Part shown: positions 1 to 64,000 of the stretch, piece after piece
How the letters are laid out: every line of letters starts with the position of its first letter
Numbering within the stretch: position 1 is the stretch's first letter
Assembly: GCA_938036435.1 (NCBI GenBank)
Contig: CALHPU010000064.1
Span: 1-64,000, forward strand
Length of the DNA: 64,000 nt
Direction: 5' to 3'
From: an uncultured Pirellulaceae bacterium
Lineage (GTDB): Bacteria > Planctomycetota > Planctomycetia > Pirellulales > Pirellulaceae
Translations under genes and position numbers: made by a program
Notes under the pieces: generated by a model
Database searches by the model: none
What the model saw: the letters and a program-made list of their open reading frames with translations, nothing else
Told to the model about the DNA's origin: nothing

Positions 1-2
1 AG

Positions 3-363
3 TGGAGGCGGCGGGATTTGAACCCGCGTCCCGCGATGATTCCACGATAGCATCTACGTGTGTAGTCGTTCATTTAAATTTCGCCTGACTAACCGAGCAA
101 CGACACCCTGATCTTCAGACTAGACAAGAACTTTGTTTAACAGCAAGCGTGCTCGACGTGACCTGCTGCGATCTGGAATTGATGACCAGCATTCAAGGCT
201 CTCCAGCGAAGCCTATCAGCCGGGGCAACCTATTTCTAGGCAGCCATTGCGAAAGAGTTATCTTCTGCAATTAAGGTTTTGATCAGATTTTTACGTGGCC
301 TTCTGATCAACCACGACACGCCACCATTGCTTCCTACAGTCCGGTCGATTCCAATTCGCCCCC
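3..363 (-). ncRNA. ssrA: tmRNA (transfer-messenger RNA), tag peptide AEDNSFAMAA*
   Basis: Minus strand begins GGGGGCGAATTGGAATCGACCGGACTGTAGGAAGC and ends GGGTTCAAATCCCGCCGCCTCCA. The 7-bp acceptor stem GGGGGCG/CGCCTCC pairs (one G-U). Resume ORF GCA GAA GAT AAC TCT TTC GCA ATG GCT GCC TAG lies at 268..236. Confidence 0.95.
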
Positions 364-454
364 TGCTGTGTCAGTAATTGACACACAGACTAATTATACG
401 CCGCAAACCGCGCGAGGGAACCTTTCCCCCTGAACGCCGTGCAAATTAGCGCAT

Positions 455-490
455 AAAAAAGCAGCCGGTCAGCATCAACCGGCTGCTTTT
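455..490 (-). terminator. Rho-independent terminator downstream of 622..1065
   Basis: AAAAGCAGCCGG-N10-CCGGCTGCTTTT stem with an A-run on the + strand (T-run on the minus strand). Confidence 0.75.
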
Positions 491-621
491 CTTATCTCGA
501 TGCCCAAACGCGATCTTGGGCAAACTTGTCTCTTACTCAATATCTCTCTCGTTCAAGGTCTTTAGGCTTGAACACTGTTTTTTTCCAAGCCGATCGGGTG
601 TGAATCCGACCTGTCGGAAAA

Positions 622-1065
622 TTAGCCATTGCAACCGCAGTCAGCCGCTGGTGCTGCTTCGATCACTGACTCATACCCGACATCCATAGATGCTTCGCAA
701 CCGCATGGTGCTGGCTCAGGAGCCGCATCGCATCCGCATGGCTCTGGAGCAGGTGCACCGCAACCGCATCCACCGCGAGAACGAAGACCGCCTAATAGAC
801 CCTTGAGTCCACCGCATGGCTCGCGGTCAACCAAACCCAATTTTGCGCCAGTGACGCAAACGCGATCGATCGACAGCTTGCGACGAGAACAGCCGCAAGC
901 GTCTGTAGTGCACTTCAGGGAAATCTGCGGTAGGCTACGTTGAACTGGGACGAATCCCAAACGCTTCTGTGGTGCGTTGCACGCTGGTGCACAATCACAA
1001 CATTGAGCAGAAGCAGGTACGGCGAATGCCAAACAAACAAAAGCAGAAAGAACAAACTTAAACAT
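622..1065 (-). CDS. Small secreted cysteine-rich protein with CGC/APEP repeats
   Basis: Signal peptide MFKFVLSAFVCLAFAVPASAQ, then many Cys (CCDC, CGCG, PCGCDAAPEPAPCGC); terminator downstream. Confidence 0.75.
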   Translation of the reverse strand: MFKFVLSAFVCLAFAVPASAQCCDCAPACNAPQKRLGFVPVQRSLPQISLKCTTDACGCSRRKLSIDRVCVTGAKLGLVDREPCGGLKGLLGGLRSRGGCGCGAPAPEPCGCDAAPEPAPCGCEASMDVGYESVIEAAPAADCGCNG

Positions 1066-1526
1066 GTATCACCTCTCCAGGAGTTTTTGAATTACTCAAC
1101 AGCCGAAAATTGAAAGTGTCGTACTCAAAGTTGTGTAAGCGACGGTTGTTAGGCAATTCGGTAAATTGTGTGATTTGGAAACGGACTTCCAAACCAACGT
1201 CGAATGTCTGGATAAAGTTAGGTCACCGCTAGGAAAGTGCTGGGGAAATTCAGACAAATTCACCTCCGTTTTGTTTTTTGTAACGACAAAATGCCTAAAT
1301 TGGACCTAGACAGAATTTTTTGGATTTGGCTAAAGTCGAATCAAGACGCTCGATACCCATTCTCGTGACTAGGGAATAGAAACCTGTGACATTACGGCTT
1401 TCCTCGGGTCGTGCGAACTCCCCACGCGCTTGCTGCCCTTATATAATTAGAGACCAAGCGAAATTGAATTAGCACGAAACGACCTTTGTTACGGCCGATT
1501 GTTGTCTCCAAGAGGAGTAAGCCGAA

Positions 1527-2075
1527 TTGTTGCGGATTTGGAATACCATCCAACGAGTCGATCAACGCATTGACTCCATTTCTTTTCCGGGGCTCGAGCG
1601 TCGTCTAGTCACCGCTAAACAATGGATGCGTAGTTTGTTCTGGCGAGCGGCTCTTTGTCCGGCGATGGTGAAACTTTACGATGCAAGGATACCCTTGGAT
1701 GGTCTGGGGCCATTGGGCGAACGAGAGGCCGAACGTTTCTTGCTGCGCCAAGGAATGATCATTCTGTTTCGCGGCTATCAGGACCGTGTTGGTGAGGTCG
1801 ATCTGATCGCGGTCGATCGACGCTCGATAGTATTTGTGGAAGTCAAAACACGTTCCAGCGATATCGCAGGCGAACCCGAGGACGCCGTCGACGAGGGCAA
1901 GCAAACGAAGCTGACCAAAACGGCGATAGGGTTTTTGAAGTGGCATCGGTTGACCGAGTACCCGGCGCGTTTTGATGTGGTGGCGATTCGCTGGCCGGAA
2001 ACTTCCGACACGCCCCAGATCAAGCACTATGTCAACGCCTTTGAACCGGTTGGGGAATTTCAGTTTTTCTCCTAG
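1527..2075 (+). CDS. YraN/UPF0102 family endonuclease-like protein
   Basis: GYQDRVGEVDLIAVDRRSIVFVEVKTRSS...KQTKLTKTAIGFL motif typical of UPF0102. Its stop codon TAG is formed at the edge of the 2073..2201 repeat. Confidence 0.85.
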   Translation: MLRIWNTIQRVDQRIDSISFPGLERRLVTAKQWMRSLFWRAALCPAMVKLYDARIPLDGLGPLGEREAERFLLRQGMIILFRGYQDRVGEVDLIAVDRRSIVFVEVKTRSSDIAGEPEDAVDEGKQTKLTKTAIGFLKWHRLTEYPARFDVVAIRWPETSDTPQIKHYVNAFEPVGEFQFFS

Positions 2076-2201
2076 TGGTCTGTCAACATTTAATTTTAGG
2101 GTAGCTGGATTCGCCAGAATTCAGTTCAGCAGTATAAAACCGAAGTCTGGCGACTCCGGCTACGATGACACACTCTAACTTCCATCCCTGACAAACCACT
2201 A
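2073..2201. repeat. 129-bp MITE-like element, copy 1
   Basis: Near-terminal inverted repeats TAGTGGTCTGTCA/TGACAAACCACTA flanked by CTAG context. I count 127/129 positions identical to 9960..10088. Confidence 0.85.
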
Positions 2202-2208
2202 GAGGACG

Positions 2209-2259
2209 TTTTTAGAACCACGCAGTTTTAAGAACCACGCAGTTTTTAGAACCACGCAG
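2209..2259. repeat. 17-bp direct tandem repeat, 3 copies
   Basis: TTTT(T/A)AGAACCACGCAG repeated three times in tandem. Confidence 0.8.
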
Positions 2260-2446
2260 TAACGGTTGGCTTGCGCTATTGCGCTGAAATGTAGATCGCC
2301 CAGCTTGACAAAGTGAGCAAAGCTTCAGTGGTGCGATATCGGAAAGTGCTAGCGAGCGGTAGCGTAGATCTGGCTGGCTGGTGTAGGTCCTTACTGTTAA
2401 AAGAGGGTCTTCTTCCAAACAATCACATCACCAGACAATCCTAAGC

Positions 2447-3454
2447 ATGGATGTTGAAGGAAAGATCAAGATGATGGCGACCGCCCCGATGTTACGAAAA
2501 CGCACACCAAGCAACCTGAGCAAATTTATCACGGCAGCTTGCACGTTGCTTTTGGCGACAGCCCCTGCCCTGCTGTGGGCTCAGCAAGATTCAGAACAAG
2601 GTCCAGAGACGCGCGTTGCCGCCAATCCCGATCAACGGCGTCAGGCTGGAAATGGAATTCAATCAGCCCCTCAGGCGCCACCGGCTCAAACAGCGGCCGA
2701 AGAGAAATACCGCGATCAAATTCTCGATTACTGGGAGCAAAGCAGCGCACAGTACAAGAACTTTCGCTGTTCGTTTCGTCGATACACTTACGATTCGGCC
2801 GTGGTCAACTTTCGAGACCCTAAGTCCCAGCGACTTGCTGCAGCCGAAATCGCAACTGGCGAGATCTTTTTTGCGGCTCCCGAGCACGGGCGATATCAAA
2901 CCGAACAGATTTGGAATTTTGCGGCTCCCCCCCAACAGCCCGGGGCAGACGCCGATTATGAACTGGAAAAATCCGAGTCGGCTCAAACCAAATGGATCTG
3001 CGACGGACAAACGATCTACGAATTCGATTTCGGCCAGAAACGTCTTTACGAAACATTGATTCCCGAATCGATGCGTGGCCCGCAAGGTCTGGCGGCAAGT
3101 CCGATTCCGTTTTTGTTCGGTGCAAGGAAAGACGTTCTGCTGGAACGCTACTGGGTCCGAGTGATCACGCCGCGTGAAGTAGAAAACGAATATTGGTTGC
3201 AGGTTTTTCCCAAGCGTGCTCAAGACGCTCGGAACTACAGCAAGATCGAGATCATCATCGACCAAGAGGATTTTCTGCCCAAAGCAATGCGAATGTTCTC
3301 ATCCCAGTACAACCCGGCTAAAGGCAATTTCGCCCATATGAACTTCGAGTTTCAGGATCGTCGGGTCAATGGACTGTCTCTCGAAGGACTCTTTGGCCGT
3401 CCCTCAAAGCCAATCGGATGGACCCGTCAGAAACGCAGTTTTCTAGCAGAGTAG
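2447..3454 (+). CDS. TIGR03009-like planctomycete secreted protein
   Basis: EEKYRDQILDYWEQSSAQYKNFRCSFRRYTYD... and WICDGQTIYEFDFGQKRLYE pattern; signal peptide-like N terminus. Confidence 0.7.
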   Translation: MDVEGKIKMMATAPMLRKRTPSNLSKFITAACTLLLATAPALLWAQQDSEQGPETRVAANPDQRRQAGNGIQSAPQAPPAQTAAEEKYRDQILDYWEQSSAQYKNFRCSFRRYTYDSAVVNFRDPKSQRLAAAEIATGEIFFAAPEHGRYQTEQIWNFAAPPQQPGADADYELEKSESAQTKWICDGQTIYEFDFGQKRLYETLIPESMRGPQGLAASPIPFLFGARKDVLLERYWVRVITPREVENEYWLQVFPKRAQDARNYSKIEIIIDQEDFLPKAMRMFSSQYNPAKGNFAHMNFEFQDRRVNGLSLEGLFGRPSKPIGWTRQKRSFLAE

Positions 3455-3488
3455 CAGTAAAGCTAACGGCGATTGTCGGTCGTTGGGG

Positions 3489-4475
3489 TCAGTACTTCAG
3501 ATAAGCCATTACGACGCCGACCAGAAATCCAATGACATGACACCAATTGGCGACCTGGCCGACTAAGGGTACTGCTACCGGTAACATGCAAAATACCATA
3601 TAGCCAAGGAGAATCACCACGGTCATTTGAGGCAGAAAGAATCCACTCCTTGGGTCGCTGTATTGCTTTACGACGATGAAGCCAAACAGCCCAAAGACAA
3701 CGCCAGAGAGGCCGCCAAAGCTACTGATCAAAATGCCGCTGGGAAAATAGGGAGGTGAGCCTCCCATTCTAGCTGGCGCAACACCTTGGGCAAAATTTGA
3801 AAGTATCGCGATGGCGACGACCAAAATCGCCATCCAAATCGTTCCGTATCGTCCCTCGATCATGCGGCCAAACTGCAAGAACCACAACATGTTAAAAATG
3901 AAGTGAATAAAGCCGTAGTGGATAAATATCGGGGTCACCAGTCGCCAAATTTCCCCGCGCTGAATACTTGCCAACCGCAAGCTAAGTGAATCGCGGTCGT
4001 TTTGATATGCTTCTACCAGTTCCAATGATTGTGGTTGGTCGACGGCGACGAACTGTAACGCTCGGTTTGCCCCTTGCTCCCGTTGTGTTTCGTCTAAGTT
4101 AAAGTTGGTTACGATGGCTACAAGTAAACATAAGATCATCACGGTCTTGGTCATCGGGCCAGTCGGCGTGCCCATGCCACCGGACGAACGGGTGACTTTC
4201 ATCTGCTTGTTCTGAATCTCCCGCCGCTTTTTTTCCCGCTCGCGCAATATTTGGCTGGCTTGGCCAACTGCGGACGAGTATTTTGGATCGTCGGGATTCT
4301 TCAGAAATTCTTCGTACTGGCTAAGTGCTGTTTTGAAGTGGTCTTCCTCTTTGACCCAAATCTCCACCTTTCCGTCGTCGGCCGTTTCAATCTTGGTTTC
4401 GATTTCTTGGGTCAGCAGCCAAGCGGCGAAAGTGCCAACTTTTTTCTGACCTTCAGTAGCGCCAATTAGTCTCAT
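3489..4475 (-). CDS. Rhomboid family intramembrane serine protease
   Basis: HYGFIHFIFNMLWFLQFGRMIEGRYG, catalytic GGLSGVVFGLFG (Ser), and WCHVIGFLVGVV (His); multiple TM segments. Confidence 0.88.
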   Translation of the reverse strand: MRLIGATEGQKKVGTFAAWLLTQEIETKIETADDGKVEIWVKEEDHFKTALSQYEEFLKNPDDPKYSSAVGQASQILREREKKRREIQNKQMKVTRSSGGMGTPTGPMTKTVMILCLLVAIVTNFNLDETQREQGANRALQFVAVDQPQSLELVEAYQNDRDSLSLRLASIQRGEIWRLVTPIFIHYGFIHFIFNMLWFLQFGRMIEGRYGTIWMAILVVAIAILSNFAQGVAPARMGGSPPYFPSGILISSFGGLSGVVFGLFGFIVVKQYSDPRSGFFLPQMTVVILLGYMVFCMLPVAVPLVGQVANWCHVIGFLVGVVMAYLKY

Positions 4476-4575
4476 GGTAGCAATATTTGGTGAGAGAAAG
4501 AGTAATAAGACACCGTTATATGGCGAATCGTTTGTTGAAAGAGATTCGACGCCAGCATCATGAACCGTTGACCGG

Positions 4576-7029
4576 GTGGCCGATTCCTATTGTCAAACCA
4601 AGTCAATTCAGGGAAAGTCCGCAGGGTTTGATCCTCGATTATCGCCGATAGTGGGGCCCGCTGTCCATCCGACGAAGGCGAGAACCGTCCCTCGGTCCAC
4701 CATTTTAACTTTGATCGATTTCGAGTTCCTTTCCAGTAACGGATCGCTCACGACGCCAATGGCCAACGACTCTTCGCAATCTGATTCTTCGACTCCTGCT
4801 GACGCCGCTGACATGGTATTCGTTCCACCTAGCGCGCCGGCAAATACGGGAACGGCGTCTGAGCGCGAGCGGCGCAAAAATCGAACCGGCCACTCGTCCT
4901 CAGGCCAAGGCAACCAGCGTATTGACAAGCCAAGTAGCTCTGTTTCAGGCGATCCGAAGAGCTCGCCAGATGATAAGCTGGTCGATCAAACGAAGCAACA
5001 GATTCGGCAACTGGTAACAGAAATTTCTGAACTAGCGCGGACAGAATGTTCGGTGCAAGATTTTTACCAAGGGTTTTTGACGCGCACAACGGGTGCACTT
5101 GCATCTGATGGAGGAGCGATCTGGATTCGAGAATCCAACCAACAGCCTCTTAAGATTCACTACCACATCAATCTGAAACAGACGGTGTTGGCGAGCGATA
5201 CGGCCGCACAGAAGAAACACTCTGATCTTCTCAAACGTATTGTCGATGCGGGCGAACCGGAGGTAATCGCTCCCTATGCAGAAAGTTCAGATCCCAGTCA
5301 TGGCGGTAACCCCACCGACAAGCTATTGATTTTCGGGCCCATCGTTGTCAACCACGAGGTGATCGGGCTGGTTGAGATTCTACAGCGCCCCGGCGCCGGA
5401 CCAACAACGCAGCGCGGCTACCTTCGTTTTCTGATGCAGATGTGCGAACTGGCCAGTGAGTTTCTCACCAACGAGAAAATTCGATCTTTCCATGCTCAAC
5501 AATCAATGTGGGGAAAGTTCGATCAATTCGTTCAAGCGGTTTATGGAAGTCTCGATGCTTCCAAAACAGCCTTTTCGGTTGCAAATGAAGGGCGCCGAGT
5601 GATCGATTGCGATCGGGTGACTGTGTTGCTCGGCCGCGGGAATTCGATGAAAGTGCGATCGATCAGCGGTTTGGACTCGATCGAAAGACGCAGCGACCAA
5701 GTGAAACATTTGACTCGGCTTGGCCGTGCTGTGGTCAAGGGCCGATCAGCGCTGTGGTATGACGGCGTTAGCGCGACCGACGAGAATCTGCCACCGCAAA
5801 TTCAAGCCAAACTTCATCCGTACATCGATCGCTCGCACAGCAAATTGTTGGCGGTCATTCCGTTGTTTGCCGCCGTGCCAACAGACCCCGATTCCAATCT
5901 TGATCTAGGATTTGAGGCAAACGTTGTCGGGCGTTCGGGGCGGTCTGATCAACCTATCGGTGCGCTGGTTGTCGAACGACTGAAGGACGGGACGCTGACT
6001 GAAGACTTCAAGAAACGCGTAGAAGCCGTGGTTGGCCACTCCGAAGTCGCGCTGACCAATGCGATAGAGCACAACGCGATCTTCCTGATGCCATTGTGGA
6101 AGGCAATCGGTAAAGTGATGTCAGCCTTTCAAGGCGGCAACCTGCTTAAGACCATGTTTGTTTCCGGCATCGCCTTGGCTATGGGGTTGTGTTTGTGTTG
6201 GATTCCATGGCCGTTTTCTTTGGCCGCCAAAGGCGCTCTGATTCCAGAGGTGCAATCAGAAGTCTATGCTCAAAGTGCTGGCGTGATGGAAGAACTGTTT
6301 GTTTCTGACCAAGGCGATACCCCAGTGACACAAGGTCAAGTGCTCGCGCGGATGTCTAACAACGATCTGGCAGTTGCCATCGAGAACCTGCGCAACAGCA
6401 TCGTCGAGGCAGAGACGCGGCAAGCAATCAACGAAAGCCTACGCGCCCAAGACGATTTGTCCGAATACGAACGACAAACGATCGAGATCGAAATCGAACA
6501 GGCGCGGCAAGAGAAGATTGGGCTTCGCGAAGAACTAAAGCTGCGAGTGATAGAGAACAAACATCTCGAAGTCGTTGCTCCTGCAACGGGAATCGTGGTG
6601 AATTGGCAAGCTCGACAGAATCTGATTAATCGCCCGGTCGAGCGCGGCCAGAACTTGATGACGATCGTAGATCCAAATTCCAATTGGTTATTGGAGTTGG
6701 AGTTGCCTGAGCGCCGATTGGGGCATTTAATGGATGCGTTGACCAAATCGCGCGAACCATTACAGGTTACGTTTGCGATGGCATCGATGCCCAGCAAAGA
6801 GTTCAGCGGGCAATTGCACCTAGTGGATCATCAACTGGATGTTCACTCCGACCAAGGCAACACCTGTTTGGTACGAGTGGCATTTGACAATTCTGATCTT
6901 GAACCTGAAATGTTGCGAACGGGCACACGCGTCAACGCCTCGATCGCTTGCGGCACTTGCTCGATTGGCTACGCGATGTTCCACGAGGTCATCGAGACCG
7001 TTCAGGCCAAGTGGATGCTGTGGTTCTGA
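4576..7029 (+). CDS. GAF domain plus HlyD-like membrane-fusion (efflux adaptor) protein
   Basis: N-terminal GAF-like region (RTECSVQDFYQGFLTRTTGALASDGGAIWIRE), one TM segment (GIALAMGLCLCWIPWPFSLAA), then a biotinyl-lipoyl/coiled-coil HlyD region (GALIPEVQSEVYAQSAGVMEELFVSDQGDTPVTQGQVLARM). True start may be further in, e.g. MANDSS. Confidence 0.75.
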   Translation: MADSYCQTKSIQGKSAGFDPRLSPIVGPAVHPTKARTVPRSTILTLIDFEFLSSNGSLTTPMANDSSQSDSSTPADAADMVFVPPSAPANTGTASERERRKNRTGHSSSGQGNQRIDKPSSSVSGDPKSSPDDKLVDQTKQQIRQLVTEISELARTECSVQDFYQGFLTRTTGALASDGGAIWIRESNQQPLKIHYHINLKQTVLASDTAAQKKHSDLLKRIVDAGEPEVIAPYAESSDPSHGGNPTDKLLIFGPIVVNHEVIGLVEILQRPGAGPTTQRGYLRFLMQMCELASEFLTNEKIRSFHAQQSMWGKFDQFVQAVYGSLDASKTAFSVANEGRRVIDCDRVTVLLGRGNSMKVRSISGLDSIERRSDQVKHLTRLGRAVVKGRSALWYDGVSATDENLPPQIQAKLHPYIDRSHSKLLAVIPLFAAVPTDPDSNLDLGFEANVVGRSGRSDQPIGALVVERLKDGTLTEDFKKRVEAVVGHSEVALTNAIEHNAIFLMPLWKAIGKVMSAFQGGNLLKTMFVSGIALAMGLCLCWIPWPFSLAAKGALIPEVQSEVYAQSAGVMEELFVSDQGDTPVTQGQVLARMSNNDLAVAIENLRNSIVEAETRQAINESLRAQDDLSEYERQTIEIEIEQARQEKIGLREELKLRVIENKHLEVVAPATGIVVNWQARQNLINRPVERGQNLMTIVDPNSNWLLELELPERRLGHLMDALTKSREPLQVTFAMASMPSKEFSGQLHLVDHQLDVHSDQGNTCLVRVAFDNSDLEPEMLRTGTRVNASIACGTCSIGYAMFHEVIETVQAKWMLWF

Positions 7030-7065
7030 TGGAAGCCCAAGCCACAAGCTTTGAATCTAGCTTTC

Positions 7066-7992
7066 TTATTCGGCCGGCATAAACTCGTTGTCGATCATCC
7101 AGTCAGTCAGACGATCTTTCCAAGTGCTGATCGATCTAAGTTTGGAACGTTGGCCCATGTTGAATCCGTGTCCACCTTTTGCGTAGAGGTGCATTTCTAC
7201 CGGGACTTTGGCAGTACGAAACTTGCCCAGCAAGTCGACGACGGCTTTAGAGGCACCTTGATCGTCGTTGGCTACCAGCATGAACGTTGGAGGCGCGGTA
7301 TCGGGAATGGCATCTGGTACTCCGAGATGCCCGGGGTAGATCAACACTTGGAAATTGGGCTGGCAACTAACGCGATCGATTGGATCAGAAGCGTCAGGGA
7401 TTCCCTCGTAGGAGTTGTAGGCTACTTCGGAGGCAACCTCGCCCCCGGCACTGAAGCCCACGATTCCAATTTTATCCGGATTAATTTTGTAGTCTGCCGC
7501 GTGAGCGCGTACCCATCGCATGGCCCGACGACCGTCGGCACGCGGATGTACGTCCAGTTTATAGGGTGAACCTTTTTCACGAGCCAGACGATATTTGATC
7601 ACGAACGCCGTCGCACCCAATCGCACAAAATACTCCGCCGGATCGCATCCCTCTGCGGTGTAAACCAGCATGCGGTGACCGCCGCCGGGAAAGATCACAA
7701 CGGCAGTTCCGTTGGATTTGTCAGCTGAAGGGCGGAAGACGGTAACGGATGGGTCGTGCACGTTCTTGACCCAATAGTCTTTGGCTTGCTCGGGTTCGTT
7801 TCTTCGTTCTACTGAATCCGGAGCCCCTTGCTCCCAGAGAGAGAATCGCTGGCCGGTGAGTTTGCCGGATTCCTGCGCCGCAGCGGTTTTGGTATCGGCA
7901 AAGATGGCGAGGCATAGCAAAGCCGTCGGCAAGATAAGTACAACGTTAAAGAACAGCTGAATTAGTGGGCGCGCGTGAGAAGATCTCATCAT
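7066..7992 (-). CDS. Alpha/beta hydrolase (esterase/lipase-like, secreted)
   Basis: AVVIFPGGGHRML (oxyanion-hole HGGG-like), GIVGFSAGGEVAS (GxSxG nucleophile), C-terminal GGHGFNMG (His). Confidence 0.85.
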   Translation of the reverse strand: MMRSSHARPLIQLFFNVVLILPTALLCLAIFADTKTAAAQESGKLTGQRFSLWEQGAPDSVERRNEPEQAKDYWVKNVHDPSVTVFRPSADKSNGTAVVIFPGGGHRMLVYTAEGCDPAEYFVRLGATAFVIKYRLAREKGSPYKLDVHPRADGRRAMRWVRAHAADYKINPDKIGIVGFSAGGEVASEVAYNSYEGIPDASDPIDRVSCQPNFQVLIYPGHLGVPDAIPDTAPPTFMLVANDDQGASKAVVDLLGKFRTAKVPVEMHLYAKGGHGFNMGQRSKLRSISTWKDRLTDWMIDNEFMPAE

Positions 7993-8081
7993 TGAAGCCT
8001 TGAATTGCAGTCGAGTCGAGTTGGTTGCGAATGTTTAGGCGCGCAAATAATTCGACTCGCACAAATCATCCAATGCGCACT

Positions 8082-8117
8082 AAAAAACGGTCGCCCATTC
8101 CTGAGAAAGGGCGACCG
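8082..8117 (-). terminator. Rho-independent terminator downstream of the full-length HMA ORF
   Basis: CGGTCGCCC (8088-8096)/GGGCGACCG (8109-8117) stem with TTTTTT on the minus strand. Confidence 0.75.
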
Positions 8118-8149
8118 AATGTTTCGATATGGACTAATGTTCTTAAGTC

Positions 8150-8530
8150 CTAAAGTTGAGTAGCAGAGAACCTATTGCTCGCCGCAGTCTCGATGGCCTT
8201 TTTGGCCGCTTCGGCGTCTACTTCATCGCCTTTTAGAATGACTTTGCCCAGTTCTGGAATTTCGACCTCTACACCCGGTAGAGCAGTGGCAAGCTCGTTT
8301 TTAATCGCGCCTCCACATCCGGCTCGTCAGGTCATGCCTTTTACGTCAAAGCTAACTGTCGTTAGCTCTTCACCAGTCGCTGGTGCTGTGCTGGAAGTAC
8401 TTCCCTCAGCAGTCGCCGCTGCTCCACCGCCATCGTTAGATGGAGCCGCAGTTTCACTTCCGCCACATCCAGAGACTGCCAGTGCGGCAGTTGCGGTTAC
8501 GGCAACTGCGAACAAGCTCAAAAATCTCAT
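8150..8530 (-). CDS. HMA-domain lipoprotein with in-frame TGA at a conserved Cys position (candidate selenoprotein, GMT-U-RAGC)
   Basis: MRFLSLFAVAVTATAALAVSGC lipobox, then VSFDVKGMT[TGA]RAGCGGAIKNELATALPGVEVEIPELGKVILKGDEVDAEAAKKAIETAASNRFSATQL*. TGA at 8327-8329; the same frame continues to TAG at 8150-8152; terminator immediately downstream. Confidence 0.7.
8286..8316 (-). promoter_or_regulatory. Candidate bacterial SECIS-like hairpin downstream of the TGA
   Basis: Minus-strand GUGG-AGGC-[GCGAUUAAAAACGA]-GCUU-g-CCAC folds as 8 bp with one bulged G and one G-U pair. Loop begins with G, 18 nt after the UGA. Confidence 0.45.
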
Positions 8531-8792
8531 GGTCTTCTCCACAAAGATAAAAAAATTGCAGCCCACGATTAGATTCGACGCTCGAAACGCAGCACTGACA
8601 GACAGTGTTGGTATCGATGGACTACATAACTAGATCTACTATAAGCGTCAAAGGGCTGGTGGAGGGGCAGTTGAAACGATTCTTTTGCTAAAAACAGTGA
8701 TGTATCGGAGAATTTCAGGTCTTCCGGGTAAATTGAGCCGCTTTTGGGTCAATTGGAACCATCGGCGCAGTTAATCTCGCGACGTGGATGCC

Positions 8793-8837
8793 AAAAAAAA
8801 TGGTGGTCGCTGTAGGCCAGAGCTACAGCAACCACCA
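8793..8837 (-). terminator. Rho-independent terminator downstream of 8883..9611
   Basis: TGGTGGTCGCTGTAG/CTACAGCAACCACCA stem (one mismatch) with A8 on the + strand. Confidence 0.75.
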
Positions 8838-8882
8838 TCGATCGATTTCGAATTCTTGAAGTCTTCGAATCTCAACGTTTGT

Positions 8883-9611
8883 CTAGCTATTTGTCGATGC
8901 AGCAGCTTCGCCAGCAGCAGCTTGTGCCTTTGTCAGCGCTTCAACAGCCGCTTTGTATTTCGCACGAGCGACGTTCAAACGGGCAGTCATTTCGCAGCAA
9001 GTTTCTTCGTCGCCTACGACGTACTTCATTTCCGCTCCACCAGCGGCCAGTTCTTTGGCCTTCATTGGGCAATTGCAGGCTTCTTCGCCAACGACGTAAG
9101 AAAGGCTAACTGAATTGACAGCCTCTTGGACCAGTTTCGTGTGGCTTGCAGCCTTTATCGGACAGCTACATTTTTCGCCAGCGATAGTTGTTGTTCCGGA
9201 TGCTTCACAAACACATGGCGTTGTATATGCGGCCAATGCAGCTTCTGTTTTCTCAACCAACGCGGTCATCGCTTCTGATTTGTCAGTGTAAGAAGTTTCC
9301 GCAACGACATAGTGAATTGGTGCACTGTGCTTCTCTGCAAGCGCCTGAGCCGAATGTGAACAGCAGGTTGATTCTTCGCCAACCTTATAGGACATTTTCG
9401 GTAGGGATGCCATTGCTGCTGAGATTGGGCATTCGCCGTCGCATGCTTCTTTGCCGCTACAACAAGCTTTAGCAGCACTGCCATCCATTTCGGCAGCCAT
9501 TGCTTTGGGTGATCTCGATTTGTCATCAGAACCTTCCTGAGCGAACGAGGAAGTGACGATGAGACACGCGACGATTGCAATACCGAGTGTTAGAGTGAAG
9601 AGTGATTTCAT
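8883..9611 (-). CDS. Secreted cysteine-rich protein with internal 'YxVGEExxCC' repeats
   Basis: Signal MKSLFTLTLGIAIVACLIVTSSFAQ. Repeats SYKVGEESTCCSHSAQALAEK, SYVVGEEACNCPMKAKELAAG, KYVVGDEETCCEMTARLNVA, plus a degenerate HYVVAETSYTDKSEAMTALVEK. Confidence 0.75.
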   Translation of the reverse strand: MKSLFTLTLGIAIVACLIVTSSFAQEGSDDKSRSPKAMAAEMDGSAAKACCSGKEACDGECPISAAMASLPKMSYKVGEESTCCSHSAQALAEKHSAPIHYVVAETSYTDKSEAMTALVEKTEAALAAYTTPCVCEASGTTTIAGEKCSCPIKAASHTKLVQEAVNSVSLSYVVGEEACNCPMKAKELAAGGAEMKYVVGDEETCCEMTARLNVARAKYKAAVEALTKAQAAAGEAAASTNS

Positions 9612-9959
9612 AGCTTCTCCAGAGGTTAAGGATTGTCGCATCTACATCAGGATGCTACAAAAAATTGAATGTGACCTGAAAACCAGCAAGTTAGCGGTTT
9701 AGGTCACTAGTGTATCGTATCAGAGTTGGGCAAAGAACTTGTTGTCAGGCCCCTAATTTCTTAAATTCATTCGCGAACAAGTTTGACTCCGATTAGAGTC
9801 AATTTTTACGTGGTAAAACGTCAAAAGTTCAAATTTGTTTTAGATTGCTGCGCATTTGGTTAGAATGAGCCTCGATGGCCAATTTTCACAGTTTTTGGCT
9901 ATCTGTCCACGACCCGAAAACTAGGCCCGCATTCAACTCAAGACAGCCATTTTCTTGCC

Positions 9960-10088
9960 TAGTGGTCTGTCAACATTTAATTTTAGGGTAGCTGGATTCA
10001 CCAGAATTCAGTTCAGCAGTATAAAACCGAAGTCTGGCGACTCCGGCTACGATCACACACTCTAACTTCCATCCCTGACAAACCACTA
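9960..10088. repeat. 129-bp MITE-like element, copy 2
   Basis: Same length and TIRs as 2073..2201; two substitutions seen. Confidence 0.85.
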
Positions 10089-10170
10089 GCAAGCCAATTG
10101 AGCAATCAAAGAAGAACTACCAAGCAGTGTTTCTTTACAACAGATTCTTAATAAATTCTTCTTTGAGTTT

Positions 10171-10238
10171 TGATGCAAGTTCCGAACACTGACGCAAGTT
10201 CCGAACACTGATGCAAGTTCCGAACGATGACGCAAGTT
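10171..10238. repeat. 19-bp direct tandem repeat, about 3.6 copies
   Basis: TGAYGCAAGTTCCGAACAC units starting at 10171, 10190, 10209 and 10228. Confidence 0.85.
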
Positions 10239-10277
10239 GTTTTGGATTTGAAATTGCTCAACTTGCCGGTAGAAAAG

Positions 10278-10312
10278 CAAAAAAGCCGCCCATCGAACTC
10301 AATGGGCGGCTT
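10278..10312 (-). terminator. Rho-independent terminator of the rpoA-rplQ operon
   Basis: AAGCCGCCCAT/ATGGGCGGCTT stem with T-run on the minus strand. Confidence 0.85.
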
Positions 10313-10343
10313 GGAATCTCTTGAATCTACTTCTCAGTGTAGA

Positions 10344-11096
10344 TTATTCGTCTTCGGTCGAGGCCTCGGGTTCTTGAGCCTCCGAGGAAGTCTCTTCAGT
10401 TTCAGGAGAAGCCTCCGCAGATGTTTGCTCTTCGGCGGCAGTTTCTTCTTCGGCTGGTTTTTCTTCAGCAACCGGTTCTTCGGAAGCTGTTTCTTCAGCG
10501 GCACCAAAGGCAGGCTTAACAGCCGACTTCACTTTCACGCGATCATTCTTACCGACAAATTCCAAGATGCCTTGGACTCCAGCGTCACCCAAACGGACGC
10601 CGGCTAGTTTCAGGATACGGGTATAGCCACCATCGCGATCGACAAACCTTGGTGCGACGTCTTCGAACAGAATGGAGACCGCCTCTTTGTCGCCCAGCAG
10701 AGCGAATGCTCGGCGACGATAGTTAATCGCGGGAGCGATCGCGGCGTTCCACTTTTGCCAGCCTTCGCCTTCACGCCATTGCTTCCACGCGTCAGTGCCG
10801 CGTTCGGCTGTCGTGTTCAGCTTTTCGGCGGCTTCCATGTGGGGAAGCGCTTTCTTGGCCAGCGTGATGCACTTCTCGACCAGCGGTCGAACTTCTTTGG
10901 CCTTCTGCAATGTTGTAGTGATACGGCCCTTGTACTTGGGTGGATTGACGGCAGTTTTTCCGTCGGCCTGAACCAAGCCTTCGTAGAACATGTCATCACG
11001 TTCGGTCAACAACAGGCAGGTCGCTAGGTTCTTCATCAACGCTTTGCGATGGCTGGATGATCGGCCCAGACGGCGGCCTTTTTTTCTGTGTCTCAT
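10344..11096 (-). CDS. rplQ: 50S ribosomal protein L17 with long acidic C-terminal extension
   Basis: MRHRKKGRRLGRSSSHRKALMKNLATCLLL N terminus; location after rpoA; C-terminal EETASEEPVAEEKPAEEETAAEEQ... tail. Confidence 0.95.
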   Translation of the reverse strand: MRHRKKGRRLGRSSSHRKALMKNLATCLLLTERDDMFYEGLVQADGKTAVNPPKYKGRITTTLQKAKEVRPLVEKCITLAKKALPHMEAAEKLNTTAERGTDAWKQWREGEGWQKWNAAIAPAINYRRRAFALLGDKEAVSILFEDVAPRFVDRDGGYTRILKLAGVRLGDAGVQGILEFVGKNDRVKVKSAVKPAFGAAEETASEEPVAEEKPAEEETAAEEQTSAEASPETEETSSEAQEPEASTEDE

Positions 11097-11167
11097 CTTA
11101 CTACCAAACTTCTATTTTGCAGTTTCAGTCTTCAGTTAAATGTTCTGGCTGGGATGCCACAAACAAC

Positions 11168-12193
11168 TTAGGTGATTACAGGTGCTTTGGGCACTTTCAT
11201 TCCAAGGTGCATTCCAAGTTCGCCCAACAGTTGGCGAACTTCTACTAAAGTCGTTTCACCGAAGTTACGAATTTCCATCAGTTGATCTTCGGTCTTCTGA
11301 ACGAGATCACGAACAGTGCGGATATCAGAACAATCCAAGCAGTTGGTTGCTCGAACCGAGAACCGCAGTTCGGTTATCGGCATGTTCAGTTTGGCTTCCA
11401 ATGCCGCATCGATACCGCCCTTGCTTTGGGGTTGAGCATGCACTTGAGCGCCCAGTTCGGTGTATTGCACGAACGGGTTGAGGTGCTTTCGCATGATCTT
11501 GGATGCTTCGACCAAGGCCATCTCTGGGTTGATTGAACCGTTGGTCCAGATCTCCAAAGTCAATCGATCGTAGTTGGTCTTCTGACCGACACGAGTTTCT
11601 TCGACGTCGTAACGAACGCGTGTCACAGGACTGTAAACGGCGTCGATAGGAACGATGCCGATTTCGTGATCGCGGCCGCTGTGCTCCGTAGAAGGCACGT
11701 ATCCGCGACCGTTTTCGACAACCATTTCCATCATGAAAGGGTTGTCAACGAATGCGTTTTCATCGGTCAGCGTAGTCAAAACATGATCGGCGTTGATGAT
11801 GTCGACCTCGCCGCCGGTTTGGATGTCGGCACCGGTGATCGGGCCGGGCGTGCTCTTTTCGATCGTGATGACTTTCATCTGATCGGTGTAGTTTTTGACG
11901 ACCAATGATTTGACATTCAAAACGATTTCTGTGACGTCTTCCAAAACGCCAGGAATCGAAGAAAATTCGTGGTTCGCACCGCGAATTTTGAGTTGCGTCA
12001 CCGCGCTGCCTTGCAGGCTCGAAAGCAACACGCGACGAAGACTGTTTCCAACGGTTGTTCCAAAACCACGCTCAAATGGTTCAGCAACAAACTTTCCGTA
12101 AGTTGGTGTCAACGAATTGCGATCGCACTCAACGACGCTTGGTAGTTCTAAACCTCTCCAACGGATATGCATGGAGTTCTCTCCGAAATTCAA
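11168..12193 (-). CDS. rpoA: DNA-directed RNA polymerase subunit alpha
   Basis: [28 protein letters not shown] and [61 protein letters not shown]. Confidence 0.97.
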
Positions 12194-12320
12194 TCGAAAC
12201 GATTGTGATGTAAATTAACTAGGGGCAAGGCTCTGGTTTGAGTTGACCGGCGACAATCGATAACTCAATAGTTCGAATCGCCAGCAGCATCAACCAGACA
12301 ACAAGTTGAAAGAAAGAGAC

Positions 12321-12701
12321 TTAAACGCGTCGTTTCTTGCGAGGTCGGCAACCGTTGTGTGGAATTGGAGTGCGGTCTTCGATCGATTTGATGTTCAGAC
12401 CAGCGGCTTGGAGTGCAGTGATCGCACTTTCCCGACCACTTCCGGGGCCTTTGACCCGCACTTCTACTTCTTTAACACCGAACTTGATGGCTTTTTCGGC
12501 GGCCGTTTGGGCAGCACTCTGGCCAGCAAAAGGTGTGCTCTTACGAGACCCTTTAAATCCGCACGTTCCGGCACTTGACCAGCACAATGTCTCGCCTTTG
12601 GTGTCGGTGATCGTCACAGTCGTGTTGTTGAAAGTCGCTTGGATATGAGCGATTCCAAACGTCACATTGCGACGGACGCGTTTCTTTTTAGTTTTTGCCA
12701 C
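12321..12701 (-). CDS. rpsK: 30S ribosomal protein S11
   Basis: [46 protein letters not shown]...[12 protein letters not shown]. Confidence 0.97.
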
Positions 12702-12890
12702 TTCTTTAGACTCCGGGTGCTCTTAAAACTCGCCTCTGGAAACCAATCCAACTCAGGCAGTCACTATCAAGCGGGTTCTTGTTTGATGATGGGTGAAACT
12801 GGCCAAACTTTGCTTTTGGGAAACTGCAATTTTTCCTTTGAAGCACTTTCCAAAATGGCCACACTTTAAATTCGTAGCGTCAACGATAGA

Positions 12891-13274
12891 TCAGCGAAGA
12901 TCCTTGACGCCCTTCTTGCCCGCAACTGTCTTCTTTGGACCTTTACGTGTGCGAGCGTTTGTCTTGGTACGCTGGCCGCGCACTGGCAAGCCAATACGAT
13001 GCCGAATTCCACGGTAGCTCTTGATCTCACGCAGACGCGTGATGCATTGTTGCACGTGGCGGCGAAGCGGACCTTCTACCGTGTAATCACGTTCGATAAT
13101 GGTCGAGATACTACTGCTGTCTTGGTCTGTCAAATCCCGAGCGCGAAGTTCGGGGTCCACTCCCGCTTTGCGACACAAATCGCGCGCGGTTTGAGGTCCG
13201 ATGCCATAGAGATACGTCAGTGAAACGACGATCTTCTTATCATTGGGGATATCAACACCTAACAAACGAGGCAT
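12891..13274 (-). CDS. rpsM: 30S ribosomal protein S13
   Basis: [26 protein letters not shown]...[31 protein letters not shown]. Confidence 0.97.
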
Positions 13275-13418
13275 ATATAAACTCTCTCTCGGGCAAATTC
13301 AGCCAACCATGTTCTCTGGTGGTCTGAACACTGTGAAAATGTTTGTGTGCGGAAATCAGACTCGACGACTCATTGTTATCCAGCTGAGCAGCCAATGCCG
13401 ATTTAACTTACTTTAGTA

Positions 13419-13532
13419 CTATCCCTGACGCTGTTTATGGCGTGGGTTTGTGCAAATGACGTACACGCGACCTTTACGGCGAACCACCTTGCAGTTTTCG
13501 CAGATCCGTTTAACGCTTGCGCGGACTTTCAT
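13419..13532 (-). CDS. rpmJ: 50S ribosomal protein L36
   Basis: [37 protein letters not shown], inside the longer ORF 13419..13913; the real start is the internal ATG. Confidence 0.95.
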
Positions 13533-13926
13533 CGCAGTTGCTCTCAAAATTTTGGTTTTATTAAAGCCCGACAGTATAGGAATGAGTCCCATACTCCCAC
13601 AAGGGCCATTTTTATACGAAATGCGTTTTTTCGAATGGAACGGTTCGATTGGAGCGTCGGTTGGCTCCCACCAACGAACAACTGGCTCGGCGAGAAAGCG
13701 CCAGCACCCAGTTTGAGCCCCGAACCCCTTGTTCGAGCAGCAAATCCGATCCATCGGCTTTCTGTGATCTTCGCCTTTACCTCGGTTTTGACTCTGGCGC
13801 ATTTGAGGTGGATTTGCCGGTGCTTTGCCAAATCCGGTGGTGACTCTCGGTCGCGGTAGTGATTTATCAGATGTCCATAAATGAAAGACTCGATCGGCCA
13901 GTATAGCTAGCACGAGTAAAAAGTTT

Positions 13927-16416
13927 ATGAAGATTGCTCAAGTCTTACTCGGTGAAATTCTGTACCGTGTCGCCAGAAGTGAACTTTGCTGGTTATCCCG
14001 GTTTTTTCTAATGCAATCTATCCGTCAAAGGGCCATTGGCTCAGCCGCTTGCTGTTTTGCAATCGTTTGTACTCTGGTCCTGTTTCAACACTTCCAATCC
14101 GAAACTTGGCTTCAGAATATATCTGAAGCGAAGCTACGTGACTCCAGCGTGCGCCCGATGCGCTATGATGGCGAATCGGGTAACGGGCACCAAAGGCAGT
14201 CAAATGAATCTTCTGCAGATGTTCAGCCTGCTACTCAGGTAATTCGAGATCCGATGGTGCAACCGGCCGGCCATCAAGCAGACGTTGTTAGATATCCTCT
14301 GTTTGCAGAACGCGCTCAAAGGCCAGAGGCTGTTCCAACGCCCGCAGTTACTCCTTCGGTTTCCGCCACTAACTCTCAATTTGACAATCGGTCTTTATCG
14401 GCAACCCTTTCACCAGAGGATCAAGCAACTCTTAAGAGTCTGCCCCCCGCTTGTACTTCGGACATCGAATCGTTGATCCGCGCGTCGCAAGCTCAGCCGC
14501 CGGCTCCGCAACAGACTACGACTGCCGGTGTCCCAATGGGGCGAGGGTCGCAACAGCAATGGGTGCCGCCAGTTTCCTCCACAACGCAGCAACGTGTGCC
14601 AAACCAGTTTAATAACGTTGACTTGGAACGTTACAACCCCCACGCCAAAGCAACCCAAGTATCTTGGGAGTCGGATTCAGTAGCCAAGAAAAAATCGGTT
14701 GATGCAAGCAAGGCGAGTGGTTCCGCCAAGAAATCCGATGAACAGAAGACTGACTCAGATGCCGATCCGCATCTTGAACTCTACTCACGCGACGCGTTTC
14801 CGTCGGCGCGCGAGTGCAAAATCTGTCACGAGCAGATCTATGAAGAGTGGGCCAGTTCGAGTCATGCCTACGCGTCGATCTCTCCAATGTTTCATGTCTT
14901 TGAGAACAAGGTCAACAAACTTACCTCAGGCACCATGGGGTATTTTTGTTTGCGATGTCACGCACCGGTGGCCACTACGATGGGGCTTAGACGCGATCAA
15001 CCGATCTGGGATGGACCTGCGGTCTTTAAAGAAGGGGTGACATGCATTGCGTGTCACCGTGTAAAAACACCGTTCACGAAAACCGATGGAGAGAGGCGGA
15101 TTGAACCGGGTGGTATCTATGATCCGGTCTATGGCGGTAGCGACGGTGGCGGTGTGGCGACGGTAGCCAAATACAAAGACAAGTACAAAGTAAAAATCGA
15201 TCCCCACGACAAATCGACGGGGCAAAAGATGCACCGCCGCAGCATCCAATTCGAAGAATTGTCTGAATCAACGTTTTGTATGTCTTGCCATCAGGTCGCC
15301 GTCAAACCGGGAATCAAACTGGAAGTTGTCTGGGATCAGTACCGCGCGTCGCCAGCTTGTCGTGAGGGTGTTTCGTGTCAGGACTGCCACATGGGCGTTG
15401 TCCCCGGTGTGGATGCGGGATACTCATTTGGACCGGCCGCCGTGGTCGGAGGAAAGGTTGTCAATCCCGAGCGTAAGCATTCCAACCACGTCTTCTACGG
15501 TCCCGGTTACTCGATTGCTCATCCGGGAATTTTTCCACAAAACACAGACGGCGATAAATGGACCGTCAATCAGTGGCTGGAGTTTGATTGGCGTAGTGAT
15601 TGGGGAAAAGAGAAATTCGAGGATGATCTCGCTGACGGCTTAATCCAAGCTTGGTTCCCCCCTGCGTGGCAGGACGCCGATACGCGTGTCGAGGCGCGGG
15701 AAGTGGTGGAAGACAACTTGAAGAAGCTAAATTACAAGAAGGACTTGCGAAGGCAATTGCTTGAAAACGGTTCAAAATTGGATGGCCCGTTCTTCGCGAG
15801 TCCGCCGGTCGCAGGTAAGCCGCTTAATTTCCGCTATTGCTTGACTAATACGAATCCCGGTCACAATATGCCCAGCGGCTCGCTGGGGGCCCAACCTCAA
15901 CTCTGGATGAATGTTGTGCTGATTGGTCCAAATGGCAACCGTTTGTGGGAGACCGGCCACGTCGACTCCAATGGTGACCTCGCCGACAATCATTCGTTGG
16001 ATGTTCTTAATCGCACGCTGCCATTTGACGACCAGTTGTTCAATCTGCAAACCAAGTTCTTGACGCAGAATGTGAAGGGCACCGATCGGGAGATGTATCT
16101 GCCAGTCAATTTTGACGTGGATCAGTTGCCGTTTATCCGCCCTGCGGCGCAACCGGTGACAGTACTGAACCATCCACCGGGTATTCGTATGGAAGGGCAT
16201 TCCCTTCCAGCGCTGGCGTCAAGGAACGCGAAATTTAGTATCCCCGCAAAACTGATTACACAGCCGGGAACCTATCGCTTGAGCGTTCGGATGCGTAGTC
16301 GTGCAGAACCCATCTACTTTATGCGTTTTTGTGATGCGACCCCCGAGATGGAACGCATGATGAATGAATGGATTGCTGACTTTCACGTCAACACGGTGAC
16401 TTTCAGCGTCAGGTAA
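13927..16416 (+). CDS. Multihaem (pentahaem) c-type cytochrome, cytochrome c554-like
   Basis: Five CXXCH motifs: CKICH, CLRCH, CIACH, CMSCH, CQDCH. First motif is in [24 protein letters not shown], as in cytochrome c554-like proteins. Start may be 14011 (MQSIRQ...). Confidence 0.85.
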
Positions 16417-16470
16417 CCCAAATCAGACAATAGTCTGTTTACTCAAACTCATTTTATAAGACACAATTCG

Positions 16471-18798
16471 TTGAACCGTTTTTTCAAAACTCAATACTTC
16501 AACTGGTTGCTGGCCTCCACTTTAGTGCCACTAGCTGTGTTGGGAGTTGCGCTCAACGGTCGGGGATCCTCAGATCAACAGCAACAACGAATTTGGAAAA
16601 ACGCTCACGTAGAAGCTCGCCGCGCGACCGAAGCATGGGAGGCTAATTCGTTTGTGCCGGAGCCGCGACCGCTTCGTGAGCCAGTGGTCAAGCTCTCACC
16701 AATGCCACCGCTGCCCAATGATGCCGAAGGATTTGAGATCAAGCCGTTGCCTCAAACTGGTCTGGCTCACGAGCAAAATAAAATGCAGCCCTTGGAAGCT
16801 GAAACGGAACCTGCCGAGATTAAGTTTTCCTCGTTGCCAAGTTTGCAAAAGCCGGATCTTTCGACGGCCGGTTCGGCGGGCCTCCAAGACAAGCCATGGA
16901 AAATTCGGGCTCTGCCTCCTCGAGACGAAATCAAATTCAAAGCTCTGCCAGCGCCCGTTAGCGATCAGTCACGCGTTGCACCATCGGCGAACACTGATCC
17001 GGGCAATGACGGCCAGATGCCTAAGGCGCGTCAATTGTCGCCGAAAAAAGCCGCATCGGCTTGGGTACACCCCAACAAGGATGCTGTGATTCAACTCGCA
17101 TCGGCCGAACTTGAGCTTAAGGGGCCTAATGAGCCGAACACGATCTTGGGGATTCCTGCTGATAGCGAGCCTGTGGCCAAAGAGCCTCCAGTCGTAGTTG
17201 AGCCTCCAGTTGCAGTTGAGCCTCTCACGCTGGTGGCTAAGCTACCTAAGGCACTTTTAGAGAAGAAGCCAAAGAAGAAAAAGAAAGCGGTCGTGGCAGC
17301 ACCCAAAAAGGGCAGCTCGCCCAAGTCCGCTTCCAAGAAGGACAAAGACGATTACAAGCTTGCGGCTCAACCCAAAATGGGAGCCCATTACGTCGAAGAC
17401 AAACCGCAAACCGATCAAAATGCTCATTTGATCGAACCGTTGATTAGCGATTTCTCTCCCGATGCGACCAACCCGTATTTGCCGTACGAGCCGCATTCGC
17501 AAATGAATGTCTACCAGGGTAAAACGCTCAATGCGAATCAGCGTCCGCTGGTTGAATTGGGTCGGCCTTGGTACCAGCTGGGCCAGTTAAGCCCCGGCTC
17601 ATCGGTACTTGGTTTCCACAACAACGTTAACCCGCAGTTTCTAGTTTTTGGTGACTATCGAACGGGTTACGCCTCCAATCGTTCCAATGGAAACTCAACG
17701 TCGCAGATTGCAACGCAATTGAATTTGGATTTTGACCTAAAGCTGACCGGTACCGAGCGCTTTCATGCCTTCGTTCAACCGCTTTCTAGCAATGGTCGCA
17801 ATACACGGCGGTTGTTGGATGATGATGAATTTGAGTTTGAGGGAAGTGCGAACCCTCTGTTCGGATATTTTGAAGGTGACCTTGGAGCGCTTGTCGGCGG
17901 TGCAATCGGCAAGACGTTACCGTTTGACCTTCCCTTTACTGCGGGTGTTATTCCACTGGTCTTTCAAAATGGTGTCTGGTTTGAGGATGCGATTCTTGGT
18001 TTCGCGGCGACTTTGCCAGCGAAGAACAGTCCGCGCTTCAACATCAGCAACATGGATTTCACGTTTTTTGCAGGCTACGATAAATTAGTCAGTCCCGCTT
18101 TTCCGGGCGACGACAGCGCTGCCCGAATCATAGGGATGGCCAGTTTTCTGGAGATGCTTAACGGCTACATTGAAATTGATTACGCGTTCTTAGATGATCG
18201 AACATTTGATGACCGGAGTTATCACAACATCGGGATTGGCTACACACGGCGCTACGGGCGATTCTTGTCTAATTCGACGCGCGTGATTGTTAATGCGGGT
18301 CAGAACAGCGCTGTGGTGGATAACACAGCGGACGGAGTATTGTTGCTTTCGGAAAATAGCCTGATCACAGGTTTCCCATCTAACATCGTTCCGTACTTCA
18401 ATTTCTTCGCTGGATTTGATCGGCCTCAGTCTGCCGCGCGAGCAGCAGCTGCTGGAGGCGTGCTTCGGAACACGGGCATTTTGTTCGAGTCGGACAACTT
18501 GACCGGCTATCCAACATTAGACGCGACGGCCAACGACACATTTGGAATGGCCTTGGGCCTTGAAGTTCTCTCCGGCGGCGATCGATTCAGCCAGCAATTG
18601 GTCTTGGAAGCAGCTGCGTTAGGCGTGATGGGTAATGACGCGACCCGTAACGCGGCTGGCGATCAGTATGGAGTCGGTTTCCGTTATCAGTTGCCGCTGT
18701 CTAATTCTGTCATTCTGAGAGCTGACGGAATGTACGGTTTCTTGCGAAATGACGAAGACATCTCGGGCATCCGGTTGGAAATCCGCAAGAAGTTCTAA
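16471..18798 (+). CDS. Predicted outer-membrane beta-barrel protein with Pro/Lys-rich N-terminal region
   Basis: N-terminal signal anchor, low-complexity P/K/E region, then amphipathic beta-strand-like C-terminal half ending GIRLEIRKKF (C-terminal Phe). TTG start. Confidence 0.55.
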   Translation: MNRFFKTQYFNWLLASTLVPLAVLGVALNGRGSSDQQQQRIWKNAHVEARRATEAWEANSFVPEPRPLREPVVKLSPMPPLPNDAEGFEIKPLPQTGLAHEQNKMQPLEAETEPAEIKFSSLPSLQKPDLSTAGSAGLQDKPWKIRALPPRDEIKFKALPAPVSDQSRVAPSANTDPGNDGQMPKARQLSPKKAASAWVHPNKDAVIQLASAELELKGPNEPNTILGIPADSEPVAKEPPVVVEPPVAVEPLTLVAKLPKALLEKKPKKKKKAVVAAPKKGSSPKSASKKDKDDYKLAAQPKMGAHYVEDKPQTDQNAHLIEPLISDFSPDATNPYLPYEPHSQMNVYQGKTLNANQRPLVELGRPWYQLGQLSPGSSVLGFHNNVNPQFLVFGDYRTGYASNRSNGNSTSQIATQLNLDFDLKLTGTERFHAFVQPLSSNGRNTRRLLDDDEFEFEGSANPLFGYFEGDLGALVGGAIGKTLPFDLPFTAGVIPLVFQNGVWFEDAILGFAATLPAKNSPRFNISNMDFTFFAGYDKLVSPAFPGDDSAARIIGMASFLEMLNGYIEIDYAFLDDRTFDDRSYHNIGIGYTRRYGRFLSNSTRVIVNAGQNSAVVDNTADGVLLLSENSLITGFPSNIVPYFNFFAGFDRPQSAARAAAAGGVLRNTGILFESDNLTGYPTLDATANDTFGMALGLEVLSGGDRFSQQLVLEAAALGVMGNDATRNAAGDQYGVGFRYQLPLSNSVILRADGMYGFLRNDEDISGIRLEIRKKF

Positions 18799-18816
18799 GC
18801 CGTTTGCGAACTCACC

Positions 18817-19542
18817 ATGAACATCATTTTGTTTGAGGAACATGAAGTTCACTCCGCACTCAGCCGTGACGACACACGCGTGGTGCATGTTTTGGAAGTT
18901 TTGCGGCGGCAGATTGGCGATTCAACCGATGTTGGGCTGGTCGATGGGCCGCGCGGCAAGGCAATTCTTCAGTCGGTTGACGATGCTGAAGTGACTTTCC
19001 AGTTCACTTGGGGAGAAGAACCCCAACCCCTTCTTCCGATCGATTTGATTGTCGGGCTGTCGCGTCCTCAGACCTGTCGGAAAATTTTACAGGAAGCGAC
19101 CAGCCTCGGCGTGCGAAGCATTTTCTTTATCGCCACCGATCGCGGCGAGGCGTCTTACGCGACTTCCAAACTGTGGACCTCCGGAGAGTGGCAGAGCTTG
19201 GTGCGCGCGGGTGTTGAACAGGCGTTCTCAACTCGATTTCCAAAGGTGCAATTCGGTGTCGGTCTAGCGGACGTCATCGAATCGATTGAAATATCCGACG
19301 GGCGAGTCTGTTTAGACAACTATGAGGCCACCGTTGGATTGTTAGAGGCGACTCTTAACGCGCCGAACCAAAACTCCGTCGTCCTTGCCGTCGGTTCAGA
19401 ACGCGGATGGAGCGAGGGAGAGCGCAATCTATTTCGGCGACACGATTTTCTGCTGGCTCATTTGGGCGAGCGTCCTCTGAGAACCGAGACGGCAACCATC
19501 GCTGCGATCAGCGTCGTCACGGCTGCTCTACGAAGTCGTTGA
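18817..19542 (+). CDS. rsmE: 16S rRNA (uracil1498-N3)-methyltransferase
   Basis: GLSRPQTCRKILQEATSLGVRSIFFIATDR...VLAVGSERGWSEGERNLFRRHDFLLAHLGERPLRTETATIAAISVV. Confidence 0.9.
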   Translation: MNIILFEEHEVHSALSRDDTRVVHVLEVLRRQIGDSTDVGLVDGPRGKAILQSVDDAEVTFQFTWGEEPQPLLPIDLIVGLSRPQTCRKILQEATSLGVRSIFFIATDRGEASYATSKLWTSGEWQSLVRAGVEQAFSTRFPKVQFGVGLADVIESIEISDGRVCLDNYEATVGLLEATLNAPNQNSVVLAVGSERGWSEGERNLFRRHDFLLAHLGERPLRTETATIAAISVVTAALRSR

Positions 19543-19631
19543 GCGGGAAGATCTATGGTAGGCTTATGGATAATTGCGAAGCCATTTCGCAGGATCATTG
19601 ATTCAGATTTTCGGGATACTTTAAAAACACG

Positions 19632-20963
19632 ATGGGCCAGACGCCGAGCTACGAACAGACAAAATCTGAAACGCTGGCCGCATTATCAGCAGGCGAGAAC
19701 GATGTTGCGTTTCGCAATTTTCGTCACTGCTTGGAATTCGGCAGCGAAATCCCGACGGGGAAATCAAAAGTGTTCGCCGACGCGTTTGCGGTATTTACTC
19801 GCATTGCAGAACAGTTCGGCGACGAAGAGTTCACCAATCGTGTGCGGTATGTTGCTCAAAATCCGAACGATGTCCAAGGACTCTACGATCTAGGCTTTGG
19901 ATTATACGAACAATCGCAGTTCGGCATCGCCGCAGGCGTACTAGCCCGCGCCGACAAATTGGCACCCGCTGAACCTGCGATTGTCTCGGAACTGGTGTGT
20001 GCGTTGGAAGGCTTCAACAATTGCCAGTCGGCAGTAAACGTTCTCAAGCGTTATCCCAAAATGACAGCGAAGCAGTTCTTGTTCGCCTACTTGATGGCCT
20101 TTAACTGTCTAATGTCGGGCGACGTAGCTACCGCTGTGGAATTTGCCGCAACACTGCCAAAATTGACCGAAGACGATGCTCACGAAGCCATGGCTCAACG
20201 GATCTACGACTTCCTAGCTCGCGCTCAAAAAGTTGGCGGAGTATGCGCTCTGGACGATAACGATTTGCGCGGATGGAACTATGTGACGACCGGTGGGGTT
20301 TTGACCATGTTGTCTCCGCATGGCTATCCCGATCCAATGCGCGGTAGATTCGCGTACCTCCGAGACTCGTATGAAAATATTCGCGTTGGACTAGAGTCCT
20401 TAAAGACAATCGTTGAACATAAACGCATGAAGCCAAAGTGTATTTTTGCTTTGCCCGGACGTGATTCACAAATCGTCGCGACAGCGGCCAGTCTCGTTTT
20501 TAATTTGCCGTTGGAGCAATGGCCAACCGAAGATGGGACTGGCAAGCCGGGGATCATCGTTGGGTATGATTTCGGTAAGGCCGATTTGAACTTGGAGCCC
20601 CTGAGTATTCATCGGGCCAATCAGTTACTTTTTTCTCATGCAATCCAATGGACATTGAGCTTGCCGGTTGCTCCAGATGTGGTGACGCTTCAGCATCAGA
20701 TGCTAGTGGCACCATGGGAGCCATGCATCCAAGCAGATAAGGATTCGTCAGGAACCAGCCAGACGCTGGCCGACGATCGAGCCCCTGAACTTATTGCCAA
20801 AGAGATCGAGCAGCTTGATATCTCCTCGGTCTCGATGGAGGGAGAGGAGGCGCCGCCGGAACTTTCGGGCGTCTTTCTTGATGCGCTCGATCCTTTTCCG
20901 CGCCACAGCGGTACGCGTCAACAAGCTTGGCCAAACTCGCCGGTCAAAAGTGCTCGGCTCTAG
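19632..20963 (+). CDS. Conserved hypothetical protein (TPR-like N terminus)
   Basis: Long ORF with alpha-helical repeats (GLYDLGFGLYEQSQFGIAAGVLARADKLAPAEPAIVSELVCALEGFN); no firm family. Confidence 0.65.
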   Translation: MGQTPSYEQTKSETLAALSAGENDVAFRNFRHCLEFGSEIPTGKSKVFADAFAVFTRIAEQFGDEEFTNRVRYVAQNPNDVQGLYDLGFGLYEQSQFGIAAGVLARADKLAPAEPAIVSELVCALEGFNNCQSAVNVLKRYPKMTAKQFLFAYLMAFNCLMSGDVATAVEFAATLPKLTEDDAHEAMAQRIYDFLARAQKVGGVCALDDNDLRGWNYVTTGGVLTMLSPHGYPDPMRGRFAYLRDSYENIRVGLESLKTIVEHKRMKPKCIFALPGRDSQIVATAASLVFNLPLEQWPTEDGTGKPGIIVGYDFGKADLNLEPLSIHRANQLLFSHAIQWTLSLPVAPDVVTLQHQMLVAPWEPCIQADKDSSGTSQTLADDRAPELIAKEIEQLDISSVSMEGEEAPPELSGVFLDALDPFPRHSGTRQQAWPNSPVKSARL

Positions 20964-20998
20964 TAGCAAACTAACGCGTAGCTCAACGAATTCTCAAA

Positions 20999-21090
20999 TC
21001 ACTGCCCGATAAGAATCTCAATCAATGGGGCAATATCAATGAAGTTCACGGCACCATTGCGATCAAGGGACAAGTTATAAACCGCGCCGC
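20999..21090 (-). pseudogene. Possible dockerin-type I repeat remnant
   Basis: Minus-strand SLDRNGAVNFIDIAPLIEILIGQ* resembles planctomycete dockerin repeats (DxNxDGxVNFxDIxPxI); no intact upstream ORF in the same frame. Confidence 0.35.
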
Positions 21091-21914
21091 GAAGACGACG
21101 TCGTTGACTCCATCGAGATCACTGAGCGTCTAAAGCGATCACCGCTCTTGAATAATCTCGTCGGCAAGCCGCCTTCATCAGAGTCAATGCGCTGTGCAGT
21201 GATGGCTTGTATTGAAACGCTTCGCGATCTCAAAATAGCCAGCGTTTTGTCCAATAGAACGCGAAATTCGCTTTCAAATGTGCAACTTCAAAACATGATT
21301 ACGGAGGTCGATGCAACAACGAGGATGGCGACAGTGGAGATAAGTCTGAGATTGCTGATAAATTTGTGCGCTTCGAGGGAGGGGGAAATGAAGTGCGAGT
21401 GCCTAGGCTTAACTTGTTTTTCTATTGGTGACACGCAAGGTGAACGAAAGCGGGACGCATTGCCAATAAATGTGACGCTTTGATGCAAGGCACGCGTTTT
21501 TCTTGCTGAAGTTCCGATCGATTCGCACGCGCCGTGCCGCTTTCGGATTGCTGACCGATTAAGCGTCTTTGTTTGGCTTACTAATAAAGAAAAAGCTCAA
21601 TTGGCCGATTGTTTTAGAACCAACGGGTTTTATGGACGTACCTCACCGGCTAGGGATGGGGCCCGTTTTTGGGTCCACTGAACGCTATCACATCCGATCG
21701 ATACAAGAAAATCGTGGCGACGGTCGAATTCGCGATGTTAATTGGCACCAAAGTCGTTACCTTTTAGCAAACAAAAAGTTGGTTCCAAGTTAGGGACGAA
21801 TTTTCCTAATGACTACAACGACCCCATGCGAACTTATCCGTCAGCAGTTTTTACTGACGCGAATTAGAGACTTATGGCGCGTTGATTTTTACTCAATTTG
21901 AGGAGTGCTTGAGA

Positions 21915-22622
21915 ATGTTAAAATATGTTTTTGGTTTGGCTTTGATCGCATTGGCTTCTGGCTGTGCCACCTCACCGTCTCCGGCCGTTGCACAGGGCCC
22001 TCAAGATGTGAGTACGGCCAAAATCACCCACACCGTTTATTTCGATCTTGAAATCGGCGGACAGCCAGCCGGACGAGTCAAGATGGGACTCTTTGGAGAC
22101 GTCGTTCCTGAAACCGCACAAAACTTTCGCGCTTTATGCACTGGAGAAAAGGGCGTGGGCAAAAGTGGAAAACCTCTTCACTACAAAGGCAGCAAATTTC
22201 ATCGTGTGATTCCGGGATTCATGTGTCAGGGAGGTGACTTCACCAATGGCGATGGAACCGGTGGTGAGAGTATCTACGGCGAGAAATTCAAGGACGAGAA
22301 CTTTGAGTTGAAGCACACTCAGCCAATGCTTTTGTCGATGGCCAACGCCGGGCCCAACACTAATGGATCACAGTTTTTTATCACGACCGCTAAGACGGGT
22401 TGGCTCGATGGAAAGCATGTTGTGTTCGGCAAAGTAATCGAAGGCGATGCCATTATTCGTGCCGTTGAAAAACAAGGATCGCGAGGTGGAGACACCATGG
22501 CCGATATTGTCATTGCCGACTGTGGCGAATTGCCGACCGGAGCCGCCGGCGGTAGCGCTCCCAAAGCGGGTAGCGCTCCCAAAGCGGGCAGCGGAGCCAA
22601 AGCGGGCAGCGGACAGAGGTAG
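21915..22622 (+). CDS. Peptidyl-prolyl cis-trans isomerase, cyclophilin type, predicted lipoprotein
   Basis: Lipobox [57 protein letters not shown]...[12 protein letters not shown]-terminal (GSAPKA)n repeats. Confidence 0.93.
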
Positions 22623-22675
22623 TCCGTATTCTTGCGACAAAAATTGGATATTCGATCCATGGAAAATAACAGAGA

Positions 22676-22703
22676 ACTGCCGAGAAATCGGCAGTTTTTT
22701 TTA
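22676..22703 (+). terminator. Rho-independent terminator after the cyclophilin gene
   Basis: AACTGCCGA-GAAA-TCGGCAGTT followed by T-run. Confidence 0.85.
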
Positions 22704-22947
22704 GTTGGGAGCCAGCGCCGAGTTTTAGTGCTCTCGGTGAGATGAAACAGATTTGTTATCCGAGGAGGCACGTCCAATCAAAAATGCTAATGCCGTCTGT
22801 CTCAAAATTCGCCTAAATGGCCGTTTCGGCGACTAGAAATGTCGGATGTGGCTATTAAAATATTGGCTCGTGTAAATTATCCGCTTGATCGACAGCGTTC
22901 TCTGTTGGCAGCGTTCTCCGCTCCCCTTCTACAGTTAGAAATTTGCT

Positions 22948-24192
22948 ATGACGAACACCTTAAGAAAAAATCATGCGCCCCTTCAACTCGAAAACTTAGA
23001 GGATCGAATGATGCTCTCTTCGGTCGAGATTTTTGCTGCTGGCGAAACAGGCACCGAAGCGTTCAACCTACTGCTCGATGGAAACGTGGTGCAAACATTC
23101 CAGAACGTAGGCGGTGACTTTGAATCGCGTCAGTTTGAAAGATTCGTCTTTGAAGCGGACGGACCAGTAACCGCTGATCGCGTCGAGATTGATTTTATCA
23201 ACGACGACTTTAACGCTAACACTGGCCGCGACGTCAATTTGTTCGTTGACAAAATTGTTGTTGAAGGAAACACCTTTGAAGCCGAATCTTCTGAGACCTT
23301 TCACACTGGCCTGATTGACAACGGCGAGTTCGTTGGTCCGGGCTTCTTGCAGTCAGAGGTCTTGAACGTCAACGGTAGAATCAGTTTCCTCGCCAATCAG
23401 ACACGCTCCTTCGGGACACGTATTCGCGTTGATGCTTCTGGAGACACCGGAGAAGAGATTCTGCAATTGCAAATTGACGGCCAAGCGGTCACTGATTTCA
23501 CTTTTGATGCTGCCGGTCAAGAGCAAGTTTTGCTGTTTGAGACAGATGAAATCGTCGACATTTCACGCGTAAGGTTTGCCTTCGTCAATGATGCGTTCGA
23601 TGAGAGCACTGGATTCGACCGAAACGTGCGCGTACGACAGTTCCAAACAATTGATATCCAATCAGGTTATCGAAATATTTTCAACACGACCAACGGTCAG
23701 GTGTTTGCTAGCGAGTCGTTTACCGATCTCGATGGCGTCACTGCTGGTCTCGGACGCGGCGGATTTCTAGTCACCGATTCATTCTTGGAAGTTCGTGAAA
23801 CTCAAACGCGTATCCGCGTCGACGCACAGGGACATACTGGTGAAGAAATTCTCCAAATTGTTCAAAATGGTGAAGTGTTGGCTCAATTTCAGGCATCGAC
23901 TGATCGAGAGACCTTCTTTTTGGAGAGCACGGAGCAGATTAATTTAGAGGATCTGCAAGTTCGGTTCGTCAATGACGCATTTGATGCAGAAACTGGTTTT
24001 GATCGAAACCTGACGGTTTTCAACTTCCAGACGATTGATTTGTCTTCGGGGGAGCGTGAAATCGCATGGACCTTGGAGAGCGATGTCTTCGGTTCTGGCG
24101 TCTTCGACGGTCAGAGCGTCGTTGACGGCCGCGGGATTAACAACACCCTTGTGACCAATGGTTTCTTTCAGTTTCAACCTCACGTGGTTTAG
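22948..24192 (+). CDS. Secreted protein with three tandem CBM36/CBM60-like (Ca-dependent carbohydrate-binding) domains
   Basis: Three copies of VxFVNDxFDxxTGxDRN[LV]xVxxFQ (INDDFNANTGRDVNLFVDKI; VNDAFDESTGFDRNVRVRQF; VNDAFDAETGFDRNLTVFNF). N-terminal LENLEDRMMLSS motif. Confidence 0.65.
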   Translation: MTNTLRKNHAPLQLENLEDRMMLSSVEIFAAGETGTEAFNLLLDGNVVQTFQNVGGDFESRQFERFVFEADGPVTADRVEIDFINDDFNANTGRDVNLFVDKIVVEGNTFEAESSETFHTGLIDNGEFVGPGFLQSEVLNVNGRISFLANQTRSFGTRIRVDASGDTGEEILQLQIDGQAVTDFTFDAAGQEQVLLFETDEIVDISRVRFAFVNDAFDESTGFDRNVRVRQFQTIDIQSGYRNIFNTTNGQVFASESFTDLDGVTAGLGRGGFLVTDSFLEVRETQTRIRVDAQGHTGEEILQIVQNGEVLAQFQASTDRETFFLESTEQINLEDLQVRFVNDAFDAETGFDRNLTVFNFQTIDLSSGEREIAWTLESDVFGSGVFDGQSVVDGRGINNTLVTNGFFQFQPHVV

Positions 24193-24223
24193 TGCTCGAT
24201 TGAACCGCTGAGATCAATTTTTA

Positions 24224-24257
24224 AAATGCCGCTGTTGGATTCGACAGCGGCATTTTT
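24224..24257 (+). terminator. Rho-independent terminator
   Basis: AAATGCCGCTGT/ACAGCGGCATTT followed by TTTT. Confidence 0.8.
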
Positions 24258-24279
24258 TCGTTGGTGAGAGTTGGCCGCT

Positions 24280-24963
24280 TTAAAGTTCCGTACTTCGCCA
24301 CAAATACCAGCTTGCTACCGATGCGTAAGGCCGCCAAGGTTTCGCAATTTTTTCGATCGTTTCCTTGTCGGGTTTTTCTCCCAACTGGTACACGGCCGCG
24401 ATCGCATTTTTGATCCCTAGGTCGTCGACCGGAAGGATATCCATTCGCCCTAAGCAAAACATTAAGAACATTTGAGCCGTCCAGCGTCCGATGCCTTTCA
24501 CTTGAACAAGGACATCGATTGCTTCTTCATCCTCCAATCGGTGGATGTTGGCTAGATCGACAGTCTGATCGTTGACTTTGGCCGCCAAGTCTAACAGATA
24601 GGTCGCCTTTTGATTTGAGACGCCGGCTTCTCTTAAACGCTCAACGGAATATTGCACTAGATCTTCAGGTTCGATCTTGAAGTTGACTTGTTCTTTACCA
24701 TTGACCAATTCATTCAACCGGCGTTGGATAGTTTTTGCGGCCGAAGTAGAAATTTGTTGGGAGACGATTGATTTGGCCAGTGTGCTGAATCGGTGCCGAG
24801 TCGTTTTCCCAGTGAAAGGGCCAACGCGTTTGAGCAACTGCTTCATCACCGGATCGTTTTTTTGTAAGTGCAAACGAGCGGCTTTGATGTGCTGGGCTGA
24901 AAATGGCATAGTGGCTTTAAGAAGCGAAAGTGGTGACCGAGCCTCGATTGTACCATCAAGCAT
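24280..24963 (-). CDS. DNA-3-methyladenine glycosylase II family (AlkA-like, HhH-GPD)
   Basis: RFSTLAKSIVSQQISTSAAKTIQRRL...VKGIGRWTAQMFLMFCLGRMDILPVDDLGIKNAI. Likely start at internal MPFSAQ. Confidence 0.9.
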   Translation of the reverse strand: MLDGTIEARSPLSLLKATMPFSAQHIKAARLHLQKNDPVMKQLLKRVGPFTGKTTRHRFSTLAKSIVSQQISTSAAKTIQRRLNELVNGKEQVNFKIEPEDLVQYSVERLREAGVSNQKATYLLDLAAKVNDQTVDLANIHRLEDEEAIDVLVQVKGIGRWTAQMFLMFCLGRMDILPVDDLGIKNAIAAVYQLGEKPDKETIEKIAKPWRPYASVASWYLWRSTEL

Positions 24964-25036
24964 TCAACCGGTAAGTTGCATTAATGTGCCTTGCTTCCAT
25001 GTTTACGGTCCTTTGGGTGGAATCTAAGATAGTGCA

Positions 25037-26419
25037 ATGTCCGATTCCCAAATTGCCGATTTAGCCCGTCGCAAGCAACTGCGTACGATGGCTCGCGAAT
25101 CACTCAACGCTCAACAATTTAGCCGCTTGCGCGAGGTGCTGATTCGGATTGTTCCCCACAACACCTTTTACCGCCAAAAATTTGTTGACGCGGGGGTGGT
25201 CGATGCAACTGGAACGCACGAAATGGCTGTTCCCCGGGACCGATCCGAGTTGGCGAAGCTGCCGCTGACGACCAAGTGTGAATTATTGGGTGATGGATCG
25301 AGTCCTTTTGCTGCGAACTTGACTTGGCCGGTGGACGACTACGTCCGATTTCATCGTACCTCCGGCACGCATGGTCATCCAATGATGGTTTTAGATACCG
25401 CCGAGGACTGGCAGTGGTGGATCGATGGCTGGCAGCACGTGTTAGACGTGGCCAACGTGACGGCTGCCGATCGGGCTGTGATGGCATTTAGTTTCGGACC
25501 GTTTATCGGTTTTTGGAGCGCTTTCGATGCGACCGCCGAGCGCGGGGCGCTGGTGATTCCCACCGGAGCAATGACGACCTTGGCTCGTCTGGATCTAATT
25601 CAGACGACTTCAGCAACGGTTGTATTTTGCACGCCAAGCTACGCACTACACATGGCGGAGCTGGCGGCCGAAAGTGGGATCGACATTGCAAGTAGCTCCG
25701 TCAGGAAGATCGTTGTTGCTGGTGAGCCGGGAGGCTCGATTCGGGCGACCCGAGAAAAGATCGAGTCTGCTTGGAACGCTAAAGTCGTAGACCATAGCGG
25801 TGCCAGCGAAATTGGCCCATGGGGGTTTGCGGACAATAAAGGTACCGGGATTTACGTCAACGAGGTCAATTTTCTGCCGGAGCTGATTTCGGTGGACGAT
25901 GGTCAGCTGATCCCGTTTGAGTCACTGCCATTGCGATCTAAGGTTCCCATTGACGGTAGCGGGACGAATTCTGAATGTTTAGCCGAATTGGTGTTAACCA
26001 CTCTCGGCCGCGACGGCAGTCCGGTGATTCGCTACCGGACGGGGGATTTGGTTCGGCCGATGATCAACGACAAAGGCGACGAGGGTTTGCAGTTTCTGTT
26101 TCTCGAAGGTGGCGTTCTGGGCCGCACTGACGACATGATGATCGTGCGGGGAGTTAACGTATTTCCAACTTCTGTTGAATCGATCCTGCGCGAGGTTGCA
26201 GAAGTGGTTGAGTACCGGATGACGGCGACTAAGGCAGGCCAGATGGATCAGTTGAAGATCGAGTTAGAAGCGACCGAAAACGTAGCCGATTCGGTTGCCG
26301 AACTACTCCGCACGCGGTTAGGCCTGCGGATCGATGTGACTCAGGTAGCCGCCGGAGAGTTACCTCGATTTGAGGCCAAGGGAAAACGGTTCGTTGATTT
26401 GCGCGGCGACGTATCATAG
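25037..26419 (+). CDS. Phenylacetate-CoA ligase-like AMP-dependent synthetase
   Basis: FHRTSGTHGHPMMV, ATVVFCTPSYALHMAE, YRTGDLVRP, LGRTDDMMIVRGVNVFPTSVESIL. Confidence 0.85.
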   Translation: MSDSQIADLARRKQLRTMARESLNAQQFSRLREVLIRIVPHNTFYRQKFVDAGVVDATGTHEMAVPRDRSELAKLPLTTKCELLGDGSSPFAANLTWPVDDYVRFHRTSGTHGHPMMVLDTAEDWQWWIDGWQHVLDVANVTAADRAVMAFSFGPFIGFWSAFDATAERGALVIPTGAMTTLARLDLIQTTSATVVFCTPSYALHMAELAAESGIDIASSSVRKIVVAGEPGGSIRATREKIESAWNAKVVDHSGASEIGPWGFADNKGTGIYVNEVNFLPELISVDDGQLIPFESLPLRSKVPIDGSGTNSECLAELVLTTLGRDGSPVIRYRTGDLVRPMINDKGDEGLQFLFLEGGVLGRTDDMMIVRGVNVFPTSVESILREVAEVVEYRMTATKAGQMDQLKIELEATENVADSVAELLRTRLGLRIDVTQVAAGELPRFEAKGKRFVDLRGDVS

Positions 26420-26459
26420 GATACCGATCAAGTTAACTTGCGACTGGAAAAAATATTTC

Positions 26460-26777
26460 ATGCATCCGACCAACTTACAAACGACCGAGAATCGCGAATT
26501 GGTGATTTCTTGGAGCGACGGTGTTGAGGCCACGATCCCCTTCCGTGTGTTGCGTGAGGGTTGTCAGTGCGCGGGTTGCAATGAGAAAAGAGTCAATCCA
26601 CCAGAGAAACCTGTCGGATTGCCCATTCTGTCCGCCGCTGAGGCGCGGCCGTTGACGATCGAGAAAATGCATCCGGTCGGCAACTACGCCTATAATATTC
26701 ACTTCTCTGATGGCCACAGCGCTGGGATTTACACTTTCGAAATGCTTCGAAATATTGGTGAGGCGTGTGCGAAGTAG
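26460..26777 (+). CDS. DUF971 domain protein
   Basis: LVISWSDGVEATIPFRVLREGCQCAGC...VGNYAYNIHFSDGHSAGIYTFEMLRNIG. Confidence 0.85.
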   Translation: MHPTNLQTTENRELVISWSDGVEATIPFRVLREGCQCAGCNEKRVNPPEKPVGLPILSAAEARPLTIEKMHPVGNYAYNIHFSDGHSAGIYTFEMLRNIGEACAK

Positions 26778-26784
26778 AGACGGT

Positions 26785-28701
26785 TTACTTGTTGGAAACT
26801 AAATTTGCCTTGGCTAAGTCGTTGCCTTGGCTGTTTTCTACTAGCGCAGCCACATCTGACTTTGGGTTGGTTTTCTTTCGCCGATCGATCTTGTGCTTGT
26901 TCTTATCCATAGCCTGCTCTAGCAAAAATTCTGATGCCTGATCAGGCATTTCGAGGTTCAATTCGATCAATTGCGTAATGGCATCGAGGAATTTGCCTTC
27001 TTCGTACAAGTTTAAGCATTGGTCGTACTTTTCTAGCTGTTCGATCATGGCAGCCGATACGGGGCGCGGAAATAATTCGTAGACATCCATCGGCGTACTG
27101 ATTCCGGCAAGCGCTGTCCGACAAACTCTTCGACCGACATAAAACTCTTTGACTTGGTTGGCCACCGATTCTGAAACTAGGATAGGCAATCCAATGCCTT
27201 TGGTTGCCGATTCTAGGCGGCTGGCAATGTTAACGGTCGATCCGCTGGGACCGTATTTTAAGCGACTGGTGCTTCCTGAGTTACCGACTTGGGCTACGCC
27301 AGTGTGAATGCCGACTCCAACACGCAGACGTTGTTGCAGGCGGTGAGCCCATACTTCATTCAGTTCCGGTAGACAGGCAAGTAGGTCTTCGGCGGCGCGA
27401 CACGCCAAAAGAACGTGGTCGGGTTGCTCGATCGGAGCGTTCCAAAATGCAGACAGCCCATCGCCAAAGTAGTCGATAATGACACCGTCGTGGCGTGCAA
27501 CGATTTCAGAGAATTGATCCATCACGTCGGTTAGTAGTTGATAGGTGACTTTTGGCCCGGCATGATCACTGATCGTAGAAAAGCTCCTCAGGTCGACAAA
27601 CAAAACGGTAACATCTGTTGTGCGACCCTCGAGAATAACAGGGTTAGCTTCCAAGTGGCGGACAACTTTTGGCGAGAACGCTTGTTCTAGCAAAACGCGC
27701 GAGCGCGTTGCTTCGGCCTCTTTTTCCAAACGCGTCATTGCCGAGAGAATGGAATTTGCAATGAGTTGAACAAACTGCGCCTCCAACGTGCGAGCACCAA
27801 TGCGATTGTTGTTGTGCCGCTGTCCGCGGAATCCGTAGACCACCGCAATTACTTCCCCGTGGTGATTGAATACTGGACTGACAACCGCTGTCTCCCACGA
27901 TTGCGATTCTGCTGATGCAGTGAGTTGGGAGCTGTCATGGAAAAGTGTGACACCTTGTTCTACCGCGCGTTGCACAAGATCGGCTCGGAACCGAATAGGA
28001 CTGTCTGAAAACGGAATATGACTGGCAACGATTTTCCACTTTAGGAGGGACGATGTGCTAGGGGAACCCACGCTGTTGGTCTGTATGTTTCCATGAGGTA
28101 GCAGAATGAAACTGCCGTCCAGTCCGCCTGGATTGAATATCGCCCGAGCCGCCTCTTTGAAGAATGCGTGGCTGCCGGCGACTGACTTCTGCAACTCACC
28201 GATGGTCTCCAACCAAGCGGCCAACGTTGAAGGAGCCGGGGAAATTTCGACCGCCTCGCTGATCCCTTTTACTTCCGCAGGCGAATCGCCTTGGGGAGGC
28301 AGGTAGTTCAAAGATTCATCGATGTTGGCTTTCGCAGTAACTTCGAATATCTGAACGCGCGTGTCACCAATCGATAATTTAAGTGGTAGCATCGCGCGAT
28401 GGGGTTGGTTGCGATGCAAACGCGATCCGCTGTCCAGTACGATCGACTGACCAAGATTGACGATCTCGACCTCAAGTCCAGCAGGCTGTTCCGTGAAAGT
28501 CAGCTGACAGTGCAACGCGCTGACGTTGCTGTCTCCTTCAATCATGGCATCGCAATTTGAATCAGTGCCGATGGTAATTTTGTCCTGAACAAGGACAACT
28601 TGCTGGTGCTGCGCGGAGTTGTAGGTTGCGACGCCAACATGCAACGCCGGCAAACTGCTGGCTGCAGAATCAGTTCTATTAGCTGAATTTTCTTTGGCCA
28701 T
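26785..28701 (-). CDS. FHA-GAF-class III adenylate/guanylate cyclase
   Basis: FHA-like IGTDSNCDAMIEGDSNVSALHCQL; central GAF-like region; catalytic VTVLFVDLRSFSTIS...DGVIIDYFGDGLSAFWNAP...VGVGIHTGVAQVGNSGS with both metal-binding Asp positions present. Confidence 0.88.
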   Translation of the reverse strand: MAKENSANRTDSAASSLPALHVGVATYNSAQHQQVVLVQDKITIGTDSNCDAMIEGDSNVSALHCQLTFTEQPAGLEVEIVNLGQSIVLDSGSRLHRNQPHRAMLPLKLSIGDTRVQIFEVTAKANIDESLNYLPPQGDSPAEVKGISEAVEISPAPSTLAAWLETIGELQKSVAGSHAFFKEAARAIFNPGGLDGSFILLPHGNIQTNSVGSPSTSSLLKWKIVASHIPFSDSPIRFRADLVQRAVEQGVTLFHDSSQLTASAESQSWETAVVSPVFNHHGEVIAVVYGFRGQRHNNNRIGARTLEAQFVQLIANSILSAMTRLEKEAEATRSRVLLEQAFSPKVVRHLEANPVILEGRTTDVTVLFVDLRSFSTISDHAGPKVTYQLLTDVMDQFSEIVARHDGVIIDYFGDGLSAFWNAPIEQPDHVLLACRAAEDLLACLPELNEVWAHRLQQRLRVGVGIHTGVAQVGNSGSTSRLKYGPSGSTVNIASRLESATKGIGLPILVSESVANQVKEFYVGRRVCRTALAGISTPMDVYELFPRPVSAAMIEQLEKYDQCLNLYEEGKFLDAITQLIELNLEMPDQASEFLLEQAMDKNKHKIDRRKKTNPKSDVAALVENSQGNDLAKANLVSNK

Positions 28702-28917
28702 GTCTGGGTTCGGGGGTGTTAAAGAAATCGGGTTATAGGGACCCTGCCGAGGGGTGAAGAAGTGTAGGTCGCGAATGTGAGGCAACCCTGCAAATCCCTA
28801 AAGGAAGCTTTGGTCTTTGGACGAAACCTCCATCACTGCGCCGAATATGCGGCCACCAAACCGGTCCGGTTGTACGGATTGATTGTCCTGTGTTGGAAAG
28901 AGGGATCGAAAGGAATT

Positions 28918-30288
28918 ATGGCCTCCAGTCAATCACTGTTTCTTCTTCTAGGAGTGGCCTTATGCGCGGTCGTTCTAATTCAGCTGGCTCTTTGGGCCGC
29001 CCAGTCGCTGTCAATGCTCGCTCACAACCGCCGGCAGTTTGACCTTTCACGAAAATTAATGCTGCAACAGATTGATAGCATCATTGAAAAGCGCGTTGTA
29101 CTTTCGGATTCAGTCGCTCAGGACGTCGTAGATTCGGTCCACAAACAGAAGAATAGCGTTTCCGAAGATGGTTCGTGGTCTGGCTATCGTAGTTTTACCG
29201 TCGCGCGCGTTGCGAAAGAAACCGACAGCGTTACCTCGTTGTATTTGGTTCCTGAGGATGGGAAACCCATAGCCGACTTCCGTCCGGGGCAGCACCTGAC
29301 GTTGCGACTGAGAGTGCCGGGGAGGGCCAAGCCGGTAATAAGGTGCTACTCACTGTCCTCTGGATCAACATCTGACTCCGCAAATGGAATCGGCGACCCG
29401 TGCTATAGAATTTCGGTCAAAGCGCTGGTGACACAATCATCATCCACCGACACTGCGCCCGCCTCGGTTTACCATGGGCTGGCCAGCACATTCATCAACC
29501 AATCGATCTGTGCCGGGGACCGAATCGAGGTCAAAGCTCCCGCCGGCCAATTTTGGTTGGACGAAGATTCGCCGGTGCCGGTGGTGTTGTTGGCCGGTGG
29601 AATTGGTATCACTCCGATGATCAGCATGCTTGAACGCATACAGGCGACAGGCGCCCAGCGTAGCGCGGTTCTGTTTTATGGAGTCACCAACAGCCGAGAG
29701 CATGCGTTTGAGAATCATTTGCGCAGTATTGCCGCCGTGATGCAAAACGTACATGTGATCACTTGTTACTCACGTCCACTTCCCAGCGATGTCCCGAACG
29801 AGCAGTTTCAGGCACATGGTTTTGTATCTATTGACTTACTGAAACAGGTTCTGCCAAATAATCACTACCAATTCTACATGTGCGGCCCGCCGCCGTTCAT
29901 GGAGTCACTGTACCAAGGATTGGTGGACTGGCAGGTTCCAGAAAGTCGGATTAACTACGAAGCCTTTGGCCCCGCATCGATTGGGACCAAGAACACCGAA
30001 GAAGCATCGGCTGTTGCATCGGGCAATGCTCAGGTCGATCCTGTCTCGTTTGTGCGGTCGGGCAAAACAGTCTTATGGACCGCCGAAGAAAATTCTCTGC
30101 TTGAGCTGGCTGAAGCCAACGGCATCTTTCCTGAAAGTGGTTGTCGCGCTGGTAGTTGTGGCAGCTGCGAAACGGGATTGGTCAGTGGTGAGGTCACCTA
30201 TGCACCAGGGCACAAGCCAGACTGCGGTCCAAGTAAGTGCTTACTGTGTATTGCAAGTCCCAACGGTCCTGTCGAATTGGAACTTTAA
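28918..30288 (+). CDS. Membrane-anchored FAD/NAD(P)-binding oxidoreductase with C-terminal 2Fe-2S ferredoxin domain
   Basis: N-terminal TM helix, RCYSLSSG, VVLLAGGIGITPMISML, MCGPPPFMESLYQGL, then ESGCRAGSCGSCETGLVSGEV...CLLCIASP (2Fe-2S). Confidence 0.9.
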   Translation: MASSQSLFLLLGVALCAVVLIQLALWAAQSLSMLAHNRRQFDLSRKLMLQQIDSIIEKRVVLSDSVAQDVVDSVHKQKNSVSEDGSWSGYRSFTVARVAKETDSVTSLYLVPEDGKPIADFRPGQHLTLRLRVPGRAKPVIRCYSLSSGSTSDSANGIGDPCYRISVKALVTQSSSTDTAPASVYHGLASTFINQSICAGDRIEVKAPAGQFWLDEDSPVPVVLLAGGIGITPMISMLERIQATGAQRSAVLFYGVTNSREHAFENHLRSIAAVMQNVHVITCYSRPLPSDVPNEQFQAHGFVSIDLLKQVLPNNHYQFYMCGPPPFMESLYQGLVDWQVPESRINYEAFGPASIGTKNTEEASAVASGNAQVDPVSFVRSGKTVLWTAEENSLLELAEANGIFPESGCRAGSCGSCETGLVSGEVTYAPGHKPDCGPSKCLLCIASPNGPVELEL

Positions 30289-30290
30289 AC

Positions 30291-31334
30291 ATGAAGCGCC
30301 TTCTGAAAAACGAAAATTGGATTGCCCTGCACTGCTCGAAGTTCGGTATTGTCTTGTTCGGCGGCATCTTCTGCGCGGTGTTGCTGCTTGCGGAGTGCGC
30401 GTTAGCGCAGCCGCCCCAGTGCGACCCCGACAAAGTGCTGACGTGGGAGTCCTGCGCGAAATGCCATGCGAACGAGGTTAGTGTGTGGAAGCAGACGCCT
30501 CATCATCAGACGTTTGACGAGTTAAGCCGCGATCCGCGTGCCAGTGAGATTTGTCAGAAGATGGGGCTGCGATCGGTTAAACGTAGCGATGTTTGTATCA
30601 ATTGCCACTTCACGCTCAAAACAAAGGGCGAGAAGCAAAAACCTGTTTCAGGAATCTCCTGCGAATCGTGCCACGGGGCGGCAGCTGACTGGATCGAGGA
30701 GCACAATGATTACGGGGGTAACGCCGCTACTAAGGAGAGTGAGACTGAGGAGCATCGCGATCAGCGACTGGCAAACAGCACCGCATACGGGATGCGAAAC
30801 ACTCGGGATCTGTACTTGATCGCCAGCAGTTGTTTCCACTGCCATACCGTCCCCAACGAAGAACTAGTTAACGTCGGCGGGCATAAAGCCGGCAGTGATG
30901 ATTTCGAATTGGTGCGGTGGTCACAAGGAAGAGTCCGGCACAACTTTCTACGCACCGACGGGCAGTCAAACGCTATCTCTCCGATTGAACGTTTGCGTGT
31001 CATGTACGTAGTTGGGATGATCGCGGATTTGGAGTTTAGCACGCGTGCTACTGCGGAAGCCACCGAGAAATCGACTTACGGGCTGGCCGTTGCAAGCCGG
31101 GCCGCACGGACGGCTCAAAAACTGATGGAGCTGAACAAGGTGGTTCAGATCGAGGAGGTGGACGCGGTTTTAAACGCTTTCTCGAGCGCCAGTTTGAGTA
31201 CAAATAATCAAGAACAATTGTTGGAGATTGCTGACCTGATTCGCCAATCTGGTCAGGAGTTTGCGGTCAACGCTGATGGAGAGGATCTACAGGCTGTTGA
31301 CTCGTTTTTGCCAAATGAGAGGGAGTATAAGTAA
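30291..31334 (+). CDS. Tetrahaem c-type cytochrome, cytochrome c554-like
   Basis: CAKCH, CINCH, CESCH, CFHCH; N-terminal signal/anchor. Confidence 0.85.
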   Translation: MKRLLKNENWIALHCSKFGIVLFGGIFCAVLLLAECALAQPPQCDPDKVLTWESCAKCHANEVSVWKQTPHHQTFDELSRDPRASEICQKMGLRSVKRSDVCINCHFTLKTKGEKQKPVSGISCESCHGAAADWIEEHNDYGGNAATKESETEEHRDQRLANSTAYGMRNTRDLYLIASSCFHCHTVPNEELVNVGGHKAGSDDFELVRWSQGRVRHNFLRTDGQSNAISPIERLRVMYVVGMIADLEFSTRATAEATEKSTYGLAVASRAARTAQKLMELNKVVQIEEVDAVLNAFSSASLSTNNQEQLLEIADLIRQSGQEFAVNADGEDLQAVDSFLPNEREYK

Positions 31335-31427
31335 GTACAGAGTACAGAGTACAGAGTACAGAGTACAGAGTACTGGGTACTGGGTACTGGGTACTCAACC
31401 CCGAACCCCGCCGAACCCCGAACCCCG
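31334..31427. repeat. 7-bp-period composite tandem repeat: (AGTACAG)5-(GTACTGG)3-(GAACCCC)n
   Basis: agtacag x5, gtactgg x3, then (cc)gaacccc units, between the cytochrome and the cNMP-binding gene. Confidence 0.85.
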
Positions 31428-31527
31428 ATAAACTACCCTGAAAACATCTTCCTCCACGATCGATCGACCGCAACGTTGGGACCAACCACTGGATCCTGAT
31501 CAGACTCCCGGTCAACTTGCGGAGCTA

Positions 31528-33159
31528 TTGCGAACGGAACCTTTCGCTTCGATGGACCGCAGTTCGTTCTCCCGCCGAGTTTCGTTAGAGGGGATTCTCA
31601 AAAACGACTGCCGCATTCACGACTACAAAAAAGGCGACATTGTTGTCCGAGAGGGAGACTATGGTAGCAGCGCTTTTCTAATCCTTTCCGGCGAGGCGCT
31701 AGTTTCGTTAGTGAAGTTGCCTGATGCGATTCTTGGCCGCGGTGAGAAGAGGGGTAAAAGTTGGCTGCGTTCCATCGCGCAGCTTTGGACGAATTCCTCC
31801 TACCCAGAATCGCGCGATTACCGGCCATCGACAAAGTCCACAAAATCTACTGGTATCCGAACCGACGGTGACGAAACGCAAGTGTTCCTGCACGACATCC
31901 CACGGGTCATTCCCGTTGGGAAATCGGTTGCCTTGGGAACCGGGGAAATCTTCGGAGAATTATCCGCGTTAACCCGCACACCTCGTTCGGCGACGGTGGT
32001 CGCTAACGTCGAGACTCGCGTTTTGGAAATTCGCTGGCAGGGATTTCGCGAACTGCTAAAAAGCGCACCGCAATTGAAGGCTCACGTCGAATCGCTCTAC
32101 CGTCAGAACAGCCTGAAAGCTCATTTGCGGGAGATAGACTTATTAAAGCACTTGTCCTCCGATGTTCTAGACGCAGTTGCCAATGAAACTCAGTTCGAAT
32201 CCTACGGCAGTTTCCAATGGAACCAGCAGTTCAAATCAACTTCACAGCAAGATATTTCCAATCGGATACTCGCAGAGCCGCTGATCGCCGAGGAAGGCTG
32301 CTATGTCGATGGACTGGTGCTGATCAGAAATGGATTCGCCCGACTCAGCCGTTCTCACGGTGATGGTCATCAAACCATTGCGTATCTCGGTAAGGGGCAG
32401 GTGTCCGGTTTTCGTGAGCTTTGCCACAACTGGAAGACAGGCGAGCAGCGACCTTGGATGCTTTCCCTTCGCGCGGTCGGCTACGTGGACGTGCTGAAGA
32501 TTCCAGTATCGGTGGTCGAGCGGCTGGTATTGCCGAATGTACCGGTGCAGCATCTGCCCGATCCACTACCGACAGCTGATTCAAACAAAGCGAATCGTCG
32601 AACTGGAACTCGTCAACGTTCAATCGACAGGAATTTGATGGAGTTTTTGGTCGATAAACGTCACGTCAACGGCACCGAAGCGATGGTGATCGACTTGGAC
32701 CGCTGCACGCGTTGCGACGATTGTGTGAGGGCTTGCGCGTCGACCCACAACAACAATCCGCGATTTATCCGTCATGGTGAGAAGCACGACCATTGGATGT
32801 TTGCAACCGCTTGTATGCACTGCCTTGATCCGGTCTGCATGATTGGTTGCCCCACCGGAGCAATCGGACGCACTGAAGAATCTGGACTCGTCACGATCAA
32901 CGATGAAACTTGCATCGGATGTTCAACGTGTGCCAACAGTTGTCCCTATCAGAACATCCGCATGGTTGAAATTAACGATCGAAATGGTCTGCCAATTCTC
33001 AGTAACGAAACCCAGTCACCCATCATGAAAGCGACCAAGTGCGATCTGTGTGCCGATCAGATCACAGGCCCCGCATGCCAAAACGCATGTCCTCATGACG
33101 CGCTGGTAAGGATTGATTTGACAACGCCCGACGCAATGCAAGCTTGGACAGATCGGTAG
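31528..33159 (+). CDS. Fusion: two cyclic-nucleotide-binding (CAP_ED-like) domains plus multi-4Fe-4S ferredoxin (DmsB/HycB-like)
   Basis: GDIVVREGDYGSSAFLILSGEALVSL...GEIFGELSALTRTPRSATVVA and a second NRILAEPLIAEEGCYVDGLVLIRNGFARLSR...; then CTRCDDCVRAC, CMHCLDPVCMIGCP, CIGCSTCANSCP, CDLCADQITGPACQNACP. Confidence 0.88.
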   Translation: MRTEPFASMDRSSFSRRVSLEGILKNDCRIHDYKKGDIVVREGDYGSSAFLILSGEALVSLVKLPDAILGRGEKRGKSWLRSIAQLWTNSSYPESRDYRPSTKSTKSTGIRTDGDETQVFLHDIPRVIPVGKSVALGTGEIFGELSALTRTPRSATVVANVETRVLEIRWQGFRELLKSAPQLKAHVESLYRQNSLKAHLREIDLLKHLSSDVLDAVANETQFESYGSFQWNQQFKSTSQQDISNRILAEPLIAEEGCYVDGLVLIRNGFARLSRSHGDGHQTIAYLGKGQVSGFRELCHNWKTGEQRPWMLSLRAVGYVDVLKIPVSVVERLVLPNVPVQHLPDPLPTADSNKANRRTGTRQRSIDRNLMEFLVDKRHVNGTEAMVIDLDRCTRCDDCVRACASTHNNNPRFIRHGEKHDHWMFATACMHCLDPVCMIGCPTGAIGRTEESGLVTINDETCIGCSTCANSCPYQNIRMVEINDRNGLPILSNETQSPIMKATKCDLCADQITGPACQNACPHDALVRIDLTTPDAMQAWTDR

Positions 33160-33163
33160 GCTC

Positions 33164-34003
33164 ATGGCTGGTAAATCTCAAAAACAATTCAGCTTTTTTG
33201 AACGTCGCATCGTTTTTGCGATGGCCGCCTTGGGCGCGACTGTTCTGGTTGCACTGTGGGTCTGGCTGCAGAATGGCAAACTTCAACACGGAAGTTTTAC
33301 CTCAGGGTACGTGCTACTGGGCAGCTTGTTTTTTCTGACGATGTTGGGGATGCGAAAGCGCCTAACATTCATCCCTGCCATCGGTTCGGCCAGTTTTTGG
33401 ATGCAGTTGCACATCTATGTCGGCCTAGCGTCTTTTGCGATTTTCGCGATCCACGTCGGGCCGCGCATCCCCGATGGCGGACTGGAGATCTTTTTAGCCG
33501 CGCTATACTTGGTGGTGGCCTTTAGTGGCGTTTACGGTTTATACGTCACGCGTTTGGTACCTCGAAAGCTGAGCGCGATTAACGAAGAAGTTATCTTTGA
33601 GCGAATACCGTCGATGCGTAACCAGATCGCACTTGCCGCTCGCGAGATGGTGCTTGAGGCATGCGCGAATTCCGAAGTGTTGGCGAAGTTCTACGTTCGA
33701 CGATTGGCCGCATATTTTGAGCGGCCTCGCAGCCTAGCGTATGCGATCAATCCTACAGGTCGAACTCGCAGGCAATTGATCGGTGAAATTGAGGAACTGG
33801 ATCGGTTTCTGGCCGAAGATCAGCGGAGCGTCAGCAGAAAGTTGGCGGTTTTGATTCGCAAGAAAGACGACCTAGATTTTCATCAGGCGATGCAGGGACG
33901 GCTAAAAGTCTGGCTGTTTGTGCATATTGGAATGACATACAGCCTGCTACTGGTGGCGATCGTTCACGGCATTCTGGCCCATGCGTTTGGCGGGGGGCTA
34001 TGA
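33164..34003 (+). CDS. Multi-TM membrane protein, candidate b-type cytochrome
   Basis: Several TM helices; paired histidines spaced 14 residues apart within helices (LHIYVGLASFAIFAIHVG and VHIGMTYSLLLVAIVHG). Confidence 0.6.
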   Translation: MAGKSQKQFSFFERRIVFAMAALGATVLVALWVWLQNGKLQHGSFTSGYVLLGSLFFLTMLGMRKRLTFIPAIGSASFWMQLHIYVGLASFAIFAIHVGPRIPDGGLEIFLAALYLVVAFSGVYGLYVTRLVPRKLSAINEEVIFERIPSMRNQIALAAREMVLEACANSEVLAKFYVRRLAAYFERPRSLAYAINPTGRTRRQLIGEIEELDRFLAEDQRSVSRKLAVLIRKKDDLDFHQAMQGRLKVWLFVHIGMTYSLLLVAIVHGILAHAFGGGL

Positions 34004-36399
34004 TGAATGATCCCGTCAATCAACCGCTACAAGATTTTTCGTTTGAGCACAGTCAATATCAGCGGCCTAATCAACCTGTGGTCTACGTGCCGCTGCCCGA
34101 CGGCGAGGATGTGATTTCGCATGGACCAGAGCTCTATCAGAAGCCAGTGCCTGCGGTCGGTGATACGGCCAAGCCAGTGCTCAAGTCGCGCTCACTTCGA
34201 ACGCGACGGGGAATATTCTCGTTTGCAATGACGGCGCTTACGCTTAGTTTTCTGTTGATCGCTTTTAATTCGCCTTGGTCCAAAGAATTGATTGCTCCCG
34301 GGCCGCTCAGCTCGCCTCATGCTCAAATTTTAGGAAAGCTTGGTAGCGACCGTTGCGCGGCGTGCCACCAAGCGGCCGACCAGTCCTTTGGACAGTGGAT
34401 AATGTCGGCCGTAGGTGTTCCTTCAGGTCACGCCGTTACTGGTGTCGCAGGAGATGGAGCTACTGCCCAAGGAGCGGCGACTCACCAAAGTCAATTGTGT
34501 ATGAAATGTCACGGCGAAACCCTTGACGCGGAATTTGCCTTAAACCCTCATGGTGCTTCAGTTGAATTGTTGGACCAGTTAACGAGCAAAGCCGGCGGTG
34601 GCGGTTGGGCCGATAGCGTGACACAGACTGTCGCCACGGGATTGGGAATGTCACACGGTAGTTCGATTGCCTGTAACGCTTGCCATCGCGAGCATCATGG
34701 TCATGTCAGTCTCTCGCAGTTGACCGATCAACAGTGCCAGTCCTGTCACCAGCAAACCTTTCACAGTTTTGAGGACGGTCACCCAGAGTTCTCGGTGTCT
34801 GCACAGCAGCGTCGGCAGCGTATCGCGTTTGACCATGGGTCACACTTGAACAAGCATTTTCCGGCGAACAAAACAAGTTTTGACTGTGCCCAATGCCACA
34901 TTGACGATCTGACCAACAACACCAAACTAACGGCGCCTTTTGAACAGTCTTGTGGTGCTTGCCATCAGCAACAAATCGCAGACAGCGGCGATCGCGGTTG
35001 GGCGATATTTTCGTTGCCGATGATCGACATGGAAGCCGTTAAACAACACGGGCTGAGCGTGGGGAACTGGCCAATGGCAGCAACCGGCGATTTTGACGGA
35101 CCGCTGCCGCCGATGATGGGAGTGCTAATGTCTGCAGATTCGAAAGCACAGATTGTTCTTGATCGACTGGGAAATGATTTTGCTTTCGGAGATATTGATC
35201 CTGATGATAAAGCTTCCGTTGCGGATGCTGTCGAGTTGGTTTGGGGTATAAAGCGTCTGTTGAAAGATCTTGCCGATGGTGGACGTGATTCCTTGCGTGA
35301 GAAAATTAGTAGTGCGGCGGGCAAAGATATTTCTAACGAGACGCTAACGCAGATCTTGGCCGGTCTAGATCCGGCGGTTTTTTCCGCAACAGCCAAACGA
35401 TGGTTGCCCGACCTGGATCGCGAGCTGGCAGATGTCGGCAATGAGAATGCTGTTTCAAGCAATGGAGTTCGACTCCGCAAGACCGAACTTGATGAATCGT
35501 TCGTAGCAATGGTACAAGGGCGTTTGGCAGCGCAGGAACTACTGGCAGAAAATCCTCTCTCTGGAGGAGGATTTGAGGCCTCTGACTTCACCGCGTCAGT
35601 TGAAAGCGAACCGGACGAAGAGGAAGAAGTAAACGGCTACGCAAGCACCCCCGTCAGACGAGAACCCCATGTGTTATCCGAGGATTCGGAGTTGCTCGTA
35701 GAGAATCCTCTGCAGTCTGGCGTCGAATTGAGTCTGTCATTGGACGATCCATCACCCGCATCGCCAGCGAAATCCGCTATCTCTGGTTCGGCGCGAACAT
35801 CTAAAATTCCGTTGGGACTAAAAGTGCCCGACGAGATTCATATTTTCGCTCAGGCCAAACAAGTAGCCTTTCGTCCCGGTTGGTTTCGTAGTGATCGTCG
35901 TTTCGTAATTGGCTACCGACCTGCCGACCATGCTGATCCGCTTGTGAAGTCTTGGAGTGATCTAGCGGCCACCGCATCAACAGCAAGTGGGGAAGACGGC
36001 ACTGCCATGGATCGTTTCTTTGCGGCGGTAACTTCAACAAATGCAGTGGGAAGCTGTCGCTCCTGCCACACGGTCGACAAAACCGACCACGGACATTTCG
36101 AATTTCAATGGACTTCCAACCCGCGCGACGAAGGCGAAGCTCGATTTACCAAATTCGCTCATCGCCCGCATCTGATTTTGCCGCAGCTGCAAGATTGCAA
36201 GTATTGTCATCGCATGGATGATGCCAAATCGCTGGTCGGAACGTTTGATGGTTTTGAATCGATGGTCTCGTCTGAGATCAGCAGCAATTTTCACCCGTCT
36301 ACCAAAGCTGATTGTGCGGCCTGTCACCGCAAGGGGCATACCGATAGCGGCTGCATGCAGTGCCACAACTATCACGTCGGTCACAAGCATAAAGATTAG
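34000..36399 (+). CDS. Decahaem c-type cytochrome with single N-terminal TM anchor
   Basis: Ten CXXCH: CAACH, CMKCH, CNACH, CQSCH, CAQCH, CGACH, CRSCH, CKYCH, CAACH, CMQCH. Start overlaps upstream stop (ATGATGA). Confidence 0.9.
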   Translation: MMNDPVNQPLQDFSFEHSQYQRPNQPVVYVPLPDGEDVISHGPELYQKPVPAVGDTAKPVLKSRSLRTRRGIFSFAMTALTLSFLLIAFNSPWSKELIAPGPLSSPHAQILGKLGSDRCAACHQAADQSFGQWIMSAVGVPSGHAVTGVAGDGATAQGAATHQSQLCMKCHGETLDAEFALNPHGASVELLDQLTSKAGGGGWADSVTQTVATGLGMSHGSSIACNACHREHHGHVSLSQLTDQQCQSCHQQTFHSFEDGHPEFSVSAQQRRQRIAFDHGSHLNKHFPANKTSFDCAQCHIDDLTNNTKLTAPFEQSCGACHQQQIADSGDRGWAIFSLPMIDMEAVKQHGLSVGNWPMAATGDFDGPLPPMMGVLMSADSKAQIVLDRLGNDFAFGDIDPDDKASVADAVELVWGIKRLLKDLADGGRDSLREKISSAAGKDISNETLTQILAGLDPAVFSATAKRWLPDLDRELADVGNENAVSSNGVRLRKTELDESFVAMVQGRLAAQELLAENPLSGGGFEASDFTASVESEPDEEEEVNGYASTPVRREPHVLSEDSELLVENPLQSGVELSLSLDDPSPASPAKSAISGSARTSKIPLGLKVPDEIHIFAQAKQVAFRPGWFRSDRRFVIGYRPADHADPLVKSWSDLAATASTASGEDGTAMDRFFAAVTSTNAVGSCRSCHTVDKTDHGHFEFQWTSNPRDEGEARFTKFAHRPHLILPQLQDCKYCHRMDDAKSLVGTFDGFESMVSSEISSNFHPSTKADCAACHRKGHTDSGCMQCHNYHVGHKHKD

Positions 36400-37377
36400 C
36401 TACTTCTCAACGGTGGGCACGTCGAGCAGTCCTCGCCGGCTCATCCACTCGTTGAGTCGATCCGACCAACTGGTGACTGGAAGCTCGTCGACACGTCGCA
36501 TTCCATAGCCATGTCCCCCGGCGTCGTATACATGCAGTTCCGATGGCACGTTTGAATTTTTCAGCGCTCGCATCAGGACCATCGGATTGTCCAGAGGAAC
36601 GTAATCGTCAAAAGCGTGTACGAGAAATGTCGGCGGAGTTTCTTTGTCTACGACTAGCCCTGCATTGAGCCGAGTTCCATCTGCGTTGGACAAACCGCCG
36701 GCATAGATCAACATCATGAAATCCGGTTTGCACGGGCTTTTGTCGATCAAGTCGCTAGATCGATAGGTGCGTTTTTGCATCAGCCCAGTTCTAGCGGCGG
36801 CAACTGCACCGGCTGAAAATCCCAACGCCCCGATACGTTTTGGATCAAGTCCTAGCTCGTCACTGCGAGACCGCAGAAGACTTATCGCGCGCTGGGTGTC
36901 TTGAACTGGTCCTTGCCAAGGCACCTTCAAACGGTGAGTGGGAACGCGATATTTCACCACCGCTGCGGTCACACCAATAGACTTAAACCACTTGGCGACC
37001 TCGGTACCCTCCAAATCCCATGCCAGAATGTTGAAACCACCTCCGGGACAGATCACTACCGCAGTTCCGGTATTGAGAATCGCCTCCGGTCGATAGAGGT
37101 GTATTTCAGGTGCCGAAACATTTCCAAGCTTGATAATCCTCCGGCCACCGATCAGCGTGTCTGTTGCTTTGGTGAAATCTCTCTCGGCGCCAACGGTACG
37201 ATCCTCGTCCGGAATTCCGTTTGGCCAAAGCTTGGTGACTTCTGCATCGGCATCGTGTTTTTGCGCCTGCGATAGCTCTGGTGAGGCCAGAAGTAGACTC
37301 AGCGAAATGGCAACAGCCAACGTAAATAGCAACATGGGTAACTGAGCTAGAATCGGATTGCTGCTTTCAAATTTCAT
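36400..37377 (-). CDS. Alpha/beta hydrolase, apparent paralogue of 7066..7992
   Basis: AVVICPGGGFNILAWDLEG, GALGFSAGAVAAA, GGHGYGMRR. Confidence 0.85.
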   Translation of the reverse strand: MKFESSNPILAQLPMLLFTLAVAISLSLLLASPELSQAQKHDADAEVTKLWPNGIPDEDRTVGAERDFTKATDTLIGGRRIIKLGNVSAPEIHLYRPEAILNTGTAVVICPGGGFNILAWDLEGTEVAKWFKSIGVTAAVVKYRVPTHRLKVPWQGPVQDTQRAISLLRSRSDELGLDPKRIGALGFSAGAVAAARTGLMQKRTYRSSDLIDKSPCKPDFMMLIYAGGLSNADGTRLNAGLVVDKETPPTFLVHAFDDYVPLDNPMVLMRALKNSNVPSELHVYDAGGHGYGMRRVDELPVTSWSDRLNEWMSRRGLLDVPTVEK

Positions 37378-37480
37378 CCCCGCATGGTAGTTCAATTTAT
37401 GTCCGGTTCTATCAAGAGGCTCAAACTCTGTGGGCGATTATACAGTTCGACGACAAGTGCATGAAAAGTTTGAGAGGTCA

Positions 37481-37571
37481 GATGGCATTTTAAAACTTGC
37501 AGTGGACTTCGCAAGAAGTCCGACTCATCTCAGGGAACAAAGGAATTCTTGCGAATTCCATTACGAAAGAG
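37481..37571. repeat. ~91-bp hairpin-bearing dispersed repeat, family B copy 1
   Basis: gatggcattttaaaacttgcagtggacttcgcaagaagtcc...ggaattcttgcgaa; aligns without gaps to 53978..54068. Confidence 0.7.
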
Positions 37572-37608
37572 TTGCAAACTTGAGTTTTTAAACCTCCTCT
37601 AAGTCGGG

Positions 37609-38286
37609 CTACGGCAATGCCTTAATATAGAGGTCTTTGAACCAAACCTTGCTAATTGGGTCGTGAGCCTGAAGTGCGATTGTGCCTTTGCCTAACACTC
37701 TTCCCGACATTTTTTCTTCACGTTTGACATCGTCAGGTTCGACGTAGTCGGTGACGGTGTTTCCGTTGACCTTGATCAAGATATGCTTTTTTTCAACGAT
37801 CACTTCGAAGTCAAACCACTGGTTGTCTTTCACTGGGGCTTCGAAGTTGTCCTTGACTGCGTAGAGGCCTGCCGTTTTTTTCGGGTCGGAATGTGTGTTG
37901 TTGACCTGCGCTTCGTAACCTGCCTCCGGCCAGCCTTTTTCTTGGTACTTGGTATGAAAGTAGATGCCCGAATTAGCTTTAGGCTCGGTCTTTACTTTGG
38001 CCTTGAAGTGGAAGTTGGTATAGGAACCATGTCCCTTTTCTCCAACGAAGAACGCATGCGCCCGTGGCCCGTTGGTAACAAGGCAACCATCTTCGACATA
38101 AACGGAATCAACATTTTCGCTGACGTGCCAGCCTAGCAAATTCTCGCCATTGAACATTGACACAAATTCGCCGCCCGTTTTGTCTTGAGCCAACGACAGT
38201 GGAATCGCCGATAGTGCAATGACGAAGCAAGATGCAATCGACAGGATTGAGACTGGCGAAGACGAAACTGATTTTGAGACGATCAT
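37609..38286 (-). CDS. DUF1080 (3-keto-disaccharide hydrolase-like) secreted protein
   Basis: FVSMFNGENLLGWHVSENVDSVYVEDGCLVTNG...NFHFKAKVKTEPKANSGIYFHTKYQEKGWPEAGYEAQVNNTH. Confidence 0.9.
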   Translation of the reverse strand: MIVSKSVSSSPVSILSIASCFVIALSAIPLSLAQDKTGGEFVSMFNGENLLGWHVSENVDSVYVEDGCLVTNGPRAHAFFVGEKGHGSYTNFHFKAKVKTEPKANSGIYFHTKYQEKGWPEAGYEAQVNNTHSDPKKTAGLYAVKDNFEAPVKDNQWFDFEVIVEKKHILIKVNGNTVTDYVEPDDVKREEKMSGRVLGKGTIALQAHDPISKVWFKDLYIKALP

Positions 38287-38365
38287 GGCTGGAATCCTAA
38301 TGAGTTGGATTAAATTGAACTTAACCATGATTGCAATGACATACGTCAGACGCAAGTTCCGGTAG

Positions 38366-40084
38366 CTATTTTAATTGATTAATCAACTCGGCCGGATGTA
38401 GACAAAAACTGAATTCGCGTGAGTTGAGGATCTGGCTGTGCCGAATCTGCTTGGATAGCGTATCTATTTCGTCAGTGATTGCTGCTTGCTTCTGCGTAAG
38501 TGAACGTTGCAATTCATGGTTTGCCGATTCGATCGCGCGTTGGCGATCCAGCGGGCTTTGCCCCCGTTCTCCGGCAATTGCCGACTGTTTAGATTCAATC
38601 AAACGTTTTGTTTCATCGCTGTCTGGCGTTATGAAAGTCTCTGGGTGAAACCGCATCTCTCTAAGTGTCTGTTTGCCAGCGGTGATGTCTGCGGGATCGA
38701 TCTCAGGAAAGTTCGTCGGCAATCGGAAGGTGCTAGTGGCCGTTACATATCCTGGTGGGTCGACGCCAAAAAAATCTACGATGATTTGATCAGTCAACTG
38801 ATCGTACTTTGCACCGCCGATTCCGTGAACGAAGAGATCTGATGCCAGCAACCGCGCGAACATGGTCGTGATCAGAGCACGCGGACGGACGAAGATACCT
38901 CTGCCCGTCGCTTGGATTTGTTGGTTCTGCTCAACTAACCAGCTTGAGAGTGCTGTGGTTGAAACTGTGGCCAGTTTATCTTTAGGATTTGAAATCTCTA
39001 GATCGTTGCCAATGCGGCGAACATACATGGGTTTGCGCTGTGGCGACTGGTCTGTCCAGATCCAAAACGGTGCCTCCAGCCACTGCTTATCGCCTTCTTC
39101 AATGCGTCCCAATTCTGGGACCGGATGAGCCGAACTGCGGATGCCGTGTTTCCTTCGGTAACGCGTGATGGCCTGATTGTACGTATCCTGAAAAGTGGTC
39201 AGATTCTTGATTAAAAACCCGGCGAATTTTGCAAACGAAGAAGATCCTGCGATGCGACTGATGGGAACCTCTAATGTTCGAAGTCCATGAGCGTGTTCCA
39301 AGAGGTGCCTGCCGGCAGCGATGGAGTGCCCTAGCGTTGCAGATAGAGGCGACTGAGAGAGCAATTTCTCAGCTCTAATGACTTCAGGCCAAAGTTTTTT
39401 TATGATCGGATTGGAAACGAATGATTCAATTGCACCGGCTGCGCGATGGCCAAAGGATTCAAAGATTTCTCGGTCGACCACGCTTTGCATCTCGAAAGGA
39501 ATCGCTGGCCCGGGTGCGTCAACTGCCACCAATCCAAAGGACGCTCGACCTTCGGCCATTTTTGGGAACTTGATCGATGCACTTCCCGAAAGATCGTTGT
39601 CGACGACCATGTTGATCGCCGTCGCCCCGGATGCCTGAGTAATTTGGTGAAGGCGAAAGTTCTTGTACCAAACGCCGGGGTGAAACAAAGTCGGCTGGTG
39701 ACCACCGAAGACAATCGGTGCGGTGGCATCAAACGATTTGGCGTCGAGGCTTGCTTCGACCGGCAAGTATTGGTTGGTCCATGCTATCGCCAATCCAATT
39801 GCTTCAGTGCGAGCCAGCGTTTGAAGTTCCTTGAGTGGGAAATCTTTTGAGTCAGAGCTGGCCGACTGATGAGCTGACTCACGCACCGCTAAACTGTCGC
39901 GCAGCAAAGCAGCAACTTCTGTCTTGGCAGGGATGTCTAGACTCTGGCCATGGCGCTTCGGCGCCCGTAGTCGAACGTACGCCAAATGATCGACTTGTGT
40001 CGAAGTCTCTCGCCTAGCGTCGTCTTTATCCAACTCGTTCGCCTTTGATTTTTTCGCAGTCGTTGGGGAGTTTGGCCAGCGCAC
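38366..40084 (-). CDS. Conserved hypothetical protein (weak resemblance to BshC-like enzymes)
   Basis: FGGHQPTLFHPGVWYKNFRLHQ; long ORF with C-terminal coiled coil. BshC assignment is tentative. Start uncertain because it overlaps 40026..40766. Confidence 0.5.
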   Translation of the reverse strand: MRWPNSPTTAKKSKANELDKDDARRETSTQVDHLAYVRLRAPKRHGQSLDIPAKTEVAALLRDSLAVRESAHQSASSDSKDFPLKELQTLARTEAIGLAIAWTNQYLPVEASLDAKSFDATAPIVFGGHQPTLFHPGVWYKNFRLHQITQASGATAINMVVDNDLSGSASIKFPKMAEGRASFGLVAVDAPGPAIPFEMQSVVDREIFESFGHRAAGAIESFVSNPIIKKLWPEVIRAEKLLSQSPLSATLGHSIAAGRHLLEHAHGLRTLEVPISRIAGSSSFAKFAGFLIKNLTTFQDTYNQAITRYRRKHGIRSSAHPVPELGRIEEGDKQWLEAPFWIWTDQSPQRKPMYVRRIGNDLEISNPKDKLATVSTTALSSWLVEQNQQIQATGRGIFVRPRALITTMFARLLASDLFVHGIGGAKYDQLTDQIIVDFFGVDPPGYVTATSTFRLPTNFPEIDPADITAGKQTLREMRFHPETFITPDSDETKRLIESKQSAIAGERGQSPLDRQRAIESANHELQRSLTQKQAAITDEIDTLSKQIRHSQILNSREFSFCLHPAELINQLK

Positions 40085-40766
40085 GATTGATGACGTTGTA
40101 GTAGTGCTTCAAACGAGTATCACCGTCATCCAGTTGGCCACCGAACGTGCGGTTTTCGTCCAAGTAGATCAGTGGCACTGCAACTTCGACGATGGTCAGC
40201 TTTTGGCAAGCCGCTTGAACCCACAATTCCAGCGGCATCCCATAGCCGGTGTCGGTGATCTCCAACTTTTTCAGAGCTTCAGTCGAATAGGCTTTGAACC
40301 CGCAAAAAGCGTCGGTTAACTTGAGGTCCAGCGCCTTGTTAAGCGTCTTGGTGACTTCATGGTTGATACGGCGTCGCTCTTCCGGCGGTGCGGTATCGGC
40401 GTCGAACGATTGTAGATATCGACTACCTGAAACCATGTCGGCGTTAGACTTGTAGCATGCTCTGACAAACTGACGAATCCGTTGCGGTTCATGTTGACCA
40501 TCGCAATCGATCGTCACCAGATAGTCGTAGCCATGGTCGATGGCGTACTGAAATGCAGTCATCAGTGCGGCACCGTAGCCACGGTTTTTCGGGTGCGTTT
40601 CAACAATGATGTCGTTGCGTTTGGAGAGTAACTCGGCTGTTCCGTCGTTGGAGCCGTCATCGACAACCAACACATCGTGCGAGTACCACGTTACCTCGTC
40701 CAGTACCTCGTTGACGGTTCCGGCTTCGTTGTACACAGGAAGTGCCGTAAGAAACTTTTTGTCCAT
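40026..40766 (-). CDS. Glycosyltransferase family 2 (dolichyl-phosphate mannosyltransferase-like)
   Basis: FLTALPVYNEAGTVNEVLDEVTWYSHDVLVVDDGSNDGTAELL...DYLVTIDCDGQHEP. Confidence 0.92.
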   Translation of the reverse strand: MDKKFLTALPVYNEAGTVNEVLDEVTWYSHDVLVVDDGSNDGTAELLSKRNDIIVETHPKNRGYGAALMTAFQYAIDHGYDYLVTIDCDGQHEPQRIRQFVRACYKSNADMVSGSRYLQSFDADTAPPEERRRINHEVTKTLNKALDLKLTDAFCGFKAYSTEALKKLEITDTGYGMPLELWVQAACQKLTIVEVAVPLIYLDENRTFGGQLDDGDTRLKHYYNVINRALAKLPNDCEKIKGERVG

Positions 40767-41174
40767 AAAAATTATCCAACTTTCTTGAGGTAACAACGTC
40801 GCATGAGGATGATTAGTTTGACGTTTCGCGGCAAGGCTGGCTTACCGCGTGATGATGAGACATCGGTTATAATGCGTCTTTGAGAGGCGACCAACAGACT
40901 TTATTGTTAGTAGTCATCATATCCAAAAATGGCAAAAGCTAGTCTGTACGAAAGGTTGATTGTCGATTTTGCGGGAATCTGTTGCTTAAAGTAGTGGATT
41001 TGCCACGAGGGACACCTTTGTAATACTCTGGCCGCTGACAGAACGCGCTAACTGTCAGCTCCGTCCCAAAGGTGGGGTAAGCATCCTGCTTGCCATTAGC
41101 AAACCGCGTAGTATTCGCAAGCTGGAAGCTTTCGCCACCGGACGGTTTCCTAATTTTTATCTTGGAATAGCTCA

Positions 41175-41960
41175 TTACTGAAACAGCTGATCAAGATATT
41201 CTAAACTCTCGCCACATTGCTCAATAGCACCCGATTCGGCGTCGCGCTGCACCGTGAGGAATCCTTGATATCCTTTCTCTTCCAACAAGCCCAACAGCGC
41301 GGACCAGTCTACACTGCCCCGACCGAGTTGTACTTCGGAAGTTTTTCCAACCGATAAATCCTGCACCGCATCGCGTGCGCGAAAATGAGCGACATGTTCG
41401 GCGAGTGCTTTCATGGTTTCAGTAACCGGTTGTTGCCGCATTAGTAGTGCCGCTGGATCAAAATCGACCTTGAGACTGTTGAGCGGCAACTCTTCCATTA
41501 GCCCCAGCAACTTTTGGCCGTCGTCATTGTCACTTTGCGCCGCCAGCCAAGCTCCGCATTTATGTGCGTGCATGCCGATGTCAGTCAGAGCTTCGACCAT
41601 TGTTTGCCGAGCGTCGGTTCCTTGTTCAGGGGTATTTCCGATTCGATTGCAGACTACGTTGCAGCCTAATTCATACGCCATACTCATTGCGGCTTTAGTG
41701 GCGTCGATCCGGCGCTCGAGATCTTCGATGTCGCCGTAGGTGCGTCGAGTAGGAAAATGAATCGCGGCGACGGACAGATTGAGGTCGCCTAGCGTTTTTA
41801 AGAAATGCCGGATCGCCGTGCGAGACATCGTGGCCGGGTGAAGTTGAGTCCGTGCATTAATCTCAACGCCTTCAGCACCCAGTCGTGACGCCGTGACCAG
41901 TGCCGTTTTGAGCGGTTGGCGTAGCGATTCCAGATTCAGCCCTTTCTTCAATTGCAACAT
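41175..41960 (-). CDS. Sugar phosphate isomerase/epimerase (xylose isomerase-like TIM barrel)
   Basis: ASRLGAEGVEINART...NSLKVDFDPAALLMRQQP...VQLGRGSVDWSALLGLLEEKGYQGFLTVQRD. Confidence 0.85.
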   Translation of the reverse strand: MLQLKKGLNLESLRQPLKTALVTASRLGAEGVEINARTQLHPATMSRTAIRHFLKTLGDLNLSVAAIHFPTRRTYGDIEDLERRIDATKAAMSMAYELGCNVVCNRIGNTPEQGTDARQTMVEALTDIGMHAHKCGAWLAAQSDNDDGQKLLGLMEELPLNSLKVDFDPAALLMRQQPVTETMKALAEHVAHFRARDAVQDLSVGKTSEVQLGRGSVDWSALLGLLEEKGYQGFLTVQRDAESGAIEQCGESLEYLDQLFQ

Positions 41961-42026
41961 GGTATTCTTCTAGAGGCGTCGCGTTGGGTAGATGATCATG
42001 CGATAGGGCAATTCAAAACTATAGTA

Positions 42027-42080
42027 GCACGACTCTCCGAGTCGTAATGGTACGGTGAATAATGACTCGGAGAGTCGTGC
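42027..42080. repeat. 17-bp perfect inverted repeat; each arm is itself palindromic
   Basis: GCACGACTCTCCGAGTC (42027-42043)/GACTCGGAGAGTCGTGC (42064-42080), 20-nt spacer. Confidence 0.85.
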
Positions 42081-42235
42081 CACACTGTGCTACATTCACA
42101 GTTCCGATTTTTTTGAAACGTCCTCTACCATTGTGCGCATGGAACGTGCGGAAGCCTATCCCACCTTGGCACTCCTGCTACAATCGACCAAAGTTTACCA
42201 AGAAGTTCATTTTTCTCTTTGTCATAGCCATCATC

Positions 42236-43027
42236 ATGAAAATTCAAGCAGTTTGTCAGTTCATGGAATCGTTCGCTCCTCGTCGCTTGGCCGAGGACTG
42301 GGACAACGTTGGTTTGATCGCAGGAGATAGATTGGCAAAAGTGGAACGAGTCATGACGTGTTTGACCGTGACTCCAGAAAGCGTCGATGAAGCGATTGCG
42401 AAACAAGTGGACCTGATCGTGTCACACCATCCGTTACCGTTCCGCCCGATCAAACGATTGACAACGGACAATACGCCGTCGGAGTTGCTGTGGAAACTGG
42501 CTAGAGCCGGAGTATCGGTCTACAGTCCACATACGAGTTTTGATTCGGCAGCCGAAGGAATCAATCAAACGCTCGCAAAAAAGTTGGGGATCGACGCACC
42601 GGCTCCTCTGCAGCCGTTGATAGACGATCCCGATGAGCTTGGTTCGGGCAGAGTCGGTAAATTTTCAGATCCTGTGTCGTTGGGTGAATTGACGAAACGA
42701 GCCTGCGGCGAGCTGGAGATCGAAGGGCTGCATGTCGTTGGGGATTCCCAGAAGATGATCACCAAAGTCGCTGTCGCCTGTGGCAGCGGTGGCTCCTTTT
42801 TGGATGCTGCCAAACGAAAGGGCTGTGACGCGCTGGTCACCGGCGAGGCAACGTTCCATAACGCTTTAGATGCAAAAGCGAATTCGGTGGCTTTAATACT
42901 GGTCGGCCACTACGCCAGCGAGCGCTTTGCGGTCGAAGATCTGGCAGGTCACATCAAGGTCGAATTTGACGAGTTAGAAGTATGGGCCAGCGAAGATGAA
43001 TGCGATCCGCTGCAGTGGTTTTCTTGA
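42236..43027 (+). CDS. Nif3-like dinuclear metal centre protein
   Basis: MKIQAVCQFMESFAPRRLAEDWDNVGLIAGD...DLIVSHHPLPFRPIK...GYSPHTSFD-like; GEATFHNALDA; GHYASERFAVEDL. Confidence 0.92.
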   Translation: MKIQAVCQFMESFAPRRLAEDWDNVGLIAGDRLAKVERVMTCLTVTPESVDEAIAKQVDLIVSHHPLPFRPIKRLTTDNTPSELLWKLARAGVSVYSPHTSFDSAAEGINQTLAKKLGIDAPAPLQPLIDDPDELGSGRVGKFSDPVSLGELTKRACGELEIEGLHVVGDSQKMITKVAVACGSGGSFLDAAKRKGCDALVTGEATFHNALDAKANSVALILVGHYASERFAVEDLAGHIKVEFDELEVWASEDECDPLQWFS

Positions 43028-43175
43028 GACGGCTTTTTTGGGGCCAAGAGATCTGCAACAGAGCCGTACCCCATATTATTGCGCGACGCCGATTACTATA
43101 ATTGATTCCACAAAAACTGCCGTGACAACTAAAACCGAATTCACAAGTGCTTGTTAAATAGAACAGAGGAACAAA

Positions 43176-43781
43176 ATGGACGTTATAGAATCAATTTACC
43201 AGCGCAGGTCGATCAAAGAGTTTGACGCCGATCACAAGATGACTGCCGAAGAGGAGAAGAAATTGTTTGAAGCCATGATTCAGGCTCCGACAAGTTTCAA
43301 TATCCAACACTGGCGGTTTGTAGTGCTACGGGATCCAGAACTGCGAGCCAAAATTCGAACTGAATTGGGGAACGATCAAGCTCAAATGACAGATGCCTCG
43401 TTGCTGGTGTTGTTTACTGCGGACGTTGATGCGTGGAAGAAAGAACCACAACGCTACTGGAGGAATGCTCCACAAGAAGTGGCTGATTTGTTGGTCAACT
43501 GGATGGGGCCGTTCCACGAAGGACGAGAATGGCTCCAACGCGACGAAGCTCAACGCTCGATCGGAATGGCCATGCAAACGCTGATGCTGGCGGCCAAAGG
43601 TATTGGATATGATTCGTGTCCGATGATCGGTTTTGAGATCGAGAAAGTGGCCGACTTGATTAAGCTGCCGTCCGATCACGTGATGGGGCCGATGGTCGCG
43701 ATCGGAAAAGGAACAAAGGACGCATGGCCCAAGGCGGGACAGTTGCCGTTGAGCGAAATCGTGTTTGAAGATTCGTTTTAG
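43176..43781 (+). CDS. Nitroreductase family protein
   Basis: YQRRSIKEFDADHKMTAEEEKKLFEAMIQAPTSFNIQHWRFVVLRD...IGMAMQTLMLAAKGIGYDSCPMIGFE. Confidence 0.92.
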   Translation: MDVIESIYQRRSIKEFDADHKMTAEEEKKLFEAMIQAPTSFNIQHWRFVVLRDPELRAKIRTELGNDQAQMTDASLLVLFTADVDAWKKEPQRYWRNAPQEVADLLVNWMGPFHEGREWLQRDEAQRSIGMAMQTLMLAAKGIGYDSCPMIGFEIEKVADLIKLPSDHVMGPMVAIGKGTKDAWPKAGQLPLSEIVFEDSF

Positions 43782-43787
43782 CCGCAG

Positions 43788-43837
43788 TAGGTCAGCCGGT
43801 GCCTGACAAAAGGGCTCGTCAGGCACAGCTTGACCTA
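43788..43837. repeat. Long hairpin (20-bp arms) between convergent genes
   Basis: TAGGTCAGCCGGTGCCTGAC/GTCAGGCACAGCTTGACCTA, 18/20 complementary. Confidence 0.8.
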
Positions 43838-43839
43838 TG

Positions 43840-45105
43840 TTACACGTCACTGGTAACAGCGACATGCTTCCGCCGGGCATCTATCGATACGGAATCGACA
43901 TGCCGCGACAGGCACGTTAACCCGACGAGTGTAAATGCTCCCACTCCCAGACTGGCGTACCAAAACAGATTATGCCCAAAGTCATATAACGCAGTTCCGA
44001 TCAGCGGGGCGATGACTGCTGCTAACGAATAAGTCATCGCGTACCAGCTCATGTACATTCCTTGGTTACGGCCGTTGCTTCTTTCTGCCACGAAGCCGCT
44101 GGCCAGTGGGAACATTAGCATCTCGCCAATGGTAATGACGGCCATCGACAACACCGCAAACCAAGTCGCATGGCTTGCCGGTAGCATGCCGAATCCAAGA
44201 CACGAAAAAAAGCAGCCCCAACCGATCGCCCGCAACAATGAGAAACGCGAAACGTAGTTCACCAACAGCATTTCAAAAACAACGATGATGCCCGTGTTCA
44301 ATGAGAACAGAAGCCCGATCTGAGGTTTCGTCAGCGCGTATTCGTCCTCAAGATATTTTGGGTACGTCGTATGAAACTGAAAGAAAACCACTGCCACCGT
44401 CAGCATCAAGAACAAAAAGCAAAGGAAATGACGATCCAATAGCGGTGAACCTTCTTCGGTGCTCGATTTTTGTTCGGCCTGCTTTTGCTTCACGGCGGCC
44501 GCATCGCCTTTGGCGTAGCGTCGGAATCCGAAAAACCACAGCAGAAATAATCCTCCAACGCAGGTGGAGAATCCGTCTACGATGAATAGCCAAGCGTAGT
44601 CGATCTCGGCCAAGATTCCTCCAACGGCAGGACCGATGGCCATGCCCAAATTGCAAGCCATGCGCTGAAGTCCAAACGCTCGTGTTAGCAAGCTGACATC
44701 GGTAAACTGGGCGACGGCGACACCGTTGGCAGGTCGAACGCCCTCCACGAACATGCTCAAAACGCACATGCCTATGGCCACGCTAGTCCAAGTCGTCAGC
44801 GTGGGTATAAGACAGTAGAGGGGAGCGGATAACACGAGTCCAAGGATCTGAACGCGCACCGCTCCCAGCGGTTGAACGAGTCGTCCGCCAATGTAGCCGC
44901 CGGCGATCGATCCTAGACCATAGACGCTAAAGATTGCTCCAGATTCGAGCATCGTAAAGCCAAGACGCTGCGTGAGGTACAGCGTGAGGAACGCCAGAAC
45001 CATCGAACCGCAACGATTGATCAGCAGCGCAATCGATAGAACCCAAACCTCTGTTGAAAGGCCGGCGTACGCATCTCGATAGGCAAACGCTATCTGGCGA
45101 ACCAT
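43840..45105 (-). CDS. MFS transporter
   Basis: About 12 hydrophobic segments; FTMLESGAIFSVYGLGSIAGGYIGGRLVQPLGAVRVQ. Confidence 0.9.
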   Translation of the reverse strand: MVRQIAFAYRDAYAGLSTEVWVLSIALLINRCGSMVLAFLTLYLTQRLGFTMLESGAIFSVYGLGSIAGGYIGGRLVQPLGAVRVQILGLVLSAPLYCLIPTLTTWTSVAIGMCVLSMFVEGVRPANGVAVAQFTDVSLLTRAFGLQRMACNLGMAIGPAVGGILAEIDYAWLFIVDGFSTCVGGLFLLWFFGFRRYAKGDAAAVKQKQAEQKSSTEEGSPLLDRHFLCFLFLMLTVAVVFFQFHTTYPKYLEDEYALTKPQIGLLFSLNTGIIVVFEMLLVNYVSRFSLLRAIGWGCFFSCLGFGMLPASHATWFAVLSMAVITIGEMLMFPLASGFVAERSNGRNQGMYMSWYAMTYSLAAVIAPLIGTALYDFGHNLFWYASLGVGAFTLVGLTCLSRHVDSVSIDARRKHVAVTSDV

Positions 45106-45324
45106 GGTTTAGTTCCGTTATGTCAGCAGTTTCTGTTTAGAACGTTGTTGGAAGCAATCGTTTGCTCCAATCAACAACGAAACCGACAGATCAAATCAGC
45201 CGAAGGTTCACGACTTGTGATGGCACTTTATGACTGTTTCTTTTGGGCTTTAGCCAATAAATGAAGCATTCCGTAAGGTTCAGTCGCAGTTGGCGTCTAA
45301 TCGCTCAACTACAACGGAGCGACA

Positions 45325-45885
45325 ATGAATCAGAACCTATTTGCATGCTTGGTGATTTTGGCCGGGCTATTTATTGGCAATACCACCGAAGCGCAGAGCA
45401 GCCCAAAACCCGTTCCCGGAATTGTCGGTCAGCAGGCGCCGCACTGGGACGTTTCAAAATGGCATCAGCTGCCTGAGGGTAAAGATGAGCTAGATATTAC
45501 GGACTTTCGCGGCAAGGTTCTGTATCTCTATTTCTTTCAGTCGTGGTGCCCCGGTTGCCACTCGACTGGGTTTCCTAATTTAAAAACACTGCACGGTATT
45601 TACAAAAACGATCCGGACGTAGAGTTCGTTGTCATTCAATCGACTTTTGAAGGACACAACATTAACACGGCAGACAAGCTGAAACCTACCGCGGCGAAAT
45701 ATGAATTGCCGATTCCGTTTGGCCAAAGCGCCGGGGGAGGTACTCCGGCAATCATGCAAAAGTATCGAACCCGTGGAACGCCTTGGGTGGTTCTGATTGA
45801 CAAAAAGGGGCAAGTGCAATTTAACGGGTTTCACTTGGACCCCGCCAAAGCTGCTTCGGTGATTGACGGACTGAAGAAGCGCTAG
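45325..45885 (+). CDS. TlpA/thioredoxin-like redoxin, secreted
   Basis: Signal peptide; DFRGKVLYLYFFQSWCPGCHSTGFPNL (CPGC); GTPWVVLIDKKGQVQFNGFHLD. Confidence 0.9.
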   Translation: MNQNLFACLVILAGLFIGNTTEAQSSPKPVPGIVGQQAPHWDVSKWHQLPEGKDELDITDFRGKVLYLYFFQSWCPGCHSTGFPNLKTLHGIYKNDPDVEFVVIQSTFEGHNINTADKLKPTAAKYELPIPFGQSAGGGTPAIMQKYRTRGTPWVVLIDKKGQVQFNGFHLDPAKAASVIDGLKKR

Positions 45886-45900
45886 TGCTTCAGTCTTCTT

Positions 45901-45935
45901 TCGCTCCGCGATAGAACGTTACTTTCGCGGAGCGA
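45901..45935. repeat. Palindromic intergenic element (11-bp arms)
   Basis: TCGCTCCGCGA-N13-TCGCGGAGCGA. Confidence 0.8.
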
Positions 45936-46006
45936 CAGGCGACTATAGCTAGATCGGTTACGTTGGTATTCGCGCCCGATGGCTTGCGCCGTTACGCTTC
46001 AAGGCG

Positions 46007-47020
46007 CTAGGCCAGCACTGTTTTGTTGGGCTCCCCCGGGATCTCTCTGACGTAACGGGGGACGGCGAATCCGGGTAGCGCCGCTCGCATCTCCGTGATC
46101 AGACGTTTGCCCGTTTCCTCGGGCACCTCAAAATGCGCCGCACCGATCACTTGATCCAATTGGTGCAGGTAATACGGCATCACTCCCACCGAAAGGAGTC
46201 GCTTGCTCAGTTCGATCAGCTTCTGAGCGTCATCGTTGACTCCTTTGAGTAAGACCGTTTGGTTAAGCAAAGTCGCGCCGGTCGATTTCAGCTTGCTCAG
46301 CGCTTCGGCCACATCAGCGTCGAACTCATTGGCGTGGTTGGCGTGAATCACGACGACCTTTTCTAAAGGTGAATGTTTGAGCAATTCGACAAACACATCG
46401 GTGACCCGCGACGGGATCATAATTGGCAGACGTGTGTGGATACGAATTCGACGCACGTGCGGGATCGATTCAAGAGAGGCGATCAAATTTGAAAGAGTTT
46501 GATCGACGACCGTCAGCGGATCTCCGCCACTGAGAATCACTTCCTCGACCGAATCGTCGTCGGCGATCGCAGTTAGGGCGTCTTGCAGATCGGCCCCGCT
46601 CGCCGAGTTGTCTGAGTAGGGGAAGTGGCGTCGGAAGCAGTAGCGGCAGTGAATAGCGCAAGCTCCAGTGACGATCAGCAATGCCCGGCCAGCGTACTTC
46701 TTCAGAACACCTGTCGAAAGGCTCGCATCAGATTCCTGAAGCGGATCGGCTAAGAAATGAGCCGGCGATTGCTCTTCGGCGGCTGTTGGCAGCAGCTGCA
46801 GCAACAGTGGGTCCGATTCATCGCCGGGCTTGATTCGGTCCACAAACGGCAGCGGTGCAAACAGCTCAAACGAGTCGGCAGCGCCGGCAGCGGTCGGATC
46901 CGGGGGTAAATTCAACCGCTTTCGCAAGGATTTGACGTCACGAATGGCCGTCCGCATGGTCTTCTGCCATGATTCGGATTCAGCGCCGACAGAATCGCTC
47001 GGATTGGTTAGAATTTGCAT
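46007..47020 (-). CDS. epmB: EF-P beta-lysylation protein EpmB (KamA-family radical SAM)
   Basis: LLIVTGACAIHCRYCFRRHFPY (CxxxCxxC), VEEVILSGGDPLTV, HTRLPIMIPSRVT, VVIHANHANEFD; divergent to efp. Confidence 0.9.
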   Translation of the reverse strand: MQILTNPSDSVGAESESWQKTMRTAIRDVKSLRKRLNLPPDPTAAGAADSFELFAPLPFVDRIKPGDESDPLLLQLLPTAAEEQSPAHFLADPLQESDASLSTGVLKKYAGRALLIVTGACAIHCRYCFRRHFPYSDNSASGADLQDALTAIADDDSVEEVILSGGDPLTVVDQTLSNLIASLESIPHVRRIRIHTRLPIMIPSRVTDVFVELLKHSPLEKVVVIHANHANEFDADVAEALSKLKSTGATLLNQTVLLKGVNDDAQKLIELSKRLLSVGVMPYYLHQLDQVIGAAHFEVPEETGKRLITEMRAALPGFAVPRYVREIPGEPNKTVLA

Positions 47021-47121
47021 CGATTCAGAATAACGTCTTGCATGTAGTCTTCCAGCGGGGAATCTTACATCGCTCGGTTATTATTTCAAACAGTTTAAAA
47101 GAGACACGACAGGAACCACCC

Positions 47122-47688
47122 GTGGCATACAAACCAAGCGAATTTCGTAAAGGCCTGAAAGTTTCAATTGACGGCGAGCCGTACGTGATGACTCATTTTG
47201 AGTTCAAAAAGCCCGGTAAAGGCAGCGCTCTCTATATCTGCAAACTGAAGAACCTGCTCCGCCAGACTACGCTTGACCGAACTTACAAGCAGAACGATAC
47301 GCTCGATGAAGCCGATATCATGGAAACGAACATGCAGTACCTCTATCGTCAGGGGGACAAGTTTGTGTTCATGAACAGTGAGAACTACGAGCAGTACGAA
47401 ATGACGGCCGAGCAAATCGGGGACGACTGGAAGTACCTCAAGGACAACTCTGATTGCCAAATTACTTTCTTCAATGGCAATCCGATTCTGATGACACCTC
47501 CTAATCACGTCGATTTGGTTGTCGAGTATTGCGAGCCGGCAGCCAAGGGCGACACGGCAACGAACGTCAAGAAACCCGTCAAAGTAGAAACTGGTGGAGA
47601 GTTCTTTACGCCGATCTTCGTGAACATTGGTGACGTGATCCGAATTGATACACGCACCGGCGAGTATTCCGAGCGCGTTAAATCCTGA
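47122..47688 (+). CDS. efp: Elongation factor P (GTG start)
   Basis: VAYKPSEFRKGLKVSIDGEPYVMTHFEFKKPGKGSALYICKLKNLLRQTTLDRTY...TGGEFFTPIFVNIGDVIRIDTRTGEYSERV. Confidence 0.96.
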   Translation: MAYKPSEFRKGLKVSIDGEPYVMTHFEFKKPGKGSALYICKLKNLLRQTTLDRTYKQNDTLDEADIMETNMQYLYRQGDKFVFMNSENYEQYEMTAEQIGDDWKYLKDNSDCQITFFNGNPILMTPPNHVDLVVEYCEPAAKGDTATNVKKPVKVETGGEFFTPIFVNIGDVIRIDTRTGEYSERVKS

Positions 47689-47707
47689 TCTAGGATCGGA
47701 AGTTAGC

Positions 47708-48508
47708 ATGGAGGTTGATCCAAAAGATCAGTTGCCCGTTGCGTTTGATTACGTATCGGCTGATTCGAATCCTGATGAGACTGGCCTTAAGGGGCGGCTT
47801 AAAAGAAGCTTCCTTGGCAAGTGCTGGCGATTGATCAAGTGGCCGTTGGCGATCATCATTTTGCCGGTTTTGCTTTACCTCGCTCTGGCATTAGTTGGAG
47901 CGTGGATTCCGGATAACGAAGACTTCGTTCCCAAGGCCAATGGGATCGAGGTCTATATTTATTCCGGCGATATTCACTCCGACATTATTTTGCCGCTGTT
48001 CAACGATCAAAAAGACTGGCGGGAGAACTTTCCGCTGAGTTCTTTCGCGTCCGATCGCGAGGATTTCACACATGTCAGCTTCGGATGGGGATCGCGCGCG
48101 TTCTACTTGGAGACGCCGACTTGGAATGATCTTGAGATATCGACGGCGCTAGGTGTTCTGCTCACACCAAGCGAATCGGTCATGCATGTGGAGATGGTTC
48201 ATTTGAGTCCGGTGATTTCATCCTCGCTGATGAGAACTAAAATCACTCCACAGCAGTACGCCGATATGGTGGGATTTGTCCTTGCCTCGTTTGATCAAGA
48301 AAGTGGCGTTGCGGATCCGAATGCTAAAACAATGCCGATTGCCGACGCTGGTTACACCGACCGAGATCATTTCTATCCAGCCGTTGGGAACTATCATTTG
48401 TTTCGGACGTGCAATTGTTGGGCGGGCGACACGCTTCGGGCGGGGGGAATTAAGGTTGGGAAATTCACGCCGTTGCCGAAGTCGATTTTTTGGCATTTGG
48501 AGCCTTAA
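47708..48508 (+). CDS. DUF2459/TIGR02117 family protein
   Basis: IEVYIYSGDIHSDIILPL...FTHVSFGWGSRAFYLETPTWNDLE...YHLFRTCNCWAGDTLRAGGIKVG. Confidence 0.8.
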   Translation: MEVDPKDQLPVAFDYVSADSNPDETGLKGRLKRSFLGKCWRLIKWPLAIIILPVLLYLALALVGAWIPDNEDFVPKANGIEVYIYSGDIHSDIILPLFNDQKDWRENFPLSSFASDREDFTHVSFGWGSRAFYLETPTWNDLEISTALGVLLTPSESVMHVEMVHLSPVISSSLMRTKITPQQYADMVGFVLASFDQESGVADPNAKTMPIADAGYTDRDHFYPAVGNYHLFRTCNCWAGDTLRAGGIKVGKFTPLPKSIFWHLEP

Positions 48509-48647
48509 ATCCTCGGGCTTGGGCACGCTGACCGCTGTTGCAAGTCGCTTTTGTTTCGGTCATCATTTAATCGACCAAGCACAGCAAATTCGGCTTCCAA
48601 GCCGGCATTGATTCAATCGTTCTACCCATTCCTTCTTTGAGACGACT

Positions 48648-50078
48648 ATGAAAGTTCAATTCTGGGGCGCTGCACAAACCGTGACTGGTTCAATGCACTT
48701 GATCCATCACAACGGCAAGCGCATTTTACTGGACTGTGGTCTGTACCAAGGCCGTCGCAAAGAGGCGTTCAAGAGGAACAGGGAACTGCCGTTTGATGGC
48801 AGCAGCATTGACGCGGTCGTGCTGTCACATGCTCACATTGATCATAGCGGCAATCTGCCGTCACTGTATCGTTCCGGATTCCGAGGCCCAATCTATGCAA
48901 CATCGGCGTCGCGCGACTTGGCGGCGTTCATGCTGATGGATAGCGCGAAGATTCAGGTCAACGATATCAAATACGTCAACAAGAAACGTAAAAGGAAAAA
49001 ACAGAAGCCTTTTGAACCGCTTTACGGATCCGAAGAAGCTGCGGCGACGTTGCGAGAGTTTCGTACGATTGAATATGGCCATCCTTTTACCATTTTTGAA
49101 GGCGTGAGTTGCCAGTTCCACTTTGCCGGGCATATGCTGGGCGCTTCCACTGTGGAAATCAACTTGGATTCCGAGACTGAGCCGAACGCCAAACCGACAC
49201 GCTTGGTTTTCAGTGGCGACATTGGGCGATCTGAAATGCCAATTCTGCGAGATCCGCAAATCGTCGAAGGGGCAGACTACATCATCATGGAAGCCACCTA
49301 TGGGAATCGTGAGCACGCCAAGAATTCTAAGGACGGCGACGCGCGTGCGATGCTCAAGAAGATCATCCAAGAGACTTGGGACGATCGCGGCAAACTGATT
49401 ATTCCAGCTTTCTCCGTTGGACGAACGCAAGAAATTGTCTATCGGTTAAATCAATTGGCCGAAGGTAACCAACTTCCACCGATCAAAGTTTTTGTCGACA
49501 GTCCGCTGGCGGTCAACGCGACGGACGTCTTTCGCGGCCATCCGGAGTGCTACGACGATGCGATGGTCAATGCCGTCCTTTACGAAGACGATGGCGATCC
49601 GCTTCATTTTGAAGGCCTGCGATATATCCGCAAGGTGGAAGAGTCCAAGGCACTCAACACATCGAAAGAACCATGCGTGATCATCAGTGCCTCAGGGATG
49701 TGCGAGGGCGGACGTGTCTTGCATCATCTAAAAAATAATATCGAGAAGCCGACGACACGAATTCTATTCGCCGGTTATCAAGCACCGCATACCCTTGGCA
49801 GGATTTTGATGGATGGGTCTTTGGACAGAGTGAAGATCTACGGTGAAGAGTATCAAGTGAACGCTCAAGTAAGCCATCTGCAAGGCAGTAGCGGCCACGC
49901 CGATCAGAAAAATTTGCTCGAGTGGGCGCGTGAGACAACTGAAAAGGGAGATGTCAAGAAAATCGCGCTGGTGCATTGCGAGCTTGACAGTGCGACCGTG
50001 TTTCAGGACTTGCTGCACAAGAACAAGCTGGGCCCTGCAATCATTCCGGCTAAGGGCGATGAGATGGTGATGAGTTAG
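48648..50078 (+). CDS. MBL-fold beta-CASP RNA metallo-hydrolase
   Basis: LSHAHIDHSGNLPSL, MEATYGNREH, IPAFSVGRTQEIVYRL, ISASGMCEGGRVLHHLKNNI, SSGHADQKNLLEW. Confidence 0.95.
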   Translation: MKVQFWGAAQTVTGSMHLIHHNGKRILLDCGLYQGRRKEAFKRNRELPFDGSSIDAVVLSHAHIDHSGNLPSLYRSGFRGPIYATSASRDLAAFMLMDSAKIQVNDIKYVNKKRKRKKQKPFEPLYGSEEAAATLREFRTIEYGHPFTIFEGVSCQFHFAGHMLGASTVEINLDSETEPNAKPTRLVFSGDIGRSEMPILRDPQIVEGADYIIMEATYGNREHAKNSKDGDARAMLKKIIQETWDDRGKLIIPAFSVGRTQEIVYRLNQLAEGNQLPPIKVFVDSPLAVNATDVFRGHPECYDDAMVNAVLYEDDGDPLHFEGLRYIRKVEESKALNTSKEPCVIISASGMCEGGRVLHHLKNNIEKPTTRILFAGYQAPHTLGRILMDGSLDRVKIYGEEYQVNAQVSHLQGSSGHADQKNLLEWARETTEKGDVKKIALVHCELDSATVFQDLLHKNKLGPAIIPAKGDEMVMS

Positions 50079-50102
50079 CTAAAGCGGAAGTAGGGGTGTT
50101 AG

Positions 50103-51473
50103 ATGTTCAATCAGTTTGGATTTAGCGCTGCGTTTCTTTTTACGCTTGTTTTGGGTTTGTCGTCTGCGGTCGCTGATGCGGAAGAGATTGTTGTTGGTCC
50201 TAAGGCGGGCGACCCTGTTTCGGCCGGGTTCCAGCTGAAATTGGCTTTGGAGAATTTGAAGGCGGGCGACACGCTAACGATCCTTGATGGTCAATACACG
50301 CTGCCCGGTGGCGTGGAGATTGGTGGGCTGCGGCCTGACGGACAGTTCAAGCGGCTCGATGGCTGGCTGGAAAAAAATACACTCATTAAAGCCGCGAATC
50401 GAAGAAAAGCCATCATTCGAGGGAATCTTGAGTTTCGGGGCTCGTTCGTCCGGATCCAAGGCCTTGTCATCAGAGGAGCGCGGGGAAATAACAATCGCCC
50501 CGGCATCGAGATCACTGATTCTCACAATGTTGAAGTCGTCGACAATGAAGTTGCCTACTGCGGCGGTGGCGGCATCAATTTTAATCAGTCCGATATGATT
50601 CTGATCACGCAGAATCTCGTCCACGACAACGGGACTCGTAACTCAGACCAACACAGTGGAATTTCGGTCTACCAACCGGTCAACTATCGAACCAACCCGC
50701 GCGAGCGTCATTGGGGAGTGCTGATTACGAGAAATATCAGCCACAGCAATCGCAATGAGGTCCCTACTGATGATGGAAATCTGACCGATGGTAATGGCAT
50801 CATCGTTGACGATACAAAATATACTCAGTCTAAGTATTTGAGTAAGTATAACTTGGAGAATATTCGTATCGACTCCACCTTGGGTGCAGTTAATCAGCGG
50901 CTGCCTTACAACCGACCCATGCTGATCGAGGGCAACTTGTGCTACTTCAATGGGGGCAGCGGCATCCAGTGCTTTGAGGCTGTGGGGGTAAAAGTCAAGA
51001 ACAACACGTGTGTCGGGAACCGGCAACGCACGCGCTACAACGGGCAGTATTCTAATTTGGGGCAGATCAGCCTACAGAACTCAAAGAACTGCGAAGTTTG
51101 CAATTGTGTGACGCAAGCAATGAGAGTCCGGCAGTCCCCGAGCGGGTCTTGTTATGCGGCAAGTGAAATCAACCAGACGGCCAATTCGGGCAACAATCGC
51201 TGGTACAACAATTTGCTTCACGCGACTACTGGTGGACCGAAGTCGGCGTTGCGGAACAATCCAAACATTGATTCGGCAGCAATTTACGAAGATCCAAAAT
51301 TTGTCTCGATGGTGCGTGGCCAATACAATTTTCGTGCGGTTAATGGTAATGATCGAGGCGTCACATGGGGTGGCGGGCACGACTACGTCGATCTGTTGGG
51401 GCGAAGTGTGTCAGGTGAAATGAAGACCGACCTCGGCGCGATCCAAACCATTGACGAACCTGCAAGCAAGTAA
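50103..51473 (+). CDS. Secreted right-handed parallel beta-helix repeat protein
   Basis: Signal peptide; PGIEITDSHNVEVVDNEVAYCGGGGINFNQSDMILITQNLVHDNG; repeated N-rich coils. Confidence 0.8.
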   Translation: MFNQFGFSAAFLFTLVLGLSSAVADAEEIVVGPKAGDPVSAGFQLKLALENLKAGDTLTILDGQYTLPGGVEIGGLRPDGQFKRLDGWLEKNTLIKAANRRKAIIRGNLEFRGSFVRIQGLVIRGARGNNNRPGIEITDSHNVEVVDNEVAYCGGGGINFNQSDMILITQNLVHDNGTRNSDQHSGISVYQPVNYRTNPRERHWGVLITRNISHSNRNEVPTDDGNLTDGNGIIVDDTKYTQSKYLSKYNLENIRIDSTLGAVNQRLPYNRPMLIEGNLCYFNGGSGIQCFEAVGVKVKNNTCVGNRQRTRYNGQYSNLGQISLQNSKNCEVCNCVTQAMRVRQSPSGSCYAASEINQTANSGNNRWYNNLLHATTGGPKSALRNNPNIDSAAIYEDPKFVSMVRGQYNFRAVNGNDRGVTWGGGHDYVDLLGRSVSGEMKTDLGAIQTIDEPASK

Positions 51474-51476
51474 CCC

Positions 51477-52466
51477 ATGAAGATTGTCCTTCCCGGCGGC
51501 AGCGGTCAGTTGGGTATTGTATTGACGCGACACTTTTTGAGAGCCAATCATGAGCTGGTGGTTCTGTCGCGTCATCCCTCAAGTGGCAACCGTGCGACTC
51601 CCCAGCCGTTTGGTGACGCTCTTGTGCGACATGTGAAATGGGACGGCAAGAATGTCGATCTCCATTGGCTAAAGGAAATTGACGGTGCGGACATCGTAAT
51701 CAATCTGGCAGGACGATCGGTTAATTGTCGCTACCACCAAGCAAACCGGGCGCTGATTATGGAGTCGCGTGTGGATTCGACGCGGGCCATCTGTCAAGCG
51801 ATCAGGCAGTGTAAAAGTCCGCCGCGCGTTTGGTTGCAGTCCAGTACCGCCACGATATACGCCCATCGCTACGACGCGCCAAACGATGAATTTACTGGCA
51901 TCATTGGCGGTGACGAACCGAATTTGGAGGATACGTGGAAGTTTAGCATCGATGTGGCCAAAGCGTGGGAGGCAGCGGCGACAGAGTTTCATTTACCTGT
52001 AACGCGGCAGGTGCTGATGAGAACAGCGATGGTGATGAGCCCAGATGCCGATGGCGTGTTTGATGTGCTGACGGGATTGGTCAAGAAATTTTTGGGTGGA
52101 CGAAACGGTGACGGAAGGCAATACGTTTCTTGGATTCACGAAGACGATTTCGTGGCTGCCATTGACCAGTTGATTGCTGATGAATCATTGGAAGGACCTG
52201 TAAACGTTGCCTCTCCCAACCCGCTGCCCAATGCAGATTTCATGAAGGAGCTTCGCAACGCGAATGGAGTGAAATTTGGTTTGCCCGCATCGCGCTGGAT
52301 GCTTGAGATTGGAGCAAGGCTGATGAAAACCGAGACGGAGCTGTTACTAAAAAGCCGGCGTGTGGTGCCGGGGAAACTGTTGGCTGCGGGGTTTGGGTTC
52401 CAGTTTCCGCACTGGGCAGCAGCCTGCAAAGATCTTGAAAACAAGCTTGCGGCCGAGAAAGCTTAA
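51477..52466 (+). CDS. TIGR01777 family NAD-dependent epimerase/dehydratase
   Basis: MKIVLPGGSGQLGIVLTRHFL; VINLAGRSVNCRY; LQSSTATIYAHRYDAPNDE; YVSWIHEDDFVAAIDQLI. Confidence 0.92.
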   Translation: MKIVLPGGSGQLGIVLTRHFLRANHELVVLSRHPSSGNRATPQPFGDALVRHVKWDGKNVDLHWLKEIDGADIVINLAGRSVNCRYHQANRALIMESRVDSTRAICQAIRQCKSPPRVWLQSSTATIYAHRYDAPNDEFTGIIGGDEPNLEDTWKFSIDVAKAWEAAATEFHLPVTRQVLMRTAMVMSPDADGVFDVLTGLVKKFLGGRNGDGRQYVSWIHEDDFVAAIDQLIADESLEGPVNVASPNPLPNADFMKELRNANGVKFGLPASRWMLEIGARLMKTETELLLKSRRVVPGKLLAAGFGFQFPHWAAACKDLENKLAAEKA

Positions 52467-52598
52467 CTAAATTGTCGTCGGCAAGATTTTAGCGTCTGGC
52501 CGCGGTCCCTCGGGTTTTACCGAGGTTTGATTCCGTGAAACCGGGGGACCACGGTGCACCGCTGCTGAGAGAGAGCTGTTTGGCGGAAGCTTCGTTCG

Positions 52599-53165
52599 GT
52601 GAAGTTTTGCCCTTCGTTGCCAGAATTCATGAATTGGCGTTTAATGGGTTGTTTGGCAATAGTGTTCCGGGCGAGTAGATTGACGATGTTGGCACCCAAT
52701 TTTGGCGGCAATGAACAGGATGCGACGGCTTTGTTGAAAGTGATGAATGAAGGCTACCCCGTTGTTTCTGCACTGGCGATGCTGAGTGCGAAAGCGATTG
52801 CGACTGGGGAGTTCAAGGCAAACGAGACACTGGACAAGTTGACTCCAGAAGCCAAGATGCTGTTGCTCGTATCACGTGTTCGGGGTACTTTTGAGGTTCG
52901 GGCGACCAAGGACTCGTTCGATTCAACGGAGCGTTTTCTGGCGGTTTGCGTCGAGACTGAACCGGGAGTATATCTTGTGTTTCGGCGTAAGGATCAGCCG
53001 CGTCAGACGGTTCGCTTCGTCGAAGCGTTCGCTCAATTGTGCCGTCTAGGGTTAGTGATTCATCATCAGCAAAAAGAGTTTTCGCTGTCGACCTTCGGGT
53101 ATGAGATTGCTGAGGGCGTTTCCGCGGACGAGATTGAGGATCTGACTGACTTCGCGGTCGCATGA
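52599..53165 (+). CDS. Hypothetical protein
   Basis: ORF with plausible start downstream (52629 or 52684); no recognised family. Confidence 0.5.
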   Translation: MKFCPSLPEFMNWRLMGCLAIVFRASRLTMLAPNFGGNEQDATALLKVMNEGYPVVSALAMLSAKAIATGEFKANETLDKLTPEAKMLLLVSRVRGTFEVRATKDSFDSTERFLAVCVETEPGVYLVFRRKDQPRQTVRFVEAFAQLCRLGLVIHHQQKEFSLSTFGYEIAEGVSADEIEDLTDFAVA

Positions 53166-53209
53166 AACGTATCGCCAACATTATATTACTGTTCTGAGCA
53201 CGACACAGC

Positions 53210-53962
53210 ATGACCGACAACGCGACGCTAGAAACCGAGGTTGAGGCTATAGCCAAAAGTGTAGGAGGTTCACTTGGTGAAAATTTTCGCCATGTTCGCA
53301 ACCGAATAATCGCGGGCATTTTCGTGGTCCTGCCGGTGTTCATTACGTTCGCCGTTGTTAGTTGGCTTTACGAGACGTTGTACATCTACGCCCTCGCGCC
53401 GATCGCTAACTGGTTCAAGAACGTGTATTTCTCTAAAGGGACTGTTGATGCAATCAACGCATCGATTAATGACAAAAGCGGCTACTTCGTTGATGCGTTT
53501 TTCTCTTTGCTGGCAGTGGCCAGTCTGCTGGCGATTCTATTTGTTGCCGGTATGTTCGCTCAATCTCGTTTGCATAAAGTGTTTGACTGGGTGTTGTTGA
53601 AGGTGCCGGGGATCAAAACGATATACGCGGCGGTCAGCAACGTGTTCAATTCGGTTTCCGGTACGCAAGGAGTGAAGGATTTCAAACGCGTGGTGCTTGT
53701 CGAATTTCCACATCCCGGTATGAAGGCTCCGGCGTTTGTGACCAATGAGTGTAAGGACGCGGCGACCGGTAAAACGATCCTGTGCGTTTACGTTCCTACC
53801 ACCCCTGTGCCGACATCGGGGTACATGTTGATGGTCCCAGAAGAAAACGTTGTTTCGTTGAACTGGGACTTGCAAGAAACGCTACAGGCGATTGTGTCAG
53901 GCGGAATCACTGTGCCTGACAAAGTGAGCTATGGGGCGCCGCGCGTCGTTGACGCCGGGTGA
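53210..53962 (+). CDS. DUF502 membrane protein
   Basis: IIAGIFVVLPVFITFAVVSWLYETL...VPGIKTIYAAVSNVFNSVSG...KRVVLVEFPHPGMKAPAFVT...VPTTPVPTSGYMLMVPEENV. Confidence 0.92.
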   Translation: MTDNATLETEVEAIAKSVGGSLGENFRHVRNRIIAGIFVVLPVFITFAVVSWLYETLYIYALAPIANWFKNVYFSKGTVDAINASINDKSGYFVDAFFSLLAVASLLAILFVAGMFAQSRLHKVFDWVLLKVPGIKTIYAAVSNVFNSVSGTQGVKDFKRVVLVEFPHPGMKAPAFVTNECKDAATGKTILCVYVPTTPVPTSGYMLMVPEENVVSLNWDLQETLQAIVSGGITVPDKVSYGAPRVVDAG

Positions 53963-53977
53963 CCCGAGAACGAGCTA

Positions 53978-54068
53978 GACGGCATCTTAAAACCTGTAGT
54001 GGACTTCGCCAGAAGTTCGATTCGTCTCAAGGACAAAAGGAATTCCGGCGAATCATCTACGAAGAATC
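53978..54068. repeat. ~91-bp hairpin-bearing dispersed repeat, family B copy 2
   Basis: gacggcatcttaaaacctgtagtggacttcgccagaagttcg...ggaattccggcgaa; aligns to 37481..37571. Confidence 0.7.
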
Positions 54069-54154
54069 AATGAGTTTGGGTGTTGAACTTCCTTTACTGT
54101 TGGGAAAGAATTTCTGCAGTGGGTCGTGTTGACCTCCAGATGGTTGACCTATCA

Positions 54155-54187
54155 ACACAAAAACGCGAAGGAAAATTCCTTCGCGTT
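54155..54187 (-). terminator. Rho-independent terminator for the 34-aa ORF
   Basis: AACGCGAAGGAA/TTCCTTCGCGTT perfect 12-bp stem with T5 on the minus strand. Confidence 0.75.
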
Positions 54188-54240
54188 CGATGAGTTTCAA
54201 ATTGTGGTTGCTCTCACAGATCAGAGAGCCATGCGGAAGG

Positions 54241-54345
54241 CTAGGTTTTCATAACGGAGAATTGACCGACCATCAACCAAACGGTCACAAAGCCAACGGC
54301 AATAGTGGAAGAAAAAAATTCGATAGGCAAGATGTTACTCCTCAT
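54241..54345 (-). CDS. Candidate membrane microprotein, 34 aa
   Basis: MRSNILPIEFFSSTIAVGFVTVWLMVGQFSVMKT*. An internal TTG start preceded by GAGGAG would give MPIEFFSSTIAVGFVTVWLMVGQFSVMKT. One TM helix; terminator downstream on the same strand. Confidence 0.5.
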   Translation of the reverse strand: MRSNILPIEFFSSTIAVGFVTVWLMVGQFSVMKT

Positions 54346-54570
54346 TGAGGTGTGTGAAATAATCCCTCCATGAGATTGCGCAATTCCATCCGTACTTGGT
54401 CTATCGGCTTGAGGACTTTACAAAAAAAAGAAAAAGATATTACGTTAACATTTTTTGCTTGACCTGCTCATCCGTTAACTCCCGCAAGTTTTATCCAGCG
54501 ATAAAACTCGCGCTCTTTCTGCCGCAGGACCGATAGATTCGGCATGCAAGTTGGTGTATCCTTGCGTTTT

Positions 54571-55536
54571 ATGAGTTCGAATTCCAATAGTCCTCCCTAC
54601 CCTCCTGAGTTGCCGCCTAATGGTCCGGTTGCGCTTTATGATCGCTACCGCCGAAAGACGGTTCTGCCTCTGCTGCTGTTCTTGGCCACTTGTTTATCGA
54701 CATTTTTCGTGGGTGCGTCGAAGTGGAGTCCGGTCGGGCCATTCTTCAAGGCGATTATTCATTGGGATTTTTTTGATGTTCGCATTTTGATGTTGGCCAA
54801 CTGGGATGTCGGGTTGGCTTACATGTTCTTTGTGATTCTGATCATCTGGTTGCATGAGATGGGGCATTTTGTAGCGACGTTGATCTATCGAGTGCCGGCG
54901 TCCTACCCGTTCTTCCTGCCTCTGCCGATTAATCCGATTGGAACAATGGGGGCCGTGATCGCCATGCATGGCCATACTGCCGATCGAAAACAGATTTTCG
55001 ATATTGGACTTGCCGGTCCCATCGCGGGACTGGTGGCGGCAATTCCAATCGCTTGGTTTGGCGTTGCGCAACTGGATCTAACGACCCAACCTTTTGGCGG
55101 GATAGGTTTTCGTTTGCCCGTTTTAATGGACTGGTTCGCACAGTGGTCGAAAGTCCCCGGATACCAGACTGGTGACGTTGTTTGGCTCAGCCAGCTGAAC
55201 GCAATGTTCGTTGCCGGTTGGGTAGGCATGTTGATTACAGGACTCAATATGATGCCGATCGGCCAGCTGGACGGCGGTCATGTGACCTATACACTCTTCG
55301 GCAAGGCGGCGCACTGGGTCGCCAAAGGGACGATGCTGTTCGCCATCGCGTTTATGGTGTACTACCAGACGCTAATGATGATCTTGATGGTGGTGCTGCT
55401 GCTGTTGATAGGGACTGATCATCCACCAACTCGCAACGACAACGTCCCTATCGGTTGGTTCCGCTGGACGATCGGTTTAGCGTCGTTGGCGATCCCCGTA
55501 TTTTGCTTCCCGCCGCGAATCTTTGTGATTCAATAA
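54571..55536 (+). CDS. Site-2 protease family (M50) metalloprotease
   Basis: IIWLHEMGHFVATLIY (HExxH), FFLPLPINPIGTMGAVI, NMMPIGQLDGGHVTY. Confidence 0.92.
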   Translation: MSSNSNSPPYPPELPPNGPVALYDRYRRKTVLPLLLFLATCLSTFFVGASKWSPVGPFFKAIIHWDFFDVRILMLANWDVGLAYMFFVILIIWLHEMGHFVATLIYRVPASYPFFLPLPINPIGTMGAVIAMHGHTADRKQIFDIGLAGPIAGLVAAIPIAWFGVAQLDLTTQPFGGIGFRLPVLMDWFAQWSKVPGYQTGDVVWLSQLNAMFVAGWVGMLITGLNMMPIGQLDGGHVTYTLFGKAAHWVAKGTMLFAIAFMVYYQTLMMILMVVLLLLIGTDHPPTRNDNVPIGWFRWTIGLASLAIPVFCFPPRIFVIQ

Positions 55537-55682
55537 AGGGTACCTCGCAGCCTTGCATCGATGTTTATTTTAGTGCAATCGATTTTTGGGTCAGCCGGAA
55601 AGCTTGCAAGATAGGCGGAAACCGATCAAGATAATCGTTTCCGTTTTACCACTTTTTCAATCAATCCCGTTTGGTATCAAGC

Positions 55683-56723
55683 ATGGCAAAGTCAATTTTT
55701 CATTCAAGTATCGAAGGTGCTCAGCACGGTCCTAAGGGACTGGACGACTTTCTGGCGTTTGCCAAAGCCTCGGGTGCCGGTGGTGCTCAGCCATCGAATT
55801 ATATGTTGGAGGCTTCAGAGGACGGAATGAAGTTCAAATCGGCCGCAGAGATCAAGTCCGCATTTGAGAAAAACGGATTGAAGATGGACGGTATCTCGGC
55901 CCACTGCCCTTTCTGGGTTCATACCAGTGCGTGGACGGGAACCAAGAGCGGCCATCCGTTTATTCACGGACCCAACCAATCTAAATCACCGTCTGAGCTA
56001 GAAGCTTTCTACGAAGACTACATTTTGCGACTGATGGATTTGATGGCAGAGTTGAACATCAAGATCCTACCGATGTTTTGGGGAGTTGCGTTTGGCTGGG
56101 AGTTGGCGACCGGCTATCCATGGGGATTCTGGGCCGGCGGCGATTTTGATTTGATGAAAGAAGGCAAGGATCGCTTCGTTGAGAAGACTGCAAAGCTCCG
56201 CGCTCATGCGAATTCATTGGGTATGGTTCTAGCACACGAGATTCATCCGGGCACTGGAGCGATGTGTGCGGATGAGTTCAACATGTTGGTTGATATTTGT
56301 GACGGTGACAAATGCTTAGGCGTTAATGCCGATCCTTCTCACTGTTGGGAAGGCGAAGATTGGGAAACACGTTTCAACAAAGTTGGATCGCGCATCTACG
56401 GTTGTCACGTCAAGAATTTTACGATTCATCACGGCGTCCCACTTCGCAAGATGGAAGGCGACTGGCACCACAGAGCGATGCAGTTCACCGATCTTGCGAC
56501 AGGTGACTTAAACATGACACGCTACGTCGAATTGATGATGAAAGTCGGTTACGCCAAACGCTACTGTGAGACAATGGGCGTTGATTCGGCACCTTTGGTC
56601 GTGGAAGCGGAGAGCAACTACCGCGACGGCGATGCGACGAGTGCTGATGGGATCAAGTACGTCCAAGAAAACCTTTGTTTTCCCGTTCAGGAAGGCTCCT
56701 TTGAAGACGCCATGGGGGCTTAG
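55683..56723 (+). CDS. Sugar phosphate isomerase/epimerase
   Basis: AGGAQPSNYMLEASEDGMKFKSAAEIKSAFEKNGLKMDGISAHCPFWVHT...VLAHEIHPGTGAMCADEFN...LGVNADPSHCWEGEDW. Confidence 0.9.
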   Translation: MAKSIFHSSIEGAQHGPKGLDDFLAFAKASGAGGAQPSNYMLEASEDGMKFKSAAEIKSAFEKNGLKMDGISAHCPFWVHTSAWTGTKSGHPFIHGPNQSKSPSELEAFYEDYILRLMDLMAELNIKILPMFWGVAFGWELATGYPWGFWAGGDFDLMKEGKDRFVEKTAKLRAHANSLGMVLAHEIHPGTGAMCADEFNMLVDICDGDKCLGVNADPSHCWEGEDWETRFNKVGSRIYGCHVKNFTIHHGVPLRKMEGDWHHRAMQFTDLATGDLNMTRYVELMMKVGYAKRYCETMGVDSAPLVVEAESNYRDGDATSADGIKYVQENLCFPVQEGSFEDAMGA

Positions 56724-56857
56724 AGCTTGTCGCCTGCCCTTTTGGATTGAACTGTAGTGGACGAGTCCGCGAGTCCTCTGACTTCGCTTTTAAAGACTTG
56801 ATTTAAATTCAACCTGAATAGCAATTGTAGCCGAGAAAAATCGGACTTTCCGAGCAC

Positions 56858-57520
56858 TTGGGGCGTTTGAACGCCAATGGCTTTAGCGTGGTAGAATCGG
56901 TTTTCGACACTGCTGAGTTTCAGCGTATGATTGATAGGCTCGAAAGTGCGATAGCCGCTGATAGCGAGAGTTCGATTAAGTCGCGCGGGAAAGTGTATGC
57001 AGCGAGGAATCTGATTGATTCGATTCCCGACATCCAATCATGCTTTAGCGCTGCTCCATTGGTTGAGTTGTTGACTGCAGATCTGTCAGCGCGTTTTGGA
57101 CTGGTACGAGTTTTGTATTTTGACAAGCCATCGGATCGGTCGTGGTATCTGCCTTGGCACAAAGATTTGACGATTGCAGTCAAAGATAACACGCTGCCCA
57201 CCACGCACTTCTCAAAACCGACGCGCAAAGCGGGAGTATACCAAGTCGAAGCTTCTGAAGATCTTCTTAAGAACATGCTGACGTTGCGGATCCATTTGGA
57301 CGACGTGACGACCAGTAACGGTCCACTAGAAGTTATCCCGGGCTCTCACGCTGGTGGTAAGACTGTGCAGACGACATCGGAAAAAGCAGTCAAAATTTTG
57401 GTTAACGCAGGTGATGTGTTGGCTATGCGCCCAATGATCTCACACGCCAGCGGGCATGCGGATTCCGAGGGAAATCTACGACGACGAATTTTGCACTTGG
57501 AGTTTAGCGCAACCGAATAG
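56858..57520 (+). CDS. Phytanoyl-CoA dioxygenase family (Fe(II)/2OG)
   Basis: LPWHKDLTIAV, LTLRIHLDDVTTSNGPLEVIPGSHAGG, GDVLAMRPMISHASGHADSEGNLRRRILHLEF; start codon uncertain (TTG). Confidence 0.85.
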   Translation: MGRLNANGFSVVESVFDTAEFQRMIDRLESAIAADSESSIKSRGKVYAARNLIDSIPDIQSCFSAAPLVELLTADLSARFGLVRVLYFDKPSDRSWYLPWHKDLTIAVKDNTLPTTHFSKPTRKAGVYQVEASEDLLKNMLTLRIHLDDVTTSNGPLEVIPGSHAGGKTVQTTSEKAVKILVNAGDVLAMRPMISHASGHADSEGNLRRRILHLEFSATE

Positions 57521-57832
57521 CTATCCGACGGGTATCAGCGGAGCCATTTCTTGACAATGGAGTGAGCAACTGTAGCGTCTGCCATCATATGGGCTAACTG
57601 CCACGACTGTCAGTTTTGGCAGTTGGCGTTGGGGATGCAGTGATTCTGGTAGCTCAAGCCAACAAGTGCTACCAATTCAAATAGGCTGGTTTGAAGCGGT
57701 TTTTACCGAGGTGAAGCGTTTTCTTGACAAGATTGGCATAGGGCTTGCGAACAATAACGTTAGATTCGCCCGTGTCGGCTGACACACTGGCGTTCAGTCA
57801 TTTCTTCGCTTTCTTAGAAAAGGAACAAGCCA

Positions 57833-58330
57833 ATGCGTTTTGAAACGAGTGGTCAAGGTTCAAAAAACCGTATCTTTACTCCGTTCGGAGATTTCTATAT
57901 CGACGTCGAAAATCTGTTCGATCAGGTTTTGGGGAACAACCCGTTTGCGGAAAAAACGGATGAAGAACAAGGGTCTGCAGGCAATTCTGTCTTCCGGCCT
58001 ATGGGCAAAGTTGTCGAGTCGGAAATCGCCTTTGTTGTGATGCTGGACCTGCCCGGCGTTGATGCAGACGACGTGTCGATTGAATTGCTTGATGGCGAAC
58101 TCAAGGTCGCGGGCGTGCGCGGTCTTGACGATGCTGCCGAAGGCGATCGCGTTCTTGAGAACAATCGAGTTCAAGGAAATTTTCAGCGCACGTTCCGCTT
58201 TGAATCGCAGGTCGACGAAGACAAAATTGAGGCGTCTTGTGAAAATGGCGTCTTGAACATCGTCGTGCCTAAAGCAGCGAAACCGGTCGCTCGAAAGATC
58301 GAAATCAAAACAGCAAAAGGTAAACTCTAG
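57833..58330 (+). CDS. Hsp20/alpha-crystallin small heat-shock protein
   Basis: FVVMLDLPGVDADDVSIELLDGELKVAGVR...FQRTFRFESQVDEDKIEASCENGVLNIVVPKA. Confidence 0.93.
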   Translation: MRFETSGQGSKNRIFTPFGDFYIDVENLFDQVLGNNPFAEKTDEEQGSAGNSVFRPMGKVVESEIAFVVMLDLPGVDADDVSIELLDGELKVAGVRGLDDAAEGDRVLENNRVQGNFQRTFRFESQVDEDKIEASCENGVLNIVVPKAAKPVARKIEIKTAKGKL

Positions 58331-58363
58331 TTTTGACGTACTGACGATATTTTTGGTGATTTG

Positions 58364-58426
58364 GCAGATGGCCTACAGATTGGGCCATCTGCGAAGAATA
58401 GGCTTCGGCGGTGTCCGAAGCCTTTT
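58364..58426 (+). terminator. Double hairpin, second one a terminator after hsp20
   Basis: GCAGATGGCC/GGCCATCTGC then AGGCTTCGG/CCGAAGCCT followed by TTTT. Confidence 0.75.
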
Positions 58427-58882
58427 TCGTGTCACGTTTTTGAGTCACCCAATTGTCCAATTGGGAAAGTAGTTGTATGCGTTATATCTTACCTTGATGC
58501 CTCGGTTGTAATTTAGCATGCCGATAGCGTTGCAATCGCTAAGTATTGGCTGAACGATTGCAAAGGTGCCTGTTATTCATCGAGATTCGAACAGAATCAA
58601 TTTGCTGTTCTGGGGCGGTAGGCAATAATTTGGCAGTCAGTGGTGTCGCAAATTCGATATCCGTTTGTTATCAATTTGGAGACGGTTTTGAGGCTTCCCG
58701 CAGTCGCGGACAATCGGTTCAAAAAGCAAACTGACTACTGTGTCGAGCAAATTTGAGTTTTTCATTCAAAAGCCGCTTATCGTCGTGATTGGCACGTCGA
58801 ATGCGTCTGGATAGCTCGGTTAGCCCCAAGGTGCGGGCTAGTGTGTAATTGATCAATTGGTTTAATTTCTGAGGAACAGGAT

Positions 58883-59215
58883 ATGAAATTTTTTGCAACA
58901 CTAATTATTGCAGTGGCGACTTTACTGATCGCACCTGCTCAAGAGAGCCAAGCTCAGTGCTATCGAGGCGGATCTGGCGTTAGCATTGGCATCGGCAGCG
59001 GATTTGGTGGTTTCGGCGGAGGTTTTGGCGGTTTCGGCGGCGGTTTTAATAGCTTCAACAGAGGCTTCGGCGGAGTAGGTATTGGCTACAGTAGTTTTCG
59101 GCCTGTCTACGGTCGCAGTTTCGTTGCGCCAGTCTACGGAGGAGGATTTGGAGGCGGACGTGGCTTTTACGGTGGCGGACGAAGCTTCTACGGCGGAAGA
59201 GGCTGTGGTTGGTAG
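58883..59215 (+). CDS. Secreted Gly/Phe/Tyr-rich low-complexity protein
   Basis: Signal peptide MKFFATLIIAVATLLIAPAQESQAQ, then GFGGFGGGFGGFGGGFNSF... repeats; terminator downstream. Confidence 0.75.
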   Translation: MKFFATLIIAVATLLIAPAQESQAQCYRGGSGVSIGIGSGFGGFGGGFGGFGGGFNSFNRGFGGVGIGYSSFRPVYGRSFVAPVYGGGFGGGRGFYGGGRSFYGGRGCGW

Positions 59216-59267
59216 TCACAAAGGAACGCACTTCGATGCATGAAGTGCGAAGCGAGATTGACGAACC

Positions 59268-59305
59268 AAAAATGCGTGCAAGCCATCTGGCGAGCACGCA
59301 TTTTT
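59268..59305 (+). terminator. Rho-independent terminator
   Basis: AAAAATGCGTGC/GCACGCATTTTT stem followed by T-run. Confidence 0.8.
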
Positions 59306-59337
59306 TTGTGGGTGAGTTTCGTCTGAGACGGCAGAGG

Positions 59338-60510
59338 CTAGACGTCGACTTCGTTGACACTGCGGTGCAAAGGTTCAAGCGTCTTTGTGTTTCGCTCGAT
59401 AGCCAACACCGTCGTGTGACGTTGAGTTCCGTCGAAGCTCGACGCGATAATAGGAAGCACTTGGCGTTTGTCAGGCAAATCCATTCGCAAGACGAAAGAA
59501 CCGTCGTCATTGACTGGAATTGGCGAGCCTTTAATTGTCAAACTGGCGTTGGAGTCGGTCGTCCCATGAATTACCAGATGGGCATCGACTTGGAAATTTA
59601 GTTCGGCCCCAAAACGACTTAGAGACGGGATGTTTTGAATTGCTACGCTGTGCAGAGGTTGGTGCGATTTTTCCTCGAACACGGCCTTAAGATCCGCGGA
59701 GACCTTGGTTGCGTCGTAGCCACCGCTTTGCGCGTAGTATTTTTCGGCGTTGTTAGTAATGTCTGACCAAGACTCATCTCCCTCGGAGTTAGTTGGCATG
59801 GTCAACACTTCGTTGCTTTTGGTAATCAGATAAAACCTGTCAACTTCATCGCCTTCGGACGGTAGAACATACCCGATCGCCAGTCGATAGGATTTATTTG
59901 GTTCTGGTACGTTGATATACCAGTTACTGGCACCACCCTGAATTGGAATTTCTTGAGCCACTTCTTCAAACGAGTTCGTGTTCCCGCGGCTAGAGATTTC
60001 CAGCAACCGCAAAACGGGGATAGCCTTGTGCCAGTAGATTCCCATCGCGATCTTGATTCGGGAAACGGTTGCGGCAGTAATTTCCCAATATCCTTGCAAC
60101 CAAAATGAATCACGCACGATCAGCACAATTCGATCACGCTTGGGTGGTTCTTGGCCCGCATTGTTGATCTCGGAGAATGCGATGTTTCGCAGCTTTTCTT
60201 GCTGCTCGCGCTGCTTTCGCAGTTTTTTGGCGATGGCCGACTCCATTTCGACTTGGCTATCGGCTCTTACGCGTGTTCTCTTGGGGCGCGTTTCGGCAGA
60301 AATGAGAGGCGTTGAGAGGGACTTGCTGGTTGATTGCGCCTTCGCCGTAGCAAGTTTCTTCTTTTGTTTTTCCTTGTCCTTTGCAAGTTTGAACAGAGCT
60401 TTGACAAGCTGGGGTTTTCGCATCGAGTGCCAACCTTGGACACCTTTTTTTCTGGCCATCTGAGCTAGATCGCGTGATGTTCTCTCTTGAAGAGCTGCTT
60501 CAGTAATCAA
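59338..60510 (-). CDS. Rho N-terminal-like domain plus DUF4912 protein
   Basis: TSRDLAQMARKKGVQGWHSMRKPQLVKALFKLAK; PPKRDRIVLIVRDSFWLQGYWEITAATVSRIKIAMG...NWYINVPEPNKSYRLAIGYV. Confidence 0.85.
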   Translation of the reverse strand: MITEAALQERTSRDLAQMARKKGVQGWHSMRKPQLVKALFKLAKDKEKQKKKLATAKAQSTSKSLSTPLISAETRPKRTRVRADSQVEMESAIAKKLRKQREQQEKLRNIAFSEINNAGQEPPKRDRIVLIVRDSFWLQGYWEITAATVSRIKIAMGIYWHKAIPVLRLLEISSRGNTNSFEEVAQEIPIQGGASNWYINVPEPNKSYRLAIGYVLPSEGDEVDRFYLITKSNEVLTMPTNSEGDESWSDITNNAEKYYAQSGGYDATKVSADLKAVFEEKSHQPLHSVAIQNIPSLSRFGAELNFQVDAHLVIHGTTDSNASLTIKGSPIPVNDDGSFVLRMDLPDKRQVLPIIASSFDGTQRHTTVLAIERNTKTLEPLHRSVNEVDV

Positions 60511-61029
60511 GTTTGTCTCCCCGCGCTAGAATGCGCTTCATTGTCTCAATTTGGCACTTACCCATCCTCGCAAAGGCCAAAAATGGTTACCGAAGTCAAT
60601 AAGCTCCTGCGACTTCGCTGTCTTGATCCATATCGCTGCTTCTAGAGGCTTAAGCGCGTGATACGATCGGAAAAGGCGACGATTCCATTAAATTTGAGTG
60701 GGAACAAGCTGTTTTGCGCGTCTTAAGGCAACGCAGTTCTTTGATAAGGGTGGGTTCATCCGCCGTTCTCACAAGCGTCGAGTCTAACCGAAAGATCGTT
60801 TCAATGCAAATTTTCCGAACCCAAACTGCGCGTCGAGAACCCCGTAACTGCACCAGATGCGGGAGTTAGGTTTTTTTATTTTGTTCAGTGGACGTTTGGG
60901 CAAGGAGTCAATTCTCAGGCCACTGTCACTAAACCAAAACTAGAAGAGCTCCACCTGCTTGGTGGGCGCCGCGCGAAGTAGAGGCGGCTAATCGTGGGGG
61001 AGATAACTCAAGCCCGCGACTCTACGGTT

Positions 61030-61431
61030 CTAGGATTTCTCGGCAAAACGCTTCTGGGCGCGTGCGATGGCGACAGCTTTTTGCTTCACCTCGTTAAGCG
61101 CCGGCTGGTCAGAGGGCAGCGCTAATGCTTCTTTGAGAGATTCTTCGGCAGCAGTAAGTGTGATGTCCGCAGCAGGAACCGATTGGCCCGGAAGGACTGA
61201 CAGAACACCATTTTCAATCTGCGCGAATCCGCCGTCGACAAAGTACCGGTCCTCTTTGCCGTCATTGCGGATTCTCAATTCCCCAGCGCCAAGTCGACCG
61301 ATCATTGGAGCGGCCCCCGGAAGGAAACCCGCTTCGCCGTCAGCCAACGGCAGCACCACGAACTCGGCCTCTTGGTCGAGCATCGTTTTTTCAGGAGTGA
61401 CGATTACGATTTGTAATTTACCGGCCATCAA
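61030..61431 (-). CDS. atpC: ATP synthase F1 subunit epsilon
   Basis: KLQIVIVTPEKTMLDQEAEFVVLPLADGEAGFLPGAAPMIGRLGAGELRI. Confidence 0.95.
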   Translation of the reverse strand: MMAGKLQIVIVTPEKTMLDQEAEFVVLPLADGEAGFLPGAAPMIGRLGAGELRIRNDGKEDRYFVDGGFAQIENGVLSVLPGQSVPAADITLTAAEESLKEALALPSDQPALNEVKQKAVAIARAQKRFAEKS

Positions 61432-61503
61432 AAACTCGGGTGTGAGAAACTAATATTTCAAATTTGCTAAATACAATTGCGGACGCAAAGGGCTGCAATC
61501 CGG

Positions 61504-62985
<1,482 letters not shown>

Positions 62986-63014
62986 TCAGGTCAAGTCAAC
63001 AAGTCGTCGCTGTG

Positions 63015-63905
63015 TTAGCCGTTAAGCGCTTCCACGCCACCGATGACTTCCATAATTTCGCCAGTAATTTGCGACTGGCGGGCGCGATTGTAATTTCGTG
63101 ATAGGGTGCGAATCATGTCGTTGGCGTTTTCGGTCGCACTCTTCATCGCCACCATGCGAGCAATCTGCTCACTGACAGCCGCGTCCAAAAAACACTTGAA
63201 CAGTTTTACTTTAAAACTGGTCGGCACAACTTCTTCGAGAATGCTTTCAGCCGATGGGCGGAATTCGTAAATCGATTCACCCTGTTTGGCTTTTTCATCG
63301 ACCGGCGTGTCGGCACCTTCGAGCTTGCCCAGCGGCAATAGCGTTTCGGTGACAACCTGTTGCTTCGCAACGGTGATAAACTTGGTGTACGTCACTTCTA
63401 AACGATCCAATCGACCGGCGGCATACTCTTGCAAGTATCGTTCGGCGATTTTTTGAACTTCGTCGTATTCAGGTTGGTCGTCGAACTGCGTGAACGTTTC
63501 GTCTGTTTCGATCTGACGGAACTTAAATCCAGAGATGCCACGCTTTCCACTGACTTCTAAACGCACATTAGCGATGTCCCGGGAGAGCTCTTCACGTGTC
63601 TTTACACCTAACCGAAGTGCGTTTCCGTTATAGCCACCACAGAGTCCGCGATTTCCAGTCAGTACCAGCAGGGTTGCAGATTCTGTTTTGTCGTGGGCCT
63701 CTAGCAGCGGGTGCGTAACCTCCAAGCCAGCGCGAGCCAAATCGGAAACAACACCGGTGATGCGTTTGGTGTAGTCGCTGGCGGCTGTCGCGCGATCCAT
63801 GGCTTTCTTGAACCGGGCAGTCGCGATCAACTCCATCGTGCGCGTAATCTTTTTGATGTTGCGAATCGACTTACGACGTTTATCAAGGGCTCTGGCATTT
63901 GCCAT
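63015..63905 (-). CDS. atpG: ATP synthase F1 subunit gamma
   Basis: ANARALDKRRKSIRNIKKITRTMELIATARFKKA...RQSQITGEIMEVIGGVEAL. Confidence 0.97.
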   Translation of the reverse strand: MANARALDKRRKSIRNIKKITRTMELIATARFKKAMDRATAASDYTKRITGVVSDLARAGLEVTHPLLEAHDKTESATLLVLTGNRGLCGGYNGNALRLGVKTREELSRDIANVRLEVSGKRGISGFKFRQIETDETFTQFDDQPEYDEVQKIAERYLQEYAAGRLDRLEVTYTKFITVAKQQVVTETLLPLGKLEGADTPVDEKAKQGESIYEFRPSAESILEEVVPTSFKVKLFKCFLDAAVSEQIARMVAMKSATENANDMIRTLSRNYNRARQSQITGEIMEVIGGVEALNG

Positions 63906-64000
63906 GAGTTAACTCGGTAATCTTGTGAACGGATGGGCAAAGGATTGCAGTGCTGACAAAATGCAGACTACAAACGTACGAAATAGGTCTACTTGAAGGA

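Follow-up and report, generated by a model that had tools for sequence, protein, structure and literature searches.

A lipid-anchored HMA protein of Planctomycetota with a candidate selenocysteine at its first metal-ligand position

The window analysed here is a stretch of 64,000 nucleotides from an uncultured Pirellulaceae bacterium, and the gene of interest lies on its minus strand, as do all of the features described for it below. Its coding sequence (8150..8530, 126 residues when read through a TGA) starts at an ATG at 8530-8528, behind a Shine-Dalgarno-like GGAGAAG at 8534..8540. The original prediction held that one TGA interrupts this frame and that reading through it in the same frame completes an HMA protein, and the frame does stay open past the TGA to a TAG at 8152-8150. 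The TGA itself (8329-8327) is the only one in frame and immediately follows ...VSFDVKGMT, after which the frame reads RAGCGGAIKNELATALPGVEVEIPELGKVILKGDEVDAEAAKKAIETAASNRFSATQL and then the TAG. Read as selenocysteine (Sec), this codon (8327..8329) would supply residue 68 at the first HMA metal-ligand position (GMT-U), and the second ligand would be Cys72, four residues beyond, with a TGT codon at 8315..8317 that is itself a TGA (Sec) in UxxxU relatives. The resulting motif, U68-R-A-G-C72, confirms the placement at the first ligand Cys after GMT and the UxxxC spacing that had been proposed. Upstream, the codon of Cys22 (8465..8467) follows the lipobox AVSG and is the predicted lipidation site, G21 and C22 being invariant in alignment A1, and a Ser/Thr/Ala-rich linker joins this lipobox to the HMA part. 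An intrinsic terminator hairpin (9+3 bp, then T6) at 8088..8117 folds with −22.2 kcal/mol (z −4.8) and stands 3' of the full-length stop and not of the TGA, also as predicted. Rfam gave no match at the locus.

The surroundings of the gene do not point to a metal or a partner, as no neighbour is conserved across 20 family loci and only some (a few) same-genus loci have flanking genes in common; an operon partner was rejected on this ground. At 8883-9641 on the minus strand the window also encodes a secreted, Cys-rich protein of 252 residues in which YVVGEE..C.C modules recur and for which Pfam gives no hit. This protein occurs in 9 of the 28 genomes of the genus, mostly those with a UxxxU or UxxxC HMA lipoprotein, and its gene in these relatives is on other contigs or far from the lipoprotein gene. 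The co-occurrence may reflect shared ancestry only.

The assignment to the HMA fold draws on the family as well as on the single protein. Taken alone, the window protein matches Pfam HMA (PF00403) weakly, with an E-value of 0.016 and a score that falls short of the Pfam cut-off, and the same model matches all 12 of the aligned family members, at best with 6e-11. A single-sequence AlphaFold model predicts a beta-alpha-beta-beta-alpha arrangement with a domain pLDDT of about 80-86, in which the ligand loop follows strand 1 as it does in HMA domains. The Foldseek matches of highest probability (0.97-0.99) are the HMA domains of Ccc2a, ZntA, Atx1 and TTHA1718, with target-normalised TM scores of 0.62-0.66 and E-values of only about 0.05-0.09, and a family profile compared with the PDB returns MerP, CopZ, Atox1 and the HMA domains of Cu-ATPases. 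Sequence and model thus support a single-domain, MerP/CopZ-like HMA protein, with the domain at about residues 57-118 (8177..8362) by Pfam, the structure model and Foldseek.

Relatives were sought in 148 related genomes with stops read through, of which 20 gave a match, the majority carrying one or two TGAs, and then with a profile over the 243 genomes of the taxonomic family, where 208 gave matches whose weak end includes other HMA proteins. A contig scan with the window protein as query returned no relatives. The 60 genes extracted comprise 38 UxxC, 12 UxxxU, 8 UxxxC and 2 CxxxC motifs, and 58 of them contain an in-frame TGA. Across the 5220 codons of these 58 genes there are 70 TGAs, 58 at the first HMA ligand, 12 at the second and none elsewhere. 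Random disruption of the homologues, which the original prediction had named as evidence for a pseudogene, is therefore not what is seen, and with the relatives also under constraint we reject a pseudogene as a general explanation. The search among planctomycetes proposed at that time yielded Cys homologues (GMTCPSGC in G037 and G214, GMTCAGC in G075, GMHCEAC in G127) along with dozens of TGA homologues, so that coding is conserved on both sides of the UGA and Sec/Cys pairs exist, as is expected of a true Sec codon. Motif classes cluster on the gene tree (8 changes vs. 20.6 in shuffles), in which many forks are unresolved; the window gene is sister to that of G008 (99/98), among UxxxU and UxxxC rows. 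Similar UxxxU, UxxxC and UxxC lipoproteins occur in many other families of a phylum sample, and Planctomycetes bacterium K23_9 (CP036526.1), whose genome is complete, carries a UxxC member. Some members are built differently: in G015 (L138, contig C107), which also has a separate UxxxU copy, a UxxC HMA domain ends a longer frame that by eye resembles YceI in its upstream part. The HMA lipoprotein L190 (G346) is divergent, and its displaced ligand motif, ATUMTUPEG, contains two TGAs.

The distribution of the Sec elongation factor follows that of the TGA. Among taxonomic-family genomes with a listed small HMA hit, counted by hand from the listed matches, SelB scores over the cut-off in 61 of 67 TGA carriers vs. 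11 of 65 non-carriers (Fisher 6e-19), and at the genus level, a fairer count because related genomes are not independent, in 26/27 with TGA vs. 4/14 without (p 9e-6). The six carriers without SelB over the cut-off are the incomplete assemblies G000 (that of the window), G003, G023 and G051, together with G251 and G295, in the last of which a SelB-like fragment lies at the edge of a contig. G037 and G214, with Cys in place of Sec, are without SelB. The window's own assembly contains tRNA-Sec (70.3 bits, anticodon TCA) and selD (269 bits, G000:C60:27037-27951, L038); this selD sits in a frame of 766 residues, suggesting a fusion protein.

A recoding hairpin is clearest in the UxxC clade, where the stretches +15-21 and +25-31 from the UGA pair as a stem of 7 bp around a GU that is invariant in 33 sequences. 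In this stem 87.9% of cells are paired, compensatory changes occur in 5 of the 7 pairs (17 cells), no shuffle out of 500 does as well, and slid registers are only 29-46% paired, so by its sequence pattern it fits the expectation for a bacterial SECIS. Taking all TGA genes together, the 48 nt counted from the UGA are more stably folded than synonymous recodings of them (mean z −0.87, Wilcoxon 8e-7, a test that the kinship of the sequences inflates) as against a mean z of −0.07 in a control stretch. The candidate SECIS of the window gene (8286..8316, 10 interrupted pairs, −10.4 kcal/mol) begins 13 nt after the T of the TGA; it is no better than synonymous shuffles (z 0.21), and in a strict scan its best fold is without an unpaired G at the loop start. 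In its sister G008 the hairpin is clean, with 9 bp and a G in the loop, and the UxxxU/UxxxC clade yields no consensus SECIS structure in shared columns.

We consider that UGA codon 68 is decoded as Sec with a probability of roughly 0.88. The conserved TGA site, the Cys homologues, the co-occurrence with SelB, the tRNA-Sec and selD of the assembly and the covarying hairpin of the sister clade all bear out the reading of Sec in place of a ligand Cys. On this comparative support, tRNA-Sec and SelB would decode the UGA with the hairpin just downstream, and the protein would be exported and, judging from its lipobox, lipidated at Cys22. The HMA loop would then present the selenolate of U68 and the thiolate of C72 (in UxxxU relatives, a pair of selenolates), which may bind a soft metal ion, e.g., Cu(I), Hg(II) or Ag(I), to be scavenged or handed on at the cell envelope. 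Binding of soft metals at the envelope seems to us the somewhat better supported function of this lipoprotein, ahead of redox chemistry. Counted against the explanation as a whole are the failure to find selA and selB, the non-significant SECIS of the window gene, the want of a shared structure in the UxxxU/UxxxC clade, the HMA score of the protein alone, which is below the cut-off, the lack of a conserved neighbour, and a fusion that fits redox chemistry as well, which is discussed next.

The strongest competitor, though we regard it as unlikely, accepts the selenoprotein and takes its U/C pair to be a redox couple (selenenylsulfide/selenothiol, as a disulfide or peroxide reductase partner) and not a metal site. 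It would be in keeping with the observation that redox proteins make up most of the bacterial selenoproteins (PMC13188914) and with the G041 relative (L136), in which a single frame joins a UxxxU HMA domain to a DsbD N-terminal domain (DsbD_N), and the spacing of UxxxC and UxxxU is one residue (+1) longer than the CxxC that classical Cu(I) HMA loops have. However, HMA is a metal-binding fold, the solved structures matched are metal-binding domains or proteins bearing them, and the substituted positions are exactly those of the metal ligands, all of which speaks against a redox couple.

Considerably less probable is that the window's species has lost its Sec machinery, so that the TGA terminates and a recent relic makes a truncated lipoprotein of 67 residues. 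Neither selA nor selB was found in the window's own assembly, which is 89.75% complete, the best selB matches, two of which were checked, belonging to other translation GTPases or to CysN/C-like frames, and the window gene has no convincing SECIS. Constraint after the TGA is also modest relative to the nearest relative in G008 (pN 0.23, pS 0.46, over 23 codons). In favour of Sec, the codons 3' of the TGA give a lower pN than pS in 11 of the 11 pairs compared (0.01 vs. 0.17 for G248/G249 and 0.02 vs. 0.39 for G019/G022), these being simple ungapped counts, partly truncated, with the G020/G009 pair overrunning its true stops. A relic is difficult to reconcile with an intact tRNA-Sec and selD, with a frame free of further disruption, or with a terminator placed beyond the full-length stop. 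Furthermore, selB scores over the cut-off in 25 of the 28 genomes of the genus, and the three without it (G000, G003 and G023) are all 71-90% complete, below 90% in each case. Since selB is present in nearly every same-genus genome and selA in the majority, loss from the assembly is the likely and simplest reading of the absence. The original prediction had called for a search for the Sec genes and had named absence of selA, selB and selC as evidence against it; taken literally, the selA and selB part of that absence is what this assembly of about 90% completeness shows, although, to judge from its relatives, incompleteness is the likely cause, and tRNA-Sec and selD are present.

An error of sequencing or assembly at the TGA, or its decoding as Trp or Cys through a code change or non-specific readthrough, is hardly credible: the window itself comes from a single MAG, but the same TGA recurs in dozens of independent genomes (at the ligand site also in the single-contig G025 and G082), on which ground we reject sequencing error, rpsM within the window terminates in TGA, which is thus otherwise a normal stop here, on which ground we reject code reassignment, and SelB tracks the TGA carriers.

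It is also important to consider how this family relates to selenoproteins already described. Sec has been reported in a UxxU metal-binding protein (NF041115), in cation ATPases and in MerT (PMC13188914), and the GOS survey lists a “Mercuric transport protein MerP” selenoprotein, a rare marine family of 2 sequences with no Cys homologues in GOS (PMC2398784). NF041115 (UxxU_metal_bind, a putative mercuric-reductase-like metal-binding selenoprotein) is likewise small and HMA-like with Sec at the ligand pair, and is the best NCBIfam match for four more distant phylum members that were tested (40-53 bits). Its cut-off of 95 bits is reached neither by the window protein (16 bits) nor by the relatives (at most 53 bits), and the window family differs in being lipid-anchored and in its UxxxC, UxxxU or UxxC spacing in place of UxxU. 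The GOS protein, compared here by its description, shares Sec in a MerP-type (HMA) protein, whereas members of the window family are widespread among Planctomycetota and do have homologues with Cys. NF045683 (MerT_CopZ_Se), a MerT/CopZ fusion-like heavy metal transport selenoprotein, has an HMA-type domain, Sec and presumed metal transport in common with the family; it is a MerT fusion, unlike the single-domain window protein, and family members reach at most 33 bits against its cut-off of 375 bits. The Cys-containing HMA domains of MerP, CopZ and Atx1 (PF00403) have the same fold and the same position of the ligand loop, but are CxxC with Cys only, whereas the window family places Sec at the first ligand and often at the second; in the window gene's clade the two ligands also stand one residue further apart. 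The view that Sec in a lipid-anchored HMA protein would be unusual thus holds in part, as HMA-like Sec proteins have precedents in GOS MerP, NF041115 and NF045683, while the lipid anchor sets the window family apart from NF041115. Because these precedents exist and the scores fall far below the curated models, we treat the window family as a variant of the known HMA-like Sec proteins.

Sec machinery and selenoproteins have been reported in planctomycetes by a study whose main text is without mention of HMA proteins (PMC4807772), and a 2026 review mentions neither planctomycetes nor UxxxC or UxxxU motifs (PMC13188914). The large family of HMA selenoproteins that appears to run across the phylum is thus apparently uncatalogued, a comparison made against reviews, and it may have been mentioned elsewhere. 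Planctomycetota are thinly covered in the selenoprotein reviews consulted, and annotation that treats the TGA as a stop would truncate these genes ahead of the HMA domain. Tentatively, and with rather less confidence than for the single lipoprotein, we suggest that such proteins may be phylum-wide envelope metallochaperones that trap soft metals via selenolates, including a UxxxU site with two Sec residues on an HMA loop one residue wider, with selenium serving as a ligand and not as a redox catalyst. The natural series of C/C, U/C and U/U sites found in this family is well suited to testing selenium as a cellular metal ligand.
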